From Nitrospinota bacterium (GTDB taxonomy: Bacteria > Nitrospinota_A > UBA7883 > JACRLM01): a stretch of 64,000 nucleotides of DNA. Below the pieces are notes generated by a model. The model saw only the letters and a program-made list of their open reading frames with translations, was not told where the DNA came from and did not search any database. This document shows, piece by piece, positions 1 to 64,000 of this stretch; position 1 is the first letter of the stretch, and each line of letters starts with the position of its first letter. The position numbers and the translations under genes were made by a program. The stretch lies in assembly GCA_016208975.1 (NCBI GenBank), contig JACQXA010000004.1, positions 1,489,015 to 1,553,014 of the forward strand, in the 5' to 3' direction.

Positions 1-1844
1 ATTCGCTCCGGTTCGGGGACATCAACCATCCAAAAACAAAATATCTTGTGGACGGCGTGGTGGCTGGCATTGCCGGATATGGCAACTGCATGGGCGTTCC
101 CACCATCGGCGGGGAGCTTTATTTTCACGAAAGTTACAACGGCAACTGCCTTGTGAACGCTTTCAACCTGGGCATAGTAAGGAAAGACAAAATTTTCCTT
201 GGCGCCGCCGCCGGGGCGGGGAACCCTGTCATGTACGTGGGCTCCAAAACCGGGCGGGACGGCATCCATGGCGCCACCATGGCCTCCGCAGAGTTTGGCG
301 AGGGGAACGAGGAGCGCAGACCAACCGTTCAAGTTGGCGACCCTTTCACGGAAAAACTTCTGCTGGAAGCCTGCTTGGAGCTGTTCAAGACCGATTATGT
401 GGTTGGCATTCAGGACATGGGCGCCGCCGGGCTTACATCGTCATCTTTCGAGATGGCGGGCCGCGCCGGAACCGGCGTGGAGATGAACCTGGACAAGGTG
501 CCCCGCCGCGAAGAGGGGATGACACCTTACGAGATAATGCTTTCCGAATCGCAGGAGCGGATGCTCCTCGTATGCCGGAAAGGCACAGAAGATAAAGTAA
601 AAGCCATTTTCGAAAAATGGGGCCTTGCCGCCGAGGTGGTGGGAGTGGTCACCGCCGACGGGATGGTGAGAATACGGGAAAACGGCGTGGTGGTGGCCGA
701 AATGCCCGCCGCGCCCCTGGCGCAGAAAGCGCCGGTTTACAGCAGGCTGGCCATGCCGCCGGAGGAATTGGCAAAACGGAACACGCTGGACATAACCCTC
801 CTTCCCGCGCCGAAAGATTACACCTTCGCCCTGGGGGAGATGATGGCCTCGCCAAACATCTGCTCGCGGGAATGGATATTCAAACAGTACGACCACATGG
901 TACGCACAGACACCATAGAGCTTCCCGGGTCCGACGCCTCGGTGATACGGGTGAAGGGGACCTCCAAGGCCGTGGCCATGAGCGTGGACTGCAACTCCCG
1001 CTACTGTTATTTCGACCCCTTCGAGGGGGGCAAACAGGCGGTGGCCGAAGCGGCGCGCAACGTGGCCTGTTCCGGCGCGAAACCACTGGCCATTACGGAC
1101 TGTCTCAATTTCGGCAGTCCCGAGCGCGAAGAGGTGATGTGGCAGTTCACCCAGGCCATCAGCGGAATGTCCGAGGCGTGCCTCGCCCTGAACACCCCTG
1201 TGGTTTCCGGCAACGTATCGTTCTACAACCAAACCGGCGACCAGGCGGTGAATCCCACCCCGTCCGTTGGCGCCGTGGGTTTGCTGGAGGACGCCTCCAA
1301 GCTCGTGGGCCAGTATTTCAAAAACGAGGGGGACACGATTATCGTTCTCGGCGACACCTTCGCAGAGATAGGCGCCAGCGAATACCTGGCCGTGTCGCAC
1401 GGAATGGAAAAAGGCGCCCCGCCGGTGGTGGACCTGAAAAAAGAGGCGGCCCTTCAAAAACTCATGTTCCAGCTGGCGGATAAACGGTTAGTCAGCTCCA
1501 TGCACGACGTGTCCGACGGCGGGCTGGCGGTGGCCCTGGCGGAAGCCTGTTTCAAGAAAGAGCAACCCTTCCGGCCCGGCATGGCGGTTTCGTTCAACAC
1601 CACTTTGCGGCCGGACTTTTTCCTGTTCTCCGAAACCCAGTCCCGTGTAGTGTTATCCTGCAACCCCTCCAAGGCGGCGGAAGTGATGAAGCTTGCAGGG
1701 TCGCTGGGCGTACACGCGTTCAAGGCGGGGAAAGTTACCCGTGACGATGTGGAGATTATGGTGAACGGCCAGCTGTTGGTGAAAACCAGCGCCACGGCGT
1801 TGATGAAAAGGTGGAGCGAAGCCCTGCCGAAAATGATGGCCTGA
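1..1844 (+). CDS. purL: Phosphoribosylformylglycinamidine synthase subunit PurL, 5' truncated
   Basis: Glutaminase-dependent FGAM synthetase of purine biosynthesis, which converts FGAR to FGAM using ATP and ammonia delivered from PurQ. The reading frame is open from base 3 to the TGA at 1842-1844, giving about 613 residues, so roughly the first 120 residues of a small-type PurL (about 740) lie outside the window. The translated start carries the family motif RFGDINHP followed by [19 protein letters not shown]. The C-terminal AIRS-type half shows [15 protein letters not shown]. The internal GTG at 48 is not the real start. A separate PurL of this size implies separate PurQ and PurS elsewhere. 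The identification is secure. Confidence 0.97.
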
Positions 1845-1849
1845 CCATT

Positions 1850-1875
1850 GGGCGTGCCGTCGCCATCGCCCTTTT
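1850..1875 (+). terminator. Possible weak terminator after purL
   Basis: GGGCG at 1850-1854 can pair with CGCCC at 1867-1871, followed by TTTT. The stem is only 5 bp with a 12-nt loop, so this is a weak candidate. It lies between the purL stop and tatA. Confidence 0.25.
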
Positions 1876-1938
1876 GTATAGCGGGTTATGGCCGGTTGGT
1901 TTAAAATCCAGTAAGAAGACTAAAAGCGGGGTACATCC

Positions 1939-2136
1939 ATGTTCGGAATAGGCATGCCGGAGCTTCTTGTAATTCTGCTCATCTGCCTTGTGGTGTTCGG
2001 GGCCAGCCGTCTGCCGGACATCGGAAGCGGTCTTGGCAAGGGGATAAAGAATTTTAAAAAATCCCTGAGCGACACGGAAAAAGCGCTAAAAGAGCCCGAG
2101 GCGGACAAACCTGATAAGGACGAACCAAAAGCGTAA
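1939..2136 (+). CDS. tatA: Twin-arginine translocase subunit TatA/TatE
   Basis: Small membrane protein of the Tat pathway that exports folded proteins. The 65 residues show the canonical plan: an N-terminal transmembrane helix (about residues 7-21), the [10 protein letters not shown] hinge motif, an amphipathic helix ([10 protein letters not shown]) and a short acidic/lysine tail. The start ATG follows a GCGGGG purine stretch. No tatC is adjacent. A plausible Tat substrate in this window is the Csp1-like protein at 54266, which has an RR motif. TatA and TatE cannot be separated by sequence alone. Confidence 0.93.
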
Positions 2137-2157
2137 TAAACGCCCAGGTTTTGAGTC

Positions 2158-2457
2158 ATGGAAAGAGAGTTGAAAATATCCTGCCCTGGTTGCGGGGTGG
2201 TGTTGATAGTGGACAGGGTTACCGGCGAGGTGCTGGAAACCCGCAAACCGCTGGTGGAGAACAGCACCGGCGACCGGCTTTCGGACGCTTTCCTGAAAGT
2301 GAAGAAGGATAAGGAAAAGCGGGATTCCATTTTCGACAACATGGAGGCCCACCTGGAGCAGAAGAAAAAAACCGCCGAAGACCTTTTCAACGAGTCGCTG
2401 AAATCCGCCTCCAAAGACCCGGATAAAAAACCCCTCAATATTTTCGACATGGACTAG
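2158..2457 (+). CDS. Conserved hypothetical with N-terminal CPGC motif
   Basis: A 99-residue soluble protein. The N-terminus carries a CPGC pair (residues 10-13) in a beta-rich segment that resembles half a zinc ribbon. The remainder is highly charged and Lys/Asp/Glu-rich, probably helical or coiled-coil. It starts 21 bases after tatA, so the two are probably co-transcribed. A single CxxC is not enough for a classical zinc ribbon unless the protein dimerises. I do not recognise a named family. Function unknown. Confidence 0.7.
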   Translation: MERELKISCPGCGVVLIVDRVTGEVLETRKPLVENSTGDRLSDAFLKVKKDKEKRDSIFDNMEAHLEQKKKTAEDLFNESLKSASKDPDKKPLNIFDMD

Positions 2458-2530
2458 CGCCGCGTCCGGCCCATTCTTTACAAAACATTAACGATTCACC
2501 CCCGCTTTTCGCTGGTATCCTTTATTTGGT

Positions 2531-2968
2531 ATGGGCAAACTGAAAACACTTTTCCTTTGCGTGGGCAATTCCTGCCGGAGCCAGATGGCCGAAGGGTTCG
2601 CCAGAAGCCTGAAAGGGGAATTGATCGAGCCGTATTCCGCCGGGTCCCGTCCGGGCCAGCTGAACCCATTGGCCGTGCGCGCCATGGCCGAGGCGGGGGT
2701 GGACATATCCGGCCAAGCGCCCAAACATGTGGACGTGTTAATGGGGATACCTTTCGATTACGTCATAACCCTATGTGACGAAGGGGCGCGGGACTGCCCC
2801 ATATTTCCCGGCGCGGCCAGGAAAATCCACAGGGGTTTCGACGACCCGCCCAGGCTGGCGCAAAACGCCGTTAATGAAGAAGATGCCATGTCCCATTACC
2901 GCCGCGTGCGGGATGGGATAAAAGCGTTTGTGGAGACACTGCCGTGGAGTTTGACCGGCGAGTTATGA
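2531..2968 (+). CDS. arsC: Arsenate reductase (thioredoxin-type) / LMW tyrosine phosphatase family
   Basis: The 145-residue protein has the LMW-PTP P-loop at its N-terminus (Cys10 ... Arg16, motif CVGNSCRSQMAEG). It also has Cys82 and Cys89 in LCDEGARDCP, matching the Cys10/Cys82/Cys89 relay of thioredoxin-coupled ArsC. That cysteine triad favours arsenate reductase over a plain phosphatase. No arsR, arsB or acr3 is next to it, so a role in arsenic resistance is inferred from the family only. Its 3' end overlaps the convergent TPR gene by 6 bases. Confidence 0.87.
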   Translation: MGKLKTLFLCVGNSCRSQMAEGFARSLKGELIEPYSAGSRPGQLNPLAVRAMAEAGVDISGQAPKHVDVLMGIPFDYVITLCDEGARDCPIFPGAARKIHRGFDDPPRLAQNAVNEEDAMSHYRRVRDGIKAFVETLPWSLTGEL

Positions 2969-3685
2969 CTGGCTCCTGCCCTCTTCCTTTTTCTTGACCG
3001 CCGAAGGGTCTGGCAAGAGGCCGCAACACACCCCCTCCTTATTGTTGGCGGGGTTGTATTTGAGCGCCATGCCAAGCATTTTCGCGGACATTATGGCGTC
3101 GCCTTCCGCCTCGTAAGCGCCCTGCAACTCCACGTAGGCGTAATAATGGGTCGGCTCTTTTTCGATGACGCCGCTCAATATCCCGATGGCTCCTTTCCTG
3201 TCGCCAAGCCGGTTCTTTACCGCGCCCAGGAAATACGAGGCGCTTACGTCCCCAGGATTTTTCGTCAGATATTCTTCCAGGGCGGCCTCGGCCAGGTCTT
3301 CCCGTCCGGCGATATGATAAACGCCCCCCAGCGCCCGGTCCAGGTCTTTGGCGTTGGGCCTGCCAGCTATTTGCGTTTGCATAAGGGAGGTGAATTCTTT
3401 TTCCCCGGCGCCCTTAAATACTTCCGCCATCTGTTGATACGGGAACTGGTCGTGTGGATTTACGTAATTTAGCCGCAGGAACACCGCTATGGCGTCGCCG
3501 TACTTCTTGTCTGAAGCCAGGCGGATACCTTCTATCCGGAGTTTTTCAAGCTCCTTTAACTGCTCAGCCCTAGTTTGCGACTCCAGCCCGGCCACGGGGA
3601 CGTCACTTTTGCCGAAAAGCCCGGCCCCTGTCCCGATAATGGCCCCAGCCAGCGCCATCAATGCCCATAACTTCAGGTTTGACAT
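2963..3685 (-). CDS. Membrane-anchored TPR-repeat protein
   Basis: 240 residues with an N-terminal hydrophobic signal anchor (about residues 5-24), then several degenerate TPR units, for example around DKKYGDAIAVFLRLN and the region near VSASYFLGAVKNRLGDRKGAI. The C-terminus is Lys/Glu-rich. Probably periplasm-facing and involved in protein-protein contacts. Partner unknown. It is monocistronic and convergent with the arsC-like gene. The TPR assignment is secure; the biological role is not. Confidence 0.75.
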   Translation of the reverse strand: MSNLKLWALMALAGAIIGTGAGLFGKSDVPVAGLESQTRAEQLKELEKLRIEGIRLASDKKYGDAIAVFLRLNYVNPHDQFPYQQMAEVFKGAGEKEFTSLMQTQIAGRPNAKDLDRALGGVYHIAGREDLAEAALEEYLTKNPGDVSASYFLGAVKNRLGDRKGAIGILSGVIEKEPTHYYAYVELQGAYEAEGDAIMSAKMLGMALKYNPANNKEGVCCGLLPDPSAVKKKEEGRSQS

Positions 3686-3725
3686 GAGAGCGTCCGCGCT
3701 GAAAACGTTAGAACCGCTTGTCCGG

Positions 3726-4427
3726 TCACTTCTTTATCATAGCCGCCAGGGTGTCGCCGAACTCCTGGGGATCCACCTTGGTGCCATATATCTGCTTGGT
3801 TATCACGCCCCCCTTGTTTACGGCGGTGACCATGGTTATGTGCGCCCAAATCTCGTCTTTGGAGGGCATGAAGGAGAAACCGAAAGCCTCGGTGAGTTTG
3901 TTGACGGACTCTTTTTCCGCCACGCCGAAGGTCCAGAACTTGGGGTTGGTGGTGAAGTTGGTGGCGTAATCTTTTATGCGTTTCACGTCGTCCCGCTCCG
4001 TGTCGAAGCTTATGGTGAGCATGCGGAACTTGTCGCCATACTTGTTTTTAGCCTCGGCGGCGGCTTTGCCCATGTTCCCGGCGATGGTGGGGCATATATG
4101 GGGGCAATCGGTGAAAATGAAGGTTATAAAGAACGGTTTGTCCATGTAATCCTTCAGTTTCACTTTCTTGCCGTTCTGGTCGATGAAGGTCAGGGCGCCA
4201 TCCACCTTCTGGCCCACCTTGGCCTCCGCGCCGGGGATCCATTTCATCATCCGCTTGCGCATTTCGTCTTCGCTGAGGGGCTTGTGACCGGCGTGGGATC
4301 CATGTTCCATCTGAGAATCCTGCCCGTGCGAGCCGTGGTCGTGCTGGCCGAAGGATTTCATCGGCCACAGCGCCACTATGGCGCATGAAATGAACAAAGT
4401 TATGGCGCTTATACGATGGGGGCGCAT
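3726..4427 (-). CDS. SCO1/SenC family copper chaperone or thiol-redox protein
   Basis: The 233-residue protein has a signal sequence (about residues 8-27) and a mature His-rich N-terminus (HDHGSHG ... MEHGSHAGHK). A thioredoxin-fold SCO domain follows with the CxxxC copper site CPHIC and a downstream His in the IWAHIT segment that corresponds to the conserved SCO metal-ligand His. Family role: delivering Cu to the CuA site of cytochrome c oxidase, or reducing its cysteines. No oxidase genes are nearby. The His-rich leader is longer than in typical Sco proteins and suggests extra metal buffering (inference). Confidence 0.88.
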   Translation of the reverse strand: MRPHRISAITLFISCAIVALWPMKSFGQHDHGSHGQDSQMEHGSHAGHKPLSEDEMRKRMMKWIPGAEAKVGQKVDGALTFIDQNGKKVKLKDYMDKPFFITFIFTDCPHICPTIAGNMGKAAAEAKNKYGDKFRMLTISFDTERDDVKRIKDYATNFTTNPKFWTFGVAEKESVNKLTEAFGFSFMPSKDEIWAHITMVTAVNKGGVITKQIYGTKVDPQEFGDTLAAMIKK

Positions 4428-4471
4428 GAATAAATCTCCAATAGATAAGTGGACATACTTCTTAACGATTC

Positions 4472-4500
4472 AAAAAAGCCTCCGCTAAACGGGGCTTTTT
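4472..4500 (-). terminator. Terminator overlapping the merR stop codon
   Basis: AAAAAGCC-T-CCG (4473-4484) pairs with CGGGGCTTTTT (4490-4500), with one bulged T and the loop CTAAA. Read on the minus strand the hairpin ends in GCTTTTTTG. The loop contains the TAG stop of the MerR gene (4485-4487), so coding end and terminator are superimposed. The symmetrical A and T runs could let it work in both directions. Confidence 0.8.
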
Positions 4501-4883
4501 AAGGTATCCAGTATCCCGGCCAGTTCATCCCGCGTTTCTTTTAACGCCATAAGCGCCGCCGATGGCCCTGCGGAGGTTTCCCTGGCCGGGGGGGAATGCC
4601 CCCGCTTTTTCTTCAACGCCTGCCGGGCCCCGGCTATCGAAAACTTCTCATGGTGGAGAAGCCGCCGGATTTCAATGGCCAGCTCCACATCTTTTCTGGT
4701 GTAAACACGCTGGCCGTTCTTGTTTTTCTGCGGCGACAGCTGGGGGAACTCCGTCTCCCAATAGCGCAGGACATGGGGCTTTACCCCTACAAGCTTGGCC
4801 ACGTCCCGGATCTTGTAAAACATCCTGTCCGGGCCGGGGGCGCTAAAAAGGAGATCCTGGACCTCCTGGTCTTCTTTTTCCAT
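4485..4883 (-). CDS. MerR-family transcriptional regulator
   Basis: 132 residues. The winged helix-turn-helix of the MerR family starts near residue 21 ([23 protein letters not shown]) and continues through the conserved [23 protein letters not shown] segment. The C-terminal part is short, with no obvious metal-binding cysteines, so it resembles the short MerR-like regulators often found near ihf or tRNA synthetase genes rather than metal sensors. The target is unknown. It lies 24 bases downstream of the SPOR gene on the same strand and closes with its own terminator. Confidence 0.87.
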
Positions 4884-4906
4884 AATCAGGTTATTTTACC
4901 CCGAAT

Positions 4907-5782
4907 TCATTCCAAAAGTTCCACTAAGCATTCTATCCCGCGCCCTTTTAGGGCCCGGGCGGTTTTCTCCGCCTCCTCTTTTACAGGGTAGGTAATGCCG
5001 CCGTAAACCTTATAAACCCTGCGATTTTCCCGGGCTAGGCCCCCTTCGGCCTTAAGTCCCAATGACTTGGCCATGGCAAGCGCCCCTTTTTGCGATTTTA
5101 GATCCAGATAAGTTTCAGCTCCAAGGTAGTACCGGTCTTCCGCCATGAAAGGGGCCAGGTTATAGCCATTGGATTTAAACCGCTCCGCGGACTCTATGGC
5201 GTGGGTCTTGGTGGGGAATGGGCCGATCATCACCTTGTGGGCCGTTATTTCCGCCAGTCCCTCCTCCATGCCGATTAACAGACCCCTGGATTTGAGGTTC
5301 GTCAAAAGCTCCGTACAGCTTTTTGAGTAGATGCAAACCCCAAACCGGAGCCTCCATTTTTTGGGGCCTGTGGACGGTTTTTTCTTTTCAGCCTGCCCGG
5401 GTTTTACCTGCGCGTCCTGGGCCACCGGGCGGGAAATGAGCTCCTGCGGAACAAGGGCTGGTTCCATTTGCGGGGCGGGAGCGATGGGCGCCACAGACGC
5501 TTCCCGTTCTTCCATTTTCTCCCGCGCGGCTGGCTGGGGCATCTCGTCATACAATGGGGCCGGGGATGTTTCCGCCTTCAGCGTCTCGCCGCCCCGCCAG
5601 GGAAACCGGGAAAAGGCGCCGTTGGACCACAATGCGAATGCAACGGCGCCTGCCGCCAGCAGAAGCCCGGCGGCGGTTTTTTTGTTCGCGCCAAAGCCCC
5701 GGTTTTTTCCATGGTAGGAGCCGTCGGGGCGCAGGGTGTTGCGAATGCTTGGGATTTCGGCAAGGAGGTTTATTTTCCTCAT
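4907..5782 (-). CDS. Single-pass membrane protein with C-terminal SPOR-like domain
   Basis: 291 residues: a cytoplasmic N-terminus of about 35 residues, one transmembrane helix (about residues 36-52, GLLLAAGAVAFALW), a Pro/Ala/Glu-rich periplasmic linker, and a C-terminal SPOR-like region with two alpha/beta repeats (around AEITAHKVMIGPFPTKTHAI and RRVYKVYGGITYPVKEEA). SPOR domains bind denuded septal peptidoglycan, so a cell-division or envelope role is likely from family knowledge. It starts 16 bases after the EF-G-like gene and probably shares its transcript. Confidence 0.75.
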   Translation of the reverse strand: MRKINLLAEIPSIRNTLRPDGSYHGKNRGFGANKKTAAGLLLAAGAVAFALWSNGAFSRFPWRGGETLKAETSPAPLYDEMPQPAAREKMEEREASVAPIAPAPQMEPALVPQELISRPVAQDAQVKPGQAEKKKPSTGPKKWRLRFGVCIYSKSCTELLTNLKSRGLLIGMEEGLAEITAHKVMIGPFPTKTHAIESAERFKSNGYNLAPFMAEDRYYLGAETYLDLKSQKGALAMAKSLGLKAEGGLARENRRVYKVYGGITYPVKEEAEKTARALKGRGIECLVELLE

Positions 5783-5798
5783 GTCAGGGCGCTATATT

Positions 5799-7886
5799 TC
5801 ACCCCTTGCCTTGCTGGTTTCTGGCCGCCGAGCTGATGACCTTCTGGGCCACTGGCGGCGGGGCCTCCTCGTAAGCGTGGAAATGTATGGCAAACCTGCC
5901 TCTGCCGCCGGTTATGGAGCGCAGGTTCTGGTCGTAATCCAGGGTTTCGGATAATGGGGCCAGGGCTTTTATCTGCTCATCGCCCCCCATCATACCCACG
6001 CCCGTAACCCTCCCGCGCCGGTGGGATATGTCCGACAACACGTCCCCAACGCAATCGGCTGGAACCACCACTTCCAGCTCCATCACAGGCTCCAGCAGTA
6101 CCGGCCTTGCGTCGGCCATGGCCTGTTTGAACGCCATGGAGGCGGCTATTTTAAAGGCTATCTCCGAGCTGTCCACCTCGTGGAATTGGCCGTCCACCAG
6201 GGTCACTTTCAGTCCCGTCACGGGAAAGCCCGCCAGCGTTCCGGATTCCATGGCCTCCCGCACCCCTTTCTCCACGCCGGGGATGTATTGCCGGGGAATC
6301 ACCCCGCCCACTATGGCGTTTACGAACTCGAAAGGTTTCCCGTCGCCGGAAGGCTCAATCTCTATCCAGCAATCGGCGAACTGGCCATGGCCTCCGGTCT
6401 GCTTTTTCAGCCTGCCATGGGCCTTGGCCCTGCCGCGGATGGTTTCCTTGTAGGCGATTTTGGGGGGATGGGTGGTCACATCCAATCCATACCGGCTTTT
6501 GAGCCGGGCAAAAGTCACCTCCATATGGATTTGCCCCATGCCGGACACCACAAGCTCCTTGGTCTCCCGGTCCATCTCCACATGGATAGCGGGGTCTTCT
6601 TCCATCAACCGCGCCAGTGAACTGGTAAGCTTGTCCTCGTCGTTCCTGCCGGCGGCGTCCACCGCCACCCACACCACGGGGTGAGGGGGCTCTTCCTTCT
6701 TGAACATCGCCGGAGTTTTGCCATCGCAAAGGGTGTCGCCCGTCAGCGTGGCCTTAAGCTTGGCCACGGCCACTATATCCCCGGTCACACCCTGCCGGGC
6801 GGGCTCCTGTTTTTTACCTATCACCGTTAACAGAGGGCCGATATGTTCTTTCTGGTCATGGCTGGCGTTGGTGATGTTGCTGTCCGGAGCGAGTGACCCC
6901 GAGAACAGCCGGATATAGCTCATCCGGCCCGCGTAAGGATCCACCACGGTCTTGAACACATAGGCGGTCAGCGGCCCTTCCGGGTCCGGCTTTACGGACA
7001 CGGGTGAGCCGTTTGGCGCGGTGGCCTGCCTTGGAGGGATGTCCAGGGGTGATGGCAGGAAGTGGATGATGGTGTTCAATGTTTTTCGCACGACGATGTT
7101 CAGCAGGGCGGAGCCGCAAAGCACCGGAACCACCTCGCCGGATATCACGGCGCGGCGCAGGCCAGCGAACAGTTCCTCCTCCGTAAGGTCACCCTGGGCC
7201 ACGTATTTCTCCAGCAACTTCTCGTCGGTTTCCGCCACCGACTCCACCATCTCCCGCCGTTCCTTCTCGGCCCATTTCCGGAAGTTGTCCGGAATCTCCT
7301 CCACCCGGAACCTTCCCTCGCCGTCTTTGTCGTATATATAGGCTTTCATGAATAGCAGGTCCACCACTCCGGCGAAACCGGGGCCGGAGCCTATGGGGAT
7401 GGTGAACTTCAAGGTCTTCTGGTGGAACACCGAGTCTATCTGGCCGAAGGCCGCTTCGTAGGATGCCCGTTCCGAGTCCATCTTGTTTATAAAGATTACC
7501 CGGGGCAGTTTGTGGTCGCACGCCCAGCGCCACACCCTTTCGGTCTGGGCCTTGATGCCTGAAATGGCCGAGACTATCACCAGCGCCGAATCCATCACCC
7601 CCATGCAAAGCAGGGCGTCGGCCACGAAGTTCTGGTCGCCGGGAGTGTCCAGGATGTTTATCTTGTGCCCCTCCCAGTCCAGCGAGGCCACGGAGGTGGA
7701 GATGGAAATCTGCCGTTTTATCTCGTCGGGGTCGTAATCCATAACGGTGTCGCCGGTGGTGGTAAGCCCCCGTTTCTTGATCATCCCCGCGTCGTACAGG
7801 ATGGACTCGGCCAGGGTGGTTTTCCCGGCCCCGCTGTGGGCTATGATTCCTACGTTTCGTATCTTGTCCGGCGTATAGGTTTTCAT
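5799..7886 (-). CDS. Elongation factor G-like GTPase (second EF-G type)
   Basis: 695 residues with the complete EF-G domain order: G domain (G1 AHSGAGKTT, G4 INKMD), domains II-V. The start ATG is preceded by GGGGAGCG. The G3 motif reads DTPGD (Asp84) instead of the DTPGH of canonical EF-G, so the catalytic histidine position is substituted. This places it with the EF-G-2/EF-G-like paralogues rather than the str-operon FusA; no rpsL, rpsG or tuf is nearby. It may act in translocation under stress, ribosome recycling or another GTPase role. The family is sure, the function is not. Confidence 0.9.
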   Translation of the reverse strand: MKTYTPDKIRNVGIIAHSGAGKTTLAESILYDAGMIKKRGLTTTGDTVMDYDPDEIKRQISISTSVASLDWEGHKINILDTPGDQNFVADALLCMGVMDSALVIVSAISGIKAQTERVWRWACDHKLPRVIFINKMDSERASYEAAFGQIDSVFHQKTLKFTIPIGSGPGFAGVVDLLFMKAYIYDKDGEGRFRVEEIPDNFRKWAEKERREMVESVAETDEKLLEKYVAQGDLTEEELFAGLRRAVISGEVVPVLCGSALLNIVVRKTLNTIIHFLPSPLDIPPRQATAPNGSPVSVKPDPEGPLTAYVFKTVVDPYAGRMSYIRLFSGSLAPDSNITNASHDQKEHIGPLLTVIGKKQEPARQGVTGDIVAVAKLKATLTGDTLCDGKTPAMFKKEEPPHPVVWVAVDAAGRNDEDKLTSSLARLMEEDPAIHVEMDRETKELVVSGMGQIHMEVTFARLKSRYGLDVTTHPPKIAYKETIRGRAKAHGRLKKQTGGHGQFADCWIEIEPSGDGKPFEFVNAIVGGVIPRQYIPGVEKGVREAMESGTLAGFPVTGLKVTLVDGQFHEVDSSEIAFKIAASMAFKQAMADARPVLLEPVMELEVVVPADCVGDVLSDISHRRGRVTGVGMMGGDEQIKALAPLSETLDYDQNLRSITGGRGRFAIHFHAYEEAPPPVAQKVISSAARNQQGKG

Positions 7887-8075
7887 CGCGCTCCCCGTTA
7901 TTTTAGGACGTTTTCGGAGAAGGAGTTAACAGCGCCGCGCCGAAAAAACTCTTGGGCCGATTGGCCAGTCCCGGCTTTAGGTTAATCTTCGCACAGAAAA
8001 AGCGGTGGATGCAAACCGCTTGCTGGATTTGGACGCAAAAAGTTTTTACGGGTCTTCCCGGCGGGAAAGATGGAA

Positions 8076-8081
8076 TATAAT
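8076..8081 (+). promoter_or_regulatory. Candidate -10 box upstream of the beta-propeller lipoprotein gene
   Basis: A perfect TATAAT sits 30 bases upstream of the ATG at 8111. No convincing -35 hexamer is seen 16-18 bases upstream, so this is only a candidate. Confidence 0.35.
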
Positions 8082-8110
8082 ACGCTTTTTCATTTCATCT
8101 AAATAAGATT

Positions 8111-9313
8111 ATGGCGGTCATGCGAAAAAATCTGTATTCCTCGTTTGCGTGGGTGATAGTAGCGGTATTTATGGCGGGTTGCGGTGGCGGCGCAGGCAAA
8201 CCGGCAGGAGGCGCGTCGCCAGGCGCGGTCACGCAAAAAGATGTTCAAGTGATGTTTCGCGGCGGCCCTGCCAGGACCGGCGTTTACAGCAACGCCGGGT
8301 TGCCGGAGTTTCACGGACTGGCCTGGAAATTCAAGACCGGGAAATGGTGGAACAAGCTCAGCGGCGGGATTTTCATCTACTCCACCCCGGCGGTGATGGA
8401 CGGAGTGGCCTATTTTGGCGCCGGGGACGGCAACATTTACGCTGTGGATATAAAGACCGGCGCCGAGAAATGGCGGTTCGTCACGGGGCGCGATGTTTCC
8501 TGGATGGGCAGATGGGTCATCAGCTCCCCGTCGGTCCTGAACGGCGTGGTGTACATCGGGGCCGGGGACGGCAAGCTGTACGCCCTCAACACCGACACCG
8601 GAGCCGTAATCTGGGCTTTCCAGACCGGCGGCGATGTTATATCTTCCCCGGCGGTGGAAGGAGATGCGGTTTATTTCGGCTCCCTGGATGGCAAGCTTTA
8701 TTCGGTGAACATCCATACCGGCAAAGAGAACTGGAATCTGGATACCTTTGGCGGGGTGTTCACCGCCCCCGCGCTGGACGGCGGCATGATATACATCGGC
8801 AACCGCTCCCACGACCTTGTGGCGGTGGACAAGGCTACCGGCAAAGAAAAATGGCGCTACCGCACCAAAAAAGATGTGGATAGCACCCCGGCTGTGGCCG
8901 ATGGGGTGGTGTATTTCGGCTCCGGCGACACGGGGATATACGCTTTGGACGCCCTCACAGGCAAGGAGAAATGGAAGTACAAGACCACCCATGGGGTGTA
9001 TTGCTCTCCAACGGTGGGCGGCGGCATGGTTTACACCGGTAGCTGGGATGGCAACCTGTACGCTTTGGACGCCGTCACTGGCAAGGAGAAATGGCGGTTT
9101 AAAACCCGGTACAGGGTGGATTCTCCCCCCGCGCTGGTGAACGGCCTTCTCTATTTTGGATCGGGCGACAAATTCCTTTACGTTGTGGACGCCGCCACCG
9201 GGCAGGAAAAATGGAAATTCGAGACCGGGGAGGAAGTTATTGCCTCTCCAGTGGTCCTCGATGGCCTTGTGCTGGCGGGTAGCAGAGACGGTTATTTATA
9301 CGCCTTGCGATAA
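8111..9313 (+). CDS. PQQ-like beta-propeller lipoprotein
   Basis: 400 residues. The N-terminus is a lipoprotein signal with lipobox FMAGC (Cys near residue 21) and a Gly-rich linker. The rest is about eight repeats of the PQQ/YWTD-like blade, each with AxDxxTGxxxWxF-type signatures (for example YAVDIKTGAEKWRF, YALDALTGKEKWKY). The fold resembles BamB and quinoprotein propellers. No cofactor-binding dehydrogenase residues are evident, so a structural or assembly role in the outer membrane is more likely than an enzyme. It is followed after 12 bases by the hydrolase gene. Confidence 0.88.
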   Translation: MAVMRKNLYSSFAWVIVAVFMAGCGGGAGKPAGGASPGAVTQKDVQVMFRGGPARTGVYSNAGLPEFHGLAWKFKTGKWWNKLSGGIFIYSTPAVMDGVAYFGAGDGNIYAVDIKTGAEKWRFVTGRDVSWMGRWVISSPSVLNGVVYIGAGDGKLYALNTDTGAVIWAFQTGGDVISSPAVEGDAVYFGSLDGKLYSVNIHTGKENWNLDTFGGVFTAPALDGGMIYIGNRSHDLVAVDKATGKEKWRYRTKKDVDSTPAVADGVVYFGSGDTGIYALDALTGKEKWKYKTTHGVYCSPTVGGGMVYTGSWDGNLYALDAVTGKEKWRFKTRYRVDSPPALVNGLLYFGSGDKFLYVVDAATGQEKWKFETGEEVIASPVVLDGLVLAGSRDGYLYALR

Positions 9314-9325
9314 TACCGGGCATTA

Positions 9326-10228
9326 ATGTTTAACAAGACCGCCACGGCGGCGTACATCCTCGCTTGCGTCTTGGCTCTGCCAGCCTGGGCGGGCGAGGTA
9401 CATCTCCGCCATGGCGGGCTTGAGTTAAACGCCAATCTGGAGCCGGCCCCTGGCGGATCGATTAATGACGGGCCGGTGATCCTTATGGCCCATGGAACCA
9501 TGGGCCATAACGGGATGGAAACCATATCCACCCTGCAAAAACTGTTCGGCGAAAACGGTATAAGCTCGCTGGCCATAAACCTTAGCCTCTCGGAAAGCGC
9601 CAGGCATGGCATGTATCCCTGCGAAAACCTGCAACGCCATCGCCATGAAGACGCGGTGGGCGAAATTTTCGCTTGGGTAGAGTGGTTGAAAGCCCGGGGC
9701 GTTAAGGATATTTACCTGTTCGGCCATTCCAGGGGCGCAAGCCAGGTGGCGCTGGTGGCGGGCAAACTGACATCTGGCGCCGTGAAAGGCGCCATATTGC
9801 TGGCTCCCATTACGTGGGAATCGAAAACCGTTCACGAAAACTACCTGGCCCGCCGCGGGAAACCGCTGGAGCCTTTATTGGCCCATGCGCAGGCGCTGAT
9901 TTCTTCCGGCAAACCGGAGGCTGTGCTGGAGAAAACCGGGTTCCTGCATTGCGCCGAAACCAATGTCACCGCAGGGTCTTTCGTTTCATACTATGGCGGC
10001 GGGGTGGAGCAAGACACCCCATCGCTATTGTCCAGAGTCAACACGCCGGTACTGGTTATCGCCGGGTCGAACGACGATGTGGTGGGAGACCTTGTTGAAA
10101 GGGTGAAACCACACACCGGTGGCGGGAAAATAAAACTTGTGATTGTGGATGGGGCAGATCATTTCTTCCGGGACATCTTCGCTTATGACGTGGCCGATGC
10201 GGTCAAGAGTTTTACAACCGGCAAATGA
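9326..10228 (+). CDS. Exported alpha/beta-hydrolase fold protein
   Basis: 300 residues with a signal peptide (cleavage likely after PAWA, residue 22). The alpha/beta-hydrolase core has the oxyanion region LMAHGTMGHNG, the nucleophile elbow GHSRG, a late Asp in AGSNDDVVG and His in DGADHFF, which together form a plausible Ser-Asp-His triad. The substrate cannot be predicted; the DUF3530-like or lipase-like families are possible. The 12-base spacing to the lipoprotein and 21-base spacing to the glycosyltransferase suggest one operon. Confidence 0.82.
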   Translation: MFNKTATAAYILACVLALPAWAGEVHLRHGGLELNANLEPAPGGSINDGPVILMAHGTMGHNGMETISTLQKLFGENGISSLAINLSLSESARHGMYPCENLQRHRHEDAVGEIFAWVEWLKARGVKDIYLFGHSRGASQVALVAGKLTSGAVKGAILLAPITWESKTVHENYLARRGKPLEPLLAHAQALISSGKPEAVLEKTGFLHCAETNVTAGSFVSYYGGGVEQDTPSLLSRVNTPVLVIAGSNDDVVGDLVERVKPHTGGGKIKLVIVDGADHFFRDIFAYDVADAVKSFTTGK

Positions 10229-10249
10229 CCTTCCCGTGATACGTTTGCC

Positions 10250-11767
10250 ATGAAAAAACCATCCAGCCCCATCAAGATAGCCCATTGCGGTATCGGTTTG
10301 GGCTCTGGCGGGGGGATACCCCGGATGGACACGTTCCATCACAGGTTCTTGAACCGGGACGTATTCGAGCCCGTTTTCGTAATACCCAACCGGCCGGATC
10401 CGGCGGATGTCCCTTTCGACCCTTCCATGGAATATATCTACACCGGCGCCGATGACAGGTTTTCAAAACTTGTCGAGATATTCTCCGGCGTGGACATCGT
10501 GCAGTTTCCCGGGGGGTTCTCGCCCGCCATTTGCGAGGCGGCCCGGCAGGCCCGGGTTCCCGCGCTGGTGGAAACTATGCACCTTTGTGAGCCGGGCCAG
10601 CTTTACCCGGATATAGACGTGACAATCTGCGTTTCCGAAACCGTCAGGAAATATCAGCCGGATCAATCCAAAACCGCAGTGGTGTTGAATGGCATAGACC
10701 TGGCGGAGTTTCCATTCCGGGAACAGCCCGCGCCGGGAAATCGTGTGGTGGTTCTGGAATCGGCCCGGCGGGAGAAACCGAAACATTTCCATCTGGACGA
10801 ACTGGCCGAAGAGCTTCTGCCCCTCGACCCGCGGCTGGAATTGTGGCTGGCGGGGCGCAACCAGACCGGCCCATCCACCGGCAGGGTGAAATTCATGGGT
10901 TTGTCCGGCGACATGGGCGCATTGTACGCCAAGGCGGACATAATGTTGCTGGTCTCCAAAGTGGAGCCTTTCGGGCTGGTGGCGCTGGAGGCCATGGCGT
11001 GCGGCGCTCTCCCGATAGTGGCTGGGGACGGCGGCATGGCGGAGATCGTCACCCACGGAGTGGACGGCTGGATAGTAAAAGGGGACGACCGCCGGGATAT
11101 TGCGGATACCGTTAAGCAGGCCCTGGCCATTCGCGGAACGCCCCTATGGGAACAAATGCGCCGCGCCGCCCGGGAGAAGGTGGAGAAACGTTTTGACGCC
11201 CGCCATTGCGTGGCCGGATACGAGAAAATATATCTTGAGCTGTTGGAGAAAAAGGGCAGGCGCAAGGACCATGGCCCATTCACCCCCAGACCCACCCCCG
11301 AGACGGCGCTGGACGACGCGGTGAACCATTTCAACATCGGCGACTGGCAGGGCATCGAACAAGACATAAAGCAAATGGCCGATTCGACAGGGTTATTCAC
11401 CATCCCCCTTTGCGCCAAAGTGGCCGCGGACTTGGGGATGCAAGCCTTCGCCAGGGGGGAAAACGAACTGGCCGAGCGGGTTTTCGAGAAACTGTTCCGC
11501 TCCGGCCTCCGGGGGAAAAACTGGATGCGCCAATGGGCCTCCATCACGCCCGAGGGGGAATTGAAGTTATCGGCATTGGCCGAACTTGTACGGCTGGAGC
11601 CGGGAAACCCCGAAACGGTCATGCTGTACGCAGAGGCTCTCATAATGGCCGGGCGCATGGATGAAGCCTTAACCGCCCTGGCCGAGGGGGCGCTATTAAA
11701 TCCCATCGCCACGGAACTTTCAGAAACTCTGGAACTGCTCAAAAGAAAGCTGGCGGGTAATAGGTAA
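10250..11767 (+). CDS. GT4-family glycosyltransferase with C-terminal TPR-like region
   Basis: 505 residues. Residues about 1-345 form a GT-B glycosyltransferase with the retaining-GT4 motif EPFGLVALEAMACG (E-x7-E) and the C-terminal signature GGMAEIVTHGVDGW. Residues about 365-500 look like helical TPR repeats (ENELAERVFEKLFRSG, MLYAEALIMAGRMDEALTAL). Such fusions occur in cell-surface polysaccharide or protein glycosylation. Donor and acceptor are unknown. It is the last gene of the propeller-hydrolase-GT run. Confidence 0.85.
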   Translation: MKKPSSPIKIAHCGIGLGSGGGIPRMDTFHHRFLNRDVFEPVFVIPNRPDPADVPFDPSMEYIYTGADDRFSKLVEIFSGVDIVQFPGGFSPAICEAARQARVPALVETMHLCEPGQLYPDIDVTICVSETVRKYQPDQSKTAVVLNGIDLAEFPFREQPAPGNRVVVLESARREKPKHFHLDELAEELLPLDPRLELWLAGRNQTGPSTGRVKFMGLSGDMGALYAKADIMLLVSKVEPFGLVALEAMACGALPIVAGDGGMAEIVTHGVDGWIVKGDDRRDIADTVKQALAIRGTPLWEQMRRAAREKVEKRFDARHCVAGYEKIYLELLEKKGRRKDHGPFTPRPTPETALDDAVNHFNIGDWQGIEQDIKQMADSTGLFTIPLCAKVAADLGMQAFARGENELAERVFEKLFRSGLRGKNWMRQWASITPEGELKLSALAELVRLEPGNPETVMLYAEALIMAGRMDEALTALAEGALLNPIATELSETLELLKRKLAGNR

Positions 11768-11955
11768 ATAGCCGGGCCATGCTCCCCCGTTGCCTCATGG
11801 GAAAAGGTAACCGAAGGCGGCAGATTTTTTAATCCGATGTCATCGTCTCATGTTCCGGAGTTTTGAGGGCATTAAGCGCCTTCCTTGACTTTCTCACAAT
11901 TTCTTTTGCTTCCCTGTGGTCGCCCGGCCACGGCTTCCTGGGGCGGAATTTAGGG

Positions 11956-11982
11956 CCGAGGTCATGCGACCTCGGCGAAGCG
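11956..11982. repeat. 27-bp palindromic repeat, copy 1
   Basis: CCGAGGTC-ATGC-GACCTCGG forms a perfect 8-bp stem with a 4-nt loop, followed by CGAAGCG. It is identical to the copy at 12090-12116. REP-like intergenic element. Confidence 0.85.
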
Positions 11983-12089
11983 ACATGGGGGGTGGACCCT
12001 TCCCTCTGCTTCTCCGTGGCCGCCCGACCACGGATTTCCTGGATGTATGCGGGGCGATCCGTGGCAGTTTCACTCTCAGGCGTGTGAGA

Positions 12090-12116
12090 CCGAGGTCATG
12101 CGACCTCGGCGAAGCG
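12090..12116. repeat. 27-bp palindromic repeat, copy 2
   Basis: Exact repeat of 11956-11982, 134 bases downstream in the same orientation. The stem is CCGAGGTC/GACCTCGG with the same CGAAGCG flank, so the conserved unit is longer than the hairpin itself. Confidence 0.85.
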
Positions 12117-12227
12117 CATAATGTATGCAAGAGTTGGCTTTATGGACAAAACATTTTTCTGATGAATCAAAGCGGGTTTTAAAGCATCATTAATATTTAT
12201 CAATTTGAAGGTGGATTATTTGCCGTT

Positions 12228-13451
12228 ATGGTGACGTCGTTTCCCAAAAACAAGATATCCGTTCTCCTTCTGGAAAACATCCACGAAGCCGCCATTGACG
12301 CTTTTCGCAATGAGCAGTTCCAGGTGGAAGCCTTGCCCGGCGCGCTGGACGTGGCGGCGCTCAAGGAGAAAATAGCCAGCGCCCACATAATCGGCATCCG
12401 CTCCAAGACCAGGATCCCGGCGGAGGCGTTCCAGTCCGCCCGCCGCCTGCTGGCGGTGGGGGCTTTCTGCATCGGCACCAACCAGATAGACCTCGGAGCC
12501 GCCCAGGAGATGGGCGTTCCCGTGTTCAACGCGCCGTTTTCCAACACCCGGTCGGTGGCGGAGCTTATCATTAGCCACTGTATTTCCCTCATGCGCCGCA
12601 TCCCTGAAAAAGACAGGGCCACCCACCAGGGGCTTTGGCTGAAAAGCGCCGAGGGGTGCCGCGAGGTTCGCGGGAAAACGCTGGGCATTATCGGTTACGG
12701 CCATATCGGCTCCCAGGTGAGCGTGCTGGCGGAATCCATGGGAATGAAGGTCATTTTCTTCGACATCCTCGACAAGCTGGCGCTGGGCAACGCCCACAGG
12801 TGCCGCAACCTCAAGGAGCTTCTAACCGCTTCGGACATAGTAACCCTTCACGTGCCCGCCACGCCGCAAACCGCTGGCATGTTCAACCGGGAGCGGGTTG
12901 GGCAGATGAAGAAAGGCGCTTACCTTATAAACTACAGCCGGGGCAACGTGGTGGACATAGAGGCGCTGGCGGACGCCTTAAGGTCCGGCGCCCTGGCAGG
13001 CGCGGCAATAGACGTGTTCCCGGAAGAGCCCAAGGCCAAGGGCGATGTATTCAAGTCACCGTTACAGGGGCTGGAGAACGTGATCCTCACCCCCCACATC
13101 GGCGGCTCCACCCTGGAGGCGCAGGAGAACATCGGTTACGAGGTTTCCTCCAAGCTCATAAAGTTCATCAACAACGGCTCCACCACATCGGCGGTGAACG
13201 TGCCGGAGGTGGAACTTCCCATCCACGAGGGGAAACACCGCATACTCCACCTGCACAAGAACGCGCCCGGAGTGTTGCAGAGGATTAACTCCTACTTCGC
13301 CGAACGCAACGTGAACGTGCTGGCCCAGTACCTTATGACCGACCCCAAGATAGGCTATCTTGTGATGGACGTGTCCAGGAAGGTGGGGAACACGTGGATA
13401 GAAGACCTGCGGAAAATGCCCGGTACCATAAAGGCCCGCATTCTTTACTGA
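12228..13451 (+). CDS. serA: D-3-phosphoglycerate dehydrogenase with ACT domain
   Basis: First committed step of serine biosynthesis, NAD-dependent oxidation of 3-phosphoglycerate. The 407 residues match the E. coli-type length. The Rossmann motif is IIGYGHIGSQ; catalytic residues are the Arg in NYSRGNVVD, the Glu in the FPEEP region and the His in LTPHIGGST. A C-terminal ACT domain (about residues 335-407, APGVLQRINSYFAERNVNV) predicts feedback control by serine. A bidirectional hairpin terminator follows at 13465. It stands alone with no serB or serC neighbour. Confidence 0.96.
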   Translation: MVTSFPKNKISVLLLENIHEAAIDAFRNEQFQVEALPGALDVAALKEKIASAHIIGIRSKTRIPAEAFQSARRLLAVGAFCIGTNQIDLGAAQEMGVPVFNAPFSNTRSVAELIISHCISLMRRIPEKDRATHQGLWLKSAEGCREVRGKTLGIIGYGHIGSQVSVLAESMGMKVIFFDILDKLALGNAHRCRNLKELLTASDIVTLHVPATPQTAGMFNRERVGQMKKGAYLINYSRGNVVDIEALADALRSGALAGAAIDVFPEEPKAKGDVFKSPLQGLENVILTPHIGGSTLEAQENIGYEVSSKLIKFINNGSTTSAVNVPEVELPIHEGKHRILHLHKNAPGVLQRINSYFAERNVNVLAQYLMTDPKIGYLVMDVSRKVGNTWIEDLRKMPGTIKARILY

Positions 13452-13464
13452 GCAAAAAAGGAAA

Positions 13465-13493
13465 GGCCGCGAGTTGAAACTAACCTCGCGGCC
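13465..13493 (-). terminator. Intergenic hairpin terminator between serA and the cytochrome b gene
   Basis: GGCCGCGAG (13465-13473) pairs perfectly with CTCGCGGCC (13485-13493) around an 11-nt loop. On the minus strand the stem is followed by TTTCCTTTTTTG, so it best terminates the cytochrome b transcript. It may also stop serA transcripts in the other direction. Confidence 0.8.
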
Positions 13494-13519
13494 CTCCTGC
13501 GCCCGCTAATAAGCTCCCG

Positions 13520-14341
13520 TTATTCCGCCCCGCCCACACGGAAGGCCGTGGCCTGGGTGAGGTCTCTCCGGTTTTTATGATGCGCTTCCGCCGGGGCCGA
13601 GTGGGGCGCCTTAAAATCCAGCGCCGCCACCGCGCCGGTCTTGTTCCATGCCACTTTCGCAGTGGCCTCGCCGTCGAAAAGCGGCGCCTCGTAGGGAACC
13701 ACGGCTTTCCGTTTCACCCTGTCCTTCATCACCCGCTCCGCCCACAGCGGATGGTGACGCATGGCCCAATCCATGCTCACGTCGCCGTCTATGATGGAGG
13801 ATATGCTGGGCCGGGTGGCCTTGTTGCCGATGGCCATGTAAATGTGCCCGGTAAGGGCCAAGGCAAGCATGAGCGCCACCAGCGTGTGGACCAGAAGAGC
13901 CAGGATCGGAGAGCCGGTGGTCCACATGATAATGCCGGTTCCCACCAGGAGCGCCGATCCGGAAATAGCGATGTAGGCCCAGGTTTTCTGGCCGGGGTTG
14001 AATTTGTCGTCCAGCGGCAGTTCCATGTTCTTAAAAATGGCGGCCAACGGTTTTTTCATCAACCATTCGATATCCTTGCGGCTCCAGCTGGTGACGAGCC
14101 TGAAATTTTCCTTCCAGATTTTTCTATTTCCCAGGGCCACTAGAAGTACCGGGATAACCATAAAAATTACGCTTATCAGCTTATGGGAAGACACCAGAAA
14201 CTTCCTGGACTCCCCCTGGTCTCCCTGAAGGTTGAAATACAACATGGCCAGGCCGGTAAGCAGTAACAACACAAACGTGACCATCACAATGTTGTGCAAC
14301 CACCGCTCCGATGGGGTGAACCTGGTTATAGAACCTTTCAT
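13520..14341 (-). CDS. Cytochrome b subunit, formate dehydrogenase gamma-like
   Basis: 273 residues with four predicted transmembrane helices (about residues 15-35, 50-70, 122-140 and 148-172). His residues at heme-b positions are visible in SERWLHNIV, VSSHKLISV, LLVHTLV and LTGHIYMA. This is the FdhI/cytochrome b561-type membrane anchor that passes electrons between quinones and a periplasmic partner. About 80 extra soluble residues follow the last helix. No catalytic or iron-sulfur subunit is adjacent, so its partner is unknown. Confidence 0.82.
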   Translation of the reverse strand: MKGSITRFTPSERWLHNIVMVTFVLLLLTGLAMLYFNLQGDQGESRKFLVSSHKLISVIFMVIPVLLVALGNRKIWKENFRLVTSWSRKDIEWLMKKPLAAIFKNMELPLDDKFNPGQKTWAYIAISGSALLVGTGIIMWTTGSPILALLVHTLVALMLALALTGHIYMAIGNKATRPSISSIIDGDVSMDWAMRHHPLWAERVMKDRVKRKAVVPYEAPLFDGEATAKVAWNKTGAVAALDFKAPHSAPAEAHHKNRRDLTQATAFRVGGAE

Positions 14342-14700
14342 TTACCTGCCTCTCGTAATTTAACTACCCACCCTGTACATAAACAATTTCCATGCCTTAA
14401 TTGGCTAGGTGTAACGGCTTGTAAAACAGGCGGATAAAATGGCGATGTGCCCCCATGTCCATAATCAGGACAACGGGGATGGCGAAAATGTGTCTTGAAT
14501 GCGGACAGTTGAATTCATGAAAGCCGGTCAAAACAGGAAGGGGCAACGCGAAGCGGAATTTGGTAAACATGTTAATAAATTGCTTGTTATCAAGCAATTG
14601 CCTTGCAAGGTTTCCCACAAAGCTACTGAAATGAGATACAATTTTGAGTAGTACATTTTTTAATCTCGTAAGCTTGTTGCGCCCTCTCTAACCGAGGCAA
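14342..14700. other. 359-bp gap, no supported gene
   Basis: AT-richer than its surroundings. It separates the divergently transcribed cytochrome b gene and the histidine kinase gene, so it must carry both promoters. A 73-codon minus-strand ORF (14397-14618) has no ribosome site and no recognisable motif. I see no RNA gene or repeat. Confidence 0.5.
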
Positions 14701-16383
14701 ATGAGACATCCGGTTTGGTTGAAGTACACCTTTGCCGTTTGCGTCATTGCCCTCTGCGCCAGCCAGTCCTGGGCGCAGGGCGCAAAACCGTCCGCCGACT
14801 CGGAGAGTGTGGTGGCGGTGATCCCTTTTGATTCTCCCCCCACATACTTCAAAGATCCGCTGACGGGCAAAGCATCGGGTTTCGCCGTGGATGTGATGGA
14901 CAAGATCGCCCTGGGGGCGGGGCTGACAGTGGATTACATCTTCGCCAGCGACTGGAAGGAAGTGACTGCCAAAATATTGAGCGGTGAGGCGCGGGTGGCC
15001 CCGGGCATGGGGTTAAGTCCAGAGCGGCAGGAGCGGCTGGCCTTCACAAACCTGATAGACGCTTTCCCTGTCTCGTTTTTCGTGCGAGCCCAGAACGATG
15101 ACATGAACCTGCCCAATGGCAGTTACACGGTTGGGTCGATAAAGGGAAGCGTGGCTTACGAGAACCTGAAAAAATATCCAAACCTGCGGCTGGAGACGTA
15201 TGACAGTTTCCAGCACGGCTTGTTCGACCTGCTGGCGGGAAAGATAGACAGTTTCGCGTGTCCCGGCCCCACGCTCCTTCAACTGGCGCGGGAGTCCGGC
15301 GTGGAGGACAAGATCAAGGTTGTCGGCAAACCCCTGGCCGAAATTAAAAGGGCCATAGCCCTTCGCAAGGATGAGCCCCATCTGCTCCAGCGGCTCAACG
15401 CCTCCATCGAGGATTTCGTGGGGCATGACGAGTACCAGGCCATTTACATCAAGTGGTATGGCAAACCAACGCCTTACTGGACGCCGCAAAGGATAGGCTT
15501 GGCCAGCGTGGTGGTGTTGCTGTTGATGGGCGCGGCCATGTTCCTGTGGCGTCACCTTTCGCTACTTCATCTGAACCGTGAACTCCTGTCCGAGATAGAA
15601 AAACGCAGGCAGGCCGAGGAGGAAATAACGCGGCTGAACGAAAACCTTGAACATAAAGTGGCGCAACGCACCGGGGAGCTGGCCGTTTCCAACCAGAAGC
15701 TTATGCTGGTAAACAAGGAGATGGAGGAGTTCGCCTACGCCGCCAGCCACGACCTGCAGGAGCCCCTGCGGACGATTTCCAGTTACACCCATTTTCTAAA
15801 AGGCGATTTGGGGGGAGAGTTGTCCAAGAAGGCGCTGGACGACATCTATTTTGTGGAAGACGCGTCCAAACGCCTGATGTTGATGGTGCAGAACCTGCTC
15901 CAGCTCTCCCGCGCCGGGCGCGTGGAGCTTCATATGGCCCGCATAGAATTAAACGAGACAATGGGCAAGGTGGCGAAGGAACTGGAGTCTCGCATCCAGC
16001 AAACGAAAGGCAAAGTGGAGTGGGATACGTTGCCGGTGGTATTCGCCGATGGCGAATCCATCCACCGCCTGCTTCAGAACATAGTGGGCAACGCGTTAAA
16101 GTTCCATGGCGAGGCGGCTCCGGTGGTAAAAATATCCGCCCAACGGCAGGGCGAGTTCTGGGAGCTCACCGTGGAGGACAACGGCATAGGCATAGATCCG
16201 GAATATGCGGAAATGGTGTTTGTCCCGTTCAAACGCCTGCACAGCGTGGCCAGTTACGAAGGTAGCGGCATCGGGCTTTCCATATGCCGGAAAACCGTGG
16301 AGAGGCACGGCGGCAGGATATGGGTGGAGTCGCAACCGGGGAAGGGGAGCCGGTTCAAGTTTACCCTGCCAGCGGCGGAGTGA
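14701..16383 (+). CDS. Sensor histidine kinase with periplasmic solute-binding domain
   Basis: 560 residues: signal peptide (cleaved near SWAQ, residue 26), a bacterial extracellular solute-binding type 3 domain (about 35-255), one transmembrane helix (266-284), a coiled coil (about 290-345), a phytochrome-like HisKA with His350 in AASHDLQEP, and a HATPase with N box [12 protein letters not shown]1 DNGIGIDP and G2 GSGIGLSI. The periplasmic domain suggests direct sensing of an amino acid or similar small ligand. No receiver gene is adjacent, so it is an orphan kinase. The next genes form an unrelated toxin-antitoxin module. Confidence 0.92.
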
Positions 16384-16422
16384 GGGATAGCTCGAAGGCT
16401 CTTAATAACTGGTGTTCCGCTG

Positions 16423-16436
16423 ATAATGTTCATTAT
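16423..16436. promoter_or_regulatory. Palindromic operator candidate of the phd-relE module
   Basis: ATAATG-TT-CATTAT is a perfect 6-bp inverted repeat 20 bases upstream of the antitoxin start. Phd/YefM antitoxins autoregulate by binding such palindromes. It overlaps -10-like sequence (TATGAT at 16434). Confidence 0.45.
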
Positions 16437-16456
16437 GATTATTTAGGGGAACCAAA

Positions 16457-16696
16457 GTGAAAACAGCCAGGGCTACCGACATTAAAACCGGGTTCGGGCA
16501 GTGTCTGGACACGTCCATGGCCGAACCGGTGCTTATAGAGAAGAACGGCAGACCCGTGGCGGTGATGATGTCCATAACCGATTATGGGCGCCTTTCGGCC
16601 ATGGAGGATGAATATTGGGCCATGCGGGCCGCTTCCGCTGAGAAAAGCGGTTATATCGGGGAAAAAGCCGCCACCAGCCTGCTACGCTCCCGGTAG
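16457..16696 (+). CDS. Phd/YefM-family antitoxin
   Basis: 79 residues starting at GTG after an AGGGGA ribosome site. The N-terminal DNA-binding Phd/YefM fold is visible as KTARATDIKTGFGQCLD, then EPVLIEKNGRPVAVMMSITDY, a signature of the prevent-host-death family. The C-terminus is the helical toxin-binding arm. The toxin frame begins 3 bases downstream, so the pair is an operon. The toxin appears broken, leaving a solitary antitoxin. Confidence 0.88.
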   Translation: MKTARATDIKTGFGQCLDTSMAEPVLIEKNGRPVAVMMSITDYGRLSAMEDEYWAMRAASAEKSGYIGEKAATSLLRSR

Positions 16697-16699
16697 TTT

Positions 16700-16957
16700 G
16701 TGAATTATTCGCTGGACATCACCCGGCAGGCCAAAGATTTTCTGGACGGGCTGGACGCAAAACAGTTCAGGCAAATAGCCAGAAAAATCCTGCCGCTGAT
16801 GGACGGTCCGGAAACGCCGGACCCCGCCAAGCTGTACGGTTTCCCCTATCGCCGCGCGGATGCGGGCGGGTATCGCATTATTTATCCGTGTGGATGGCGA
16901 CTGTCTCAAGGTGGCGTTCTCCGAACTGCCACACCATGCCGAGCGGGAGCGCCATTC
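16700..16957 (+). pseudogene. RelE/ParE-family toxin, frameshifted and 3' disrupted
   Basis: From the GTG at 16700 the frame encodes a RelE-like start (YSLDITRQAKDFLDGLD ... KLYGFPYRRADAGGYRIIY). Near 16885-16891 (TTTATCCGTG) the frame breaks. Dropping one C restores RVDGDCLKVAF and SELPHHAERE, the expected RelE core. The restored frame then runs into a palindromic repeat at 16958. A diverged copy of the 3' end with a stop codon lies at 17115-17157. As read, it would not give a normal toxin. A sequencing error at the C run is possible for the frameshift but not for the repeat. Confidence 0.75.
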
Positions 16958-17049
16958 GTCATCCCGGCCAAGCGAAAGCGCGAGCCGGGATCATGCCTCA
17001 TTCACGAGGAAGGATTGAAGCCCCGATGCCGGGTCACGCCCGGCATGAC
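16958..17049. repeat. Palindromic repeat element inside the relE 3' region
   Basis: It begins GTCATCCCGG and ends CCGGCATGAC, giving imperfect terminal inverted repeats. Internally it has a CCCGGC/GCCGGG hairpin (16963-16996) and a GCCGGGTCACGCCCGGC hairpin (about 17030-17044). This resembles the widespread GTCATCCCGG-type intergenic repeat elements. A further hairpin GTGGTG-TTGT-CACCAC lies just downstream (about 17067-17082). Confidence 0.7.
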
Positions 17050-17114
17050 AATGTTCCCGCTGTCCGTGGTGTTGTCACCACGCGGATTCTTTGCCCGATG
17101 TAACATCACGCCGG

Positions 17115-17154
17115 GGTGGCGCTCTCCGGACTGCAACACAGCGCCGAGCGGCAG
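17115..17154 (+). repeat. Diverged 40-bp duplicate of the relE 3' end
   Basis: This segment matches 16910-16949 at 33 of 40 positions by eye and reads VALSGLQHSAERQ then TAG, compared with VAFSELPHHAERE in the first copy. The two copies are offset by 205 bp and flank the palindromic element. It is either an old long flanking duplication or the remnant of a second toxin gene. Confidence 0.6.
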
Positions 17155-17161
17155 TAGTGGT

Positions 17162-17920
17162 TCAAATCGGGTTGAACACGTCTATAAACTTAACCTCCAC
17201 CCCGAACTTTTTCGCCACCGCGTCCCCCAGCGCCATCACGCCGAAGCGCTCGGTTGCGTGATGACCGGCGGCGATGTAATGTATGCCCTCCTCCCGGGCC
17301 AGGTGATACACCCATTCGCTCTCCTCGCCGGTCAATAGCGCGTCGGCTTTCCTTGCGATGGCTTCCCGCAACGTGTCCTGCCCGCCGCCGGAGCAAATGG
17401 CCACCCGCCCAATACTTCCCGGCCCGAAGGCGTGGATCCTTGCGTCACGGTTTATCTCCCGCTTGACCGTATCCATAAACTCCGCCACCGACTGGGTCTT
17501 GCCCGTCCGGGCCAGGTAACCAATGGTTTTCCCCTTGTACAGGCCGAAAGGCTCCTCGCCGCCCAATCCCAACCGCTTCACAAGCTGTATGTTGTTGCCC
17601 ACTTCCGGATGCCTGTCCAGCGGCAGATGATAGCCGATAAGGGAGATGCGGTTCTCCAGCAGGAATTTTAAACGTTCTTTCAGGCTACCCTTCACCACCC
17701 GGGGTTCCGAATCCCAGAACATGCCGTGATGTACCAGGATCGCCCCGGCCCCCCACTCACAGGCCAGCTGGAAAAGTTCCATGCACGCCGAAACGCCAGT
17801 GGCGATTTTTTTAACTTCGGCGCCCCCTTCCACCTGCAAACCCTGCGGGCCGTAGTCATTTATGGATTTAGCTTCCAGATACTCGTCCAGGTAAGAGGTG
17901 ATCTCGTGAAGGTCCGCCAT
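17162..17920 (-). CDS. Nif3-like dinuclear metal centre protein
   Basis: 252 residues from the ATG at 17920, chosen because GGAG sits 6 bases upstream; an upstream in-frame ATG at 17932 lacks a ribosome site. Metal ligands of the Nif3/YbgI family are visible: the His pair in ILVHHGMFWD, Asp in LPLDRHPEVGNN, and the C-terminal GHHATERFG with His and Glu. The family forms hexameric toroids with a dinuclear metal site; proposed roles include GTP cyclohydrolase-like or hydrolase activity, none firmly proven. It is convergent with the toxin remnant. Confidence 0.93.
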   Translation of the reverse strand: MADLHEITSYLDEYLEAKSINDYGPQGLQVEGGAEVKKIATGVSACMELFQLACEWGAGAILVHHGMFWDSEPRVVKGSLKERLKFLLENRISLIGYHLPLDRHPEVGNNIQLVKRLGLGGEEPFGLYKGKTIGYLARTGKTQSVAEFMDTVKREINRDARIHAFGPGSIGRVAICSGGGQDTLREAIARKADALLTGEESEWVYHLAREEGIHYIAAGHHATERFGVMALGDAVAKKFGVEVKFIDVFNPI

Positions 17921-18004
17921 TTTCCGCTCCATAACCGGTTGGGATAATACATTTTAACCTGCTCCGCGAAGAACCTGTGCTAGAATCAGCGACGGACTTT
18001 GTTC

Positions 18005-18080
18005 GCGCCCGTAGCTCAGCGGATAGAGCGTCTGACTCCGGATCAGAAGGCCGCAGGTTCAATTCCTGCCGGGCGCGCCA
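18005..18080 (+). tRNA. tRNA-Arg (anticodon CCG)
   Basis: 76 nt with a complete cloverleaf: acceptor GCGCCCG/CGGGCGC, D stem GCTC/GAGC, anticodon stem TCTGA/TCAGA with loop CTCCGGA (anticodon CCG, reads CGG), T stem GCAGG/CCTGC with loop TTCAATT. The CCA end is encoded. It lies between the Nif3-like gene and glnB. Confidence 0.97.
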
Positions 18081-18103
18081 TGATAGAAGAACCTGATTAA
18101 TAG

Positions 18104-18463
<360 letters not shown>

Positions 18464-18494
18464 TGAGATTCTCTTGAGCTACCTTGGCGAAGCG

Positions 18495-18550
18495 GACAAA
18501 AAAGAAGCCGCCCGCCTGGGGTAGTTGAGAGGGGGATCAGGCGGACGGCT
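18495..18550 (-). terminator. Intrinsic terminator of the minus-strand small membrane protein gene
   Basis: On the minus strand, AGCCGTCCGCCTG pairs with CAGGCGGGCGGCT (13 bp, one mismatch), followed by TCTTTTTTG. It lies 49 bases downstream of the stop at 18600, so it supports real minus-strand transcription through the 35-codon ORF. It may also stop glnB transcripts. Confidence 0.75.
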
Positions 18551-18599
18551 GGTTGGCTTATATAAGGCTTCTTTAGGCTTGGCCCATCTCCAAACTTTG

Positions 18600-18707
18600 T
18601 TAACCTATAAAAACCAGTTTGGCTATCAGGGCTATTACCGCGTTCACGGCTAAAATGGAGCCAAGCCCGAAAATCTTCATCAGGTTCATTTTGAAGTCTC
18701 TGGACAT
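18600..18707 (-). CDS. Small single-pass membrane protein, 35 residues
   Basis: ATG to TAA gives 35 residues: a short basic N-terminus (MSRDFKMNLMK) and one hydrophobic helix (about residues 12-34, IFGLGSILAVNAVIALIAKLVF). A G-rich stretch (GGGGGGAT) lies 6 bases upstream of the ATG, and an intrinsic terminator lies downstream. I do not recognise the family. The hydrophobic single-helix form fits a regulatory membrane peptide, a type I toxin-like peptide or a small subunit of a larger complex. It is flanked by glnB and secA. Coding status is supported by architecture, not homology. Confidence 0.55.
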   Translation of the reverse strand: MSRDFKMNLMKIFGLGSILAVNAVIALIAKLVFIG

Positions 18708-18940
18708 TTTCAAATCCCCCCGCTCCCCGTTAATCAGGATGTCGTATATTTCTTGCCTCCTAATAAGCAGGTTTTGTGCCAGACATCAATGGGTTGTTAT
18801 TTAACGGTTTATTAATAAACGTGAGTTTTGTAGCCTTTAAATGTCTCAATTGAGGTCAGGGGCCATGTCCGGTATCAGGACATGCGGGAGGGGACGCAAG
18901 CCTAAAGGTTTCCTTAAATACCTCCATGTCAAAAATGCCG

Positions 18941-18970
18941 TTGAATAGCGGCTTGCCTCCGGGGGATAAT
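18941..18970 (+). promoter_or_regulatory. Candidate secA promoter
   Basis: TTGAAT (18941-18946) and GATAAT (18965-18970) with an 18-bp spacer. The predicted start at about 18977 leaves a leader of about 24 nt before the secA ATG. A CATGTCC/GGACATG hairpin (18864-18884) lies upstream of it; the rest of 18708-18940 shows nothing recognisable. Confidence 0.45.
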
Positions 18971-19000
18971 CATGGTTTACGTCAAGGAATGTAGAGAATA

Positions 19001-21700
<2,700 letters not shown>

Positions 21701-22045
21701 ATTTTGCGGTATGGTTTGTGGACCATGCCGCGTCTTTTCAAACCCGGCGGATCCAGCCTGGAAAAACGGGAAGGGCGGATTAACTGTCACCCCGGAGTCC
21801 GTAGGCAGTGACTCAAGGCGCGCCTGGTCATGCTTTTCCAATCCCGGCATGGCTGGAAGTTATTACGTATAAATGGCAGTCATAACATTTATAGGAAGAC
21901 AGGTAGCGTCGTGCGTCTTTCCATTCCCGTGCAATGAAATAAGCCTTTAAAATCAGGTCTGCTCCATCATTTGTTGAAAGAAACCGGATTAGACGAATCG
22001 GGTTTTTAATGTTTTGCCGCCGCCGCTCCGTATTCCAGGCTAAAA
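21701..22045. other. 345-bp gap downstream of secA, no gene seen
   Basis: No coding region with a ribosome site or recognisable product on either strand. It contains a weak dyad just after the secA stop (GGTATGGT/ACCATGCC, 21708-21729) and a terminator near 21981. The genes on both sides converge into it. Confidence 0.6.
21981..22008 (+). terminator. Hairpin terminator downstream of secA
   Basis: AAACCGGATT pairs with AATCGGGTTT with one mismatch, loop AGACG, then TTTTT. It lies about 280 bases beyond secA, so secA may have a long 3' untranslated region. Confidence 0.55.
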
Positions 22046-22510
22046 CTACCCGCCCGCCGGAACTTTTATCACCACTTTTTTCACCCGCGCCGGGCTATCG
22101 CCCAAAATAACGCCGGGGCGGTGCGCGTCGCTCGGGTAAAACACCGCGAAGTTTCCGGGAACCACAGAGATGGACGTGTAAATTCCGGGCGGCTCGAAGA
22201 ACATCACGTCCCGCGAGGGGTCATACTTTTGCGATATGGACAGGGTGTTTGTGAAGGCGCAATCCATCCGCTCCAGGCCGGTTACAACAAGCTGGATGTC
22301 TATATTATCCCGGTGCGCCTCGAACCGTTTGGAGTTGGCCGGGGCGGTGGGGTATGTTTCCACGATGGCGCGCATGCCGCCGCCAATGTCGTGCTTGCCT
22401 TCGGGGAGCAGGATTAAATCCGCGGACAGCAAGAACAGGAATCCGCCGCGCAGGCGCTCGTCCGGCATTGGCGAGCCTTTTTCGACGCGGTCCAGCTGGC
22501 CGAATATCAT
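22046..22510 (-). CDS. YhcH/YjgK/YiaL family protein
   Basis: 154 residues of the YhcH/YjgK/YiaL beta-sandwich family. Conserved metal-site-like residues are visible in FEAHRDNIDIQLVVTG and YPSDAHRPGV, where the His and Asp residues line the cupin-like cavity. Family members accompany sialic-acid and sugar catabolism genes (YhcH, TabA in biofilm control). Here it sits behind a MazG-like hydrolase with an 8-10 base gap, not in a sugar operon, so the substrate is open. Confidence 0.87.
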   Translation of the reverse strand: MIFGQLDRVEKGSPMPDERLRGGFLFLLSADLILLPEGKHDIGGGMRAIVETYPTAPANSKRFEAHRDNIDIQLVVTGLERMDCAFTNTLSISQKYDPSRDVMFFEPPGIYTSISVVPGNFAVFYPSDAHRPGVILGDSPARVKKVVIKVPAGG

Positions 22511-22520
22511 TGTGTTTGTA

Positions 22521-22889
22521 TCAACGCCGGTCTATCACGTTTTCCGGCGTGTCCAGCCTGTCATGTTTTACGGCCCTGCCCCGGGCTTTTTCCACGGGGT
22601 ATTTCATCGCGTTTTTTACGATCTTTTCCCGGGCGGCCTGTTTAACGTCCACCCCCAGCTTGTCCGCCAGGTTGACAAGATATATGAAAGTGTCGCCGAT
22701 CTCGTCTTTCACCTCGGCCAGCTTGTTGGGGGGCAGTTTTGCGCTTTCCTCCTCGGTGAGCCACTGGAAATGCTCCAGTATTTCGGCGGCCTCCACCGCC
22801 AGCGCCATGGCCAGGTTTTTCGGGGAGTGGAACTTGCCCCATTCCCTTTCGCTGGCGAATTTCCGTAATTGCGCCTGGATGTCTTTCAT
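22521..22889 (-). CDS. MazG-like nucleotide pyrophosphohydrolase
   Basis: 122 residues from ATG 22889, preceded by AAGGGGAGC; the upstream ATG at 22907 overlaps the previous gene and lacks a site. All-alpha NTP pyrophosphatase: the first half-motif is EAAEILEHFQWL, the second EVKDEIGDTFIYLV (E-x2-E ... E-x2-D), which binds magnesium. Related to RS21-C6/dCTPase-type house-cleaning enzymes that remove aberrant dNTPs. Probably co-transcribed with the flanking DUF2905 and YhcH-like genes. Confidence 0.88.
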   Translation of the reverse strand: MKDIQAQLRKFASEREWGKFHSPKNLAMALAVEAAEILEHFQWLTEEESAKLPPNKLAEVKDEIGDTFIYLVNLADKLGVDVKQAAREKIVKNAMKYPVEKARGRAVKHDRLDTPENVIDRR

Positions 22890-22896
22890 GCTCCCC

Positions 22897-23109
22897 TTAT
22901 TTCCCAAAGAACCTGAAGAACAGGTTTAACAATAAAGATACGGCCACGCTAACCAGTATCATGGTGGCTACGGGGAAGTGAAACGTGAAATTTTCCCGCT
23001 CCACCACTATGTCCCCGGGCAGTCTGCCCAGCCCCAGTTTCTGGATCAAGGGCCATGATATACCCAAAACCAGGATTGCCAGCCCAAGAAAAATAAGGAG
23101 CCGAGACAT
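22897..23109 (-). CDS. DUF2905 small membrane protein
   Basis: 70 residues with two transmembrane helices (about 4-22 and 44-66) and the conserved central segment GLGRLPGDIVVERENFTFHFP that defines DUF2905. Function unknown in the literature I know. First gene of the DUF2905-MazG-YhcH minus-strand run, with 7 bases between it and the MazG-like start. Confidence 0.9.
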   Translation of the reverse strand: MSRLLIFLGLAILVLGISWPLIQKLGLGRLPGDIVVERENFTFHFPVATMILVSVAVSLLLNLFFRFFGK

Positions 23110-23168
23110 GTTCTAAAACCCGGAGCGAAGTTATAATTACAGACAATATTACTGGATTCCATTATCGC

Positions 23169-23918
23169 ATGGCCATAAGCGGGTTGTGGAGGCAGGCGCT
23201 GGCGCCGGTGTGGCGGCTGTTCCCGCCACGGTGCGTGTCCTGCGGGGGCCAGGAGTTATCCACTCTATGCCCGGAACTGTGCGACGCATGTTTGCGGGAC
23301 ATAGAGTACCCGCCGCATAACATTTGCTCCACCTGCGCCAAACCGCTGGAGTTCGAGTACGAGCTGGAGACGCTGGAAACGTACCAGTGCGGAGAATGTC
23401 TGGAAAACCCGCCCAAGTATGAAAAACTGCGGTTCGGGCTTATGTATGGCGGCCCGGCGCGGGAGATGATCCACGCGTTCAAGTTTTCCGCCCGGCCATA
23501 TTTGTGGAAGAGCCTGGCGAAGCTGGGCGAAGAGCGGCTGGCGCCGTTTTTCGTCGAGACCCCAGGCGCCGTGGTGGTTCCCGTGCCGTTACACCCGTGG
23601 AAACTTTTCAAACGCGGCTATAACCCGGCCTATCTGCTGGCCCGTCATTACGCCGATATGGCCGGGCTTGCCATGGCCGACGGCGCCTTAAAACGGGTCA
23701 GGAACACCCGGCACCAATATGGGTTGACGATAAAGGAGCGGGCGGAGAATGTTAGAGGCGTTTTCATCTTGAGAGACGCCCGCAAGTTGAAAGGGCGCAC
23801 GGTGATATTGTTCGACGACATCCACACCACCGGCGCCACCGTGAACGAATGCGTGAAAGCGATACTGAAAGCCAAACCCGAAAGCGTAAGGGTGGCCACG
23901 TTACTGTGGGCGAGGTGA
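23169..23918 (+). CDS. ComF-family phosphoribosyltransferase-like protein
   Basis: 249 residues. The N-terminal zinc-finger region has paired cysteines (CVSCGG ... CDAC ... CSTC ... CGEC). The C-terminal domain has the PRTase PRPP loop VILFDDIHTTGATVNEC and the ComF-typical KRGYNPAYLLAR and RNTRHQYGLTIKERAENV segments. ComF/GntX proteins support DNA uptake, or in non-competent species an unclear nucleotide role. No other competence genes are present, so the DNA-uptake role is not claimed. Confidence 0.9.
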   Translation: MAISGLWRQALAPVWRLFPPRCVSCGGQELSTLCPELCDACLRDIEYPPHNICSTCAKPLEFEYELETLETYQCGECLENPPKYEKLRFGLMYGGPAREMIHAFKFSARPYLWKSLAKLGEERLAPFFVETPGAVVVPVPLHPWKLFKRGYNPAYLLARHYADMAGLAMADGALKRVRNTRHQYGLTIKERAENVRGVFILRDARKLKGRTVILFDDIHTTGATVNECVKAILKAKPESVRVATLLWAR

Positions 23919-23936
23919 GGGGATTGTTGTCAACAA

Positions 23937-24281
23937 TTAACCAGGAAAATCTTGGCTGAGGATTTTCTGGATTCTCTCTTGAAGAGCAGGCGTTTCGTCT
24001 TTGGCGGCATTCCAAACAATTTCCCAGTCAACCGAAAAATATGCGTGAATTGCGTAGTTTCGAAATCCGATAATGTCACCCCATTCAATGTCAGGATGAC
24101 GAGTCTTAAGCTCCGAGGATATCCTGGACGCAGCCTCACCGATCAAGGTCAGTTTTTGCATCACGGCGCTCCGTTGCATCTCGTTGGCCATGAAATCCTG
24201 ATAAGTCGCATGCCCAAGGAATGACCGGATCGAAATAGCCGCTTCGACAATATCCGCAAGATAAAGCTTGTCAGGCCGCAT
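23937..24281 (-). CDS. hepT: HepT-family RNase toxin (DUF86)
   Basis: 114 residues, all helical. The HEPN catalytic motif R-x4-H followed by x-Tyr is intact as RNYAIHAYF. HepT is an RNase that is silenced when its partner MntA adds AMP units to the Tyr of this motif. The gene overlaps the MntA gene by 11 bases on the same strand, the usual order for the MntA-HepT (type VII) module. An ATTGTTG-T-CAACAAT palindrome separates its stop from comF. Confidence 0.92.
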   Translation of the reverse strand: MRPDKLYLADIVEAAISIRSFLGHATYQDFMANEMQRSAVMQKLTLIGEAASRISSELKTRHPDIEWGDIIGFRNYAIHAYFSVDWEIVWNAAKDETPALQERIQKILSQDFPG

Positions 24282-24573
24282 AGAGAGTTGTGGCGGATTC
24301 TATCACTTCTTCACGGATCACAGGATTAAGCCCTTTTTTTGAAACCAGATCAACCTTACGGCCAAATACTTCCGCCAGTTCGCGTTGCATCCGTGTAAAT
24401 TTCATGATGCCGGTTTTGGCGCCGGGCTCGAACTCTACGAGAATATCAATATCGCTTCTGTCATTTAAATCGCCACGCGCGGCGGAGCCGAAGAGGGACA
24501 ATTCCCGCACACTATATTTCCTGCAAAATTCAGCAAGAAATTCTTTTGACGGCTCTAGCTTATTTGGTTCCAT
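24271..24573 (-). CDS. mntA: MntA-type nucleotidyltransferase antitoxin
   Basis: 100 residues of the minimal nucleotidyltransferase family. The active-site signature is complete: LFGSAARGDLNDRSDIDILVEF with the catalytic Gly-Ser and the two Asp. It AMPylates and neutralises HepT. It starts at ATG 24573, very close to the predicted transcription start from the promoter at 24585, so the mRNA may be nearly leaderless. Both catalytic motifs of the pair are intact, so the module is probably functional. Confidence 0.92.
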   Translation of the reverse strand: MEPNKLEPSKEFLAEFCRKYSVRELSLFGSAARGDLNDRSDIDILVEFEPGAKTGIMKFTRMQRELAEVFGRKVDLVSKKGLNPVIREEVIESATTLYAA

Positions 24574-24584
24574 GATTACCGCTT

Positions 24585-24612
24585 ATTATATATCGGTTTG
24601 TTGATGGGTAAA
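24585..24612 (-). promoter_or_regulatory. Promoter of the mntA-hepT module
   Basis: On the minus strand: TTTACC (24612-24607), 16-bp spacer, perfect TATAAT (24590-24585). The predicted start is near 24578, leaving only about 5 nt before the ATG. Confidence 0.6.
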
Positions 24613-24709
24613 AATTTTGGAAGGATTTTGGTAAAACGTTACCACCTTTATTCTCTGTCTCGTTTAATCTGATAAACTTCCCTTGAACAAATCAACTGGT
24701 GTGACCGCG

Positions 24710-25603
24710 ATGCTCGAATTCCGTTTAAAAGTTTTCCACGTGGTGGCGCGGAGGCTTTCGTTCTCCAAGGCCGCCAGGGACCTGGGGTTAACCCAGCCCG
24801 CCGTGACCCATCAGGTGAAACAGCTGGAAGACCAATACGGCGTGTCACTCTTCGACCGGTTCACAAACCGGATAGAGCTTACCCCCGCCGGGGCAATGCT
24901 GGTGGAGCGGCTGGAAAAACTTATGGACGCCGCCGAACAGGTGGAAGAGGAAATCCGGGCGTTTCAGGACCAGCGGGTTGGGGTTCTCAAAATCGGCGCG
25001 TCTTCCACCATCGGCGCGTATCTTCTGCCCCCGGCGCTGGCGGCCATGAAAAAACGCAATCCCGGGGTGGACCTCAAAGTATCCGTCGGCAATTCCGACG
25101 AGATAGTGGCATGGCTTTCCGACCATATATTAGACATCGGCATAGTGGAAGGCCCCGTTAACGCCGGAAAACTTATCCGCGCCCCATACGCCGACGACGA
25201 GCTGGTGGTGGCCGTAAGCCCCAATCACCCGGCGGCGAAGAAAGGGAAGATATCCGTGGCCGCCCTGGCGCGGGAGCCGTTCATCATCAGGGAAGAGGGT
25301 TCCGGCACCAGAAGTTTTATAGACGGGCTGGTGAAGAACGACGTTATAAACATCCCCAACGAAAACATTGTGCTGGAGCTGGGCTCCACCACCGCCATAA
25401 AAAACGCCGTGCGGGAAGGGATGGGTGTTTCTATCGTTTCATTAAAGGCGCTGGAGAACGAGGTGGCTTTGGGAGTTCTGGCGGCGCTGAGGGTGGAAGG
25501 GCGGCCCATGGTGCGCAAGCTGCAGTTCCTTGTGCGCGAGGGGCGCACCCGCTCGAGTCTAATCAGCGAGTTCATGGACATTTGTCGGGAAAAAACCGCT
25601 TAA
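24710..25603 (+). CDS. LysR-family transcriptional regulator
   Basis: 297 residues from ATG 24710, the start that begins the winged helix directly (MLEFRLKVFHVVARRLSFSKAARDLGLTQPAVTHQVKQLE); TTG 24683 is an alternative. The C-terminal half is a type-2 periplasmic-binding-like effector domain (GVLKIGASSTIGAYLLPPAL ... GMGVSIVSL). It resembles the CysB/CbbR-like branch. The effector and target are unknown; the divergently oriented mntA-hepT module and the downstream small gene give no clue. Confidence 0.93.
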   Translation: MLEFRLKVFHVVARRLSFSKAARDLGLTQPAVTHQVKQLEDQYGVSLFDRFTNRIELTPAGAMLVERLEKLMDAAEQVEEEIRAFQDQRVGVLKIGASSTIGAYLLPPALAAMKKRNPGVDLKVSVGNSDEIVAWLSDHILDIGIVEGPVNAGKLIRAPYADDELVVAVSPNHPAAKKGKISVAALAREPFIIREEGSGTRSFIDGLVKNDVINIPNENIVLELGSTTAIKNAVREGMGVSIVSLKALENEVALGVLAALRVEGRPMVRKLQFLVREGRTRSSLISEFMDICREKTA

Positions 25604-25794
25604 CCTTCCCGTCCGCCCGGAAATTTTTTCAGCCCCTACCCACAAATTGTCATCGCCCCAAAGCTCGCGCTAATTTTTTGACACCAGCCTGCCGATATAG
25701 ATAGTTGTAAAACAACGCATTGTGTTTTTTTGTAAGGCTAAGGTAAAAATGGCGCCAGCTTTGCTTTGTAATGGGGCAAAGGAGAATTGACGTT

Positions 25795-26004
25795 ATGACA
25801 GCAACCACGAAACGGCAAGCGGGAATGTTAGTCGGGATACTGAACATCTTTTATGATGAAGCCTTAAGGATATCCGGCAGTGAAGACGAGGCGAGGCTAA
25901 TAACCCAGGAAGCCATGAGAGGGTTCATGAACCAATACACCGCTTCCCGGGAGGAACGGTTATCTGATAGCCTGTCCAACCCCCTGGCCCTGGGTTTTAA
26001 TTAA
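25795..26004 (+). CDS. Small hypothetical protein
   Basis: 69 residues. The ATG at 25795 is chosen because AAGGAGA lies 9 bases upstream; a longer in-frame start at 25771 lacks a site. It is soluble and mostly helical (LVGILNIFYDEALRISGSEDEARLITQEAMRGFMNQY). I do not recognise a family. The strong ribosome site and stop at the end of a helix support coding. No partner is evident. Confidence 0.6.
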   Translation: MTATTKRQAGMLVGILNIFYDEALRISGSEDEARLITQEAMRGFMNQYTASREERLSDSLSNPLALGFN

Positions 26005-26081
26005 TAGCCAACCCTCCTTTGGATTGAGTTGCGCCCTTTGGCCGTGGGGGTTACACCTCAAACCAAACCGGCCTTAAAGCT

Positions 26082-26615
26082 TCATTTGCCCGAAAGGGCC
26101 TCCAGAATAGTCCTTCCGAAATCCCTGGCCGCCGAAGGCCCATTGGCGGTGACGATTTTCCCGGCCCGGACCACCGGTTTGTCCACAAAATGCACTTTGT
26201 TATCCGTGTATGCTTTCATGGTCTCGTCGGATTTCCACACCGTGGCGTCCACCCCCGTCAAAAGCCCGGCGTTGGCCAGCACCCCGCCGGATACGCAAAT
26301 TGCCGCCACCACCTTCCCCGCGCCATGATGACGGCGGAGGATGTCGTGTAGCCGTTTGTTGTTGTAAAGGTATTGGTGCGATCCGCCGCCACCCACCACC
26401 ACAACCGCGTCGAAGTTTTCCCCGGCCACGTCGTCCAGGGTTTTGGAGACGTTCTCTTTATAGCCAAGCTTGCCGTTGGCCACGCCCGTGCGCGTTGAGG
26501 CCACAGTAACCTGGGCCCCGGCCCCGTTAAAAACCTCGCGCGGATGGTTCAGCTCTTCATCCCGGAACTGTTCGGGAGCGATTACCATTAGGATTTTAGC
26601 GCCTGTTGAAGCCAT
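26082..26615 (-). CDS. DJ-1/PfpI family protein
   Basis: 177 residues of the DJ-1/PfpI class I glutamine amidotransferase-like fold. The nucleophile elbow is AAICVSGG, with the reactive Cys, and an early Glu lies in the EELNHPREVF segment. Family members act as proteases, chaperones, glyoxalases or deglycases, and the choice cannot be made from sequence. It is followed 15 bases upstream on the same strand by the BamD-like gene, so both may share a transcript. Confidence 0.9.
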   Translation of the reverse strand: MASTGAKILMVIAPEQFRDEELNHPREVFNGAGAQVTVASTRTGVANGKLGYKENVSKTLDDVAGENFDAVVVVGGGGSHQYLYNNKRLHDILRRHHGAGKVVAAICVSGGVLANAGLLTGVDATVWKSDETMKAYTDNKVHFVDKPVVRAGKIVTANGPSAARDFGRTILEALSGK

Positions 26616-26630
26616 AACGACCTCCTTAGC

Positions 26631-27389
26631 CTATTTTCCCTTGATTTTGATTTCCCCCGCAACGGCCGCGGCGGTTTTTGAAAACTCCCCAGCGGGATAT
26701 TTTTCCATAAGCCGCGTGAAAATGGCGGCCGCTTCCCGGAAATTCTGTTCGCGGTAATAACATTCCCCTAGCATATACATGGCCTCTTCCGCATCTTTGG
26801 CGCCGGGATTTTGTTCGATAAATTCCTTCAACCTGCCGATTGCCGCCTGGTTTTTTTCCAGCCGGTAATAAAGGCGGGCCACCTCCATCCGGGAATCCAC
26901 GATCAGGACATCCATTTCCCCTTTCATTTTCCGGGCCAGCGGCGCCAGCTGGTGGTTGGGGTATTTTGCCAGGAACCTGTTCAGGGCCTCGGTGGCTTTT
27001 ACAGTGTTGCTCTGATCCCGGTCAGCGGTGTGTGTGTCGCTGTAGTAGCCCATAGCGTAGTAGAAATAGGCCCTGGGGGTGGCCGTGTCCAGCGGGTAAA
27101 GTTCCAGGAACCTTTCGTAATAAAGCACCGCCTCGAAATACTGCTTGTCCTTGTAGAGGGCGTCGGCCAGACCCAGCAGGGCCTGTTTTCTATAAGGAGA
27201 GTCCGGGTTTTCCTCCACAGAGCGGCGGTAATTGTCCGCCGCTTCGGAGAACCTTTCCCGGGCATACATGTTGTTGGCCTTGTTTATGGTTATAGCTTCT
27301 GGCTGGGCCAGCTGTTGGGCGCTGGAACATGAAGCCAGGGCCGACAGTAGCAATAAAGCCGCCAGCTTTTTGGCCGGGTGTTTTTTCAT
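26631..27389 (-). CDS. bamD: BamD-like outer-membrane lipoprotein
   Basis: 252 residues. Lipoprotein signal with lipobox SALASC (Cys near residue 21). The rest is five TPR-like units of the BamD/YfiO type, for example ARERFSEAADNYRRSVEENPDSPYRKQALLGLADALYKDKQYFEAVLYYERFLELYP. BamD links BamA to substrate in beta-barrel assembly. bamD-like and other lipoprotein TPR (YbgF/CpoB) families are hard to separate; length, lipobox and TPR spacing favour BamD. Confidence 0.8.
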   Translation of the reverse strand: MKKHPAKKLAALLLLSALASCSSAQQLAQPEAITINKANNMYARERFSEAADNYRRSVEENPDSPYRKQALLGLADALYKDKQYFEAVLYYERFLELYPLDTATPRAYFYYAMGYYSDTHTADRDQSNTVKATEALNRFLAKYPNHQLAPLARKMKGEMDVLIVDSRMEVARLYYRLEKNQAAIGRLKEFIEQNPGAKDAEEAMYMLGECYYREQNFREAAAIFTRLMEKYPAGEFSKTAAAVAGEIKIKGK

Positions 27390-27680
27390 CGTTACCTTGC
27401 GAGAATTCCGGTTGTCAGATTGCCTTTATTCTAGCCTTTTATTTCCTGTTTGCCCCACATTTTTCGCCGCGCCGGGTCTGGCCGTATGTCCATGCCGCAA
27501 GGTACAGCTAGCGCCCTGATTCAGGACACTTTTTGCCCACAAGCAGGCTGGCCAGGAATCAGTCGGCCTTTAAACCTTTGATTGGGTTGCGCCGCAGGTT
27601 TAGGCATGTGCATTGCTACATTTTCCCTCAAGTGGTGTGTGGGCCTTTATCCGGCTGTCAATTATGCAGGAGGGTGTTAA

Positions 27681-27824
27681 ATGGAAAAGCTGAAGTCCCC
27701 AGCGAAACCTTTTGACGATGAAGAGTGGAACGGCAAATTGTCCCTTCTTTTTGTCTTGACCCCCGTGGCGGTGGCGTTCGGGATAAAGTCCGCTATTCTC
27801 CTGTTAATCTCTTATTACTTGTGA
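27681..27824 (+). CDS. Small single-pass membrane protein, 47 residues
   Basis: ATG to TGA, 47 residues, preceded by a strong AGGAGG ribosome site 7 bases upstream. The N-terminal 20 residues are polar and acidic (KPFDDEEWNGK), then one hydrophobic helix to the C-terminus (about residues 21-47). It falls below usual ORF length limits. I do not recognise it. It precedes the MetH-activation-like gene by 91 bases. The other 291 bases of this intergenic stretch (27390-27680) hold nothing I can name. Confidence 0.65.
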   Translation: MEKLKSPAKPFDDEEWNGKLSLLFVLTPVAVAFGIKSAILLLISYYL

Positions 27825-27915
27825 CAGGCGGGACGGATTCATAAAGTTGCCGGGATTTCCTGGCGCTTGGATGTAATATGGTGGTGAAAGAGGGCATTGC
27901 CACAGGAGCAAAGTT

Positions 27916-28575
27916 ATGAACACCGCGGAAAAGCTGATTCCGTTGAAAAACGCCACCGTGCTGGCTAACATCCCCTTCACCATAGACGAAACCCGGGTTT
28001 TGCGTGAGATGAAAGTGCCCCACGCGAAAACGGTGGCTGAGATAGAGGAAAAACCGCTGGCCGCCGCCATAAAACGGTCCATCGAAAAAGCCTATACCCT
28101 TATAGAAGGAAAAGGCGTTTTCAGGACTTATGCGTTGTCCGGTGTCGGCAAAGACATGGTGGCCGGGCCGGAAACCGGCGATCTTTTCCAAGGGCTCCAC
28201 ATGGTAAAACTTTTGGCGGGGTGCGACTACGCCACCCTCATGGCGGCCACCATCGGCCCCAGGCTGGAGGCGGAAGTGGAACGCCTGCAGAAAGCCGGGG
28301 AGCTAACCGGCGCGTTCATTTTAGAGATGATCGGCGGCTGGATGGGTGACTATATGGCCGAGCGGGTGGACGACAGGATCGCCCGGGAAATCGAACGGGC
28401 GGGCTATGGGCGCACCATGCGGTTTTCCCCAGGCTATGGGGACTGGAGCCTGAACCACCAGCCGGACGTGCTCCGGTTATCGGAGGCGGCCCGGATAGGC
28501 ATAATGGTTACCGAGTACAACATAATGATCCCACGCAAATCGGTGAGCGCCGTTATCGGATGGAAAAGAGGCTGA
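27916..28575 (+). CDS. Stand-alone MetH-activation-domain-like protein
   Basis: 219 residues matching the reactivation domain of B12-dependent methionine synthase: the AdoMet-binding segment RFSPGYGDWSLNHQ and the closing GIMVTEYNIMIPRKSVSAVIGW. In MetH this domain binds AdoMet and restores the oxidised cobalamin. The catalytic MetH modules are absent here. Stand-alone copies are known in bacteria with split methionine synthases or corrinoid proteins. It is probably a reactivator for a separate corrinoid enzyme. It overlaps the next gene as TGATG. Confidence 0.85.
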   Translation: MNTAEKLIPLKNATVLANIPFTIDETRVLREMKVPHAKTVAEIEEKPLAAAIKRSIEKAYTLIEGKGVFRTYALSGVGKDMVAGPETGDLFQGLHMVKLLAGCDYATLMAATIGPRLEAEVERLQKAGELTGAFILEMIGGWMGDYMAERVDDRIAREIERAGYGRTMRFSPGYGDWSLNHQPDVLRLSEAARIGIMVTEYNIMIPRKSVSAVIGWKRG

Positions 28576-29021
28576 TGGCGCGGATTCTTGGCAAGGGGGT
28601 GTTAGTGGCCCTTTGCGCCCTGTCATTGGGCGGAGTGTGCCACGCGGGGCAAAAACCGGCCAGCCACGATGAATATAATCCGTTGCTGGAGCCCGCCACA
28701 GCCACCATGGCATGTTTCAAAGCTTCCGGAAGTGACGATGCCGGGCCGGATTGGCGTCATCTTGCCGAAAGCGCGGCTCCGGAACAAAAACCCGGAAACC
28801 GGGAGCCGGGTTTCGTTTTTTCATATCCCGTGAATTTGGATTCTGCGGATGAAGACATCCTGAGCGATAAAGCCTATGACGCCATAACAGTGCGGGTGGT
28901 AAACATGAGCCTGCAACGGGCCGGAGCCATGCTTGGCTGGCTGGATCCCGGCCAGGACAATCCCCGGGCGCACGAGGCCGAGGTTTGGCTGGGGCTGACC
29001 ATAAGGGTGGGCGGGTCATAG
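28575..29021 (+). CDS. Small exported hypothetical protein
   Basis: 148 residues from the TGATG overlap with the previous gene. Signal peptide of about 24 residues (hydrophobic ILGKGVLVALCALSLGG, cleavage after CHA). The mature part is acidic and Pro/Ala-rich (residues about 30-90), then a compact C-terminal beta-rich segment (DILSDKAYDAITVRVVNMSLQ). Family not recognised. The translational coupling to the MetH-activation-like gene is stronger than the obvious functional link. Closed by a terminator at 29061. Confidence 0.7.
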   Translation: MARILGKGVLVALCALSLGGVCHAGQKPASHDEYNPLLEPATATMACFKASGSDDAGPDWRHLAESAAPEQKPGNREPGFVFSYPVNLDSADEDILSDKAYDAITVRVVNMSLQRAGAMLGWLDPGQDNPRAHEAEVWLGLTIRVGGS

Positions 29022-29060
29022 CGGTAACGGCGATCTTTGTATGTGACGCTTTAAATTAAG

Positions 29061-29094
29061 AACCCCGTGAAGCTGTAAGCCTCACGGGGTTTTC
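29061..29094. terminator. Bidirectional hairpin terminator
   Basis: AACCCCGTGA (29061-29070) pairs perfectly with TCACGGGGTT (29082-29091), 10 bp, followed by TTCTATT. It separates the convergent exported-protein and heme-lipoprotein genes; both transcripts would end here. Confidence 0.85.
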
Positions 29095-29109
29095 TATTGG
29101 CGATAACGG

Positions 29110-29655
29110 TTAGTTGACGTACAACGTCAGCGTAACGGTGTTGTTGTGGCAAGAGTTGCACGACCCGTTGGAGCCCTGGCTCGCCATATTCAGGGCGTTG
29201 CCCTGGATGGCCGCCGTATAGGTGGCTCCTCTGGTCCCGCTGAGGGTATAGAAATTCCCGCTCTGGTCTGTGGTGACGGCTATCCTGTTCCCGCCGGTTT
29301 CTGTAATTACCACTATCGCGCCGCCGATGGTGGTGGCGCTACCCGCCCCGTTGTACACAGTTCCCGCGTAAACAAAGCGTTTGTCGGCCTCCATTCCCGA
29401 TGAGCCGTGGCAGGATGAGGATGAGCAGTCCTGCCCCGCCCGGTGGGATGTGCCGCCAGCGCCGCTTTCGCTATCGGAGCTACCGTCGTTTGGGGAAAAA
29501 TCGCCATCTGACTCCCCGCCTGAATCGGACGAGCCGTTGTCATCGGAGCCATCTGAACTGGATGAAGAGCCACCCCCGCCGCACCCTGTCAGGACTAAAG
29601 CCGGGGCGAAAACCATAGCCAACGCAAATAAAACCCTTAACGACCATTCACGCAT
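29110..29655 (-). CDS. Lipoprotein with Ser/Gly/Asp-rich linker and heme c-like motifs
   Basis: 181 residues. Lipobox VLTGC (Cys near residue 25), a long Ser/Gly/Asp linker (about 28-72), then one CX4CH motif (CSSSSCH) and a terminal CNSCH motif, CX2CH, which is the classical covalent heme c site. A carboxypeptidase-regulatory-like beta domain lies between them. The form resembles surface lipoproteins of multiheme extracellular electron-transfer systems, but only one standard heme site is present and CX4CH is rare. It is convergent with the exported protein gene and downstream of the pilin-like gene. Confidence 0.75.
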   Translation of the reverse strand: MREWSLRVLFALAMVFAPALVLTGCGGGGSSSSSDGSDDNGSSDSGGESDGDFSPNDGSSDSESGAGGTSHRAGQDCSSSSCHGSSGMEADKRFVYAGTVYNGAGSATTIGGAIVVITETGGNRIAVTTDQSGNFYTLSGTRGATYTAAIQGNALNMASQGSNGSCNSCHNNTVTLTLYVN

Positions 29656-29895
29656 GACAATAAAACCTCCAACTTCAAAATTTGTGTTTGCCAGATCAAA
29701 CTCCGGGAATTCACCGGGCCGGCGTAAATCGCCTTTTCTGGCGCATTAACTGAATAAGAATATGTAAACCATGCTGACCGGGCCGGACAGGATGATCAAA
29801 GCTGAAATCATGACAGGAATGTCATCCCGTTCGAACATTGCCGGATCCTTCAATGCGGATTATTTAAAATGGCATCCATGGTTTCAAATCAATTG

Positions 29896-30282
29896 TTAAC
29901 CCGGCCATTTGCCGGTCACCTTGGCCACCGAACAGGGAGCCGCCGCCGTTTCCGCCGTCAAGGTGAGCGAGTAAACAGAACCATCTATGGTAAAAGAGCA
30001 TTCCCCGGTGGCCCCATCGGCGATGGACACCCCGGAAGTGGACAAAGCGCCGTTTAGCAACGCGCAGGTGGTGATGGCCGGAGGCGGGGCTGTTTTAGTT
30101 TGCACAGCCGCGTAATTGACGGCGCACGCCGAAGCGGCGGCGCCCAGCACACCGTCGGCCGTGGCGGAACGCGCCTCGGCCTGCAGGTCTATATATTTGG
30201 GTATGGCCACGGCGCTTAAAATGCCCAGGATGATTATCACCGTAATAAGCTCTATCAGGGTGAAGCCTGCGTTGTTTTTCAT
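29896..30282 (-). CDS. Type IV pilin-like / type II pseudopilin protein
   Basis: 128 residues. The N-terminal prepilin site is AG-FTLIELITVIIILG (cleavage after Gly6, N-methylated Phe with Glu at +5) and a long hydrophobic helix to residue about 28. The globular domain is short and carries four cysteines (SACAV, TTCAL, GECSF, APCSV), likely two disulfides. No pilus assembly genes are nearby, so it depends on a locus elsewhere. It lies upstream, on the same strand, of the heme-motif lipoprotein. Confidence 0.9.
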   Translation of the reverse strand: MKNNAGFTLIELITVIIILGILSAVAIPKYIDLQAEARSATADGVLGAAASACAVNYAAVQTKTAPPPAITTCALLNGALSTSGVSIADGATGECSFTIDGSVYSLTLTAETAAAPCSVAKVTGKWPG

Positions 30283-30403
30283 GGTCGAGTTTGTCGCCGA
30301 GCCGGTTGAACAAATGAAAAACGCCCGCCGTAAAGAGCCTGGGCGGGAACAGGTGGATTATAACCTTTGCCGCTGAAAATGATAAGAACTCTTTATTCCG
30401 CTC

Positions 30404-30438
30404 AAACAAAAATGGCGGCCCCGGACGGAGCCGCCATT
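30404..30438 (-). terminator. Terminator of the PPDK gene
   Basis: AATGGCGGC pairs with GCCGCCATT (9 bp, 10-nt loop). On the minus strand it is followed by TTTTTGTTT. It lies 24 bases past the PPDK stop. Confidence 0.85.
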
Positions 30439-30461
30439 CAATGTTGAATGCCGGGGGAAAC

Positions 30462-33254
30462 CTACCGCTTTCCTTTACTGGCGGGTTTTTTGGCCGCAGG
30501 CTTTTTAACCGCTTTGGGAGCGGCTTTTTTCGGCGCTACGGCTTGCTTGGCGGCGGCCTTTTTAGGCGCCGCTTTCCTGGCCGGGACTTTCTTCACCTGG
30601 GGAGCCGGGGCTTTTTTGGCCGCGGCGTCTTTCAGCGCCGCCTGGGCCGCCGCCAATCTGGCTATCGGCACCCGGTACGGGGAGCAGGAGACATAATCGA
30701 ACCCTGTCCGGTGGCAGAACTCCACCGATGAAGGCTCACCGCCATGCTCGCCGCATATGCCAACTTTCAGGCCCGGCTTGGTGGCGCGTCCCTTGGTTAC
30801 GCCGATGCGGATCATCTCGCCTACGCCCTCCTGGTCTATGGCCACGAACGGGTCCTCCGGCAATATCCCGGCCACCACATAGTGGGGCAGGAACCGGCCA
30901 GAGTCGTCCCGGGAGAGACCGAAGGTTGTCTGGGTAAGGTCGTTTGTTCCGAAAGAGAAGAAATCCGCGTAGGCGGCTATCTGGTCCGCTGTCACGGCGG
31001 CGCGGGGAAGCTCTATCATGGTGCCGATGGTGTACTTTAGCTTCACCCCCGTCTCCTTCATCACCCGGGCCGCAACCTTCTCCACCCGCTCCCGCAAGAT
31101 GGAAAGCTCCTTGAAGTGCCCCACCAGCGGTATCATTATCTCCGGAGCCACCTTCTGGCCCCGTTTGGACAGATGGCAGGCCGCCTCGAAAATGGCCCGG
31201 GCCTGCATGTCGTAAATCTCGGGGAAGGTTATGCCCAGCCGGCATCCGCGATGTCCCAGCATGGGGTTGAACTCGTGGAGCATGCCGGCCCGGTGTTTCA
31301 AATCCACCACGGAGACGTTCAGGTCCTTGGCCAGGGCGGCGAAATCGTTGTCGTCCTTGGGCAGGAACTCGTGTAGAGGCGGGTCCAGCAGGCGGATGGT
31401 TACGGGCAATCCTTCCATCGCCTCGAAAATCCCCACAAAATCGCTCTTCTGCATGGGCAGAAGCTTGTTAAGGGCCTTCTGGCGCTCTTGGACGTCTGTG
31501 GCCAGGATCATCTCCCGCACGGCCACTATCCGGTCCCCCTCAAAGAACATGTGCTCGGTGCGGCAAAGGCCGATGCCTTCGGCGCCGAAATCCCTGGCGA
31601 CGCGCGCGTCGTGCGGAGTATCGGCATTGGTGCGCACGTTCAGTTTGCGCGTGTTGTCGGCCCAAGCCATAAGTGTGCGGTACTCGTTGGAAAGCTGTGG
31701 TTTCACCAGCGGCGCCTTGCCAAGGATAACCCGGCCCGTGGAGCCGTCCAGCGTCACCCAGTCCCCCCGGTTCACCGCCACGTTGCCCACGGTGAAAAGC
31801 CCCGCCTCTTCCGATATTTTTATGGCCTCAACCCCTGCCACGCAACACTTGCCCATGCCCCGGGCCACCACCGCCGCGTGGGAGGTCATGCCGCCGGTGG
31901 CGGTGAGGATGCCCTGGGCGGCGTTCATGCCGCCGATGTCCTCGGGGCTGGTTTCCTGCCGCACCAGCACCACCTTCTCCCCCTTGCCGGCCATTTCGAT
32001 GGCCTCCTCGGCGTTGAACACCACCCGGCCCACGCCCGCCCCCGGCGAGGCCGGAAGCCCCTTGGCCAGCACTTCCACCTTCGCCTTGGGGTCTATGGTC
32101 TCGTGCAACAGCTGGTCCAGCTGTTCGGGGTGGACACGGTTGATCGCTTCATTTTTGGTTATCAGTTTCTCGTTCACCATCTCCACGGCGATGCGCACCG
32201 CCGCTTCCGCCGTGCGTTTGCCCACCCTGGCCTGGAGCATGTAAAGGATCCCGTTCTCCACGGTGAACTCTATGTCGAGCATGTCCCGGTAGTGTTTTTC
32301 CAGTTTCTTGTATATCCGGTCCAGCTCCGCCTTGGCGCTGGGGACCCGGTCCCCCAACTGCTCCACCGAAAGGGGCGTGCGGATACCCGCCACCACGTCT
32401 TCCCCCTGGGCGTTGAAAAGGAACTCGCCGAAGAACCGGCGCTCCCCGGTGGAAGGGTCACGGGTGAAGGCCACTCCGGTGCCGGAGTTCTCTCCCATAT
32501 TGCCGAACACCATCGCCTGCACGTTTACCGCCGTGCCCCATGATTCGGGGATGTTGTATAACCTGCGGTATTCCTGGGCGCGCTTGTTGTTCCAGGAACT
32601 GAACACGGCGTTGATGGACATGTTCAACTGTTCCACCGGGTCTTGCGGGAAAGGCCTGCCACGCTCTTTTTGCACAAGCTCCTTGTAGTCGGCCACGAGT
32701 TTCTTTAACGAGTCCACCCCCAGGTCGGTGTCCCCTATGGCGCCCACCTCTTCTTTTCTCTTGTCCAAAAGCCGCTCGAACTTGATCCGGTCGATGTTGA
32801 GCACCACGTCGCCGAACATGGTGATAAACCGCCGGTATGAGTCCCACGCGAACCGGTCGGCCCCGTTTTTCTCGATGAGCCCGGTGATGGTTGTGTCGTT
32901 GAGGCCCAGGTTCAACACCGTGTCCATCATGCCAGGCATGGAGGCCCGGGCGCCGGAACGCACCGACACCAGCAGGGGGTTCTTCGGGTCGCCGAACTTT
33001 TTGCCCATCACCTTTTCAAGCCGGGCAAGGTTCTTTTTCATTTCGGCGTCCAGCCCGGCTGGCCACTTGTTGCCGTTGGTGAAATAGCTTACGCAGGCCT
33101 CGGTGGAAATGGTGAACCCTGCGGGCACGGGGACGGACAGGTTGCACATCTCCGCCAGGTTGGCCCCTTTGCCACCCAGCAGGTTTTTCATGCTGGCGGC
33201 TCCCTCGGCGCCGCCGGTCCCGAAGAAATAGATATATTTTTTATTAGCAGGCAT
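30462..33254 (-). CDS. ppdK: Pyruvate, phosphate dikinase with Lys/Ala/Pro-rich tail
   Basis: Interconverts pyruvate, ATP and Pi with PEP, AMP and PPi. 930 residues from ATG 33254, chosen because GAGGAGA lies 6 bases upstream; an upstream frame extension lacks a site. Order: ATP-grasp N-domain (VGKGAN-like LLGGKGANLAEM), swivelling phosphohistidine domain with GGMTSHAAVVARGMG, and PEP/pyruvate TIM barrel with CGEHGGEPSSVEFC. About 55-60 extra residues follow, from AAAKKAPAP onward: a Lys/Ala/Pro repeat (KKAAAK, KKAAPK, KKPAAKK) ending KGKR. Typical PPDK is about 870-890 residues, so the tail is additional. It closely resembles histone H1-like tails. Confidence 0.95.
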   Translation of the reverse strand: MPANKKYIYFFGTGGAEGAASMKNLLGGKGANLAEMCNLSVPVPAGFTISTEACVSYFTNGNKWPAGLDAEMKKNLARLEKVMGKKFGDPKNPLLVSVRSGARASMPGMMDTVLNLGLNDTTITGLIEKNGADRFAWDSYRRFITMFGDVVLNIDRIKFERLLDKRKEEVGAIGDTDLGVDSLKKLVADYKELVQKERGRPFPQDPVEQLNMSINAVFSSWNNKRAQEYRRLYNIPESWGTAVNVQAMVFGNMGENSGTGVAFTRDPSTGERRFFGEFLFNAQGEDVVAGIRTPLSVEQLGDRVPSAKAELDRIYKKLEKHYRDMLDIEFTVENGILYMLQARVGKRTAEAAVRIAVEMVNEKLITKNEAINRVHPEQLDQLLHETIDPKAKVEVLAKGLPASPGAGVGRVVFNAEEAIEMAGKGEKVVLVRQETSPEDIGGMNAAQGILTATGGMTSHAAVVARGMGKCCVAGVEAIKISEEAGLFTVGNVAVNRGDWVTLDGSTGRVILGKAPLVKPQLSNEYRTLMAWADNTRKLNVRTNADTPHDARVARDFGAEGIGLCRTEHMFFEGDRIVAVREMILATDVQERQKALNKLLPMQKSDFVGIFEAMEGLPVTIRLLDPPLHEFLPKDDNDFAALAKDLNVSVVDLKHRAGMLHEFNPMLGHRGCRLGITFPEIYDMQARAIFEAACHLSKRGQKVAPEIMIPLVGHFKELSILRERVEKVAARVMKETGVKLKYTIGTMIELPRAAVTADQIAAYADFFSFGTNDLTQTTFGLSRDDSGRFLPHYVVAGILPEDPFVAIDQEGVGEMIRIGVTKGRATKPGLKVGICGEHGGEPSSVEFCHRTGFDYVSCSPYRVPIARLAAAQAALKDAAAKKAPAPQVKKVPARKAAPKKAAAKQAVAPKKAAPKAVKKPAAKKPASKGKR

Positions 33255-33335
33255 CGGCTTTCTCCTCAGTAAAACTGGCCTTTTTCCTTTAATAACGTTC
33301 ACACCCCGCCGCGCCAACGGCGCCGGCGCCGCCCC

Positions 33336-35405
33336 CTATGGCGAGACTATCTTCGAAAAATCCACTATCTCCCCGAAAAGGCCCGATACCCCGCAAAGAA
33401 GGTTCAGCCTGTTCCGGCGGACATCTTCGTTCTCGGCCATCACCAGCACGTCGTCAAAAAAAGTGTCCACCACGCCCCGCAGGGCCGCTATGCGCTCCAG
33501 TGCCGGCAGATAGTCACGCTGTCCGGTAAAAGGGGCTATTTCGGACTGGGCCGCTCCGGTTTCCGCCAGCAGACGCCCCTCCACCTCTTTTTCGAACAGC
33601 TTTTCATTCACGGGGCCTATGGCATGGCCTTTTGTAATGTTGGCCACCCGTTTGAAAGTGATGGCCAGCGGCTCGAAAAAGTCCCTCTTCTTTAGCTCGG
33701 CCATGGCATAGGCTTTCATGTTGGCCCCCGACAGGTCGTCAAACCCGGCCGCCAGCACGGCGTCGGCCACGTCATAAGGGATGCCTCCGGAAACCCAGAG
33801 GTTCTTGAGCCGCCCGGAGAAAAATTCCATGACCTTCGGGATTACCTCTTCCGGCGCCGATTCCAGCTTGCCGCCGTAATTGCGCGCCGCCTCAAAGGTA
33901 AGCTCTTTTAGCGACACCGGCGTCTGCAACCGGTGGAAAAGGATCTGGATGACGCCCAGCGCGCTCCGCCGCAGGGCGAAAGGGTCCTGCGCGCCGGTGG
34001 GTATGAGCCCCACGCCGAAACAACCGGCCAGGGTGTCCATCTTGTCGGCCACCGCCACCACGGCCCCGGCCTGGGTGGCCGGTAATGTGTCTGCCATGCC
34101 TTTGGGCAGGTAATGCTCGTAAATGGCCGCGCAAACCTCGGCGCTCTCCCCGGAATGAAGGGCGTACTCGCGCCCCATAACCCCCTGGAGCTCCGGGAAT
34201 TCATAAACCATCTGGGTGGCCAGGTCGAACTTGCACAGCTCCGCCGCCCGCTCCGCCACGGATTTGGCCGAAGGGCAGACCCGCTCGGCCAGCCATGCCG
34301 ACAGGGCCCGGACCCGCGCGACCTTCTCGGACATCACTCCAAGTTTTTTCTGGTAAGTCACATGGGCCAGCTTGCCGTTGAAATAGTCCGGGGTTTTCTT
34401 GCGGTCTTCGTCGAGGAAGAACTTGGCGTCGGCCAGCCTGGCCCTCAACACCCGCCGGTAACCGGCGGTTACCACCGAGTCGTCGGGCGTATGGGTGTTG
34501 GAGACGCCTATGAATCCGTTCGTAAGTTTTCCGTCAAGGCCCCGCGCGGCGAACATTTTTTGATGGGCTTTCATGGAGGCTATGAGAAGCTCTTCGGGCA
34601 GGGCCAGAAACTCGTGGTCGAACTGCCCCCACAACGGCACGGGCCATTCGGTCAGGAACGTCACCACTCCCAAAAGCTCATCGTCCCCCACAAGCTGGGC
34701 GCCATGTAACGCCGCCTGGGCGGTGGCGTTGGCCACGATGGCCTCCCGCCGCTCATCGCTGTCGGCCAGGACGTGGTTTTCTTTCAGTTTTCGCAGGTAA
34801 TCTTCCCGGCCGGATACCTGTATTTCCTGGTCCCCCAGGAACCTGTGCCCCCGGGTGGACGGGCCGGACCATATTCCCGCCACTTCCATGGGCACAACCT
34901 GCCCGTCGAAAAGCATGACGATCCAGCGGATGGGCCTGGCGAACCGGGCCTCCCCGGCGCCCCAGACCATGGACTTGGGGAAGGGCAGGCCCAGGGTTAT
35001 TTTCGGCAGGGCCGAGGCCAGCGACCCGGCCACCTTCTCGCCCCCCTCTTCCACCTCCACGTATATGTATTCACCCTTGCCGGTGTTCTCCACGCGGATG
35101 GATTCAGGCTCCACCCCCTTGGACTTGGCGAAACCGTAACCCGCCTTGGTCAGCGAACCGCCCGAGTCGAACGCCGCTTTCGCCGGAGGCCCATACTGTT
35201 TTACCAGCCGTTGCGGCCGACGGTCCGGAATGTCTTTGATGGATATGGCAAGCCTTCTGGGAGTGGCGTAGGTCTGCGCATCGCCATATGGTATGCCAAG
35301 CCCCTCCAGATGGGCCAATACAGCTGTTTTTAAAGCTTCTACCGCCGGGCGGACATAACCTGCCGGAAGCTCTTCAACTCCGATCTCGTAAAGAAATTCG
35401 CTCAT
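33336..35405 (-). CDS. glyS: Glycyl-tRNA synthetase beta subunit
   Basis: 689 residues, the expected length for the beta subunit of the alpha2beta2 glycyl-tRNA synthetase. Signatures: N-terminal MSEFLYEIGVEELPAGYV and the tRNA-binding region with the GVFSNTHTPD-like segment, plus a C-terminal DALR-type anticodon-binding portion (around FAALRGVVDTFFDDVLVMA). It needs the alpha subunit GlyQ; usually glyQ directly precedes glyS, but here an AT-rich island lies upstream and no glyQ is seen in the window. It is 81 bases upstream of PPDK on the same strand. Confidence 0.97.
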   Translation of the reverse strand: MSEFLYEIGVEELPAGYVRPAVEALKTAVLAHLEGLGIPYGDAQTYATPRRLAISIKDIPDRRPQRLVKQYGPPAKAAFDSGGSLTKAGYGFAKSKGVEPESIRVENTGKGEYIYVEVEEGGEKVAGSLASALPKITLGLPFPKSMVWGAGEARFARPIRWIVMLFDGQVVPMEVAGIWSGPSTRGHRFLGDQEIQVSGREDYLRKLKENHVLADSDERREAIVANATAQAALHGAQLVGDDELLGVVTFLTEWPVPLWGQFDHEFLALPEELLIASMKAHQKMFAARGLDGKLTNGFIGVSNTHTPDDSVVTAGYRRVLRARLADAKFFLDEDRKKTPDYFNGKLAHVTYQKKLGVMSEKVARVRALSAWLAERVCPSAKSVAERAAELCKFDLATQMVYEFPELQGVMGREYALHSGESAEVCAAIYEHYLPKGMADTLPATQAGAVVAVADKMDTLAGCFGVGLIPTGAQDPFALRRSALGVIQILFHRLQTPVSLKELTFEAARNYGGKLESAPEEVIPKVMEFFSGRLKNLWVSGGIPYDVADAVLAAGFDDLSGANMKAYAMAELKKRDFFEPLAITFKRVANITKGHAIGPVNEKLFEKEVEGRLLAETGAAQSEIAPFTGQRDYLPALERIAALRGVVDTFFDDVLVMAENEDVRRNRLNLLCGVSGLFGEIVDFSKIVSP

Positions 35406-35679
35406 GAAAGCGTTGTTATCAATCCAAAATTTAAAAGGCGCAAGAAACCACCGGGGCCGGACGAAGGGCGATTGCTTTAGAGCAGGGTTTATGCGCCTGC
35501 CCGGCTTGCGGGAAATTATACCAGACAGTCCGCGAACAATGATTTTAATTCAGTATGTTTTGAGGCTGGAAATGCCTGTTCATAAGGAAAATAAACCACG
35601 CTTTTTTTCCTGTTGAATAAAGCCGGGCCCAGGAAAAATATTTCTATATCCACAACCGTAAAGGGAAAAATAAATTTTC

Positions 35680-35831
35680 GGTAGTGTCTCAGTTTGAAAT
35701 TACAGGGGAGATTCTTCACTTACGCTCAGAATGACAATATAAAAGCCGTCGATAACATTGTCATCCTGAGCGAAGCGCAAGCGAAGTGAAGGATCTGTCT
35801 ATTATTTGAGATTCAAACTGGGACACCACCT
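35680..35831. repeat. MITE-like palindromic element with terminal inverted repeats
   Basis: The left end GGTAGTGTCTCAGTTTGAAA and the right end TTCAAACTGGGACACCACC are imperfect inverted repeats. Inside, a second inverted pair (GATTCTTCACTT ... GCTCAGAATGACAAT against ATTGTCATCCTGAGCGAAG ... GAAGTGAAGGATC) makes the whole element a nested 150-bp palindrome around a central loop near 35745. It has no room for a protein. Elements with TCATCCTGAGCGAAG cores are widespread in several phyla. Confidence 0.75.
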
Positions 35832-36006
35832 AATTTTCAATTATCTTGCTTGCCTAAAATCTGATTTATCGTGCTTTGAAGGGGATCATGTTTTTCTTGT
35901 CACAACTAAGGCAGAGAAACAACGCTTAGAGAATTTGCTAAATTTGTTGGAACTGGCAAATTTTCGCGTGGAGCAAAACCGTAACATTTTGTTATCAGTA
36001 AGTTAA
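35806..36006 (+). pseudogene. Probable 3' remnant of an unknown gene
   Basis: The frame opens at a TTG inside the palindromic element and then reads YLACLKSDLSCFEGDHVFL and AEKQRLENLLNLLELANF to a TAA at 36004. A natural start is missing, so this looks like the C-terminal end of a gene cut by the element. A/T-ending codons. No family recognised. Confidence 0.3.
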
Positions 36007-36024
36007 TTTAGGTATTAATAAATT

Positions 36025-36369
36025 ATGGGAAGCTTAATTACTAGTATTACACGCCCAGATGATTCGCAAGATAATCCAGATCGTGGGCAAACTGGAACTA
36101 GACCTGCGCCCACAATTAATATTACTGAATATGCAGGCGATACTTCTGCAGTAGATGCGGCGCAAGTAGTTGCTGATGCTACAACAGATGCGGCCCAAGC
36201 GCAGGCTGACCTTGACACTCAGCTAGCCCAACTACAAATTGATTCAAATATGTCAATAGCTATGGCGCAACTAAGCTTTAGCATTGCATCTATGCTTTCA
36301 CAAATGAGCTATAATTTAGTATCGAAATTAAAACGAAAATGGATTATATTAGTTGTGTTGGATTTATGA
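36025..36369 (+). CDS. Unrecognised AT-rich ORF with helical C-terminus
   Basis: 114 residues. The N-terminal 45 residues are polar and low-complexity (TRPDDSQDNPDRGQTGTRPAP), then an Ala/Gln/Asp-rich helical stretch (about 45-75: VDAAQVVADATTDAAQAQAD) and an amphipathic Met/Ser-rich helix (about 78-100) ending in KLKRK and a hydrophobic tail. The form resembles small secreted or structural proteins, but no family is recognised. No clear ribosome site precedes the ATG. Its codon use (tta, gca, act) matches the island and not its neighbours, which suggests acquisition by transfer. Confidence 0.45.
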   Translation: MGSLITSITRPDDSQDNPDRGQTGTRPAPTINITEYAGDTSAVDAAQVVADATTDAAQAQADLDTQLAQLQIDSNMSIAMAQLSFSIASMLSQMSYNLVSKLKRKWIILVVLDL

Positions 36370-36677
36370 AGGAGGCTTGGATTAATTGAAGATGTGATGA
36401 AAACCCATATGGGGAAAAGCTGTGGAAAGACTGTTTAGAAAAATTTGTTGACGTACAACATATGGTGGCCTAGTATGTAGCTGGACACTACAGGATGTAG
36501 AAACATGAGGCGAATGTCGCGCCACATGGTTCTGGCTTGAAGATGTCCGCATCAGGGGGAGCAAAGTACGGGGGCTTTGGTGACAGACTTTTTCCAATAG
36601 CTCCAAACAGGTTGTAAGATGTTTACTTATATATACATAGTAATCAGCAAAATGATGTCATGAGGGAGGGGCTTATT

Positions 36678-39050
36678 ATGTCCATGAGCGGTTCTACCGG
36701 TTCCATCGAGCTGACCGACGTTAAGAAAACGGGGTTGGATTATTTGAGAGAATCCGGCGGGGAGCCGCCTGTGCCCGAAGACTATATTTCCGAAAACGCC
36801 ATCCGCGTGCTGGAGCGGCGGTATCTTAAAAAAGACGAGAACGGCGAGTTGGTGGAGACCCCGGCCCAGATGCTCCGCCGGGTGGCCAAGAACATAGCCC
36901 AGGCCGAGGCCCGCTATGGCTCGGTGGAAGACGTGTCATTGGCGGAGGATGGGTTTTACGGCCTCATGGCCCGGCTGGAGTTTCTGCCCAACTCCCCCAC
37001 CCTCATGAACGCGGGCCGGGAACTGCAACAGTTATCCGCATGTTTCGTGCTACCGGTGGAGGACTCCATGGAGTCCATATTCGACGCGGTGCGGGACACG
37101 GCGCTCATCCACAAATCCGGCGGCGGCACGGGTTTCTCATTTTCCCGCCTGCGCCCCAAGGGTAGCCGGGTAAAGACCACTTCCGGGGTTTCTTCCGGCC
37201 CGGTCTCTTTTATGAAAGTGTTCGACGCGGCCACCGAGTCCGTCAAACAGGGCGGCACCCGGCGCGGCGCCAACATGGGCATTTTGAGGGTGGACCATCC
37301 GGACATCCTGGAGTTTATAGACTGCAAGAGCGACAACAAGGGTTTTAACAACTTTAATATTTCCGTCACCATCACAGACGCTTTCATGCGCGCCGTGGAG
37401 GAGGGGAAAGATTACGACCTTATCGCCCCCCACAACGGCCAGCCCATCGGCAAGCTCAACGCCCGGATGGTGTTCGACAAGATAGTGAAATCCGCCTGGC
37501 TCAATGGCGACCCGGGGATTATTTTCATCGACCGGATAAACCGCGCCAACCCCACGCCCCAGGTGGGGGAGATGGAGTCCACCAACCCTTGCGGCGAACA
37601 GCCACTGCTTCCTTACGAGTCCTGCAACCTGGGCTCCATAAACCTGGCCCGCATGCTTAACGCGGACAACGAGCTGGATCTGGAGAAGCTGAGAAGGGTC
37701 ACCCATGTGGCGGTGCGGTTCCTGGACAACGTCATAGACATGAACCAGTACCCGCTCGACAAGATAGATAAAATGACCAAGGCCAACCGCAAGATAGGCC
37801 TGGGCGTTATGGGGTGGGCGGACATGCTTATAAAAATGGGGGTCCCCTACAATTCCGAGCGGGCCGTGCAACTGGCCGACGAGGTTATGCGCATCTTGAA
37901 CGCGGAGTCCAAGGCGGCCTCGGCGGAACTGGCGGCGCGGCGCGGGGCGTTCCCGAATTTTATGGGTTCCGCCTACGACAAGCCCGGCGCGCCCAAACTG
38001 CGCAACGCCACCACCACCACCATCGCCCCCACCGGCACCATCAGCATCATCGCCGGGGTTTCTTCCGGGATAGAGCCGTTGTTCGCCCTGTCGTTCATCC
38101 GCACGGTGATGGACAAGGACAAGCTGGTGGAGGTGAACCCCATATTCGAGGAAGCGGCCCACAAGCGCGGTTTTTACAGCAAGGAGCTTATGGAGAAGGT
38201 GGCCTACCACGGCCATATAGAGGACATGGAGGAGATGCCCGAGGATGTCCGCAAGGTGTTCGTGACGGCCCACGGCATCACGCCGGAATGGCATGTGCGG
38301 ATGCAGGCGTCGTTCCAGCGTCACACCGACAACGCCGTTTCGAAAACCGTCAACTTCGGCAACTCCGCCACGGTGGACGACGTGAGCAAGGTCTATATGC
38401 TGGCCTACCATTTGGGTTGCAAGGGGGTCACCATCTACCGCGACGGCTCCAGGGACGAGCAGGTGCTTTCCACCGGCGCAACCTATGACAAGGGCAAGGA
38501 GCCGGGCAAGGCCCAGGAGAAAGTCAAACTGTCCGTGCGCCCCCGGCCCAAGATCGTGCTGGGCTCCACCCAGAGGATCCACACAGGTTGCGGTAGCATG
38601 TACGTCACCTTGAACCAGGACGAAAGCGGCCGGGCGCTGGAGCTTTTCACCCAGCTGGGGAAAGCCGGCGGGTGCGCCGCCTCGCAGACCGAATCCATCG
38701 GCAGGCTGGTGTCCCTGGCTTTGCGGGCCGGGATAGACCTGGAGGAAATCCGCGCCCAGCTTTCGGGCATCTCCTGCCACCAGCCCTCGTGGGACAACAA
38801 CGAGCGGATACTCTCCTGCGCCGACGCCATAGGCAAGGCCATCAATAACTGGCGGAAGATGAATGGCGCGGCGCAGAAGGCCGAAGCCCATGGCTCCGCC
38901 AGCCCGGCCAAATCCGTTCCGGCCAAGCCTGATATGGGCGACGCCCCAACGGTTGCCGTGGGCGCCTGCCCGGACTGCGGCTACCCCCTGAACTTCACCG
39001 AGGGGTGCCTGCTGTGCTCCAACCCGGATTGCGGGTATTCCAAGTGTTGA
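36678..39050 (+). CDS. nrdJ: Adenosylcobalamin-dependent ribonucleotide reductase, class II
   Basis: 790 residues from ATG 36678, preceded by GGAGGGG; the frame extends 18 bases further upstream. Reduces ribonucleotides to deoxyribonucleotides without oxygen dependence. Signatures: LSACFVLPVEDSMESIFDAV (redox Cys), the active-site segment NPCGEQPLLPYESCNLGSINL, HKSGGGTGFSFSRLRPKGS, and a C-terminal zinc-ribbon (CPDCGYPL ... CLLCSNPDCGYSKC). No cobalamin riboswitch is recognisable in its AT-rich leader, although B12 dependence would make one plausible. A strong terminator follows at 39073. Confidence 0.97.
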   Translation: MSMSGSTGSIELTDVKKTGLDYLRESGGEPPVPEDYISENAIRVLERRYLKKDENGELVETPAQMLRRVAKNIAQAEARYGSVEDVSLAEDGFYGLMARLEFLPNSPTLMNAGRELQQLSACFVLPVEDSMESIFDAVRDTALIHKSGGGTGFSFSRLRPKGSRVKTTSGVSSGPVSFMKVFDAATESVKQGGTRRGANMGILRVDHPDILEFIDCKSDNKGFNNFNISVTITDAFMRAVEEGKDYDLIAPHNGQPIGKLNARMVFDKIVKSAWLNGDPGIIFIDRINRANPTPQVGEMESTNPCGEQPLLPYESCNLGSINLARMLNADNELDLEKLRRVTHVAVRFLDNVIDMNQYPLDKIDKMTKANRKIGLGVMGWADMLIKMGVPYNSERAVQLADEVMRILNAESKAASAELAARRGAFPNFMGSAYDKPGAPKLRNATTTTIAPTGTISIIAGVSSGIEPLFALSFIRTVMDKDKLVEVNPIFEEAAHKRGFYSKELMEKVAYHGHIEDMEEMPEDVRKVFVTAHGITPEWHVRMQASFQRHTDNAVSKTVNFGNSATVDDVSKVYMLAYHLGCKGVTIYRDGSRDEQVLSTGATYDKGKEPGKAQEKVKLSVRPRPKIVLGSTQRIHTGCGSMYVTLNQDESGRALELFTQLGKAGGCAASQTESIGRLVSLALRAGIDLEEIRAQLSGISCHQPSWDNNERILSCADAIGKAINNWRKMNGAAQKAEAHGSASPAKSVPAKPDMGDAPTVAVGACPDCGYPLNFTEGCLLCSNPDCGYSKC

Positions 39051-39072
39051 GCCTGTTGTTCATCTAAATCGT

Positions 39073-39099
39073 CCGGCCCTGAAGGGCCGGGCTTTTTTT
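39073..39099 (+). terminator. Strong terminator after nrdJ
   Basis: CCGGCCC-TGAA-GGGCCGG perfect stem followed by GCTTTTTTT. It stops nrdJ 23 bases after its TGA and precedes the mutL ribosome site GGGAGG. Confidence 0.92.
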
Positions 39100-39110
39100 G
39101 GGAGGCCCTT

Positions 39111-40946
39111 ATGGAGATCGCGCCGCCGGTTGTATCGCAAACGTCCTGCGCTGTAAGAATCCTCCCGGACACGGTGGCCAACCAGATAGCCGCCGGAGAG
39201 GTGGTGGAGCGTCCCTCGTCGGTGGTGAAGGAGCTGGTGGAAAACTCGCTGGACGCTGGCGCGCGGCGGGTTTACGTTTCCATCCGCCATGGGGGCAAAT
39301 CCTTCATCGAAGTGGTGGACGACGGTTGGGGGATGGGCCGGGACGACGCCATGATGGCCTTCGAGCGCCACGCCACATCAAAAATCCGCGACGCCGCCGA
39401 CCTGCAATGCGTAACAACCCTGGGTTTCCGGGGCGAAGCCCTGCCTTCCATAGCCTCCGTGAGCCGGGTGACGCTTTCCACCGCCCGGGGGGGCGCTTCG
39501 GCGGGCTCGGAGATAGTCATCGAGGGAGGGGTTTTAAAGGAAGTCCGGGACAGCGCCCCCATAAAAGGGACCAGGATCCAGGTGAGGGACCTTTTTTTAA
39601 ACGTCCCGGCGCGGCGGAAATTCCTGCGGTCGGAGCAGACCGAGTCCACAAGCGTGGAGGAAGTGGTCATCCGGCAGGCGCTGGCCCGGCCGGGGGCCGG
39701 TTTTACATTCATCCGCGATGGCAGGCCCGTGTTCGAGACGGAGCCGGGTGGCGCAGGTGAGGGCCTTTTGGGCAGGATCGCCTCGCTTTTCGGCGACGGG
39801 ATGGAAGAGCGGCTGATGCCGGTGCGCCGGGAGGCTTTCGGCATGAGGGTGTCCGGGTTTGTCTCCCGGCCCGGCTATTACAAATCCTCCGGCGAGGCGC
39901 AGTATGTGTACATCAACGGCAGGTTCGTCCGGGACCGGCTGGTGAACCTGGCGGTGAACGAGGGGTTCCACTCGCTGGCCCCGAAAGGTTTGAGGCCCAT
40001 GGCCTTCCTGTTCCTGGACATGCCCGGAGGGATGGTGGATGTGAACGTCCACCCGGCCAAGCTGGAAGCCCGGTTCGTGGACGGCAGGGCGGTGGTAAGC
40101 CTGGTGAAAGGGGCCATACTGGAGGCCCTTATGGCCGGGAACAGGGGAGGAGAGGCTCCGGCTCCGGCCGCCGCCGCTCCATCAGCCGCCAATGGGCCCG
40201 CTCACGGCTGGGCGCCACATTTTAACAGCCCTCCGCCCATGGTTCACCGGCCCGCTTTCGCCGAACCCGTGGCGGCGATGGAAGCCCCGGTGGAACGGGG
40301 GTTGACCCCCCAAACGCCAGACTCAAGAGATGTGGCCGCCGCGTTAAAAATGTTTACAGGCGGCGCGCCCCGGGAGTTTTCCGTGGTGGGGCAGGTGTTC
40401 AAAACTTTCATCCTGGTGGAGGAGGCCGGGGGGCAACTTCTTCTGCTGGATCAGCATACAGCCCACGAGCGCATCCTGCACGAGCGGCTCACCAGGAAAT
40501 ACCGGGAAGGGCGGATAGAGTCCCAGGACCTTCTTTTTCCCGCGGAGGTCCGTTTTTCCAGGAGCGACGCCCGGATAGCCGCTGAAAGCCGCGAGATCTT
40601 CGATAGGCTCGGGTTTGTTTTGGAGGAATTCGGCGGGGACACTTTCGCCATCCGTTCCGCCCCCTCAATCCTTATGGGCAAAGACCTGTCTGCGGTGGCG
40701 GTGGGCGTTGTAAGCTCTATCGCCGTGGGGCGGGAAGGCGGTTTGGACCGGGTGGCCGAAGAAGCCATAAACATCATGGCCTGCCGGGGCGCCGTGAAAG
40801 CCGGGCAGAGGCTTGATCCGAGGGAAATGGAAGCCCTGGTGGCCCAGCTGAAAGATTGCGCCCTGCCTTACACCTGCCCCCACGGGCGGCCCGTGGCGCT
40901 ATCCATCACCCAGGAAGACCTGTTGAAGCTGTTCCTGCGCAAATAG
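39111..40946 (+). CDS. mutL: DNA mismatch repair protein MutL, with endonuclease motif
   Basis: 611 residues. N-terminal GHKL ATPase with ELVENSLDAGARRV, DDGWGM and TLGFRGEALPSIA. The C-terminal dimer/nuclease region has DQHTAHERILHE, which fits the DQHA-x2-E-x4-E endonuclease motif with Ala changed to Thr, plus ACRGAVKAGQ and CPHGRPV, the other nuclease-site segments. This predicts a MutL that nicks DNA itself, as in bacteria without MutH. The middle linker is Pro/Ala-rich. mutS is not adjacent. Confidence 0.96.
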   Translation: MEIAPPVVSQTSCAVRILPDTVANQIAAGEVVERPSSVVKELVENSLDAGARRVYVSIRHGGKSFIEVVDDGWGMGRDDAMMAFERHATSKIRDAADLQCVTTLGFRGEALPSIASVSRVTLSTARGGASAGSEIVIEGGVLKEVRDSAPIKGTRIQVRDLFLNVPARRKFLRSEQTESTSVEEVVIRQALARPGAGFTFIRDGRPVFETEPGGAGEGLLGRIASLFGDGMEERLMPVRREAFGMRVSGFVSRPGYYKSSGEAQYVYINGRFVRDRLVNLAVNEGFHSLAPKGLRPMAFLFLDMPGGMVDVNVHPAKLEARFVDGRAVVSLVKGAILEALMAGNRGGEAPAPAAAAPSAANGPAHGWAPHFNSPPPMVHRPAFAEPVAAMEAPVERGLTPQTPDSRDVAAALKMFTGGAPREFSVVGQVFKTFILVEEAGGQLLLLDQHTAHERILHERLTRKYREGRIESQDLLFPAEVRFSRSDARIAAESREIFDRLGFVLEEFGGDTFAIRSAPSILMGKDLSAVAVGVVSSIAVGREGGLDRVAEEAINIMACRGAVKAGQRLDPREMEALVAQLKDCALPYTCPHGRPVALSITQEDLLKLFLRK

Positions 40947-40958
40947 CGCGGTGAGCTT

Positions 40959-41345
40959 CTAGTTTTCCCCGGGCTTTGCCCTACCGGTGCGCTCGAGCAC
41001 TTCGCGGATGGTGGACTTGAGCTGGTCGAGGTTGAACGACTTCACCACGTAAGCCTCCGAGGCCCACACCTTGAAGTCTTTCTTGTAATCGGCGTAGGCG
41101 GTGCAAAGGACCACGGGGGTTTCCTTGTCCTTTTCCCGGAATTTGCGCAGGTATTCCAGCCCGTCCATGCCTGGCATCTTGATGTCCAGCGTTATCAGGT
41201 CTGGTTTGAAACCGGGGATTTTCCTGTCCGCGTCCATGGCGTCCCGGGCGGTTTCCACTTCATACCCGGCCTCGGCCAGTTCCTCGCGGTACAGCAGGCG
41301 TATGTTCTCTTCGTCGTCCACGACGAGTATCTTAATCTTGTTCAA
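40959..41345 (-). CDS. Single-domain response regulator
   Basis: 128 residues consisting of a receiver domain only: acidic pair Asp10/Asp11 (VVDDEEN), phosphoacceptor Asp54 (ITLDIKMPGMDG), the Thr/Ser in VVLCTAYAD and the conserved Lys in YVVKSFNLDQL. No output domain. It lies 18 bases downstream of the GAF-domain kinase gene, so it is the probable partner of that kinase. It is convergent with mutL. Confidence 0.93.
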   Translation of the reverse strand: MNKIKILVVDDEENIRLLYREELAEAGYEVETARDAMDADRKIPGFKPDLITLDIKMPGMDGLEYLRKFREKDKETPVVLCTAYADYKKDFKVWASEAYVVKSFNLDQLKSTIREVLERTGRAKPGEN

Positions 41346-41363
41346 TTTTCAGCGTTCCGTAAT

Positions 41364-43796
41364 TTAAAGCTCAGCCTCATCCGCCCCGGAGCCTTTATTG
41401 GCCCCGTTTCTAGGCAGGGTAATTGTAAAAGTTACCCCATCCCCCGGACGGTTGTCAATTTCCAAACTTCCCCCGTGAAGGCGGGTGATTTTCTTGCATA
41501 GTGACAGCCCCAGCCCCGTTCCGCCGGGTTTGGAGGTGAAGAAGGGATTGAAAATCTCGTTCAAATCCCTCGGGGGTATTCCTCCGCCGGTGTCGGCCAG
41601 TCCGATACGCGCCATTTCACCCCCCTCGGCCTGGACGAGGCTGGTGGTTATCTTCAGCCTCTTGGCGATCCTGGGGTGCCGGTCGCAGGCCATGGCCTCA
41701 ATGGAGTTTAGGATCAGGTTTATGAAAAGCTGTTTCATTTGGGCCGGATCGCAGAAGACCTCTTTTAGCTCGTGGCTCAAGTCCAGTTCGGCTTTTATGC
41801 GCTCCTCGGCCATTTTCCGCCAGTACAGCTCGATGCTTTCGCGGATGATCTGGTTTAAATCCACATTTTTCCTGCTACCGGCGAAACCCTTGGTGGCGTC
41901 CAGGGTGTCCCTCAAAAGCCCTTCCAGCCGCTCCACTTCCCGCATGATTATCCCGGCGTACTTTTTTACGTCTATCTTGGTGGTAGTGGACTGGGCAAGG
42001 ATCCTGCGGGCGAACCCCCCTATGGTCATCAGGGGATTTTTTATTTCGTGGGCCAGTTCCGAGGATATTTCCCCCAGCGACGACATGCGCTCCACCTGGG
42101 CCAGCCTGCTTTCCAGCGTCACCAGCTCTTTGTTTATCGCCGACAGGGCATCCAGCAGTTTAACGTTGCTTATGGCCCAGGCCGCCGGGGCCGAGAACCG
42201 GGTTAGGAGCGCAAGGTCGGAATCGGTTATGGGTTTGCCGTTATACATGTTATCCACCAGGATGACGCCCAGCGTCCTGTCATGGGCCAGAAGCGGCGCC
42301 ACGGCGAACCGGTCGCATCCCAAAAGGCGGCTGAATTCCCGGTCCTCAAAAGTCATGGCGTCGTAACCGTGGATGTTGACGGCTTCACGTTTTCCCACCG
42401 CCATGGCCAGGGCGTTATCACCGTCCATCGGGGCCCGGAGGGAGCGGGCCAGGTGGTTGAAGGGGGAGCTGAGTATTTCCTGGGGGTCGCGGCTCAAGAT
42501 CCACTGGATAAGGTCCTGGCCCTGGATAAACTGGGATTCTATGTTGGACCATGTCCTTCCGGCCTCGTCGGGGGAGGAGGGGCCCATCCCCATCATCCCC
42601 TGGAGGGTGTTGTTGTTTTCGTTGGCCAGGAAAAGGATGGCCCGGTTGAAACCCAGCCCCTGCCCCACGGTGACGCAGGAGAGGATCACCCGCAGAAGGT
42701 CGTCCAGGTCTATGACCCGTTGCATGGCGGTGGATATCTGGAAGAGGATCGAAAGCTCTTTTACGTTTTGCCGGTTGACGTCCAAAGCTTCCTGGAGCTG
42801 GAAACGGGTCCTGGCCCTGAAAAGCCCGTGGGCGGCGGTGCGGGCCACCTCGGTGAGGGATGCCACCTCCTCGGCGGAAAAGGGGGCAAGATAGCCGGAG
42901 CCCGTCACCCGGTCGGCTATGAGGGCCACTCCCAGCGTGGTCTCCTGGTAGCTCATGGGGAGACAGATGAGAGACCGGAGGGCCACCCGGTTCAAACCCT
43001 CGTACCCGGTTTGGGCTTCGATATCGTCAATCCTTATAAGATGGCGGGTTTCCATGACCTGCCTTACCAGGCTATCCCTCACCGGCTTTAGATACCACTG
43101 GTCCCCAGGCCCTTCGGGGATATGTTGTTCCACCAGTTCCCCCCCGGGAGACACAAGCCACACAAGCTGGGTCCTGGCCCCGGTAAGCGAGGCGGCGTAC
43201 TTGGCCGCCAGCCTGGCCATTTCGTGGGGATCATCGGTGGAGTTTATGAGCCTGCCAAGGTCGTTTATCTCCGAGAGGGCCCTTACTTTTTCCTGGGAGC
43301 GCTCCAGGAACCACCGGGCGCGGATGGCTCCGGCCACCGCCTGGGCAACCCTCACCAGGTTGGCCATATCTTCCTGCGTGTACTCCCGGGGCTCGATGTT
43401 CTGGATGTATATGGCGCCCAGGCAGTCGTCCCCGTCTATGATGGGAGAGCCCAACAGGCTTTTGAATTTGGCCTCCCCCGACTCCGGGATGTAGTAGAAG
43501 TCCGGATCGCTCCATACGTCGCTTACGGCCACGGGGCGACGTTCCCTCACTATTTTCCAGCTCAGGCCCCTTCCCTTGGGGACGCGGATGGAATTCACCG
43601 CCTCCTCGCTTAGGCCCCGGCTGGCTTTCAGCGACAGGGTGCGCCCCTCCTCGTCCAGGAGCAGGATGGCCGAAGCGTCCCCTTTAAGATAGCGTTGGGC
43701 CGTGTCCGCTATCTGGTCGAGCATGTTGGTGAGGTAGAGCCGGGCCAGGGTGATGCCCGAAAGTTCGTTTATGAAATTCTCGCCAAGGTTCTTCAC
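41364..43796 (-). CDS. Soluble triple-GAF sensor histidine kinase
   Basis: 810 residues starting at GTG 43796, overlapping the glgA stop as GTGA. Three GAF domains (about 20-160, 185-325, 350-545), then a HisKA with His583 in SSELAHEIKNPLM and a HATPase ending in GTGLGLSLCKKI. No transmembrane helix or signal peptide, so it senses cytoplasmic signals: GAF ligands are often cyclic nucleotides, small metabolites or redox cofactors. It lies between glgA and its cognate-like receiver, which ties it to the glycogen operon. Confidence 0.93.
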   Translation of the reverse strand: MKNLGENFINELSGITLARLYLTNMLDQIADTAQRYLKGDASAILLLDEEGRTLSLKASRGLSEEAVNSIRVPKGRGLSWKIVRERRPVAVSDVWSDPDFYYIPESGEAKFKSLLGSPIIDGDDCLGAIYIQNIEPREYTQEDMANLVRVAQAVAGAIRARWFLERSQEKVRALSEINDLGRLINSTDDPHEMARLAAKYAASLTGARTQLVWLVSPGGELVEQHIPEGPGDQWYLKPVRDSLVRQVMETRHLIRIDDIEAQTGYEGLNRVALRSLICLPMSYQETTLGVALIADRVTGSGYLAPFSAEEVASLTEVARTAAHGLFRARTRFQLQEALDVNRQNVKELSILFQISTAMQRVIDLDDLLRVILSCVTVGQGLGFNRAILFLANENNNTLQGMMGMGPSSPDEAGRTWSNIESQFIQGQDLIQWILSRDPQEILSSPFNHLARSLRAPMDGDNALAMAVGKREAVNIHGYDAMTFEDREFSRLLGCDRFAVAPLLAHDRTLGVILVDNMYNGKPITDSDLALLTRFSAPAAWAISNVKLLDALSAINKELVTLESRLAQVERMSSLGEISSELAHEIKNPLMTIGGFARRILAQSTTTKIDVKKYAGIIMREVERLEGLLRDTLDATKGFAGSRKNVDLNQIIRESIELYWRKMAEERIKAELDLSHELKEVFCDPAQMKQLFINLILNSIEAMACDRHPRIAKRLKITTSLVQAEGGEMARIGLADTGGGIPPRDLNEIFNPFFTSKPGGTGLGLSLCKKITRLHGGSLEIDNRPGDGVTFTITLPRNGANKGSGADEAEL

Positions 43797-45289
43797 AGGT
43801 TAAAACCCCCTCCGGCCCGGGCCCGGGCCTGGCGGTAAAGCGACTGGTAGCTCCTGGCGGATTTTGACCAGGAATGGTCTTCCTTCATACCCTGCCTGAT
43901 CATTTTCTCCCACTCGCCGGGACGGTTCTTCAGGAGGGTAATGGCCTCCACGGTTTTCCAGTAAAGGGCGTGAGGGGTCGGCTCGTGAAACTTGAACCCG
44001 TTGCCATCCCCGGTGGCGGGGTTGAATTCCCGGATGGTGTCGTTGAGCCCGCCGGTGGCCCTCACCACAGGGGCGGTTCCGTACCGCAAGGAGTATAACT
44101 GGTTGAGCCCGCAGGGCTCGTAACGGGAGGGCATAAGGAAAATGTCCGCCCCGGCCTCTATCCTGTGGGCCAGCGTCTCGTCGTACCCCACTATGCAGGC
44201 CGCCCGGTCCGGCCTTCTGGCGGCCAGGCCCCGGAAGAATTCCTCGAACCTGGGCGACCCCGTTCCCAGCGCCACCAGCCGCACGTCGTTGTCCAGCAGG
44301 CCGTCGGCCATCTCCGCCAGGATGTCCATCCCCTTCTGCTCCACCAGCCGCGACACAACGCCAATCACCGGGGCTTCACAGGGATTGAATCCCATCTCGG
44401 CCATCAGGGCCTGTTTGCACTTTTTCTTCCCCTCAAGGTTCCTGACGGAAAAATTGGCGGGTATGAGCTGGTCCGTGGCGGGATTCCACGCGTCGGTGTC
44501 TATCCCGTTCAACACTCCGTACAGGTCCGCGGAGCGGTCTTTCAAAACGCCTTCCAGCCCCCATCCATGCTCCCTGGTCTTTATCTCGGAGGCGTAGGTT
44601 CCGGAGACGGTGGAGATGATGTCCGAAAAAAGCAGGGCGCCTTTCATCAGGTTTATTTTTCCGTAGAACTCCAGCGCTCCGGAGGTGTACAGCCCCCACG
44701 GCAGGCCCGTAAGATGCCAGTCCAGATGCCAGAAAACCCCCTGGAACCCAAGGTTGTGGATGGTGAAAACCGATGGGACCCCACCCACCACGGGATCGTC
44801 TTTGTAAAGGGTTTTGAGGTACACCGGGATGAGGGCGGTCTGCCAGTCGTGGGCGTGGATCACGTCGGGCCGGATCTTGAGGGCGCGCAGGGCCTCCAAT
44901 ACACCCCGGCAAAAAAAGACGAACCGCTCACAGTTGTCGGCGTAATCACCGCCTGGGGTGTTGTAAAGGTGGTCCCGGTCGAAATAAGCGGCCTGTTCGA
45001 TGAAATGCACCGTAAGCCCGTTTCGCCGGACGGTGTAGGCCTTTCCGGAGGGTACCCTGGCGGAGATGGGGACATTCAGGGGAATCCCTTTGGATGTGAC
45101 GCCAGCCGCGCGGCGATCCACCTGCCTGTAAAGGGGCATGAACAGGTGGACATCGTGACCCAGTTCCGCCAGGGCATGGGGCAGGGCGCCGCCCACGTCG
45201 GCCAGGCCGCCGGTTTTGGCGAAAGGCGCCGCTTCTGAAACGGCGAAGGCCACCGTGAGAGGTTTTGCGGTCTTGCGGGAGATGCTCAT
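43793..45289 (-). CDS. glgA: Glycogen synthase (ADP-glucose)
   Basis: 498 residues from ATG 45289, overlapping the galT stop as ATGA; upstream in-frame codons lie inside galT. GT5 fold with the ADP-glucose-binding KTGGLADVGGALP near the N-terminus, the HDWQTAL segment and the C-terminal EPCGLNQLYSLRYGTAPVVRATGGL motif. It elongates alpha-1,4-glucan. The operon order galT-glgA-kinase-receiver couples sugar-nucleotide supply, glycogen synthesis and a signalling pair. Confidence 0.95.
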   Translation of the reverse strand: MSISRKTAKPLTVAFAVSEAAPFAKTGGLADVGGALPHALAELGHDVHLFMPLYRQVDRRAAGVTSKGIPLNVPISARVPSGKAYTVRRNGLTVHFIEQAAYFDRDHLYNTPGGDYADNCERFVFFCRGVLEALRALKIRPDVIHAHDWQTALIPVYLKTLYKDDPVVGGVPSVFTIHNLGFQGVFWHLDWHLTGLPWGLYTSGALEFYGKINLMKGALLFSDIISTVSGTYASEIKTREHGWGLEGVLKDRSADLYGVLNGIDTDAWNPATDQLIPANFSVRNLEGKKKCKQALMAEMGFNPCEAPVIGVVSRLVEQKGMDILAEMADGLLDNDVRLVALGTGSPRFEEFFRGLAARRPDRAACIVGYDETLAHRIEAGADIFLMPSRYEPCGLNQLYSLRYGTAPVVRATGGLNDTIREFNPATGDGNGFKFHEPTPHALYWKTVEAITLLKNRPGEWEKMIRQGMKEDHSWSKSARSYQSLYRQARARAGGGFNL

Positions 45290-46326
45290 TTCAGGGGGGC
45301 GCCCTCCGCTAACACCCGGGCGGCGGTCTCCGGTGAAACCGTGTTTATGTTCATTCCGGCCCCCCATTCAAACCCGGCCATCCTTCCCAATACGGGGAAA
45401 ATCTCCAGCCGCCAATGGAAATGTTCCCGGAGCGCATGCCGGTATGGCGCGGTGATCAATATCATGTTGAAAGGCGGCCGGCCGAAAACCCCGTCCAGTT
45501 TTCCTGCGGCCTTTTTAACCAGCCTCGCCAGGCTGAGCGTGTCCTCATCGGCCATATCTTCAAAAGCTGACATGTGTTTTTTCGGCAATATCCATGTTTC
45601 GTAGGCGAACCGTGAAACGTAAGGCGCCACGTGGGCAAAACCGCCCTCTTCGGCCACCAGCCTCCCGCCTTGCGCCGCCACGCCGGAAGCCTCCGCGCAG
45701 AAGGCGCACTGGCCCGTATGGCTAAAGTGGGCGCTGGCCGCGGACAGTTGATCTTCCATATTCCCTGGCGTCACCGGGACCCCCATGACCTGGGAGTGCG
45801 GGTGGGAAAGAGACGCGCCCGCCATAGCCCCGTGATTTTTAAAGAAAACCGGCCAAGCGACAGACGCCGCCCGGCCAAACGCCGCTATCCTGGAGCGGAT
45901 GGCGCGGAAAAAACCGTCCATTTCCCCCTCCGTCATCAATGAAAACACCCCCTTGTGATCGGGAGTCTCTATTATAACCTCGCTAATGCCCGGCGACGAG
46001 GAGCTTTCCGCCCATCCGGGGGAATCTCCAGCGGGCCGTCTTTCCATTTCCCCGGCGAACGCCGGGAATTTATTCGGAACCACTCTCAGCCTCCAGCCCG
46101 GCGCGTTGGGACGCGAGCCTGGCGCCCGGTGGGCGAAGGTCTCAGGTGGGGTCATTTCTTCCCGGCCTTCGCAAAACGGGCAAGGCTCCTGATCATCCAC
46201 CTCCGGGACGCGCAACCGGGGCATGGGCCTCAAGCGCCGTTCCTCGGCCACCACCACCTGGCGGCAGGTGACCCGGTCCAGCCTTATGCGGTTCTCTCCG
46301 CCCGTCCCGCTTTTGTCTTCTCCCAT
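45286..46326 (-). CDS. galT: Galactose-1-phosphate uridylyltransferase family (GalT)
   Basis: 346 residues, HIT superfamily. The N-terminal zinc-site CPFC pair (EPCPFCEGRE) and the active-site His in ASLSHPHSQVMG are visible, with a second His-containing stretch further on (YVSRFAYETWILPKKH). Galactose-1-phosphate and UDP-glucose are the classical substrates; related ADP-glucose phosphorylases exist, and given the glgA partner, ADP-glucose rather than UDP-galactose handling is possible. First gene of the four-gene minus-strand operon. Confidence 0.9.
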   Translation of the reverse strand: MGEDKSGTGGENRIRLDRVTCRQVVVAEERRLRPMPRLRVPEVDDQEPCPFCEGREEMTPPETFAHRAPGSRPNAPGWRLRVVPNKFPAFAGEMERRPAGDSPGWAESSSSPGISEVIIETPDHKGVFSLMTEGEMDGFFRAIRSRIAAFGRAASVAWPVFFKNHGAMAGASLSHPHSQVMGVPVTPGNMEDQLSAASAHFSHTGQCAFCAEASGVAAQGGRLVAEEGGFAHVAPYVSRFAYETWILPKKHMSAFEDMADEDTLSLARLVKKAAGKLDGVFGRPPFNMILITAPYRHALREHFHWRLEIFPVLGRMAGFEWGAGMNINTVSPETAARVLAEGAPLK

Positions 46327-46439
46327 CGCTGGAGTGAATCGTAGTTTTTGGCGTCTCCGATGTCAACAGAAAGGGTGTCCGTCCCTGCCCCGCATCGGGT
46401 CAAAAAAGGGCTTGGGTGGCGCTCCCGTATTCACCATCA

Positions 46440-46468
46440 TTGCCCATATCCCAAGGTTACATTAGAAT
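46440..46468 (+). promoter_or_regulatory. Promoter of the glycosyltransferase-lpxB operon
   Basis: TTGCCC (46440-46445), 17-bp spacer, TAGAAT (46463-46468). The predicted start near 46475 leaves a leader of about 38 nt before the ATG at 46513. Confidence 0.55.
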
Positions 46469-46512
46469 GAGCGCTTTATTGTCGGCCCTTCGGCCCAGGC
46501 CATGCGTGGATT

Positions 46513-47217
46513 ATGGAGCAAAAAGTTTTAATCATCATCCCGACCTATAACGAGATGGAGAACATCGAAAACCTCCTGCGGGCAATCCATGGGGAGGTTC
46601 CGGCCGCCCACATATTGGTGGTGGACGACAATTCTCCCGACGGCACCTCTGGTCTGGTGGAAAATATCATGGCGGGCGACCCTCGCGTGAAGCTTTTGAA
46701 AAGGGCGGGGAAGCTTGGCCTTGGAAGCGCGTACATCGCCGGGTTTAAATACGCCCTGGCGGAAGGGTATGACGTGGTGTTCGAGATGGACGCCGACTTT
46801 TCCCACAACCCGGCCTATCTGCCCAGGTTCCTAAAAGCCATCGAGGAGGCCGACCTGGCGTTGGGCTCCCGGTATGTGGAAGGGGGCGGGGTTGAAAACT
46901 GGCCCGTCACAAGAAAGCTCATATCCATCGGCGGGAGCCTCTATTCGCGGATGATCCTGTCCGTCCCCTATCACGACCTTACCGGGGGCTTTAAATGTTT
47001 CCGCAGGACGGCCCTTGAGGCCATAAACCTGGACGACGTAAGGTCTGAAGGCTATTCGTTCCAGATAGAGATGACCTACCGCGCCCACAAGAAGGGACTG
47101 CGGATTAAAGAGATCCCCATCGTTTTCACCGACAGGGCAGGGGGCAAGTCTAAAATGTCGTGGAAGATATTTCTGGAGGCCATTTACAGGGTATGGCAGA
47201 TACGCCTGACGGTGTGA
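46513..47217 (+). CDS. GT2-family polyprenol-phosphate sugar transferase
   Basis: 234 residues, GT2 (GT-A) fold of the dolichol/polyprenol-phosphate mannosyltransferase type: TYNEMENIENLL, VVDDNSPDGTSGLV, the DXD-like EMDADFSHNPAYLP and the SRYVEGG segment. It transfers a sugar from a nucleotide donor to a lipid phosphate. It has no C-terminal transmembrane domain, so it is the short soluble type. Its TGA overlaps lpxB (TGATG), so the two are coupled; the link suggests envelope lipid glycosylation. Confidence 0.92.
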   Translation: MEQKVLIIIPTYNEMENIENLLRAIHGEVPAAHILVVDDNSPDGTSGLVENIMAGDPRVKLLKRAGKLGLGSAYIAGFKYALAEGYDVVFEMDADFSHNPAYLPRFLKAIEEADLALGSRYVEGGGVENWPVTRKLISIGGSLYSRMILSVPYHDLTGGFKCFRRTALEAINLDDVRSEGYSFQIEMTYRAHKKGLRIKEIPIVFTDRAGGKSKMSWKIFLEAIYRVWQIRLTV

Positions 47218-48389
47218 TGAGGTCGCCGGTGTTTTTGAGGCCCATGGCCAGGAAAATCCTTGTTGTGGCTGGCGAGGAGTCTGGCGACGTTTACGCGGGA
47301 AGGTTGTGCGCGGAGCTTTATAGGCTCATCGAGGGAGTGGCCATAGAGGGGGTGGGGGGAGCCAAGGCCCGCGCCGCCGGGGTGAAAACCCTGTACGACA
47401 TAGCCGACCTGTCTTCGGTGGGGCTGGCTTCGGCCATGGGGAAGATGGGCGTGTTCATCAAGGCGCTGAACGACATCAAGGCCCGCGTGGCGTCCGGAGA
47501 ATACGATGCGGTGGTATTGGTGGATTTCCCGGACTTCAACCTGCGGGTGGCCAAAGCGGCGGACAAATCCGGCACGCCGGTGTTTTATTACGTGTGCCCC
47601 CAGTTCTGGGCCTGGCGCCGTTACCGGCTTAGGGCTGTGAAAAAATATGTGGATTCCATGTTCGTGCTCTTCCCGTTCGAGGAGGAGTTCTACAAGGGCA
47701 GAGGCATCAACGCCCGGTTCCTGGGGCACCCGATGCTGGACGAGCTGGACTTCAACCTGGACCGGGCCGGGTTAAGGAACAGGTTCGGCGCCAAAGGTGA
47801 CGAGATTCTGCTGGGGCTCGTGCCCGGCTCGCGCCATGGAGAGGTGGAGCGGATTCTGCCGCTGATGCTTTCGGCGGTGAGGATAATCCGCACCCGCAAA
47901 CCGGTGAAAGTGGTGATACCATGCGCATCGTCGCTTGCTCCCGCGGATATTATGAAGATTGCCCGGGAGATGGGGGAAGAGCCCCAGGTTGTCCAGGGAG
48001 CCACCTGGGAGGTTATGAACGCGTGCGATTTCCTTATATGCAAATCCGGCACTTCGACCCTGCAGGCCGCCCTGGCCGGGGTTCCGATGGTTATCGTTTA
48101 CAAGACGGACATGCTTTCGTACGTTCTGGCAAAATCCTTGAGCCACACGAATATAGTGGGCCTGCCGAACATAATCGCGGGCAAACAGGTGGCGCCGGAA
48201 CTGCTTCAGGGGGACGCCACGCCGCAGAACCTGGCGGGCGCCGTTATCCCTTACCTCCTGGATCCGGCCCTGCGGGAAAATATGCGGGAAACACTCCGGG
48301 GCATCCGGCCCATGCTCGGCGAACCCGGCGCGGCGGGGCGCGCGGCTTTGGTGATTACGGATTTTCTACGCAGGCTCAAAGAGAGCTGA
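47217..48389 (+). CDS. lpxB: Lipid-A-disaccharide synthase
   Basis: 390 residues from the ATG at 47217, which overlaps the previous stop; ATG 47244 (MARKILVVAGEESGDVYAG) is the family-typical start and a good alternative. GT19 fold with AGEESGDVYAGRL, LVDFPDFNLR, YYVCPQFWAWRRYR and the late GTSTLQAALAGVPMVIVYK. Condenses UDP-2,3-diacylglucosamine and lipid X in Raetz-pathway lipid A synthesis. It shows that this organism makes lipid A. Its 3' end overlaps the GIY-YIG gene by 24 bases. Confidence 0.97.
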   Translation: MRSPVFLRPMARKILVVAGEESGDVYAGRLCAELYRLIEGVAIEGVGGAKARAAGVKTLYDIADLSSVGLASAMGKMGVFIKALNDIKARVASGEYDAVVLVDFPDFNLRVAKAADKSGTPVFYYVCPQFWAWRRYRLRAVKKYVDSMFVLFPFEEEFYKGRGINARFLGHPMLDELDFNLDRAGLRNRFGAKGDEILLGLVPGSRHGEVERILPLMLSAVRIIRTRKPVKVVIPCASSLAPADIMKIAREMGEEPQVVQGATWEVMNACDFLICKSGTSTLQAALAGVPMVIVYKTDMLSYVLAKSLSHTNIVGLPNIIAGKQVAPELLQGDATPQNLAGAVIPYLLDPALRENMRETLRGIRPMLGEPGAAGRAALVITDFLRRLKES

Positions 48390-48818
48390 CCGGCCCCGTG
48401 GCGGCGCCCATGGGGCCGCGCCGGGCAATCGCTCCAACACCTCCAATGTCCGCCCGCTTCCCATGCCGGAAAACGCCAGGTGGCTTTCGCAATGGCAATC
48501 TGAAGAGCCAAATCCCTTGCAGATGGTTGCCCCGCCCGCGGCCTTAAAAATCCGCGCCGCAAGGGCGCACTCTTCTTTCATCCCCGGGAAAACCACCGCG
48601 CCTGCCCATGAAGAGTTTTCCCGCAGATAGTCTATGTGCCACCGCAGGGTTTTTATCTTTTTGCGATGGCGGGAAACCCGGCTTTCGAGATTTTTAATGG
48701 CGCTACCGGTGTAAACGTAAACCCCGGCGGGGAACATGAAAACCCCAAGCTTTCCCACCGTAACGCGCTTGGGCCGGGCCAGATGGATTACGATGGCGTA
48801 CAGCCCGGAACCGGTCAT
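48366..48818 (-). CDS. GIY-YIG family protein (DUF123)
   Basis: 150 residues. N-terminal GIY-YIG-like core (GLYAIVIHL ... GVYVYTGSAIKNLESRVSRH) with the conserved Arg, and the DUF123 hallmarks LRWHIDYLR and DCHCESHL. GIY-YIG domains are metal-dependent nucleases, but stand-alone DUF123 proteins are uncharacterised. Its ATG overlaps the stop of the upstream AsmA-like gene as ATGA, and its tail overlaps the convergent lpxB end. Confidence 0.9.
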   Translation of the reverse strand: MTGSGLYAIVIHLARPKRVTVGKLGVFMFPAGVYVYTGSAIKNLESRVSRHRKKIKTLRWHIDYLRENSSWAGAVVFPGMKEECALAARIFKAAGGATICKGFGSSDCHCESHLAFSGMGSGRTLEVLERLPGAAPWAPPRGRSALFEPA

Positions 48819-51800
48819 CTCGGGGAAAACCCGCCATCCGCCGAAGGCTCCAGGGCGCCGCTCCCCACAAAACGCATAAGTCTTATAACCGGCCCAAGCT
48901 TGGCCAACTCCATCTGGATGTGGGATATATGGGCCAGCTTGTGAATGGGTTCCCCTTCCATTACTTTCAAGGGAACACCTTTCCCGCCCGCTTGCTGGGC
49001 GTACCGGAGGCTTGCGGTGATCGACAGTTCCCCGCTCCTGGCGGTTATTTCCACCCGCTCCGGAGTGGCGAATTTGAGCATGGCCCTGGCGCTCGCCACT
49101 TGAGGGGAGCGCCCTTCCGGGTCCAGGAACGTCAAGAGATTGTCGAAAGCTTTCGCTCCAATGCGGGTGAACACCATGTGGGTGTCCATCCGGGAAATGA
49201 CCGGCTCTTCAAGACCGTAACCGCCCGGAACGCTTAATCCAAGCTCCACCACCCCGTCCACTTCCGCCTCGTGGCCGGAAAGGCGGAAAGCCGGGGGCAG
49301 AAGGCGGGAGAAATTCAGCCCTGCGAAAGTGTCCCGCGTCCTAAGGGCGTAGCCGTCCCCTTCGCCCCGGATATGAAGCGAACCGGCCATGTTCCCGCCC
49401 ATGGCCCGGGCTTTGAAATGATCCACCGAAAGGCGGGTTTCCTTGAAGGCCACGTCGAACGCCAGGTTTTTCAGCGCCAGCGGACCGAAACTTAAAAACT
49501 CCGCCGTCAGGTTTTCTTTCGCCGGGCTGTTGGCGGGGGCGGGGCTATCCTTACCACTTGGCTTCACCGGCTCCGCCGCCATGGCGGGGGATGTGTTGTC
49601 TTTGTAAACGAGAGCGAACTTTTTAGAGAAGGGGACGCGTCCGTTTAGTTTTTCTACTATCAACCGGCCTTCATCTTCCAACGTAAAGTCCTTGAATTCC
49701 GTCATGCCGGAAACAGCCAGGCTTTTGCGCGCCACGCTTTTTAAAGAAAGGTCCGCGCTGAAAGCCCCCGTTACTCCCCCGAGGGGTAAAAAGCTGGTTT
49801 GTTTTGCGGCTTTTACCGAGGTTTGGCTCTCTATATTTATCGAGATCTCAGGGATCGCCGCAATGGGGTTGTCCCAAAGTTTTATCAGGCTGTTGTAACC
49901 TGCGCCCGTAGCCGTTCCCTTGAGCGACTGGTAAAGTCCCATCTGTGGCGCGTTGAAAATGAATTTTTTTACGCCAAGTTTCCCCGGCGCCGATAGAGTC
50001 ATGTCCACGTTAAACGACGAGGGGCCGGCCGAATCCCCCATAAAGTCCTTGTCCACATATCTTTTCGCGGCGATATCGGCCATTATTCGCGCCCGGTCTT
50101 TGCCAAGGTCGAAGTCCATCCAGCCGGTGGCCCCGTCCACCTCCAGCCCCCGGGCCTTGGACAATAAAGAACCGTCCTGTATCTTCATTTTCCCCGAAAG
50201 CTCGAAGGGTAGCGTTTTACCGACGCTCTTCATGGACTCCGGGAGCGTCCCTTCTCCCGCCGCGTGGAACGACAGCGTTCCGCCCATCCGCTGTATTCCC
50301 ATGGCCTGTCTCAACCATGGAGGGGTGATTTTATAGATGGTCTTAAGGTCCAGCGAAGTCCCTGTCAGGTCGCCTTTGAACTGGCTTTTCCCTCCGTCAT
50401 AAATCCCCTCGGCCTGGGCCGTGGAAGCGCCCAGCCGCGCCAAAAGGGTTTTGATGGTGTAAGAATCCTTGCCCGGTCCGGCTGTGGCGATAAGGTCGAA
50501 TGTGGCGGGGAAATCCCGGAACTCCTCTTTCTTGCTACCGGCGGCGGCCACCCTGTCGGCCTTTACGCTCAGGGAGAAGTCGGTTTTCCTGGTTCCCGGA
50601 TCCTGCGCCCAGGTGGACATTCCCAGCGAAAGGGTGACCGGCGCCGCCCTGAAAGAGTCCGCGATTTCTATGGACTCCGCCTGGAGCGCCGTTTGCGACC
50701 AGTACCGGGTTATTCCCCACCCTTTGCCTATTTTGCCGTTAAACCGGAGCGTCCCTCCGCCCCCGGTGAGCGATGATGAACCGTCCTGCATGTCCATCGA
50801 AAGTTTGATTAGCGCCGCGTTACCGGCGAACATTATGGCGGGATCCTCAGCCGCCGCGCCGGTGGGGCCCTCTATGGTGAAGCCAGCGGCTATCCGGCCG
50901 GACGAAATGTTGTATGGTGTTTCTTTCAACACCCACTCGCCCCACTTCTCGATGGGTGCGTAAATCTCCCCTTTGGCCTTTATCCCCCTGGCCCCATAGC
51001 CGGACACGGAGCCGCCCACCCGCATCGAGGAGCCGTCCTGGGCGGCATAGGCCAGCTGGACATCCGAAAGGTCCCCCTTTAAAAAATCCCCCAGGGAATG
51101 CAGGGTAAGTTTCACACCGTCCAGCCTAAGAGCGCCCTGTTTTACTCCGGCGATGAACATGTTCATGTCCATCATTCCCTGGGCGCCGGTTTGTTTATCC
51201 CCGAGTGAGCCTTCCAGTTTGGCGAAGGCGCCAGTCATGGCTATCTCGTCCTTCTCCAGCTTGGGGATGGCCATGCTGATCCTCAAAGCCCCGGTGTAAC
51301 CGGTTTCGGACAGTTTGAGGTCCTTGAACTTCACCTCCATCCTCCCACCCTCAGGCAGGACGGCCCCAGCTACATCAGCGTAATATAGCCGCAGATGCCC
51401 ATCGGCGGACATCAGTATCTCCGCCTTCCGCGCGTCACCGCCTGGCAGGAAACCTTTCACCTCCAGCGTGGAAACGTCCGCCTGGCCGTTTACCTTGCCT
51501 GCCCGCATGGCCATTACCCGAAGGAGCCGGTCCAGATTTAGCTTGAATTTCCTGGTGGTAACGGCGAAGGCCAGCCCGTTTTCCTTTTCACTGGCCTCCA
51601 CGGAGATGTCCAGCGCCTGTTCTCCGTCTAGGGCCATCACAAAATCCGCCTTGCCGGAGGGCAGGCCGTTAAGCTCTCCGGTGGCCCGCATGGCCATCTT
51701 CATGTGGGTGGGGGCCAGCTCCCTTTTGTCCTTCACGGTTTTGGAAACCATGTCCATATCAGCCCTGGCCGCCATTTCCCCTGACTCCTGGATCGAGGCG

Positions 51801-52492
51801 TTGAATATCAGGCGGGGGATTACCCTGGTCTGGCCGCCGGGCCGTTCCCGGGCGAGCCATGCGTCGTCCGCCGTGACAGCGGAAAAAATCAGGTTCGAGC
51901 CGGACGGCCCCACTGTACCCTTGGCCGAAAGGTGGATGCCGGACAATTTCAGGCGTTCCTGTGGATACAGCCTCTCGATGGAAAGGTCATCAACCTTCAC
52001 CGGTCCCAGTTCCAGAACGAACGGGAGCCGCATGGATGGGGCGTGGACGTACATAGGCTCCGGCTCCACCGTAGCGGATACCGCAGGGGAACGGGCTGGT
52101 TGCACAGCCATCATTACGGACGGGCTGATGATGGAAACCTCTGGTACAGATACCTTCCCAATGAACAGCGACCCCAATTCCAGCCGCGCTGAAACCCTCT
52201 CAGCGGAAAAACCACCATCCGGCGTTTGAATTTTTATCCCCTTGAGGATTATGCCGCCGTCACCGGAAGTTTGGGCCGATTCTATTTCCGCCCGCCCGCC
52301 TGTGAACGCTTCCATGAGGTAAATGGAGGCGCCTTTTACGTCGCCATGTTTCAGCCAGTAGTTATATAGCCAGTCCGCCGCCAGAAGCAGGATGAACAAA
52401 CCCGCCGCAAAGCCCAAGGCTCCATACGCGAACAGCCGGAGGGCGTTTTTGCCGGTTAAGGGGATTTGAAATTTCCTGTTAGGGTTAGACAC
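48815..52492 (-). CDS. Large AsmA-like envelope protein
   Basis: 1225 residues. N-terminal membrane anchor (about residues 19-42, LFAYGALGFAAGLFILLLAADWLY), then a very long beta-rich domain of repeated strand/linker units. The sequence is typical of AsmA/TamB/YhdP-type bridge proteins (for example LKLSGIHLSAKG, MEVKFKDLKLSETGYTG). These carry phospholipids between inner and outer membranes. The C-terminal conserved unit (GELSITASLRYAQ) is close to the AsmA-like end. It heads a two-gene operon with the DUF123 gene. Exact subfamily uncertain. Confidence 0.78.
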   Translation of the reverse strand: MSNPNRKFQIPLTGKNALRLFAYGALGFAAGLFILLLAADWLYNYWLKHGDVKGASIYLMEAFTGGRAEIESAQTSGDGGIILKGIKIQTPDGGFSAERVSARLELGSLFIGKVSVPEVSIISPSVMMAVQPARSPAVSATVEPEPMYVHAPSMRLPFVLELGPVKVDDLSIERLYPQERLKLSGIHLSAKGTVGPSGSNLIFSAVTADDAWLARERPGGQTRVIPRLIFNASIQESGEMAARADMDMVSKTVKDKRELAPTHMKMAMRATGELNGLPSGKADFVMALDGEQALDISVEASEKENGLAFAVTTRKFKLNLDRLLRVMAMRAGKVNGQADVSTLEVKGFLPGGDARKAEILMSADGHLRLYYADVAGAVLPEGGRMEVKFKDLKLSETGYTGALRISMAIPKLEKDEIAMTGAFAKLEGSLGDKQTGAQGMMDMNMFIAGVKQGALRLDGVKLTLHSLGDFLKGDLSDVQLAYAAQDGSSMRVGGSVSGYGARGIKAKGEIYAPIEKWGEWVLKETPYNISSGRIAAGFTIEGPTGAAAEDPAIMFAGNAALIKLSMDMQDGSSSLTGGGGTLRFNGKIGKGWGITRYWSQTALQAESIEIADSFRAAPVTLSLGMSTWAQDPGTRKTDFSLSVKADRVAAAGSKKEEFRDFPATFDLIATAGPGKDSYTIKTLLARLGASTAQAEGIYDGGKSQFKGDLTGTSLDLKTIYKITPPWLRQAMGIQRMGGTLSFHAAGEGTLPESMKSVGKTLPFELSGKMKIQDGSLLSKARGLEVDGATGWMDFDLGKDRARIMADIAAKRYVDKDFMGDSAGPSSFNVDMTLSAPGKLGVKKFIFNAPQMGLYQSLKGTATGAGYNSLIKLWDNPIAAIPEISINIESQTSVKAAKQTSFLPLGGVTGAFSADLSLKSVARKSLAVSGMTEFKDFTLEDEGRLIVEKLNGRVPFSKKFALVYKDNTSPAMAAEPVKPSGKDSPAPANSPAKENLTAEFLSFGPLALKNLAFDVAFKETRLSVDHFKARAMGGNMAGSLHIRGEGDGYALRTRDTFAGLNFSRLLPPAFRLSGHEAEVDGVVELGLSVPGGYGLEEPVISRMDTHMVFTRIGAKAFDNLLTFLDPEGRSPQVASARAMLKFATPERVEITARSGELSITASLRYAQQAGGKGVPLKVMEGEPIHKLAHISHIQMELAKLGPVIRLMRFVGSGALEPSADGGFSPR

Positions 52493-52695
52493 AGCTTTGT
52501 TAGGGGAAGATCAACTTACGATAGGCGCAATAGGGCCCGGGTCAGTCATGGGCCGGACTCTGCAGAAGCATGCTCATGGGGGCTATTTTACATGATTTAA
52601 CCGGCCGTGTAATGGCTTAGCGCCCAACGGCCTCCATCTCCGCCTGATGCGTGGTAACATGTTGTTCAATAACACAAAAAGCGGGGGGGCGGGTC

Positions 52696-53241
52696 ATGAT
52701 TACGCCGGAAGGAAGAAAAACGGTTGAGGGGCTTTTGAAAAGGCTCAACGTGGTGTGGATAATCCTTTTCGCGGCGGTGGCGGCGGTGGCGGCCGTAAAC
52801 ATTTTCATCCTGCAAAGCGGCGGCCCGCTTATCCCCATAGAGGCGGCGTTCATCACCCCGTTGTCGGCGATGCTTGGGATCGTGGCGCTGGTGGACGTGG
52901 GGGCCATAGTTTTCATAGACCGGTGGCTAAAAAGCGACAAAGGGTTAAAGAATTACATGCAAGGGCGCGGCCCCACCGCCATCAAGATAAACCTGCCCAC
53001 CGCAGGCCTGCTGGACGACGACAAACTGGTGGTAACGATGTTGCCACACTATTTCCAGATATGCGTGATCAGGTGGGCCCTGGCGGCGTCTGTGGGGATA
53101 TACGGTTTCGTCATAGCCGCATTGAGCGGCACGGCCTATGTGCCTTCGCTGTTCTACGCCGCGGCGGTGGCGCTACTGTGGGTGTTCCGCTACTCTTTTG
53201 AGGAGGTGGAGGCCTTGGCCATGAGAGCCCGAAGCCTTTAG
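52696..53241 (+). CDS. Four-helix membrane protein, hypothetical
   Basis: 181 residues from ATG 52696 behind a G-rich stretch; a longer frame from 52651 lacks a site. Four predicted transmembrane helices (about 17-35, 50-70, 115-135, 140-160) and charged loops. No family recognised. It follows the promoter-side gap of the AsmA-like gene and is transcribed away from it. Confidence 0.65.
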   Translation: MITPEGRKTVEGLLKRLNVVWIILFAAVAAVAAVNIFILQSGGPLIPIEAAFITPLSAMLGIVALVDVGAIVFIDRWLKSDKGLKNYMQGRGPTAIKINLPTAGLLDDDKLVVTMLPHYFQICVIRWALAASVGIYGFVIAALSGTAYVPSLFYAAAVALLWVFRYSFEEVEALAMRARSL

Positions 53242-53270
53242 AAGCCTGCCCGGAAAAAAGGATTGCCGGA

Positions 53271-53714
53271 CTAAAGCGCCCTGAGAGCCTCTTTTTTCCT
53301 GGGAAGGCCTTCCCGCAGGGCTCTGGCCGCCCTTATTTGAGCCGGATCACTAATGCGGATATCGTCAAACACCATTTTTTCCGCCGCGTAAGTCTCTTCA
53401 AGCACTTTTAGGGCTTCCGCCAGGGAGCCGGACGCGCCCATATCCTTTAACCCGGCGATAACTTTTTGTTTTTCCGGCAGGTCGCGGCCCAGCTTTTCAC
53501 GGGTTTGCCTGAGCCGGGCCATGTTCATGGGGGCGGAGAGGATTTCCTCGTCTCGCGCTATTTCTTTTACAAGAATGGCCGCCGCGGAGGCCGCCGGATC
53601 CCCTAAATCGGTATTGTGCTGGGCGAAGGCTGGGGCATGGCCGGAGGCTATCAGCGCCGCCAGCGCAAACAACCAGCCCACCAGCCGGGAAGGTTGCGGT
53701 ATAATGTTGCCCAT
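53271..53714 (-). CDS. Small exported hypothetical protein
   Basis: 147 residues from ATG 53714. Signal peptide (hydrophobic LVGWLFALAALIASG, cleavage after AFA near residue 30). The mature part is helical and charged (KEIARDEEILSAPMNMARLRQTREKLGRDLPEKQK). The frame stays open upstream to 54200, but that part is the antisense of greA and has no ribosome site. No family recognised. Divergent from greA, 27 bases apart. Confidence 0.6.
   Translation of the reverse strand: MGNIIPQPSRLVGWLFALAALIASGHAPAFAQHNTDLGDPAASAAAILVKEIARDEEILSAPMNMARLRQTREKLGRDLPEKQKVIAGLKDMGASGSLAEALKVLEETYAAEKMVFDDIRISDPAQIRAARALREGLPRKKEALRAL
53700..53705 (+). promoter_or_regulatory. Candidate -10 of greA
   Basis: A perfect TATAAT 37 bases upstream of the greA ATG, within the 5' end of the divergent gene. 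No good -35 at 16-18 bp. No clear ribosome site precedes the greA ATG. Confidence 0.35.
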
Positions 53715-53741
53715 CGAAAAAACCATAAGCGTCATTATACT

Positions 53742-54215
53742 ATGCAATTTGAAATCATAAGAAAGCTTGAGGAAGAGCTTGGCAAGCTCAGCCACGAGCT
53801 TATCCACGTTATCCCCAAGGAACTGAAAAAAGCCGCCGATTATGGCGACCTTTCCGAAAACGCGGAGTACGACGCGGCCAAGCAGAGAAAACTGTTTGTG
53901 GAGTCGCGCATCGGCCATCTCCAAAAGCGGATAAGCGAGATACTGGCCATAAACATGTCGGCCATCCCGCAGGGCAGGATTGGGCTTGGCTCCGTGGTGA
54001 AACTGACCGACACCAACACCGGCGAGGAGGTTGTTTACACCTTCGTTTTCCCTGAAGAGGTGGATCCGGAAAAGGGCAAGATCTCGCTGGCTTCCCCCAT
54101 AGGAAAAGCGCTGGTGGGAAGGCGCGAAGGGGATGAAGTGGTTGTGGCCATGCCCAAGGGCCAGCGCAAGCTTGAGGTGATCGAGCTGACCACCATCCAC
54201 GACAAATCTAACTGA
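53742..54215 (+). CDS. greA: Transcription elongation factor GreA
   Basis: 157 residues, the normal size. N-terminal coiled-coil (KLEEELGKLSHELIHVIPKELKKAADYGDLSENAEYDAAKQ), with the acidic tip DLSENAEY that carries the catalytic residues for RNA cleavage in stalled polymerase. The C-terminal domain has SLASPIGKALVGRREGDEV. It rescues backtracked RNA polymerase. Its start has no obvious ribosome site. It is followed after 50 bases by the copper protein gene. Confidence 0.96.
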   Translation: MQFEIIRKLEEELGKLSHELIHVIPKELKKAADYGDLSENAEYDAAKQRKLFVESRIGHLQKRISEILAINMSAIPQGRIGLGSVVKLTDTNTGEEVVYTFVFPEEVDPEKGKISLASPIGKALVGRREGDEVVVAMPKGQRKLEVIELTTIHDKSN

Positions 54216-54265
54216 CGTTTCTTGGCCGGGTTGACCGGCGTTAAACCTTATTCGAAAGGAAGTAT

Positions 54266-54718
54266 ATGAACAGAAGAGACTTGTTGCTGGCGGGTGTGGG
54301 AGCTGTGGCCCTTGGGGCCGGGCAGGCTTTGGCGGCGGAAAAACCGGCCATGGAAGGGCATGCCCACCATCACATGGGGCATGGCGCCGCTAACCAGGCG
54401 CTCATAGACGCCGCCGCGGGATGCGCCACCAAAGGCGAGATTTGCGTTTCCCACTGTATGGACTCTTTCGCCGCCGGAGACACTTCGCTGGCCGCCTGCG
54501 CCAAGTCCGTGATGGAAACCATGGCGCTTTGCCAGGCCGTCATCACCCTGGCCGCGCAGAATTCGAAGAACCTTGCCGCCACGGCGAAGGTGGCCATGGC
54601 CGCCTGCAAGGCTTGCGAGGATGAATGCAGAAAGCATGAAGCCAAACACGCCACATGCAAGGATTGCGCGGACGCTTGCGTTAAATGTTACGAGGAGTGC
54701 AAGAAAGTGGCGGCCTGA
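54266..54718 (+). CDS. csp1: Csp1-like copper storage protein, Tat-exported
   Basis: 150 residues. A Tat-like signal (MNRRDLLLAGVGAVALG) and cleavage after ALA, a His-rich segment (MEGHAHHHMGHG), then a four-helix bundle with exactly 13 Cys (GCATK to CYEECKK), the number in Csp1 of methanotrophs, where they bind Cu(I). It is preceded by GAAAGGAAG. Exported storage sequesters copper in the periplasm. The Sco protein and TatA in this window fit a copper-handling theme but are not linked to it. A strong terminator closes it. Confidence 0.88.
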   Translation: MNRRDLLLAGVGAVALGAGQALAAEKPAMEGHAHHHMGHGAANQALIDAAAGCATKGEICVSHCMDSFAAGDTSLAACAKSVMETMALCQAVITLAAQNSKNLAATAKVAMAACKACEDECRKHEAKHATCKDCADACVKCYEECKKVAA

Positions 54719-54742
54719 CCTTTTCCGCCGGAATAAAGCCAG

Positions 54743-54771
54743 GGGGCGCGGAAATCCGCGTCCCTTTTTTT
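54743..54771 (+). terminator. Terminator of the copper protein gene
   Basis: GGGGCGCGGA (54743-54752) pairs with TCCGCGTCCC (54755-54764, one G-T wobble), followed by seven T. It reaches the 3' end of the convergent FMN-binding gene. Confidence 0.88.
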
Positions 54772-55249
54772 ACGCTCCGTAAAGCTCGTCAAAATAGGGC
54801 TCGCCGCTACGGTCCCCCACATGTTCGAATTTCGGCACACCATAGCCGCAGGAGGTCTGCACCCGGTAAACGTCGAACCATAATATCTGCCGCAGTTTTT
54901 CGGGGCCGGTTTGGGGGAAATGCGCGGAGTGGAGTTTTTCAAATTCCTGCGAGTCTTTGGAGACAACCCTGCCCGTGCAGTAAAACCGCAGGATGAGCGG
55001 CTTCTCGCCGAAAGACATGAAGGTGATTACCGATTTGCCGCCACCGGCCAGGTGCCGGGCGGTCTGAGCGCCGGAACCGTGATAATCGGCGTAGATGACG
55101 GTTCTTTCGTCCAATATCCTCAGGCTGTCCAAACCTTTGGGGGAAAGGTTCACGTCTTCATCCCCCAGCGCCGAGGCCACGAAAAATATCTTCTGGTCCT
55201 GCGCGAATTTTTTGTGGCTTTCAGTTATGGCGCCCCACTCCTTGGCCAT
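54770..55249 (-). CDS. Pyridoxamine 5'-phosphate oxidase family protein
   Basis: 159 residues of the split-barrel FMN-binding fold: FFVASALGDEDVNLSPKG, VIYADYHGSGAQTARHLAGGG and LRFYCTGRVVSKD. The members range from PNPOx to general stress and flavin reductase-like proteins. Here the pyridoxine specificity residues cannot be judged, so only the fold is claimed. It lies 17 bases downstream of the PEPCK-like gene stop, probably the same transcript. Confidence 0.85.
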   Translation of the reverse strand: MAKEWGAITESHKKFAQDQKIFFVASALGDEDVNLSPKGLDSLRILDERTVIYADYHGSGAQTARHLAGGGKSVITFMSFGEKPLILRFYCTGRVVSKDSQEFEKLHSAHFPQTGPEKLRQILWFDVYRVQTSCGYGVPKFEHVGDRSGEPYFDELYGA

Positions 55250-55266
55250 CGCTCACTCCTCCCTGA

Positions 55267-57063
55267 TTATTTGCCCACGCACATTTCCCGGCGGGCCATG
55301 GTCTTTATAACGTTGAAAAGCTCCAGCGACGCCGCCTTCGGCCCTTCCTGCTCGAACCCCTCTATGCCCAGCCTGGTGCGCATCTGCCCCACCTTGGCGC
55401 CGGATTCGAACAGGGCGCCGAACACGGTGGAGGCGATTACCTCATGCTCCTCACGCCGCTGGGGCGCCCCGAAGGGGTTGGCGAAATATGAGCGCGACAG
55501 CCCCTTCTCGTCGGTGGTCCCCTTGGCCATGCGCGCCCCCTCGCGGAACACGGCCATGGCCTCGTCCTTACCGCCGAAAAATTCTATGGCGGACTGGTCC
55601 GCGTCCACCATCTCGTAATTGTTGGCGTACAGCAGGATGTCCAGCGGATGCCCCGCAACCACGTCGTGATACCTGGTGATGGGGATAACAAGCCGGGCGT
55701 TCACCTGGCTGGGGTTCATGAAAATGGCCCGGTCGAACTCGTCGTAGGCGTATTCCGGCGAAAGGTCGTCCAGCCGCACAAAGGCGCCGGTCTCCGTGCC
55801 GTAAGCTTTTACCACGCCGTCCTCCACCGCCAGCGAGCCCATGTCGTCGAAAATCACCTTCATGTCGCAAATGTGGTCTTCGGCCAGGGCGCGAAGGGCT
55901 TCCAGAGTCTCCGACTTGCCCGCGCCGGAATCCCCCACCAGCGCCACGTTGGCCGCGCCGCCATTTTTAAGGATTACCGAAACCATGGCTCCATGCACCG
56001 GAAGCCTTCCCCTTTTCAGCATGGCCACGTTATGGAGCGTGAGGGCGGTTTTCTTGAAATAGCCGAAATAATCCACCTGGTCCCCATCCCGCACGAGGCC
56101 GATGAAAAGGTTGTTCTCTTTGTCTTCGTAGAAGGCGGAATCCGCCGGGAGCGAGCCGTGCCGCACGCCGAAAAGCATCAGCAGGTCGGGCCGTTTTTTT
56201 TCTATCTCCTTGTGGCTGGCCATTTCGAACAGGTTTCCCATGGAAAGGCCCAGGGTAACGTAATCCTGATGGAAATATATGAAGGCCATAAGCTCCCCCA
56301 CCTTGGCGGGGAAACAAAACCATTCCGACGGGTTTAACGCCAGCGCGTCCTCGGACAGGCGCGGAAGCTCTATAATCTTCCCCTTACGGGTGTTGGAGCG
56401 GGAATAGAGCGTAAGCGGCGGCTCTATAACAGTAAGGGCGGTGAAGGGCACCTCCTTGAGATGGGAAAGCTCGTAAGGGCAGTCCCAATCAATCTTCTCC
56501 ACCAGCACTCCCATGTTGGCCCCGGCGGGAAGCTGGCGGTAAATGGTGGGGGTTTTGGAAGTGATGTTTTCGGCCACCCGCCGGTAAACCGACAATACGA
56601 GGTTCTTGAACTTTTCGTTGGCGGTGATGAACTGGGCGTGGTGTATGGAGCCTTCGGCCACGCCGGTGCGGGCCGGGGCCCGGTGGTATATCACCCGCTC
56701 GTGCCCGCGCCAGAAGTTATACAGCCCTTCCACGAAAGCGTGGAGCCGCTCCCGGTCGGACAAAATGGCCCGGTACTCCTCGTTTATTTCTATCACCTCG
56801 CCGGCGGTATGGGTGGCCAGAAGTTTGAAAAGGGCCACCATTTTATCGGACATCTCCGTAAGGTTGGCCCGGGGCATTACCCCCTTAACGAAGGCGAAAA
56901 CCGAACTGCCCCGCCCGGCGATCTTTTCGACGTACCGTTCGACCATCTCCGAAAACAGCGGGCTTTTTATCAACTGCTCCGGCGAGTCGCAATACATGGA
57001 GCCGTAATCGATAATCACCTTGTTGCGGGTAAGGGTGAACGGCGCGCGGTGGTTTCCTGTCAT
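55267..57063 (-). CDS. PEP carboxykinase/HPr kinase-like P-loop protein
   Basis: 598 residues. The C-terminal half has the P-loop GDSGAGKSETLEALRALA and a later DD motif in MKVIFDDMGSL, the form seen in HPr kinase and PEP carboxykinase superfamily members. The N-terminal 300 residues are not recognisable to me. It lacks an obvious PEPCK substrate loop, so it may be a protein kinase or another phosphotransferase. Coupled with the PNPOx-like gene. Identification as the superfamily is good, activity is open. Confidence 0.65.
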   Translation of the reverse strand: MTGNHRAPFTLTRNKVIIDYGSMYCDSPEQLIKSPLFSEMVERYVEKIAGRGSSVFAFVKGVMPRANLTEMSDKMVALFKLLATHTAGEVIEINEEYRAILSDRERLHAFVEGLYNFWRGHERVIYHRAPARTGVAEGSIHHAQFITANEKFKNLVLSVYRRVAENITSKTPTIYRQLPAGANMGVLVEKIDWDCPYELSHLKEVPFTALTVIEPPLTLYSRSNTRKGKIIELPRLSEDALALNPSEWFCFPAKVGELMAFIYFHQDYVTLGLSMGNLFEMASHKEIEKKRPDLLMLFGVRHGSLPADSAFYEDKENNLFIGLVRDGDQVDYFGYFKKTALTLHNVAMLKRGRLPVHGAMVSVILKNGGAANVALVGDSGAGKSETLEALRALAEDHICDMKVIFDDMGSLAVEDGVVKAYGTETGAFVRLDDLSPEYAYDEFDRAIFMNPSQVNARLVIPITRYHDVVAGHPLDILLYANNYEMVDADQSAIEFFGGKDEAMAVFREGARMAKGTTDEKGLSRSYFANPFGAPQRREEHEVIASTVFGALFESGAKVGQMRTRLGIEGFEQEGPKAASLELFNVIKTMARREMCVGK

Positions 57064-57234
57064 TTCCTACACACCATGAAGCTTGTTTTTGACCACGTAT
57101 TAAATGATAGCACAACGGGAATTATAACTGCGGATATGGGCGGCGCAGGGCTGATTGGATGGAGTTATTGGCGATCCGGCTTGATGAAATTACAGCATGA
57201 GGTTGCGAAATCCTTGAATTTTCGTAAATACCCC

Positions 57235-57609
57235 TCACCGTTTCTCCACAAACCTGACACCGGCGATTTCTCTGAAATGCTCATCTTGTGTCCAGATGGT
57301 GGCGTTGTGGGCGCGGGCGGTGGCAAGTATTACGCTGTCGGCAAGTGGCAATCTTAAATCCACGCCTAGTTTGGCGGCGCTAAGGGCTATGTCCGCGTTG
57401 AGATCCACAACATGACCCTGGCTCATGGCGGCGGCGGCCTGAAGGGCCGCGTCCTCGCCCCGTTGCTGACAAACTATCTTGAACACCTCAAGAAGGCAGA
57501 TGGTGGGCACTGTGAGGCGGGCAATTTTCTCGATAGGCTTTGCGAAAAAACCCGCATTGGGGCCATCGGCGAAATATTCGAGCCAGCCGCATGAATCGAC
57601 AAGGTTCAC
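57235..57609 (-). CDS. vapC: VapC-family PIN-domain toxin
   Basis: 124 residues of the PIN fold: the first acidic residue in LVDSCGWLEYF, Glu in LLEVFK, the acidic patch in DLRLPLADSVILATAR and the last in WTQDEHF. VapC is a metal-dependent RNase, typically cutting tRNA or rRNA. It overlaps the antitoxin gene by 4 bases (ATGA), the normal order vapB then vapC. All acidic residues are intact, so it is probably active. The intergenic 57064-57234 holds nothing recognisable. Confidence 0.92.
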   Translation of the reverse strand: MNLVDSCGWLEYFADGPNAGFFAKPIEKIARLTVPTICLLEVFKIVCQQRGEDAALQAAAAMSQGHVVDLNADIALSAAKLGVDLRLPLADSVILATARAHNATIWTQDEHFREIAGVRFVEKR

Positions 57610-57812
57610 ACCCGGTCCTCATCCCTTGTAACAGATGCGCCTATGCCCTTCAGGAAGCCGCGCATTTTTTTCAGATCTCTTACCGGTATGAACTCCAGCC
57701 GGTTTTCATACTGGAAAATCCGGATTTTTTCGCCCGGGGTGATCCCCATTGACTCTCTTACTTCCTGGGGAATAACCACCTGGTACTTTGGGGAGACTGT
57801 GACAACGGCCAT
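57606..57812 (-). CDS. vapB: VapB-family AbrB-type antitoxin
   Basis: 68 residues. SpoVT/AbrB swapped-hairpin DNA-binding domain: VTVSPKYQVVIPQEVRESMGITPGEKIRIFQYENRLEFIPV. It blocks VapC with its C-terminal tail and represses the promoter at 57845. The start ATG is preceded by AGGA. Its gene overlaps vapC by 4 bases, so the pair is translationally coupled. Confidence 0.92.
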   Translation of the reverse strand: MAVVTVSPKYQVVIPQEVRESMGITPGEKIRIFQYENRLEFIPVRDLKKMRGFLKGIGASVTRDEDRV

Positions 57813-57844
57813 AACGCATCCTGTCGATAAGGTATTTGTATTAC

Positions 57845-57873
57845 ATTATAGCTATCGATATGGAAGCCCGCAA
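57845..57873 (-). promoter_or_regulatory. Promoter of vapBC
   Basis: On the minus strand TTGCGG (57873-57868), 17-bp spacer, perfect TATAAT (57850-57845). The predicted leader is about 26 nt with AGGA near the ATG. CGATA/TATCG arms (57825-57857) flank the -10 region and are a candidate VapB operator. Confidence 0.6.
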
Positions 57874-57914
57874 CCCAACCGGTGAGTGGCGGGCCGCCGC
57901 CACCGGGAAAACCG

Positions 57915-60263
57915 TCAGTTATACTGCGTCTCCACGTCGTCCATGCTACGCACGTAAACCTCGCGGGGCTTGGCGCCGTCGGCGGGGCCTACCAGGCCCT
58001 GTTTCTCCATGATCTCCACTATCCGCGCGGCGCGGTTGTAGCCGATTCGAAGCCGCCTTTGTATCATGGATATGCTCACCTGCCGGGTTTGGGCCACAAG
58101 CTCCACGGCCTGGTCGTAAAACTCGTCCATGTCCTCTTCAGTTCCGCCGCCGTTCTCCTCGGTGGAGGGGCCTTTTAAAATATCCTCAATGTAATCGGGC
58201 TGGCGCTGGCCTTTCAGGAAATCCACAACGCGATGGATCTCCGCATCGGAAACGAACGGGCCCTGGATGCGGTGTAGCTTCGCGTCGCCGGGTGGCAGAT
58301 ATAAAAGGTCTCCCTTGCCCAGCAGTTTCTCGCCGCCCATGGAGTCCAGAATCGTGCGGGAGTCCACCCTCGAACGCACCTGATAGCTTATCCTCGCCGG
58401 GAAGTTGGCTTTTATAAGTCCGGTCAAAACGTCCACGCTGGGGCGCTGGGTGGCCACGATAAGATGGATACCCGCCGCCCGGGCCATCTGCGCCAGCCGG
58501 GCCAGCGAATCCTCCACCTCTTTGGACGAAACCATCATAAGGTCCGCCAACTCGTCTATCACCACCACGATGTAGGGCAGTTTTGAAAGCGGCCCGGTCT
58601 CGCTTTCCGCGCTCTTTCGAGACCTGCGGGACGATCCGCCGGATTCCACCATCTTGTTATAGTTGTCTATGTTGCGCACGCCCAGGTCCGAAAGTTTCTG
58701 GTAGCGCCGCTCCATCTCCGCCACCAGCCATTTGAGGGCGTTGGCGGCCTTTTTAGGATTCGTCACCACAGGGGCTATAAGGTGCGGGATGCCGTCGTAG
58801 ATGGAAAGCTCCAGCATCTTCGGGTCTATCATGATCATCTTCACGTCGGACGGGGCCAGCCGGTAAAGGATGGAGCATATCATCGCGTTTATGCCCACGC
58901 TTTTTCCGGAGCCGGTGGAACCGGCTATGAGCAGGTGGGGGATGGAGGCCAGGTCCGCCACCACGGGTTTCCCGGCCACGTCTTTGCCCAGCGCCAGGGG
59001 TATTTTGGCGCCGTTGCCGTCGAACTCGTCGTTGGACAATATCTCTTTTAGATACACCGCCTCACGGTTGGGGCTGGGCGCTTCTATGCCCACCACGGAT
59101 TTGCCGGGGATTGGCGCCACCACGCGGATGGAAAGGGCCCTCAGGCTCATGGCCAGGTCGTCCGCCAGGCTCACGATGCGGGAGACTTTCACCCCGGGGG
59201 CGGGCTCGAACTCATATATGGTTATCACCGGCCCCGGGAGCACTTGCGTCACCCGGCCCTCTATGCCGAAATCCAGCAGTTTCTTCTCCAGTATGCGGGA
59301 GCTTTTTATCAGGTCGTCCTTGGATTGTTTGACGACGGCTTTGGGCTCCGAGTCCAGAAGGCCTAACGCCGGAAACTCGTATTCATTAGCCTCGTCAAAT
59401 TCGAAGATCTCCTGCTGGAACGTCTCTTCGGCGGGCTCCCTCTTTTTGGCCTTCGGAGCCTGCTTTGGAGCGATGGGAATGATCATCTCCTCATCCCGGG
59501 CAGAGAAATCCACGATCTTCGGTGGAGGCGGCGCTTCTTCTTCGTAAGGCTCCCCGAACTCCTCGGCGATCTCTTTTTCGCGGATGCGGGTCCGCTTTTC
59601 CCTTATCCCACGCTCTTCGGGAGTTTCAGGCTTGAACGGCGATTTTATGGGAACGGTTTTGAGTTTTTTCATCATGGGCCAGGAAACCCGGCCCAGCGAT
59701 ATCATCCAGCCTTTCATGATCCATGTGAGGCGGGCCATGCGCATCATGGCCACCGAGGCGGAAAGGTGGAACATCACCAGCACCGACAGGACCATCACCG
59801 CCATCAGTACCACGAAAGATCCGTAAACGCCGAACCATGGAAGAGTCATCTTCTCCGCCACGAAGTGGCCTATAATACCACCCCCGGCCACGCCATCGAA
59901 AAGCGGATCCACCCGCCAGACAAGGCTTGCCAGAGCCGAGAAAGAAGGGATCAGGAGGATCAGACCTCCCACATACGCCCCTAAAGAGGTTATCTCAACC
60001 CCCAGGGCCACCCTGGCGCCAACATAGAGCAAACCCAGCGCGAACAGCCAGGAAATGCCCCCGAGCGATTGAGCCAAAGTATCCGAAAGGGTCGCGCCGA
60101 TGATTCCGGCTTTGTTGATTACCTCCCGGTCTCCGGAGAGATAACGGTTGAAAGACGGATCCGCCTGGTCATAAGTGCCAAGGCTGATAGTGAGCAGAAC
60201 GGCAAAGGCTACCAGCAGTACCCCGGCCGCTTCACCAAGAAATTTCCACTTTGGAGAGTCCAC
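57915..60263 (-). CDS. ftsK: DNA translocase FtsK
   Basis: 782 residues with a GTG start after AAGGAGGAGG. Four to five N-terminal transmembrane helices (to about residue 180), a charged linker, then the hexameric motor with Walker A LIAGSTGSGKSVGINAMI, Walker B region VVIDELADLMMV and sensor motif VATQRPSVDV. The C-terminal winged-helix gamma domain (VSISMIQRRLRIGYNRAARIVEIMEKQG) reads polar sequences. FtsK clears the chromosome terminus at division. Length is normal for a short-linker FtsK/SpoIIIE. Confidence 0.97.
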   Translation of the reverse strand: MDSPKWKFLGEAAGVLLVAFAVLLTISLGTYDQADPSFNRYLSGDREVINKAGIIGATLSDTLAQSLGGISWLFALGLLYVGARVALGVEITSLGAYVGGLILLIPSFSALASLVWRVDPLFDGVAGGGIIGHFVAEKMTLPWFGVYGSFVVLMAVMVLSVLVMFHLSASVAMMRMARLTWIMKGWMISLGRVSWPMMKKLKTVPIKSPFKPETPEERGIREKRTRIREKEIAEEFGEPYEEEAPPPPKIVDFSARDEEMIIPIAPKQAPKAKKREPAEETFQQEIFEFDEANEYEFPALGLLDSEPKAVVKQSKDDLIKSSRILEKKLLDFGIEGRVTQVLPGPVITIYEFEPAPGVKVSRIVSLADDLAMSLRALSIRVVAPIPGKSVVGIEAPSPNREAVYLKEILSNDEFDGNGAKIPLALGKDVAGKPVVADLASIPHLLIAGSTGSGKSVGINAMICSILYRLAPSDVKMIMIDPKMLELSIYDGIPHLIAPVVTNPKKAANALKWLVAEMERRYQKLSDLGVRNIDNYNKMVESGGSSRRSRKSAESETGPLSKLPYIVVVIDELADLMMVSSKEVEDSLARLAQMARAAGIHLIVATQRPSVDVLTGLIKANFPARISYQVRSRVDSRTILDSMGGEKLLGKGDLLYLPPGDAKLHRIQGPFVSDAEIHRVVDFLKGQRQPDYIEDILKGPSTEENGGGTEEDMDEFYDQAVELVAQTRQVSISMIQRRLRIGYNRAARIVEIMEKQGLVGPADGAKPREVYVRSMDDVETQYN

Positions 60264-60494
60264 GCCCTCCTCCTTAAAGAAGAACTTAAATTAAGCTTTG
60301 CAATCGCTTGAAATATAACATTGAAATTTGCCAGTTTCAAGTAATTTTCGTTTCCCGGAAAATGGGAGGTAAATTCTGGGCGGGAAAAATCCAGTGAACG
60401 ATACAATCCAAAATGTGATAAATTTTACCCCTTGTTTTGCGCAAGCGTCTGATACAAAACGATTCCAACGCTCTTTTAAACTGGAGTTCGCACT

Positions 60495-61754
60495 GTGGGT
60501 TTTCTGGAAGATGGCGACAAAAAGCCGGAGAGTTACATACAGAAGATTTTCGCCAACCGCATAGGCGGCGACATGTTCGGGAAAGACCCGACCATATATA
60601 AATTCGAGAAGATCAAGAGAGCCCGGCGGCAGGTAGAGAGGGAATATCCCGACGCCGAGATCATAGACCTGGGCGTGGGGGAGCCGGACGAGATGGCTTT
60701 CCCCCAGGTGGTGGAGACCCTGCAGAAAGAGGCCCCCAAGCCTGAAAACAGGGGTTACGCCGACAACGGCATCCAGGAGTTCAAGGACGCCGCGGCCGGA
60801 TACATGAAGAAAATTTACGGCGTGGATCTGGATCCGGAGACGGAGGTATGTCATTCCATAGGCTCCAAGCCTGCCTTGGCCATGCTCCCTTACGCCTTCA
60901 TAAACCCCGGCGAGATATTGGCCATCACCGTGCCCGGCTACCCTGTGATGGCCACGCACACCAAATATCTTGGCGGCCGGGTGCGGAACCTTGCCCTCAC
61001 CTCCAACCGCAATTTCCTGCCGGACTTGAATGTAATAGACGCCGAGGACAAGCCGTTTCTGAAGATGATCTATCTCAACTACCCCAACAACCCCACCGGC
61101 GCCCAGGCCACGGTGAAGTTCTACGAGGAAGTGGTTGAATACGCTTTGAAAAACCGTTGCGTTGTGGTGCAGGACGCGGCTTACGCGGCGCTCACTTACG
61201 GCTCCAAGCCGTTAAGCTTCCTTTCTGTGGACGGCGCCAAGGAAGTGGGGGTGGAGGTGCACTCGCTTTCAAAGGCGTTCAACATGACCGGGTGGCGCAT
61301 GGCTTTTGTGGCCGGAAACCCGCTCATGGTCAAGTCTTTCGCCACCGTGAAGGACACTTACGACTCCGGCCAGTTCATACCCATACAGAAAGCGGCCATT
61401 ACCGCCCTGGAAAACCCCTGGATAACCGGGAAGATAGTCACCAAGTACGAACGGCGGCTGAAATTGCTGGTGGAGGTTTTAAACAAGGCCGGTTTCGAGG
61501 CGAAAATGCCAGCCGGAAGTTTTTATCTCTATGTGCGGGCGCCAAGAGAGGTGGAGAACGGGCCAAAATTCCTCAACTCCGAAGAGTTCGCCCAATGGCT
61601 AATCATGTTCAAGCATATCTCCATTGTGCCCTGGACGGAAACGGGGGACTTCATCCGTTTCTCCGTAACATTCTCCGCCGCCTCGGAAACCGAGGAGCGG
61701 CGGGTGATGGCGGAAGTGGGCCGCAGGCTTTGCATGGACAGATACATTTTCTAG
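60495..61754 (+). CDS. dapL: LL-diaminopimelate aminotransferase
   Basis: 419 residues, GTG start after GGAG. Fold type I PLP enzyme: LGVGEPDEMAFP, NYPNNPTGAQAT and the Schiff-base Lys in SLSKAFNMTGWRMAF, with the Arg in RFSVTFSAAS that binds the carboxylate. It makes LL-diaminopimelate directly from tetrahydrodipicolinate, bypassing the succinylated intermediates in lysine and peptidoglycan synthesis. Its close neighbours are folK and a kinase, with no other dap gene. Confidence 0.93.
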   Translation: MGFLEDGDKKPESYIQKIFANRIGGDMFGKDPTIYKFEKIKRARRQVEREYPDAEIIDLGVGEPDEMAFPQVVETLQKEAPKPENRGYADNGIQEFKDAAAGYMKKIYGVDLDPETEVCHSIGSKPALAMLPYAFINPGEILAITVPGYPVMATHTKYLGGRVRNLALTSNRNFLPDLNVIDAEDKPFLKMIYLNYPNNPTGAQATVKFYEEVVEYALKNRCVVVQDAAYAALTYGSKPLSFLSVDGAKEVGVEVHSLSKAFNMTGWRMAFVAGNPLMVKSFATVKDTYDSGQFIPIQKAAITALENPWITGKIVTKYERRLKLLVEVLNKAGFEAKMPAGSFYLYVRAPREVENGPKFLNSEEFAQWLIMFKHISIVPWTETGDFIRFSVTFSAASETEERRVMAEVGRRLCMDRYIF

Positions 61755-61760
61755 CATGAC

Positions 61761-61797
61761 GCGCGGCCTTTGGCGGATAAGCCTGGGCCGCGCTTTT
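61761..61797 (+). terminator. Hairpin terminator after dapL
   Basis: GCGCGGCC (61761-61768) pairs perfectly with GGCCGCGC (61786-61793), followed by TTTT. It overlaps the most upstream possible folK start, so folK probably has its own promoter or relies on read-through. Confidence 0.65.
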
Positions 61798-61813
61798 GGG
61801 GGCGCCAGTAAAA

Positions 61814-62305
61814 TTGCCGGAAGCGTATCTTTCCCTGGGCTCCAACGTTGGCGACAGGGCCGGTTACATCCGCGCCGCCGTTGAGTTACTGATAGCCGGT
61901 GGCGGCGCGGCGCTGGCCGCAACGGGCCGGTTTTACGAGACCGAGCCTGTGGGGGAGAAAGACCAGCCGTGGTTTGTGAACACGGCCATCATGATTGAAA
62001 CCTCCATGACCCCGGAGGGGCTTCTGGCAAGGCTCAAACAGATCGAGAAACAGATGGGCCGGATAGACACCGGCCGGTGGGGCCCCCGGGTGATAGACAT
62101 GGATATTATCTTCTACGATGGGCTTGTAATGGACACGGCGGAGCTTAAAATACCCCATCCGCTGGCCCATGCGCGCAGGTTTGTTATGGCCCCGCTGGCG
62201 GACATGGCGCCGGAGTTCGTACACCCCGCGCTGGGGCGTACCGTAAAAGGGATACTTTCTTCCATCGCGGACGATGGACAAACCGTAAGAGTGTTCAAGG
62301 AATGA
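61814..62305 (+). CDS. folK: 2-amino-4-hydroxy-6-hydroxymethyldihydropteridine pyrophosphokinase
   Basis: 163 residues from TTG 61814, chosen because MPEAYLSLGSNVGDR matches the family N-terminus and the more upstream TTG at 61796 sits in the dapL terminator T run. HPPK signatures: LSLGSNVGDR, YETEPVGEKDQPWFVN, GRWGPRVIDMDIIFYDG and LKIPHPLAHARRFVMAPLADM. Transfers pyrophosphate to the pterin in folate synthesis. The gene overlaps the deoxynucleoside kinase as ATGA, so they are coupled. Confidence 0.95.
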   Translation: MPEAYLSLGSNVGDRAGYIRAAVELLIAGGGAALAATGRFYETEPVGEKDQPWFVNTAIMIETSMTPEGLLARLKQIEKQMGRIDTGRWGPRVIDMDIIFYDGLVMDTAELKIPHPLAHARRFVMAPLADMAPEFVHPALGRTVKGILSSIADDGQTVRVFKE

Positions 62306-62946
62306 AACGAAAAGCCAGGTATATCGCCGTTGAGGGCCCGATAGGGGTTGGCAAGACAAGCCTTGTACACTCGCTGTGCCGGAAGTTCGGCGTGGAGCCT
62401 GTGCTGGAGGACCTGGAGGACAACCCTTTCCTGGAACGGTTTTACAAGGACCAGGCCAACTATGCGTTCCACACCCAGGTGGCCTTCCTCATCTCCCGCC
62501 ACCGACAGCTGGCGGAGCTAAAGCAGGTTGACCTTTTCAACCGCCTGATTTTCAGCGATTACATTTTCGAGCGGGACATGGTTTTCGCCAGGCTCAACTT
62601 GAACCAGAACGAGCTGAGGCTGTATAGTGAGATTTACAGGATCCTGCAAAGGGATGTGCCAAAGCCGGATCTTGTGATTTATCTCCAGTGCGACACGCCC
62701 ACGCTGATGAGGCGTATAAGGGCCCGCGCCAGGGATATGGAGCGCACCGTCCCGGAGGAGTACATAGAGAAGGTGAACGGGGCGTTCAACGAGTTTTTTT
62801 TCAACTATCGTGAAGGCCCGTTGCTTATAATAAACACGAGCCATATAGACTTCGTGATGAATGACGACGACCTGGAGAAAGTTTCGGAGAAAATATTCTC
62901 CGACGTGAAAGGACAGGAGTATTACAACCCGCTTGGATCGGTATAA
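62302..62946 (+). CDS. Deoxynucleoside kinase family protein
   Basis: 214 residues with P-loop GPIGVGKTSL, the DRY/ERD-like motif in YIFERDMVF and the arginine-rich LID RRIRARARDMER. Homologous to bacterial dGK/dAK-type kinases that salvage purine deoxynucleosides. It is translationally coupled with folK. Substrate preference cannot be given from sequence. Confidence 0.9.
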   Translation: MKRKARYIAVEGPIGVGKTSLVHSLCRKFGVEPVLEDLEDNPFLERFYKDQANYAFHTQVAFLISRHRQLAELKQVDLFNRLIFSDYIFERDMVFARLNLNQNELRLYSEIYRILQRDVPKPDLVIYLQCDTPTLMRRIRARARDMERTVPEEYIEKVNGAFNEFFFNYREGPLLIINTSHIDFVMNDDDLEKVSEKIFSDVKGQEYYNPLGSV

Positions 62947-63194
62947 CGGCCGGGACGGGGAGGAATAAAGAAGAAACAAAGCCTTATTTAGGCGGCGCGG
63001 CAAGGCCCCGCCTGGATCCGGATTTATACGGACCGGGACGGTATTCCTTACAAAGAGCGCATGGCGGCCATCTAAAAGGCCGCAATGAAGCCAGTCACCG
63101 GCTTTATGTCCGCCGGTGGAGGAACGCCATTCCATCACCCATCATAAATCCATATCCAGCCAGGCCCGTTTCGCGCGAAATGGGAGTTTTTACA

Positions 63195-64000
63195 ATGAGC
63201 GCTGGAAAAGTGACCGTCACCCAACTTAAGCAGATGAAAGAGGCCGGGGAGAAAATAACCGCCGTGGCGGTGTTCGACTACGGTTTCGGAAAGCTGGCGG
63301 ACATGGCCGGGGTGGACGTGGCGCTGGTGGGGGACTCCCTGGGAATGACGTTCCGGGGCGAGGAAAACACCCTTACCGTAACCGTGGACGAGATGGCCTA
63401 TCACACAAAAGCCGTACGCCGCGGGGTGAGCCGCGCTCTGCTGGTGGGGGACATGCCGTTCCTGTCATGCCACCTGGGGGTGGAGGAGACTCTGAAAAAC
63501 GCCGGAAAGCTGGTGGCCGCCGGGGCCGAGGCCGTGAAGGTTGAAGGTGGCGGGAAGATGATAGCCGTGGTGGAGGCGTTGGTTTCCGCAGGAATACCTG
63601 TTATGGGGCATCTGGGGCTGACGCCACAATCCATCCATCAACTGGGCGGTTACAAGATACAGGGACGCGGCAAGGAAAAAGCGCTCCGCATGATGGAGGA
63701 GGCCCAGGCGCTGGCGGCGGCGGGTGTTTTCTCGCTGGTGCTGGAATGCGTTCCGGCCCAACTGGCCGAAGAGATAACCCGCGCCATACCCGCTCCCACC
63801 ATAGGCATAGGCGCCGGGCCCGCCTGCGATGGCCAGATACTGGTGGCCTACGACCTGTTGGGGATGCCTTCCAAGGTTACCCCGAAATTCGTCAAAAAAT
63901 ACGCTGACCTTGCCGGGGTGGCAAGCCATGCCATGGGGGAATATATTGCTGAGACAAAACATGGGGTTTTTCCCGGCGAGGAACACAGCTACACCACCCA
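63195..64000 (+). CDS. panB: 3-methyl-2-oxobutanoate hydroxymethyltransferase, 3' truncated by window
   Basis: First step of pantothenate synthesis. The frame is open from ATG 63195 (after GGGAG) to the window end, about 268 residues, near full length. Family segments: VGDSLGMTFRG, TVTVDEMAYHTKAVRRG, LVGDMPFLSC, GHLGLTPQSIHQLGGYKIQGR, LVLECVP and IGIGAGPACDGQILV. The catalytic Asp/Lys region and metal site look intact. panC could follow outside the window. The preceding 248 bases (62947-63194) have short dyads but no recognisable gene. Confidence 0.95.
   Translation, partial: MSAGKVTVTQLKQMKEAGEKITAVAVFDYGFGKLADMAGVDVALVGDSLGMTFRGEENTLTVTVDEMAYHTKAVRRGVSRALLVGDMPFLSCHLGVEETLKNAGKLVAAGAEAVKVEGGGKMIAVVEALVSAGIPVMGHLGLTPQSIHQLGGYKIQGRGKEKALRMMEEAQALAAAGVFSLVLECVPAQLAEEITRAIPAPTIGIGAGPACDGQILVAYDLLGMPSKVTPKFVKKYADLAGVASHAMGEYIAETKHGVFPGEEHSYTT

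What the first reader, a model, noticed from the sequence alone, without database searches (positions are those of the whole stretch)
35406..36677. AT-rich island with alien codon use between glyS and nrdJ
A 1.27-kb block is far richer in A/T than both flanks and holds a MITE-like palindrome, a gene remnant cut by it and an unrecognised 114-codon ORF with A/T-ending codons. It lies where glyQ would normally precede glyS. It looks like imported DNA. It may also have separated glyQ from glyS.
Basis: partly seen in the sequence, partly recalled or inferred. Interest (0 to 1): 0.55.

Follow-up and report, generated by a model that had tools for sequence, protein, structure and literature searches.

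The report
Native nrdJ control region beside transposon
The AT-rich gap is not one imported island: its right-hand part looks like the ancestral control region of a DNA-precursor gene with a predicted DNA-damage (SOS) switch, and the rest is a gene leader, a common mini-transposon and a short stretch of possibly foreign DNA.

Summary
The AT-rich block is real (40.6% GC; window 57%), but it is a composite. From left to right it holds the glyS leader; a 151-bp MITE at 35680-35830, one of dozens in this genome; about 0.5 kb without detectable relatives, carrying an orphan 114-codon ORF; and, from 36322 on, the native upstream region of nrdJ. That last part is not an import. It holds two NrdR-type boxes 32 bp apart, as do all 22 phylum nrdJ loci tested. 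Upstream lie a DnaA-like box and a tandem CGAA-N7-CGAA repeat. A matrix trained only on lexA promoters ranks this repeat first in the 64-kb window. The same repeat precedes recA, lexA and Y-family polymerase genes in the phylum, so I read it as a LexA (SOS) operator. glyQ is never next to glyS in these relatives, so nothing separated them, and the MITE cut no longer reading frame. Only the middle segment may be imported: its ORF has strong AT-biased codon periodicity, and its end runs into the SOS operator. The organism belongs to Nitrospinota. LexA control of nrdJ is predicted, not shown.

The parts
33336..35405 (-). glyS, glycyl-tRNA synthetase beta subunit
   Evidence: PF02092 and TIGR00211, full length
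35406..35545 (-). glyS leader and promoter side; extended -10-like TGGTATAAT on the minus strand at 35515-35523 (read from the sequence, not found by the promoter scan)
   Evidence: sequence; GC about 50% for 35406-35520
35680..35830 (.). 151-bp MITE; ends GGTAGTGTCTCAGTTTGAA / TTCAAACTGGGACACCACC
   Evidence: at least 41 other copies at 92-98% identity; 208 end-pattern hits against 1 in the control; target duplications in sister copies
35672..35679 (.). left copy of the target duplication (AAATTTTC)
35831..35838 (.). right copy of the target duplication (TAATTTTC, 7 of 8)
36025..36369 (+). orphan 114-codon ORF with AT-biased codons; last 16 codons (stop included) overlap conserved nrdJ control DNA
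   Evidence: no homologue; period-3 signal
36322..36340 (+). predicted LexA (SOS) operator TCGAAATTAAAACGAAAAT (CGAA-N7-CGAA)
   Evidence: top site of the window under a lexA-only matrix; conserved in the order
36322..36350 (+). promoter-like TCGAAA-17-TATATT overlapping the operator (candidate distal nrdJ promoter)
   Evidence: consensus match only
36421..36429 (+). DnaA-box-like TGTGGAAAG
   Evidence: similar site in 8 of 10 order loci compared, this one included
36448..36476 (+). proximal nrdJ promoter TTGACG-17-TAGTAT
   Evidence: TTGAC next to box 1 in nearly all relatives
36453..36468 (+). NrdR-type box 1 GTACAACATATGGTGG
36485..36500 (+). NrdR-type box 2 ACACTACAGGATGTAG, 32 bp from box 1
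36678..39050 (+). nrdJ, B12-dependent class II ribonucleotide reductase (start at 36678 chosen for the GGGAGGGG before it)
   Evidence: NF006417, TIGR02504

Best explanation
The block is a spacer between two divergent genes, built of four pieces: (a) the glyS leader; (b) a MITE that inserted on its own into an AT-rich target, making an 8-bp duplication; (c) about 0.5 kb of AT-rich DNA without known relatives, probably the decayed remains of a foreign or lineage-specific gene; (d) the intact control region of nrdJ. In (d) LexA would sit on the tandem CGAA-N7-CGAA operator at 36322-36340 and block a distal promoter; NrdR would sit on the box pair over the proximal promoter when dATP is high; DnaA may act between them. 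nrdJ would then rise on DNA damage and when dATP is low. Shown: the elements, their conservation and spacing, and that lexA, recA and nrdR genes are present. Inferred: protein binding, the distal promoter, DnaA's part, and the foreign origin of (c).
For: MITE family and duplications. NrdR box pair in 22 of 22 nrdJ loci, scores 29-36 of 40, against a maximum of 26 in 356 control blocks; nrdR in 22 of 24 genomes, this one included. lexA in 23 of 24 genomes, with a site of at most 4 mismatches before 21 of 23. lexA-only matrix ranks the nrdJ site first in the window, 22.4 against 15.1, also without this genome's own lexA site. A pattern taken from nrdJ regions finds 37 places in 24 genomes (reversed control 16), 12 of them at recA, lexA, Y-family or dnaE-type polymerase genes and 5 at nrdJ. 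SOS-to-box spacing here, 131 bp, lies within the 127-151 bp of relatives, so no insertion lies between them.
Against: No binding or expression data. The nrdJ site has 2 mismatches to the pattern and lies about 130 bp before the proximal promoter, not on it as at lexA. Of 11 loci of the order, G003 lacks the site and G004 and G005 score only about 14; in the other main family of the class only G012 of 10 is clear. 20 of the 37 pattern places are not at SOS genes or nrdJ. A LexA-box-like sequence at Vibrio cholerae nrdA did not bind LexA (PMC5963079, passages). Piece (c) could be native but fast-changing.
Confidence: 0.75

Rival explanations
1. The whole 1.27 kb is one imported island, which arrived with its MITE and split the glyS region.
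For: Low GC over the whole length; no relatives for the middle part; A/T-ending codons in the ORF.
Against: The right part is conserved in position and function in the phylum; the MITE family is native to the genome; glyQ is not next to glyS in relatives.
Confidence: 0.05
2. The middle segment is not imported but native intergenic DNA with a lineage-specific (orphan) gene at 36025-36369.
For: ORF-free gaps here are often AT-rich; the only family-mate held has a contig end 540 bp before nrdJ, so absence in near relatives is untested; the ORF starts just after a stop and has a period-3 signal.
Against: GC3 of 0.26 against 0.75-0.82 in glyS and nrdJ, and the frame runs into conserved operator DNA.
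Confidence: 0.4
3. The tandem CGAA repeat is the site of another regulator or an A-rich promoter element, not of LexA.
For: No binding data; at nrdJ it lies far upstream of the main promoter and in the opposite orientation to lexA; 20 of 37 pattern places are elsewhere.
Against: It overlaps the lexA promoter in most genomes and precedes recA and Y-family polymerase genes, which with lexA are core LexA targets (PMC8565304, passage).
Confidence: 0.12

Closest known systems
Alphaproteobacterial LexA operator GTTC-N7-GTTC
   Same: Direct repeat with 11-bp period, at recA, lexA and damage-polymerase genes (motif from PMC8565304, passage)
   Different: Half-site is CGAA (TTCG), not GTTC; phylum is Nitrospinota; also found upstream of nrdJ
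NrdR box pairs of ribonucleotide reductase promoters
   Same: Two boxes about three helix turns apart over the promoter, nrdR in the genome (PMC9110341, passages)
   Different: Combined here with a DnaA-like site and a predicted LexA operator
DnaA control of Escherichia coli nrdAB
   Same: DnaA-box-like site before an RNR promoter (PMC8203912, passages)
   Different: Class II gene; only sequence resemblance tested
MITEs (miniature inverted-repeat transposable elements)
   Same: Short, non-coding, terminal inverted repeats, 8-bp target duplications, many near-identical copies
   Different: Parent transposase not sought or identified here

Membership tests
MITE | Short element with terminal inverted repeats | tested here: met
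   151 bp; inverted ends found
MITE | Many copies in the genome | tested here: met
   at least 41 further copies; 208 end hits
MITE | Target-site duplication | tested here: met
   8 bp; 15 of 29 perfect, 23 of 29 at least 7/8, of 30 loci inspected
MITE | Related autonomous transposon supplying the transposase | not tested
NrdR-controlled promoter | Two NrdR boxes about 31-32 bp apart over the promoter | tested here: met
NrdR-controlled promoter | nrdR gene in the genome | tested here: met
   C4:329149-329589, 186 bits
NrdR-controlled promoter | NrdR binds the boxes | not testable with these tools
   needs an experiment
LexA (SOS) operator | lexA and recA genes in the genome | tested here: met
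LexA (SOS) operator | Same motif before lexA itself | tested here: met
   21 of 23 lexA promoters with at most 4 mismatches; two sites at this genome's lexA
LexA (SOS) operator | Same motif before other core SOS genes | tested here: met
   recA 2, Y-family polymerase 7, dnaE-type 2, lexA 1 among 37 places
LexA (SOS) operator | Operator overlaps the promoter it controls | tested here: inconclusive
   overlaps only a weak promoter-like match
LexA (SOS) operator | LexA binds; gene induced by DNA damage | not testable with these tools
   needs an experiment
Imported genomic island | Whole block foreign and absent from relatives | tested here: not met
   right part conserved
FMN riboswitch | Score at or above the Rfam gathering cut-off | tested here: not met
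   24.4 bits against 66.2; none in the whole-genome search

The most novel reading that the evidence does not exclude
Nitrospinota use a direct-repeat LexA operator, CGAA-N7-CGAA, that I have not seen described, and in the window's order the class II ribonucleotide reductase is itself an SOS gene, with LexA, DnaA and NrdR control joined in one upstream region. In this genome a foreign gene fragment now ends inside the LexA operator, so the operator is read as codons.
Probability: 0.6. Interest if true: 0.55.

Novelty: new variant of a known kind. Interest (0 to 1): 0.45.

Why it matters
LexA operators differ between bacterial groups; PMC8565304 speaks of 17 distinct motifs (passage). A proposed operator for Nitrospinota would let SOS regulons be predicted in a phylum known here mostly from metagenome assemblies. 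Direct LexA control of a class II reductase would tie dNTP supply to damage repair; the RNR promoter I read about that carries a LexA-box-like sequence, Vibrio cholerae nrdA, did not bind LexA (PMC5963079, passages). It is also a caution: an AT-rich gap need not be imported, and an unrecognised gap may be a conserved control region.

Tried and rejected
Separation of glyQ from glyS: rejected. MITE cutting a gene: rejected. FMN riboswitch: sub-threshold match at 35469-35628, not recovered in a whole-genome search, poor fit in its 3' half, no riboflavin gene behind it; treated as chance or decay. Homology of the 114-codon ORF: none in Pfam, none above cut-off in NCBIfam, none in viral contigs, genome contigs, 96 other genomes, phages or plasmids. 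Its single-sequence model is one long helix after 40 loose residues (mean pLDDT 72.7, pTM 0.34), too weak for a fold search, and none was run. The short frame left of it: no relatives in Pfam, NCBIfam or viral contigs. SOS-pattern hits inside a hisB-like reading frame in G007 and G008 (L099, L111; G011 shows the same 19 bases, L100) are counted among the 20 places that are not SOS genes. One search joined the MITE flanks with a one-base error; one search repeats it correctly and is the one cited. Segment GC values use MITE ends shifted by one base. One search lists this genome twice (L033, L057); it is counted once. In one search nearest genes were found by a simple ORF rule, so some of the 20 unassigned places may be misjudged.

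Literature. LexA with Nitrospinae, Nitrospina and Nitrospinota gave 0, 2 and 0 papers; the two were seen as a listing with starts of abstracts and are on other subjects. LexA with nrdJ and SOS gave 7 papers, seen as a listing except PMC4409342 (passages). Searches were seen as listings, with passages read of PMC8565304, PMC9110341, PMC5963079, PMC8203912 and PMC5738425. Only open-licence papers are held, and I did not see the full list of known LexA motifs.

Full report
WHERE. The window is C4:1489015-1553014 of a 2.97-Mb, four-contig genome. Its only family-mate held, G001, has nrdJ at the same contig position as a locus titled 'Nitrospinota bacterium isolate nNGHbin12', so the window most likely belongs to Nitrospinota. 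That is an inference from matching coordinates.

OBSERVATION. Between glyS (minus strand, start at 35405) and nrdJ (plus strand, start at 36678) GC falls to 40.6%. In a 300-kb sample of the same genome 16 of 5625 overlapping windows of this length are as low. ORF-free gaps are AT-rich in general: median 46.6% GC, 7 of 51 at or below 40.6%, longest 640 bp. What is unusual is the length of the AT-rich run, not the composition of each part.

MITE. The palindrome is a 151-bp element at 35680-35830. At least 41 other copies exist at 92-98% identity; only 40 of 126 candidates were scored, so this is a lower bound. The end pattern with up to 2 mismatches occurs 208 times in the genome, against 1 for the reversed control. 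Of 30 loci inspected 29 had locatable ends, all 150-151 bp long; 15 of 29 have a perfect 8-bp target duplication and 23 of 29 at least 7 of 8, this one included. Full-length copies were reported only in this genome; G001 and others match in short pieces. With the element removed no frame longer than 57 codons crosses the site.

glyQ. It lies 0.95 Mb away on the same contig. None of the 49 glyS or nrdJ loci contains it, including 15 relatives with at least 1.4 kb upstream of glyS. The block did not separate glyQ from glyS.

nrdJ CONTROL REGION. Upstream of nrdJ all 22 loci with a usable start (this genome and one locus from each of 21 relatives) have two NrdR-type boxes 31-32 bp apart; in nearly all, TTGAC stands at or just before box 1. 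Scores are 29-36 of 40 (30 here); the best of 356 control blocks of the window is 26. This fits the published geometry of two boxes about three helix turns apart (PMC9110341, passages). nrdR is present here and in 22 of 24 genomes in all. Between 32 and 55 bp before box 1 lies a DnaA-like site in 8 of 10 order loci compared.

SOS OPERATOR. About 130 bp before box 1 lies a tandem repeat RCGAAAATNNNRCGAAAAT in several order members; the distance is 131 bp here. I searched this pattern, taken from nrdJ regions alone, in 24 genomes with one mismatch allowed: 37 places, against 16 for the reversed pattern. All 37 were looked at. Seventeen lie upstream of, or overlap the predicted start of, nrdJ (5), Y-family polymerase genes (7), dnaE-type polymerase genes (2), recA (2) and lexA (1); twenty lie elsewhere. 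Eight of these proteins were named by NCBIfam, lexA and nrdJ by their searches, and three Y-family ones by the N-terminal sequence printed. The reverse test also holds. lexA was found in 23 of 24 genomes, and 21 of 23 have a site with at most 4 mismatches in the 250 bp before it. A matrix built from those 21 sites, with no nrdJ data, puts 36322-36340 first in the 64-kb window, 22.4 against 15.1 for the next; it stays first without this genome's own lexA site. The 300-kb sample holds one further site of at least 17, before an alpha/beta-hydrolase-like ORF, in a promoter laid out like that of lexA (the ORF's name is my reading of its sequence).

RESULTS AGAINST. In the window's order 8 of 11 nrdJ loci score at least 16; G003 has no site, and G004 and G005 score about 14, though near the expected distance. 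In the other main family of the class only G012 of 10 is clear; G023, outside the class, has an A-rich 18.2 that I do not trust. So SOS control of nrdJ looks like a trait of the window's order. The site overlaps a promoter-like TCGAAA-17-TATATT; six such matches were found in the block where shuffles give 2.9, so the distal promoter is weakly supported and its repression is inference. In Vibrio cholerae a LexA-box-like sequence at nrdA did not bind LexA (PMC5963079, passages).

THE MIDDLE. Because the SOS-to-NrdR spacing is the ancestral one, any import must end at or before 36321. The 114-codon ORF runs 16 codons (stop included) into conserved DNA. Its length alone is not significant (66 of 1000 shuffles), but its period-3 GC pattern is: chi-square 16.9, reached by 0 of 657 shuffled ORFs of at least 100 codons, and 19.5 when the conserved tail is dropped. 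With GC3 of 0.26 and no homologue found, this fits a fragment of an AT-rich foreign gene cut off at the operator, or a lineage-specific gene. Import is not proved.

VERDICT. The block is a composite and mostly explained. Its interest lies in what looked like anonymous AT-rich DNA: a predicted LexA operator of direct-repeat type, like the alphaproteobacterial GTTC-N7-GTTC in geometry (PMC8565304, passage) but with a CGAA half-site, upstream of a class II reductase that also carries NrdR boxes. I found no paper on LexA in this phylum in the searches named.

Noticed in passing
window 35469-35628 (+): Sub-threshold FMN riboswitch match (24.4 bits; E 0.004-0.005), overlapping the glyS promoter side, with no riboflavin gene after it.
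   Followed up: partly
L236:15980-16807 (G000:C4 about 1116000): Two CGAA-type repeats over a TTGACT promoter, laid out as at lexA, before an alpha/beta-hydrolase-like ORF: a possible further SOS gene.
   Followed up: partly
L240 (G000:C4:2100001-2120000): Long low-GC tract (down to 38%), the only place in the 300-kb sample as AT-rich as this block over 1254 bp; possibly a real island.
   Followed up: no
L051 (G016, upstream of glyS): A related-looking inverted-repeat element (GGTAGTGCTTCAGTTTGGATC...) lies just before glyS in a distant class member.
   Followed up: no
G000:C3:58977-59302 and C1:322657-322850: MITE end pairs 326 and 194 bp apart instead of 151, so longer variants of the element exist.
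   Followed up: no
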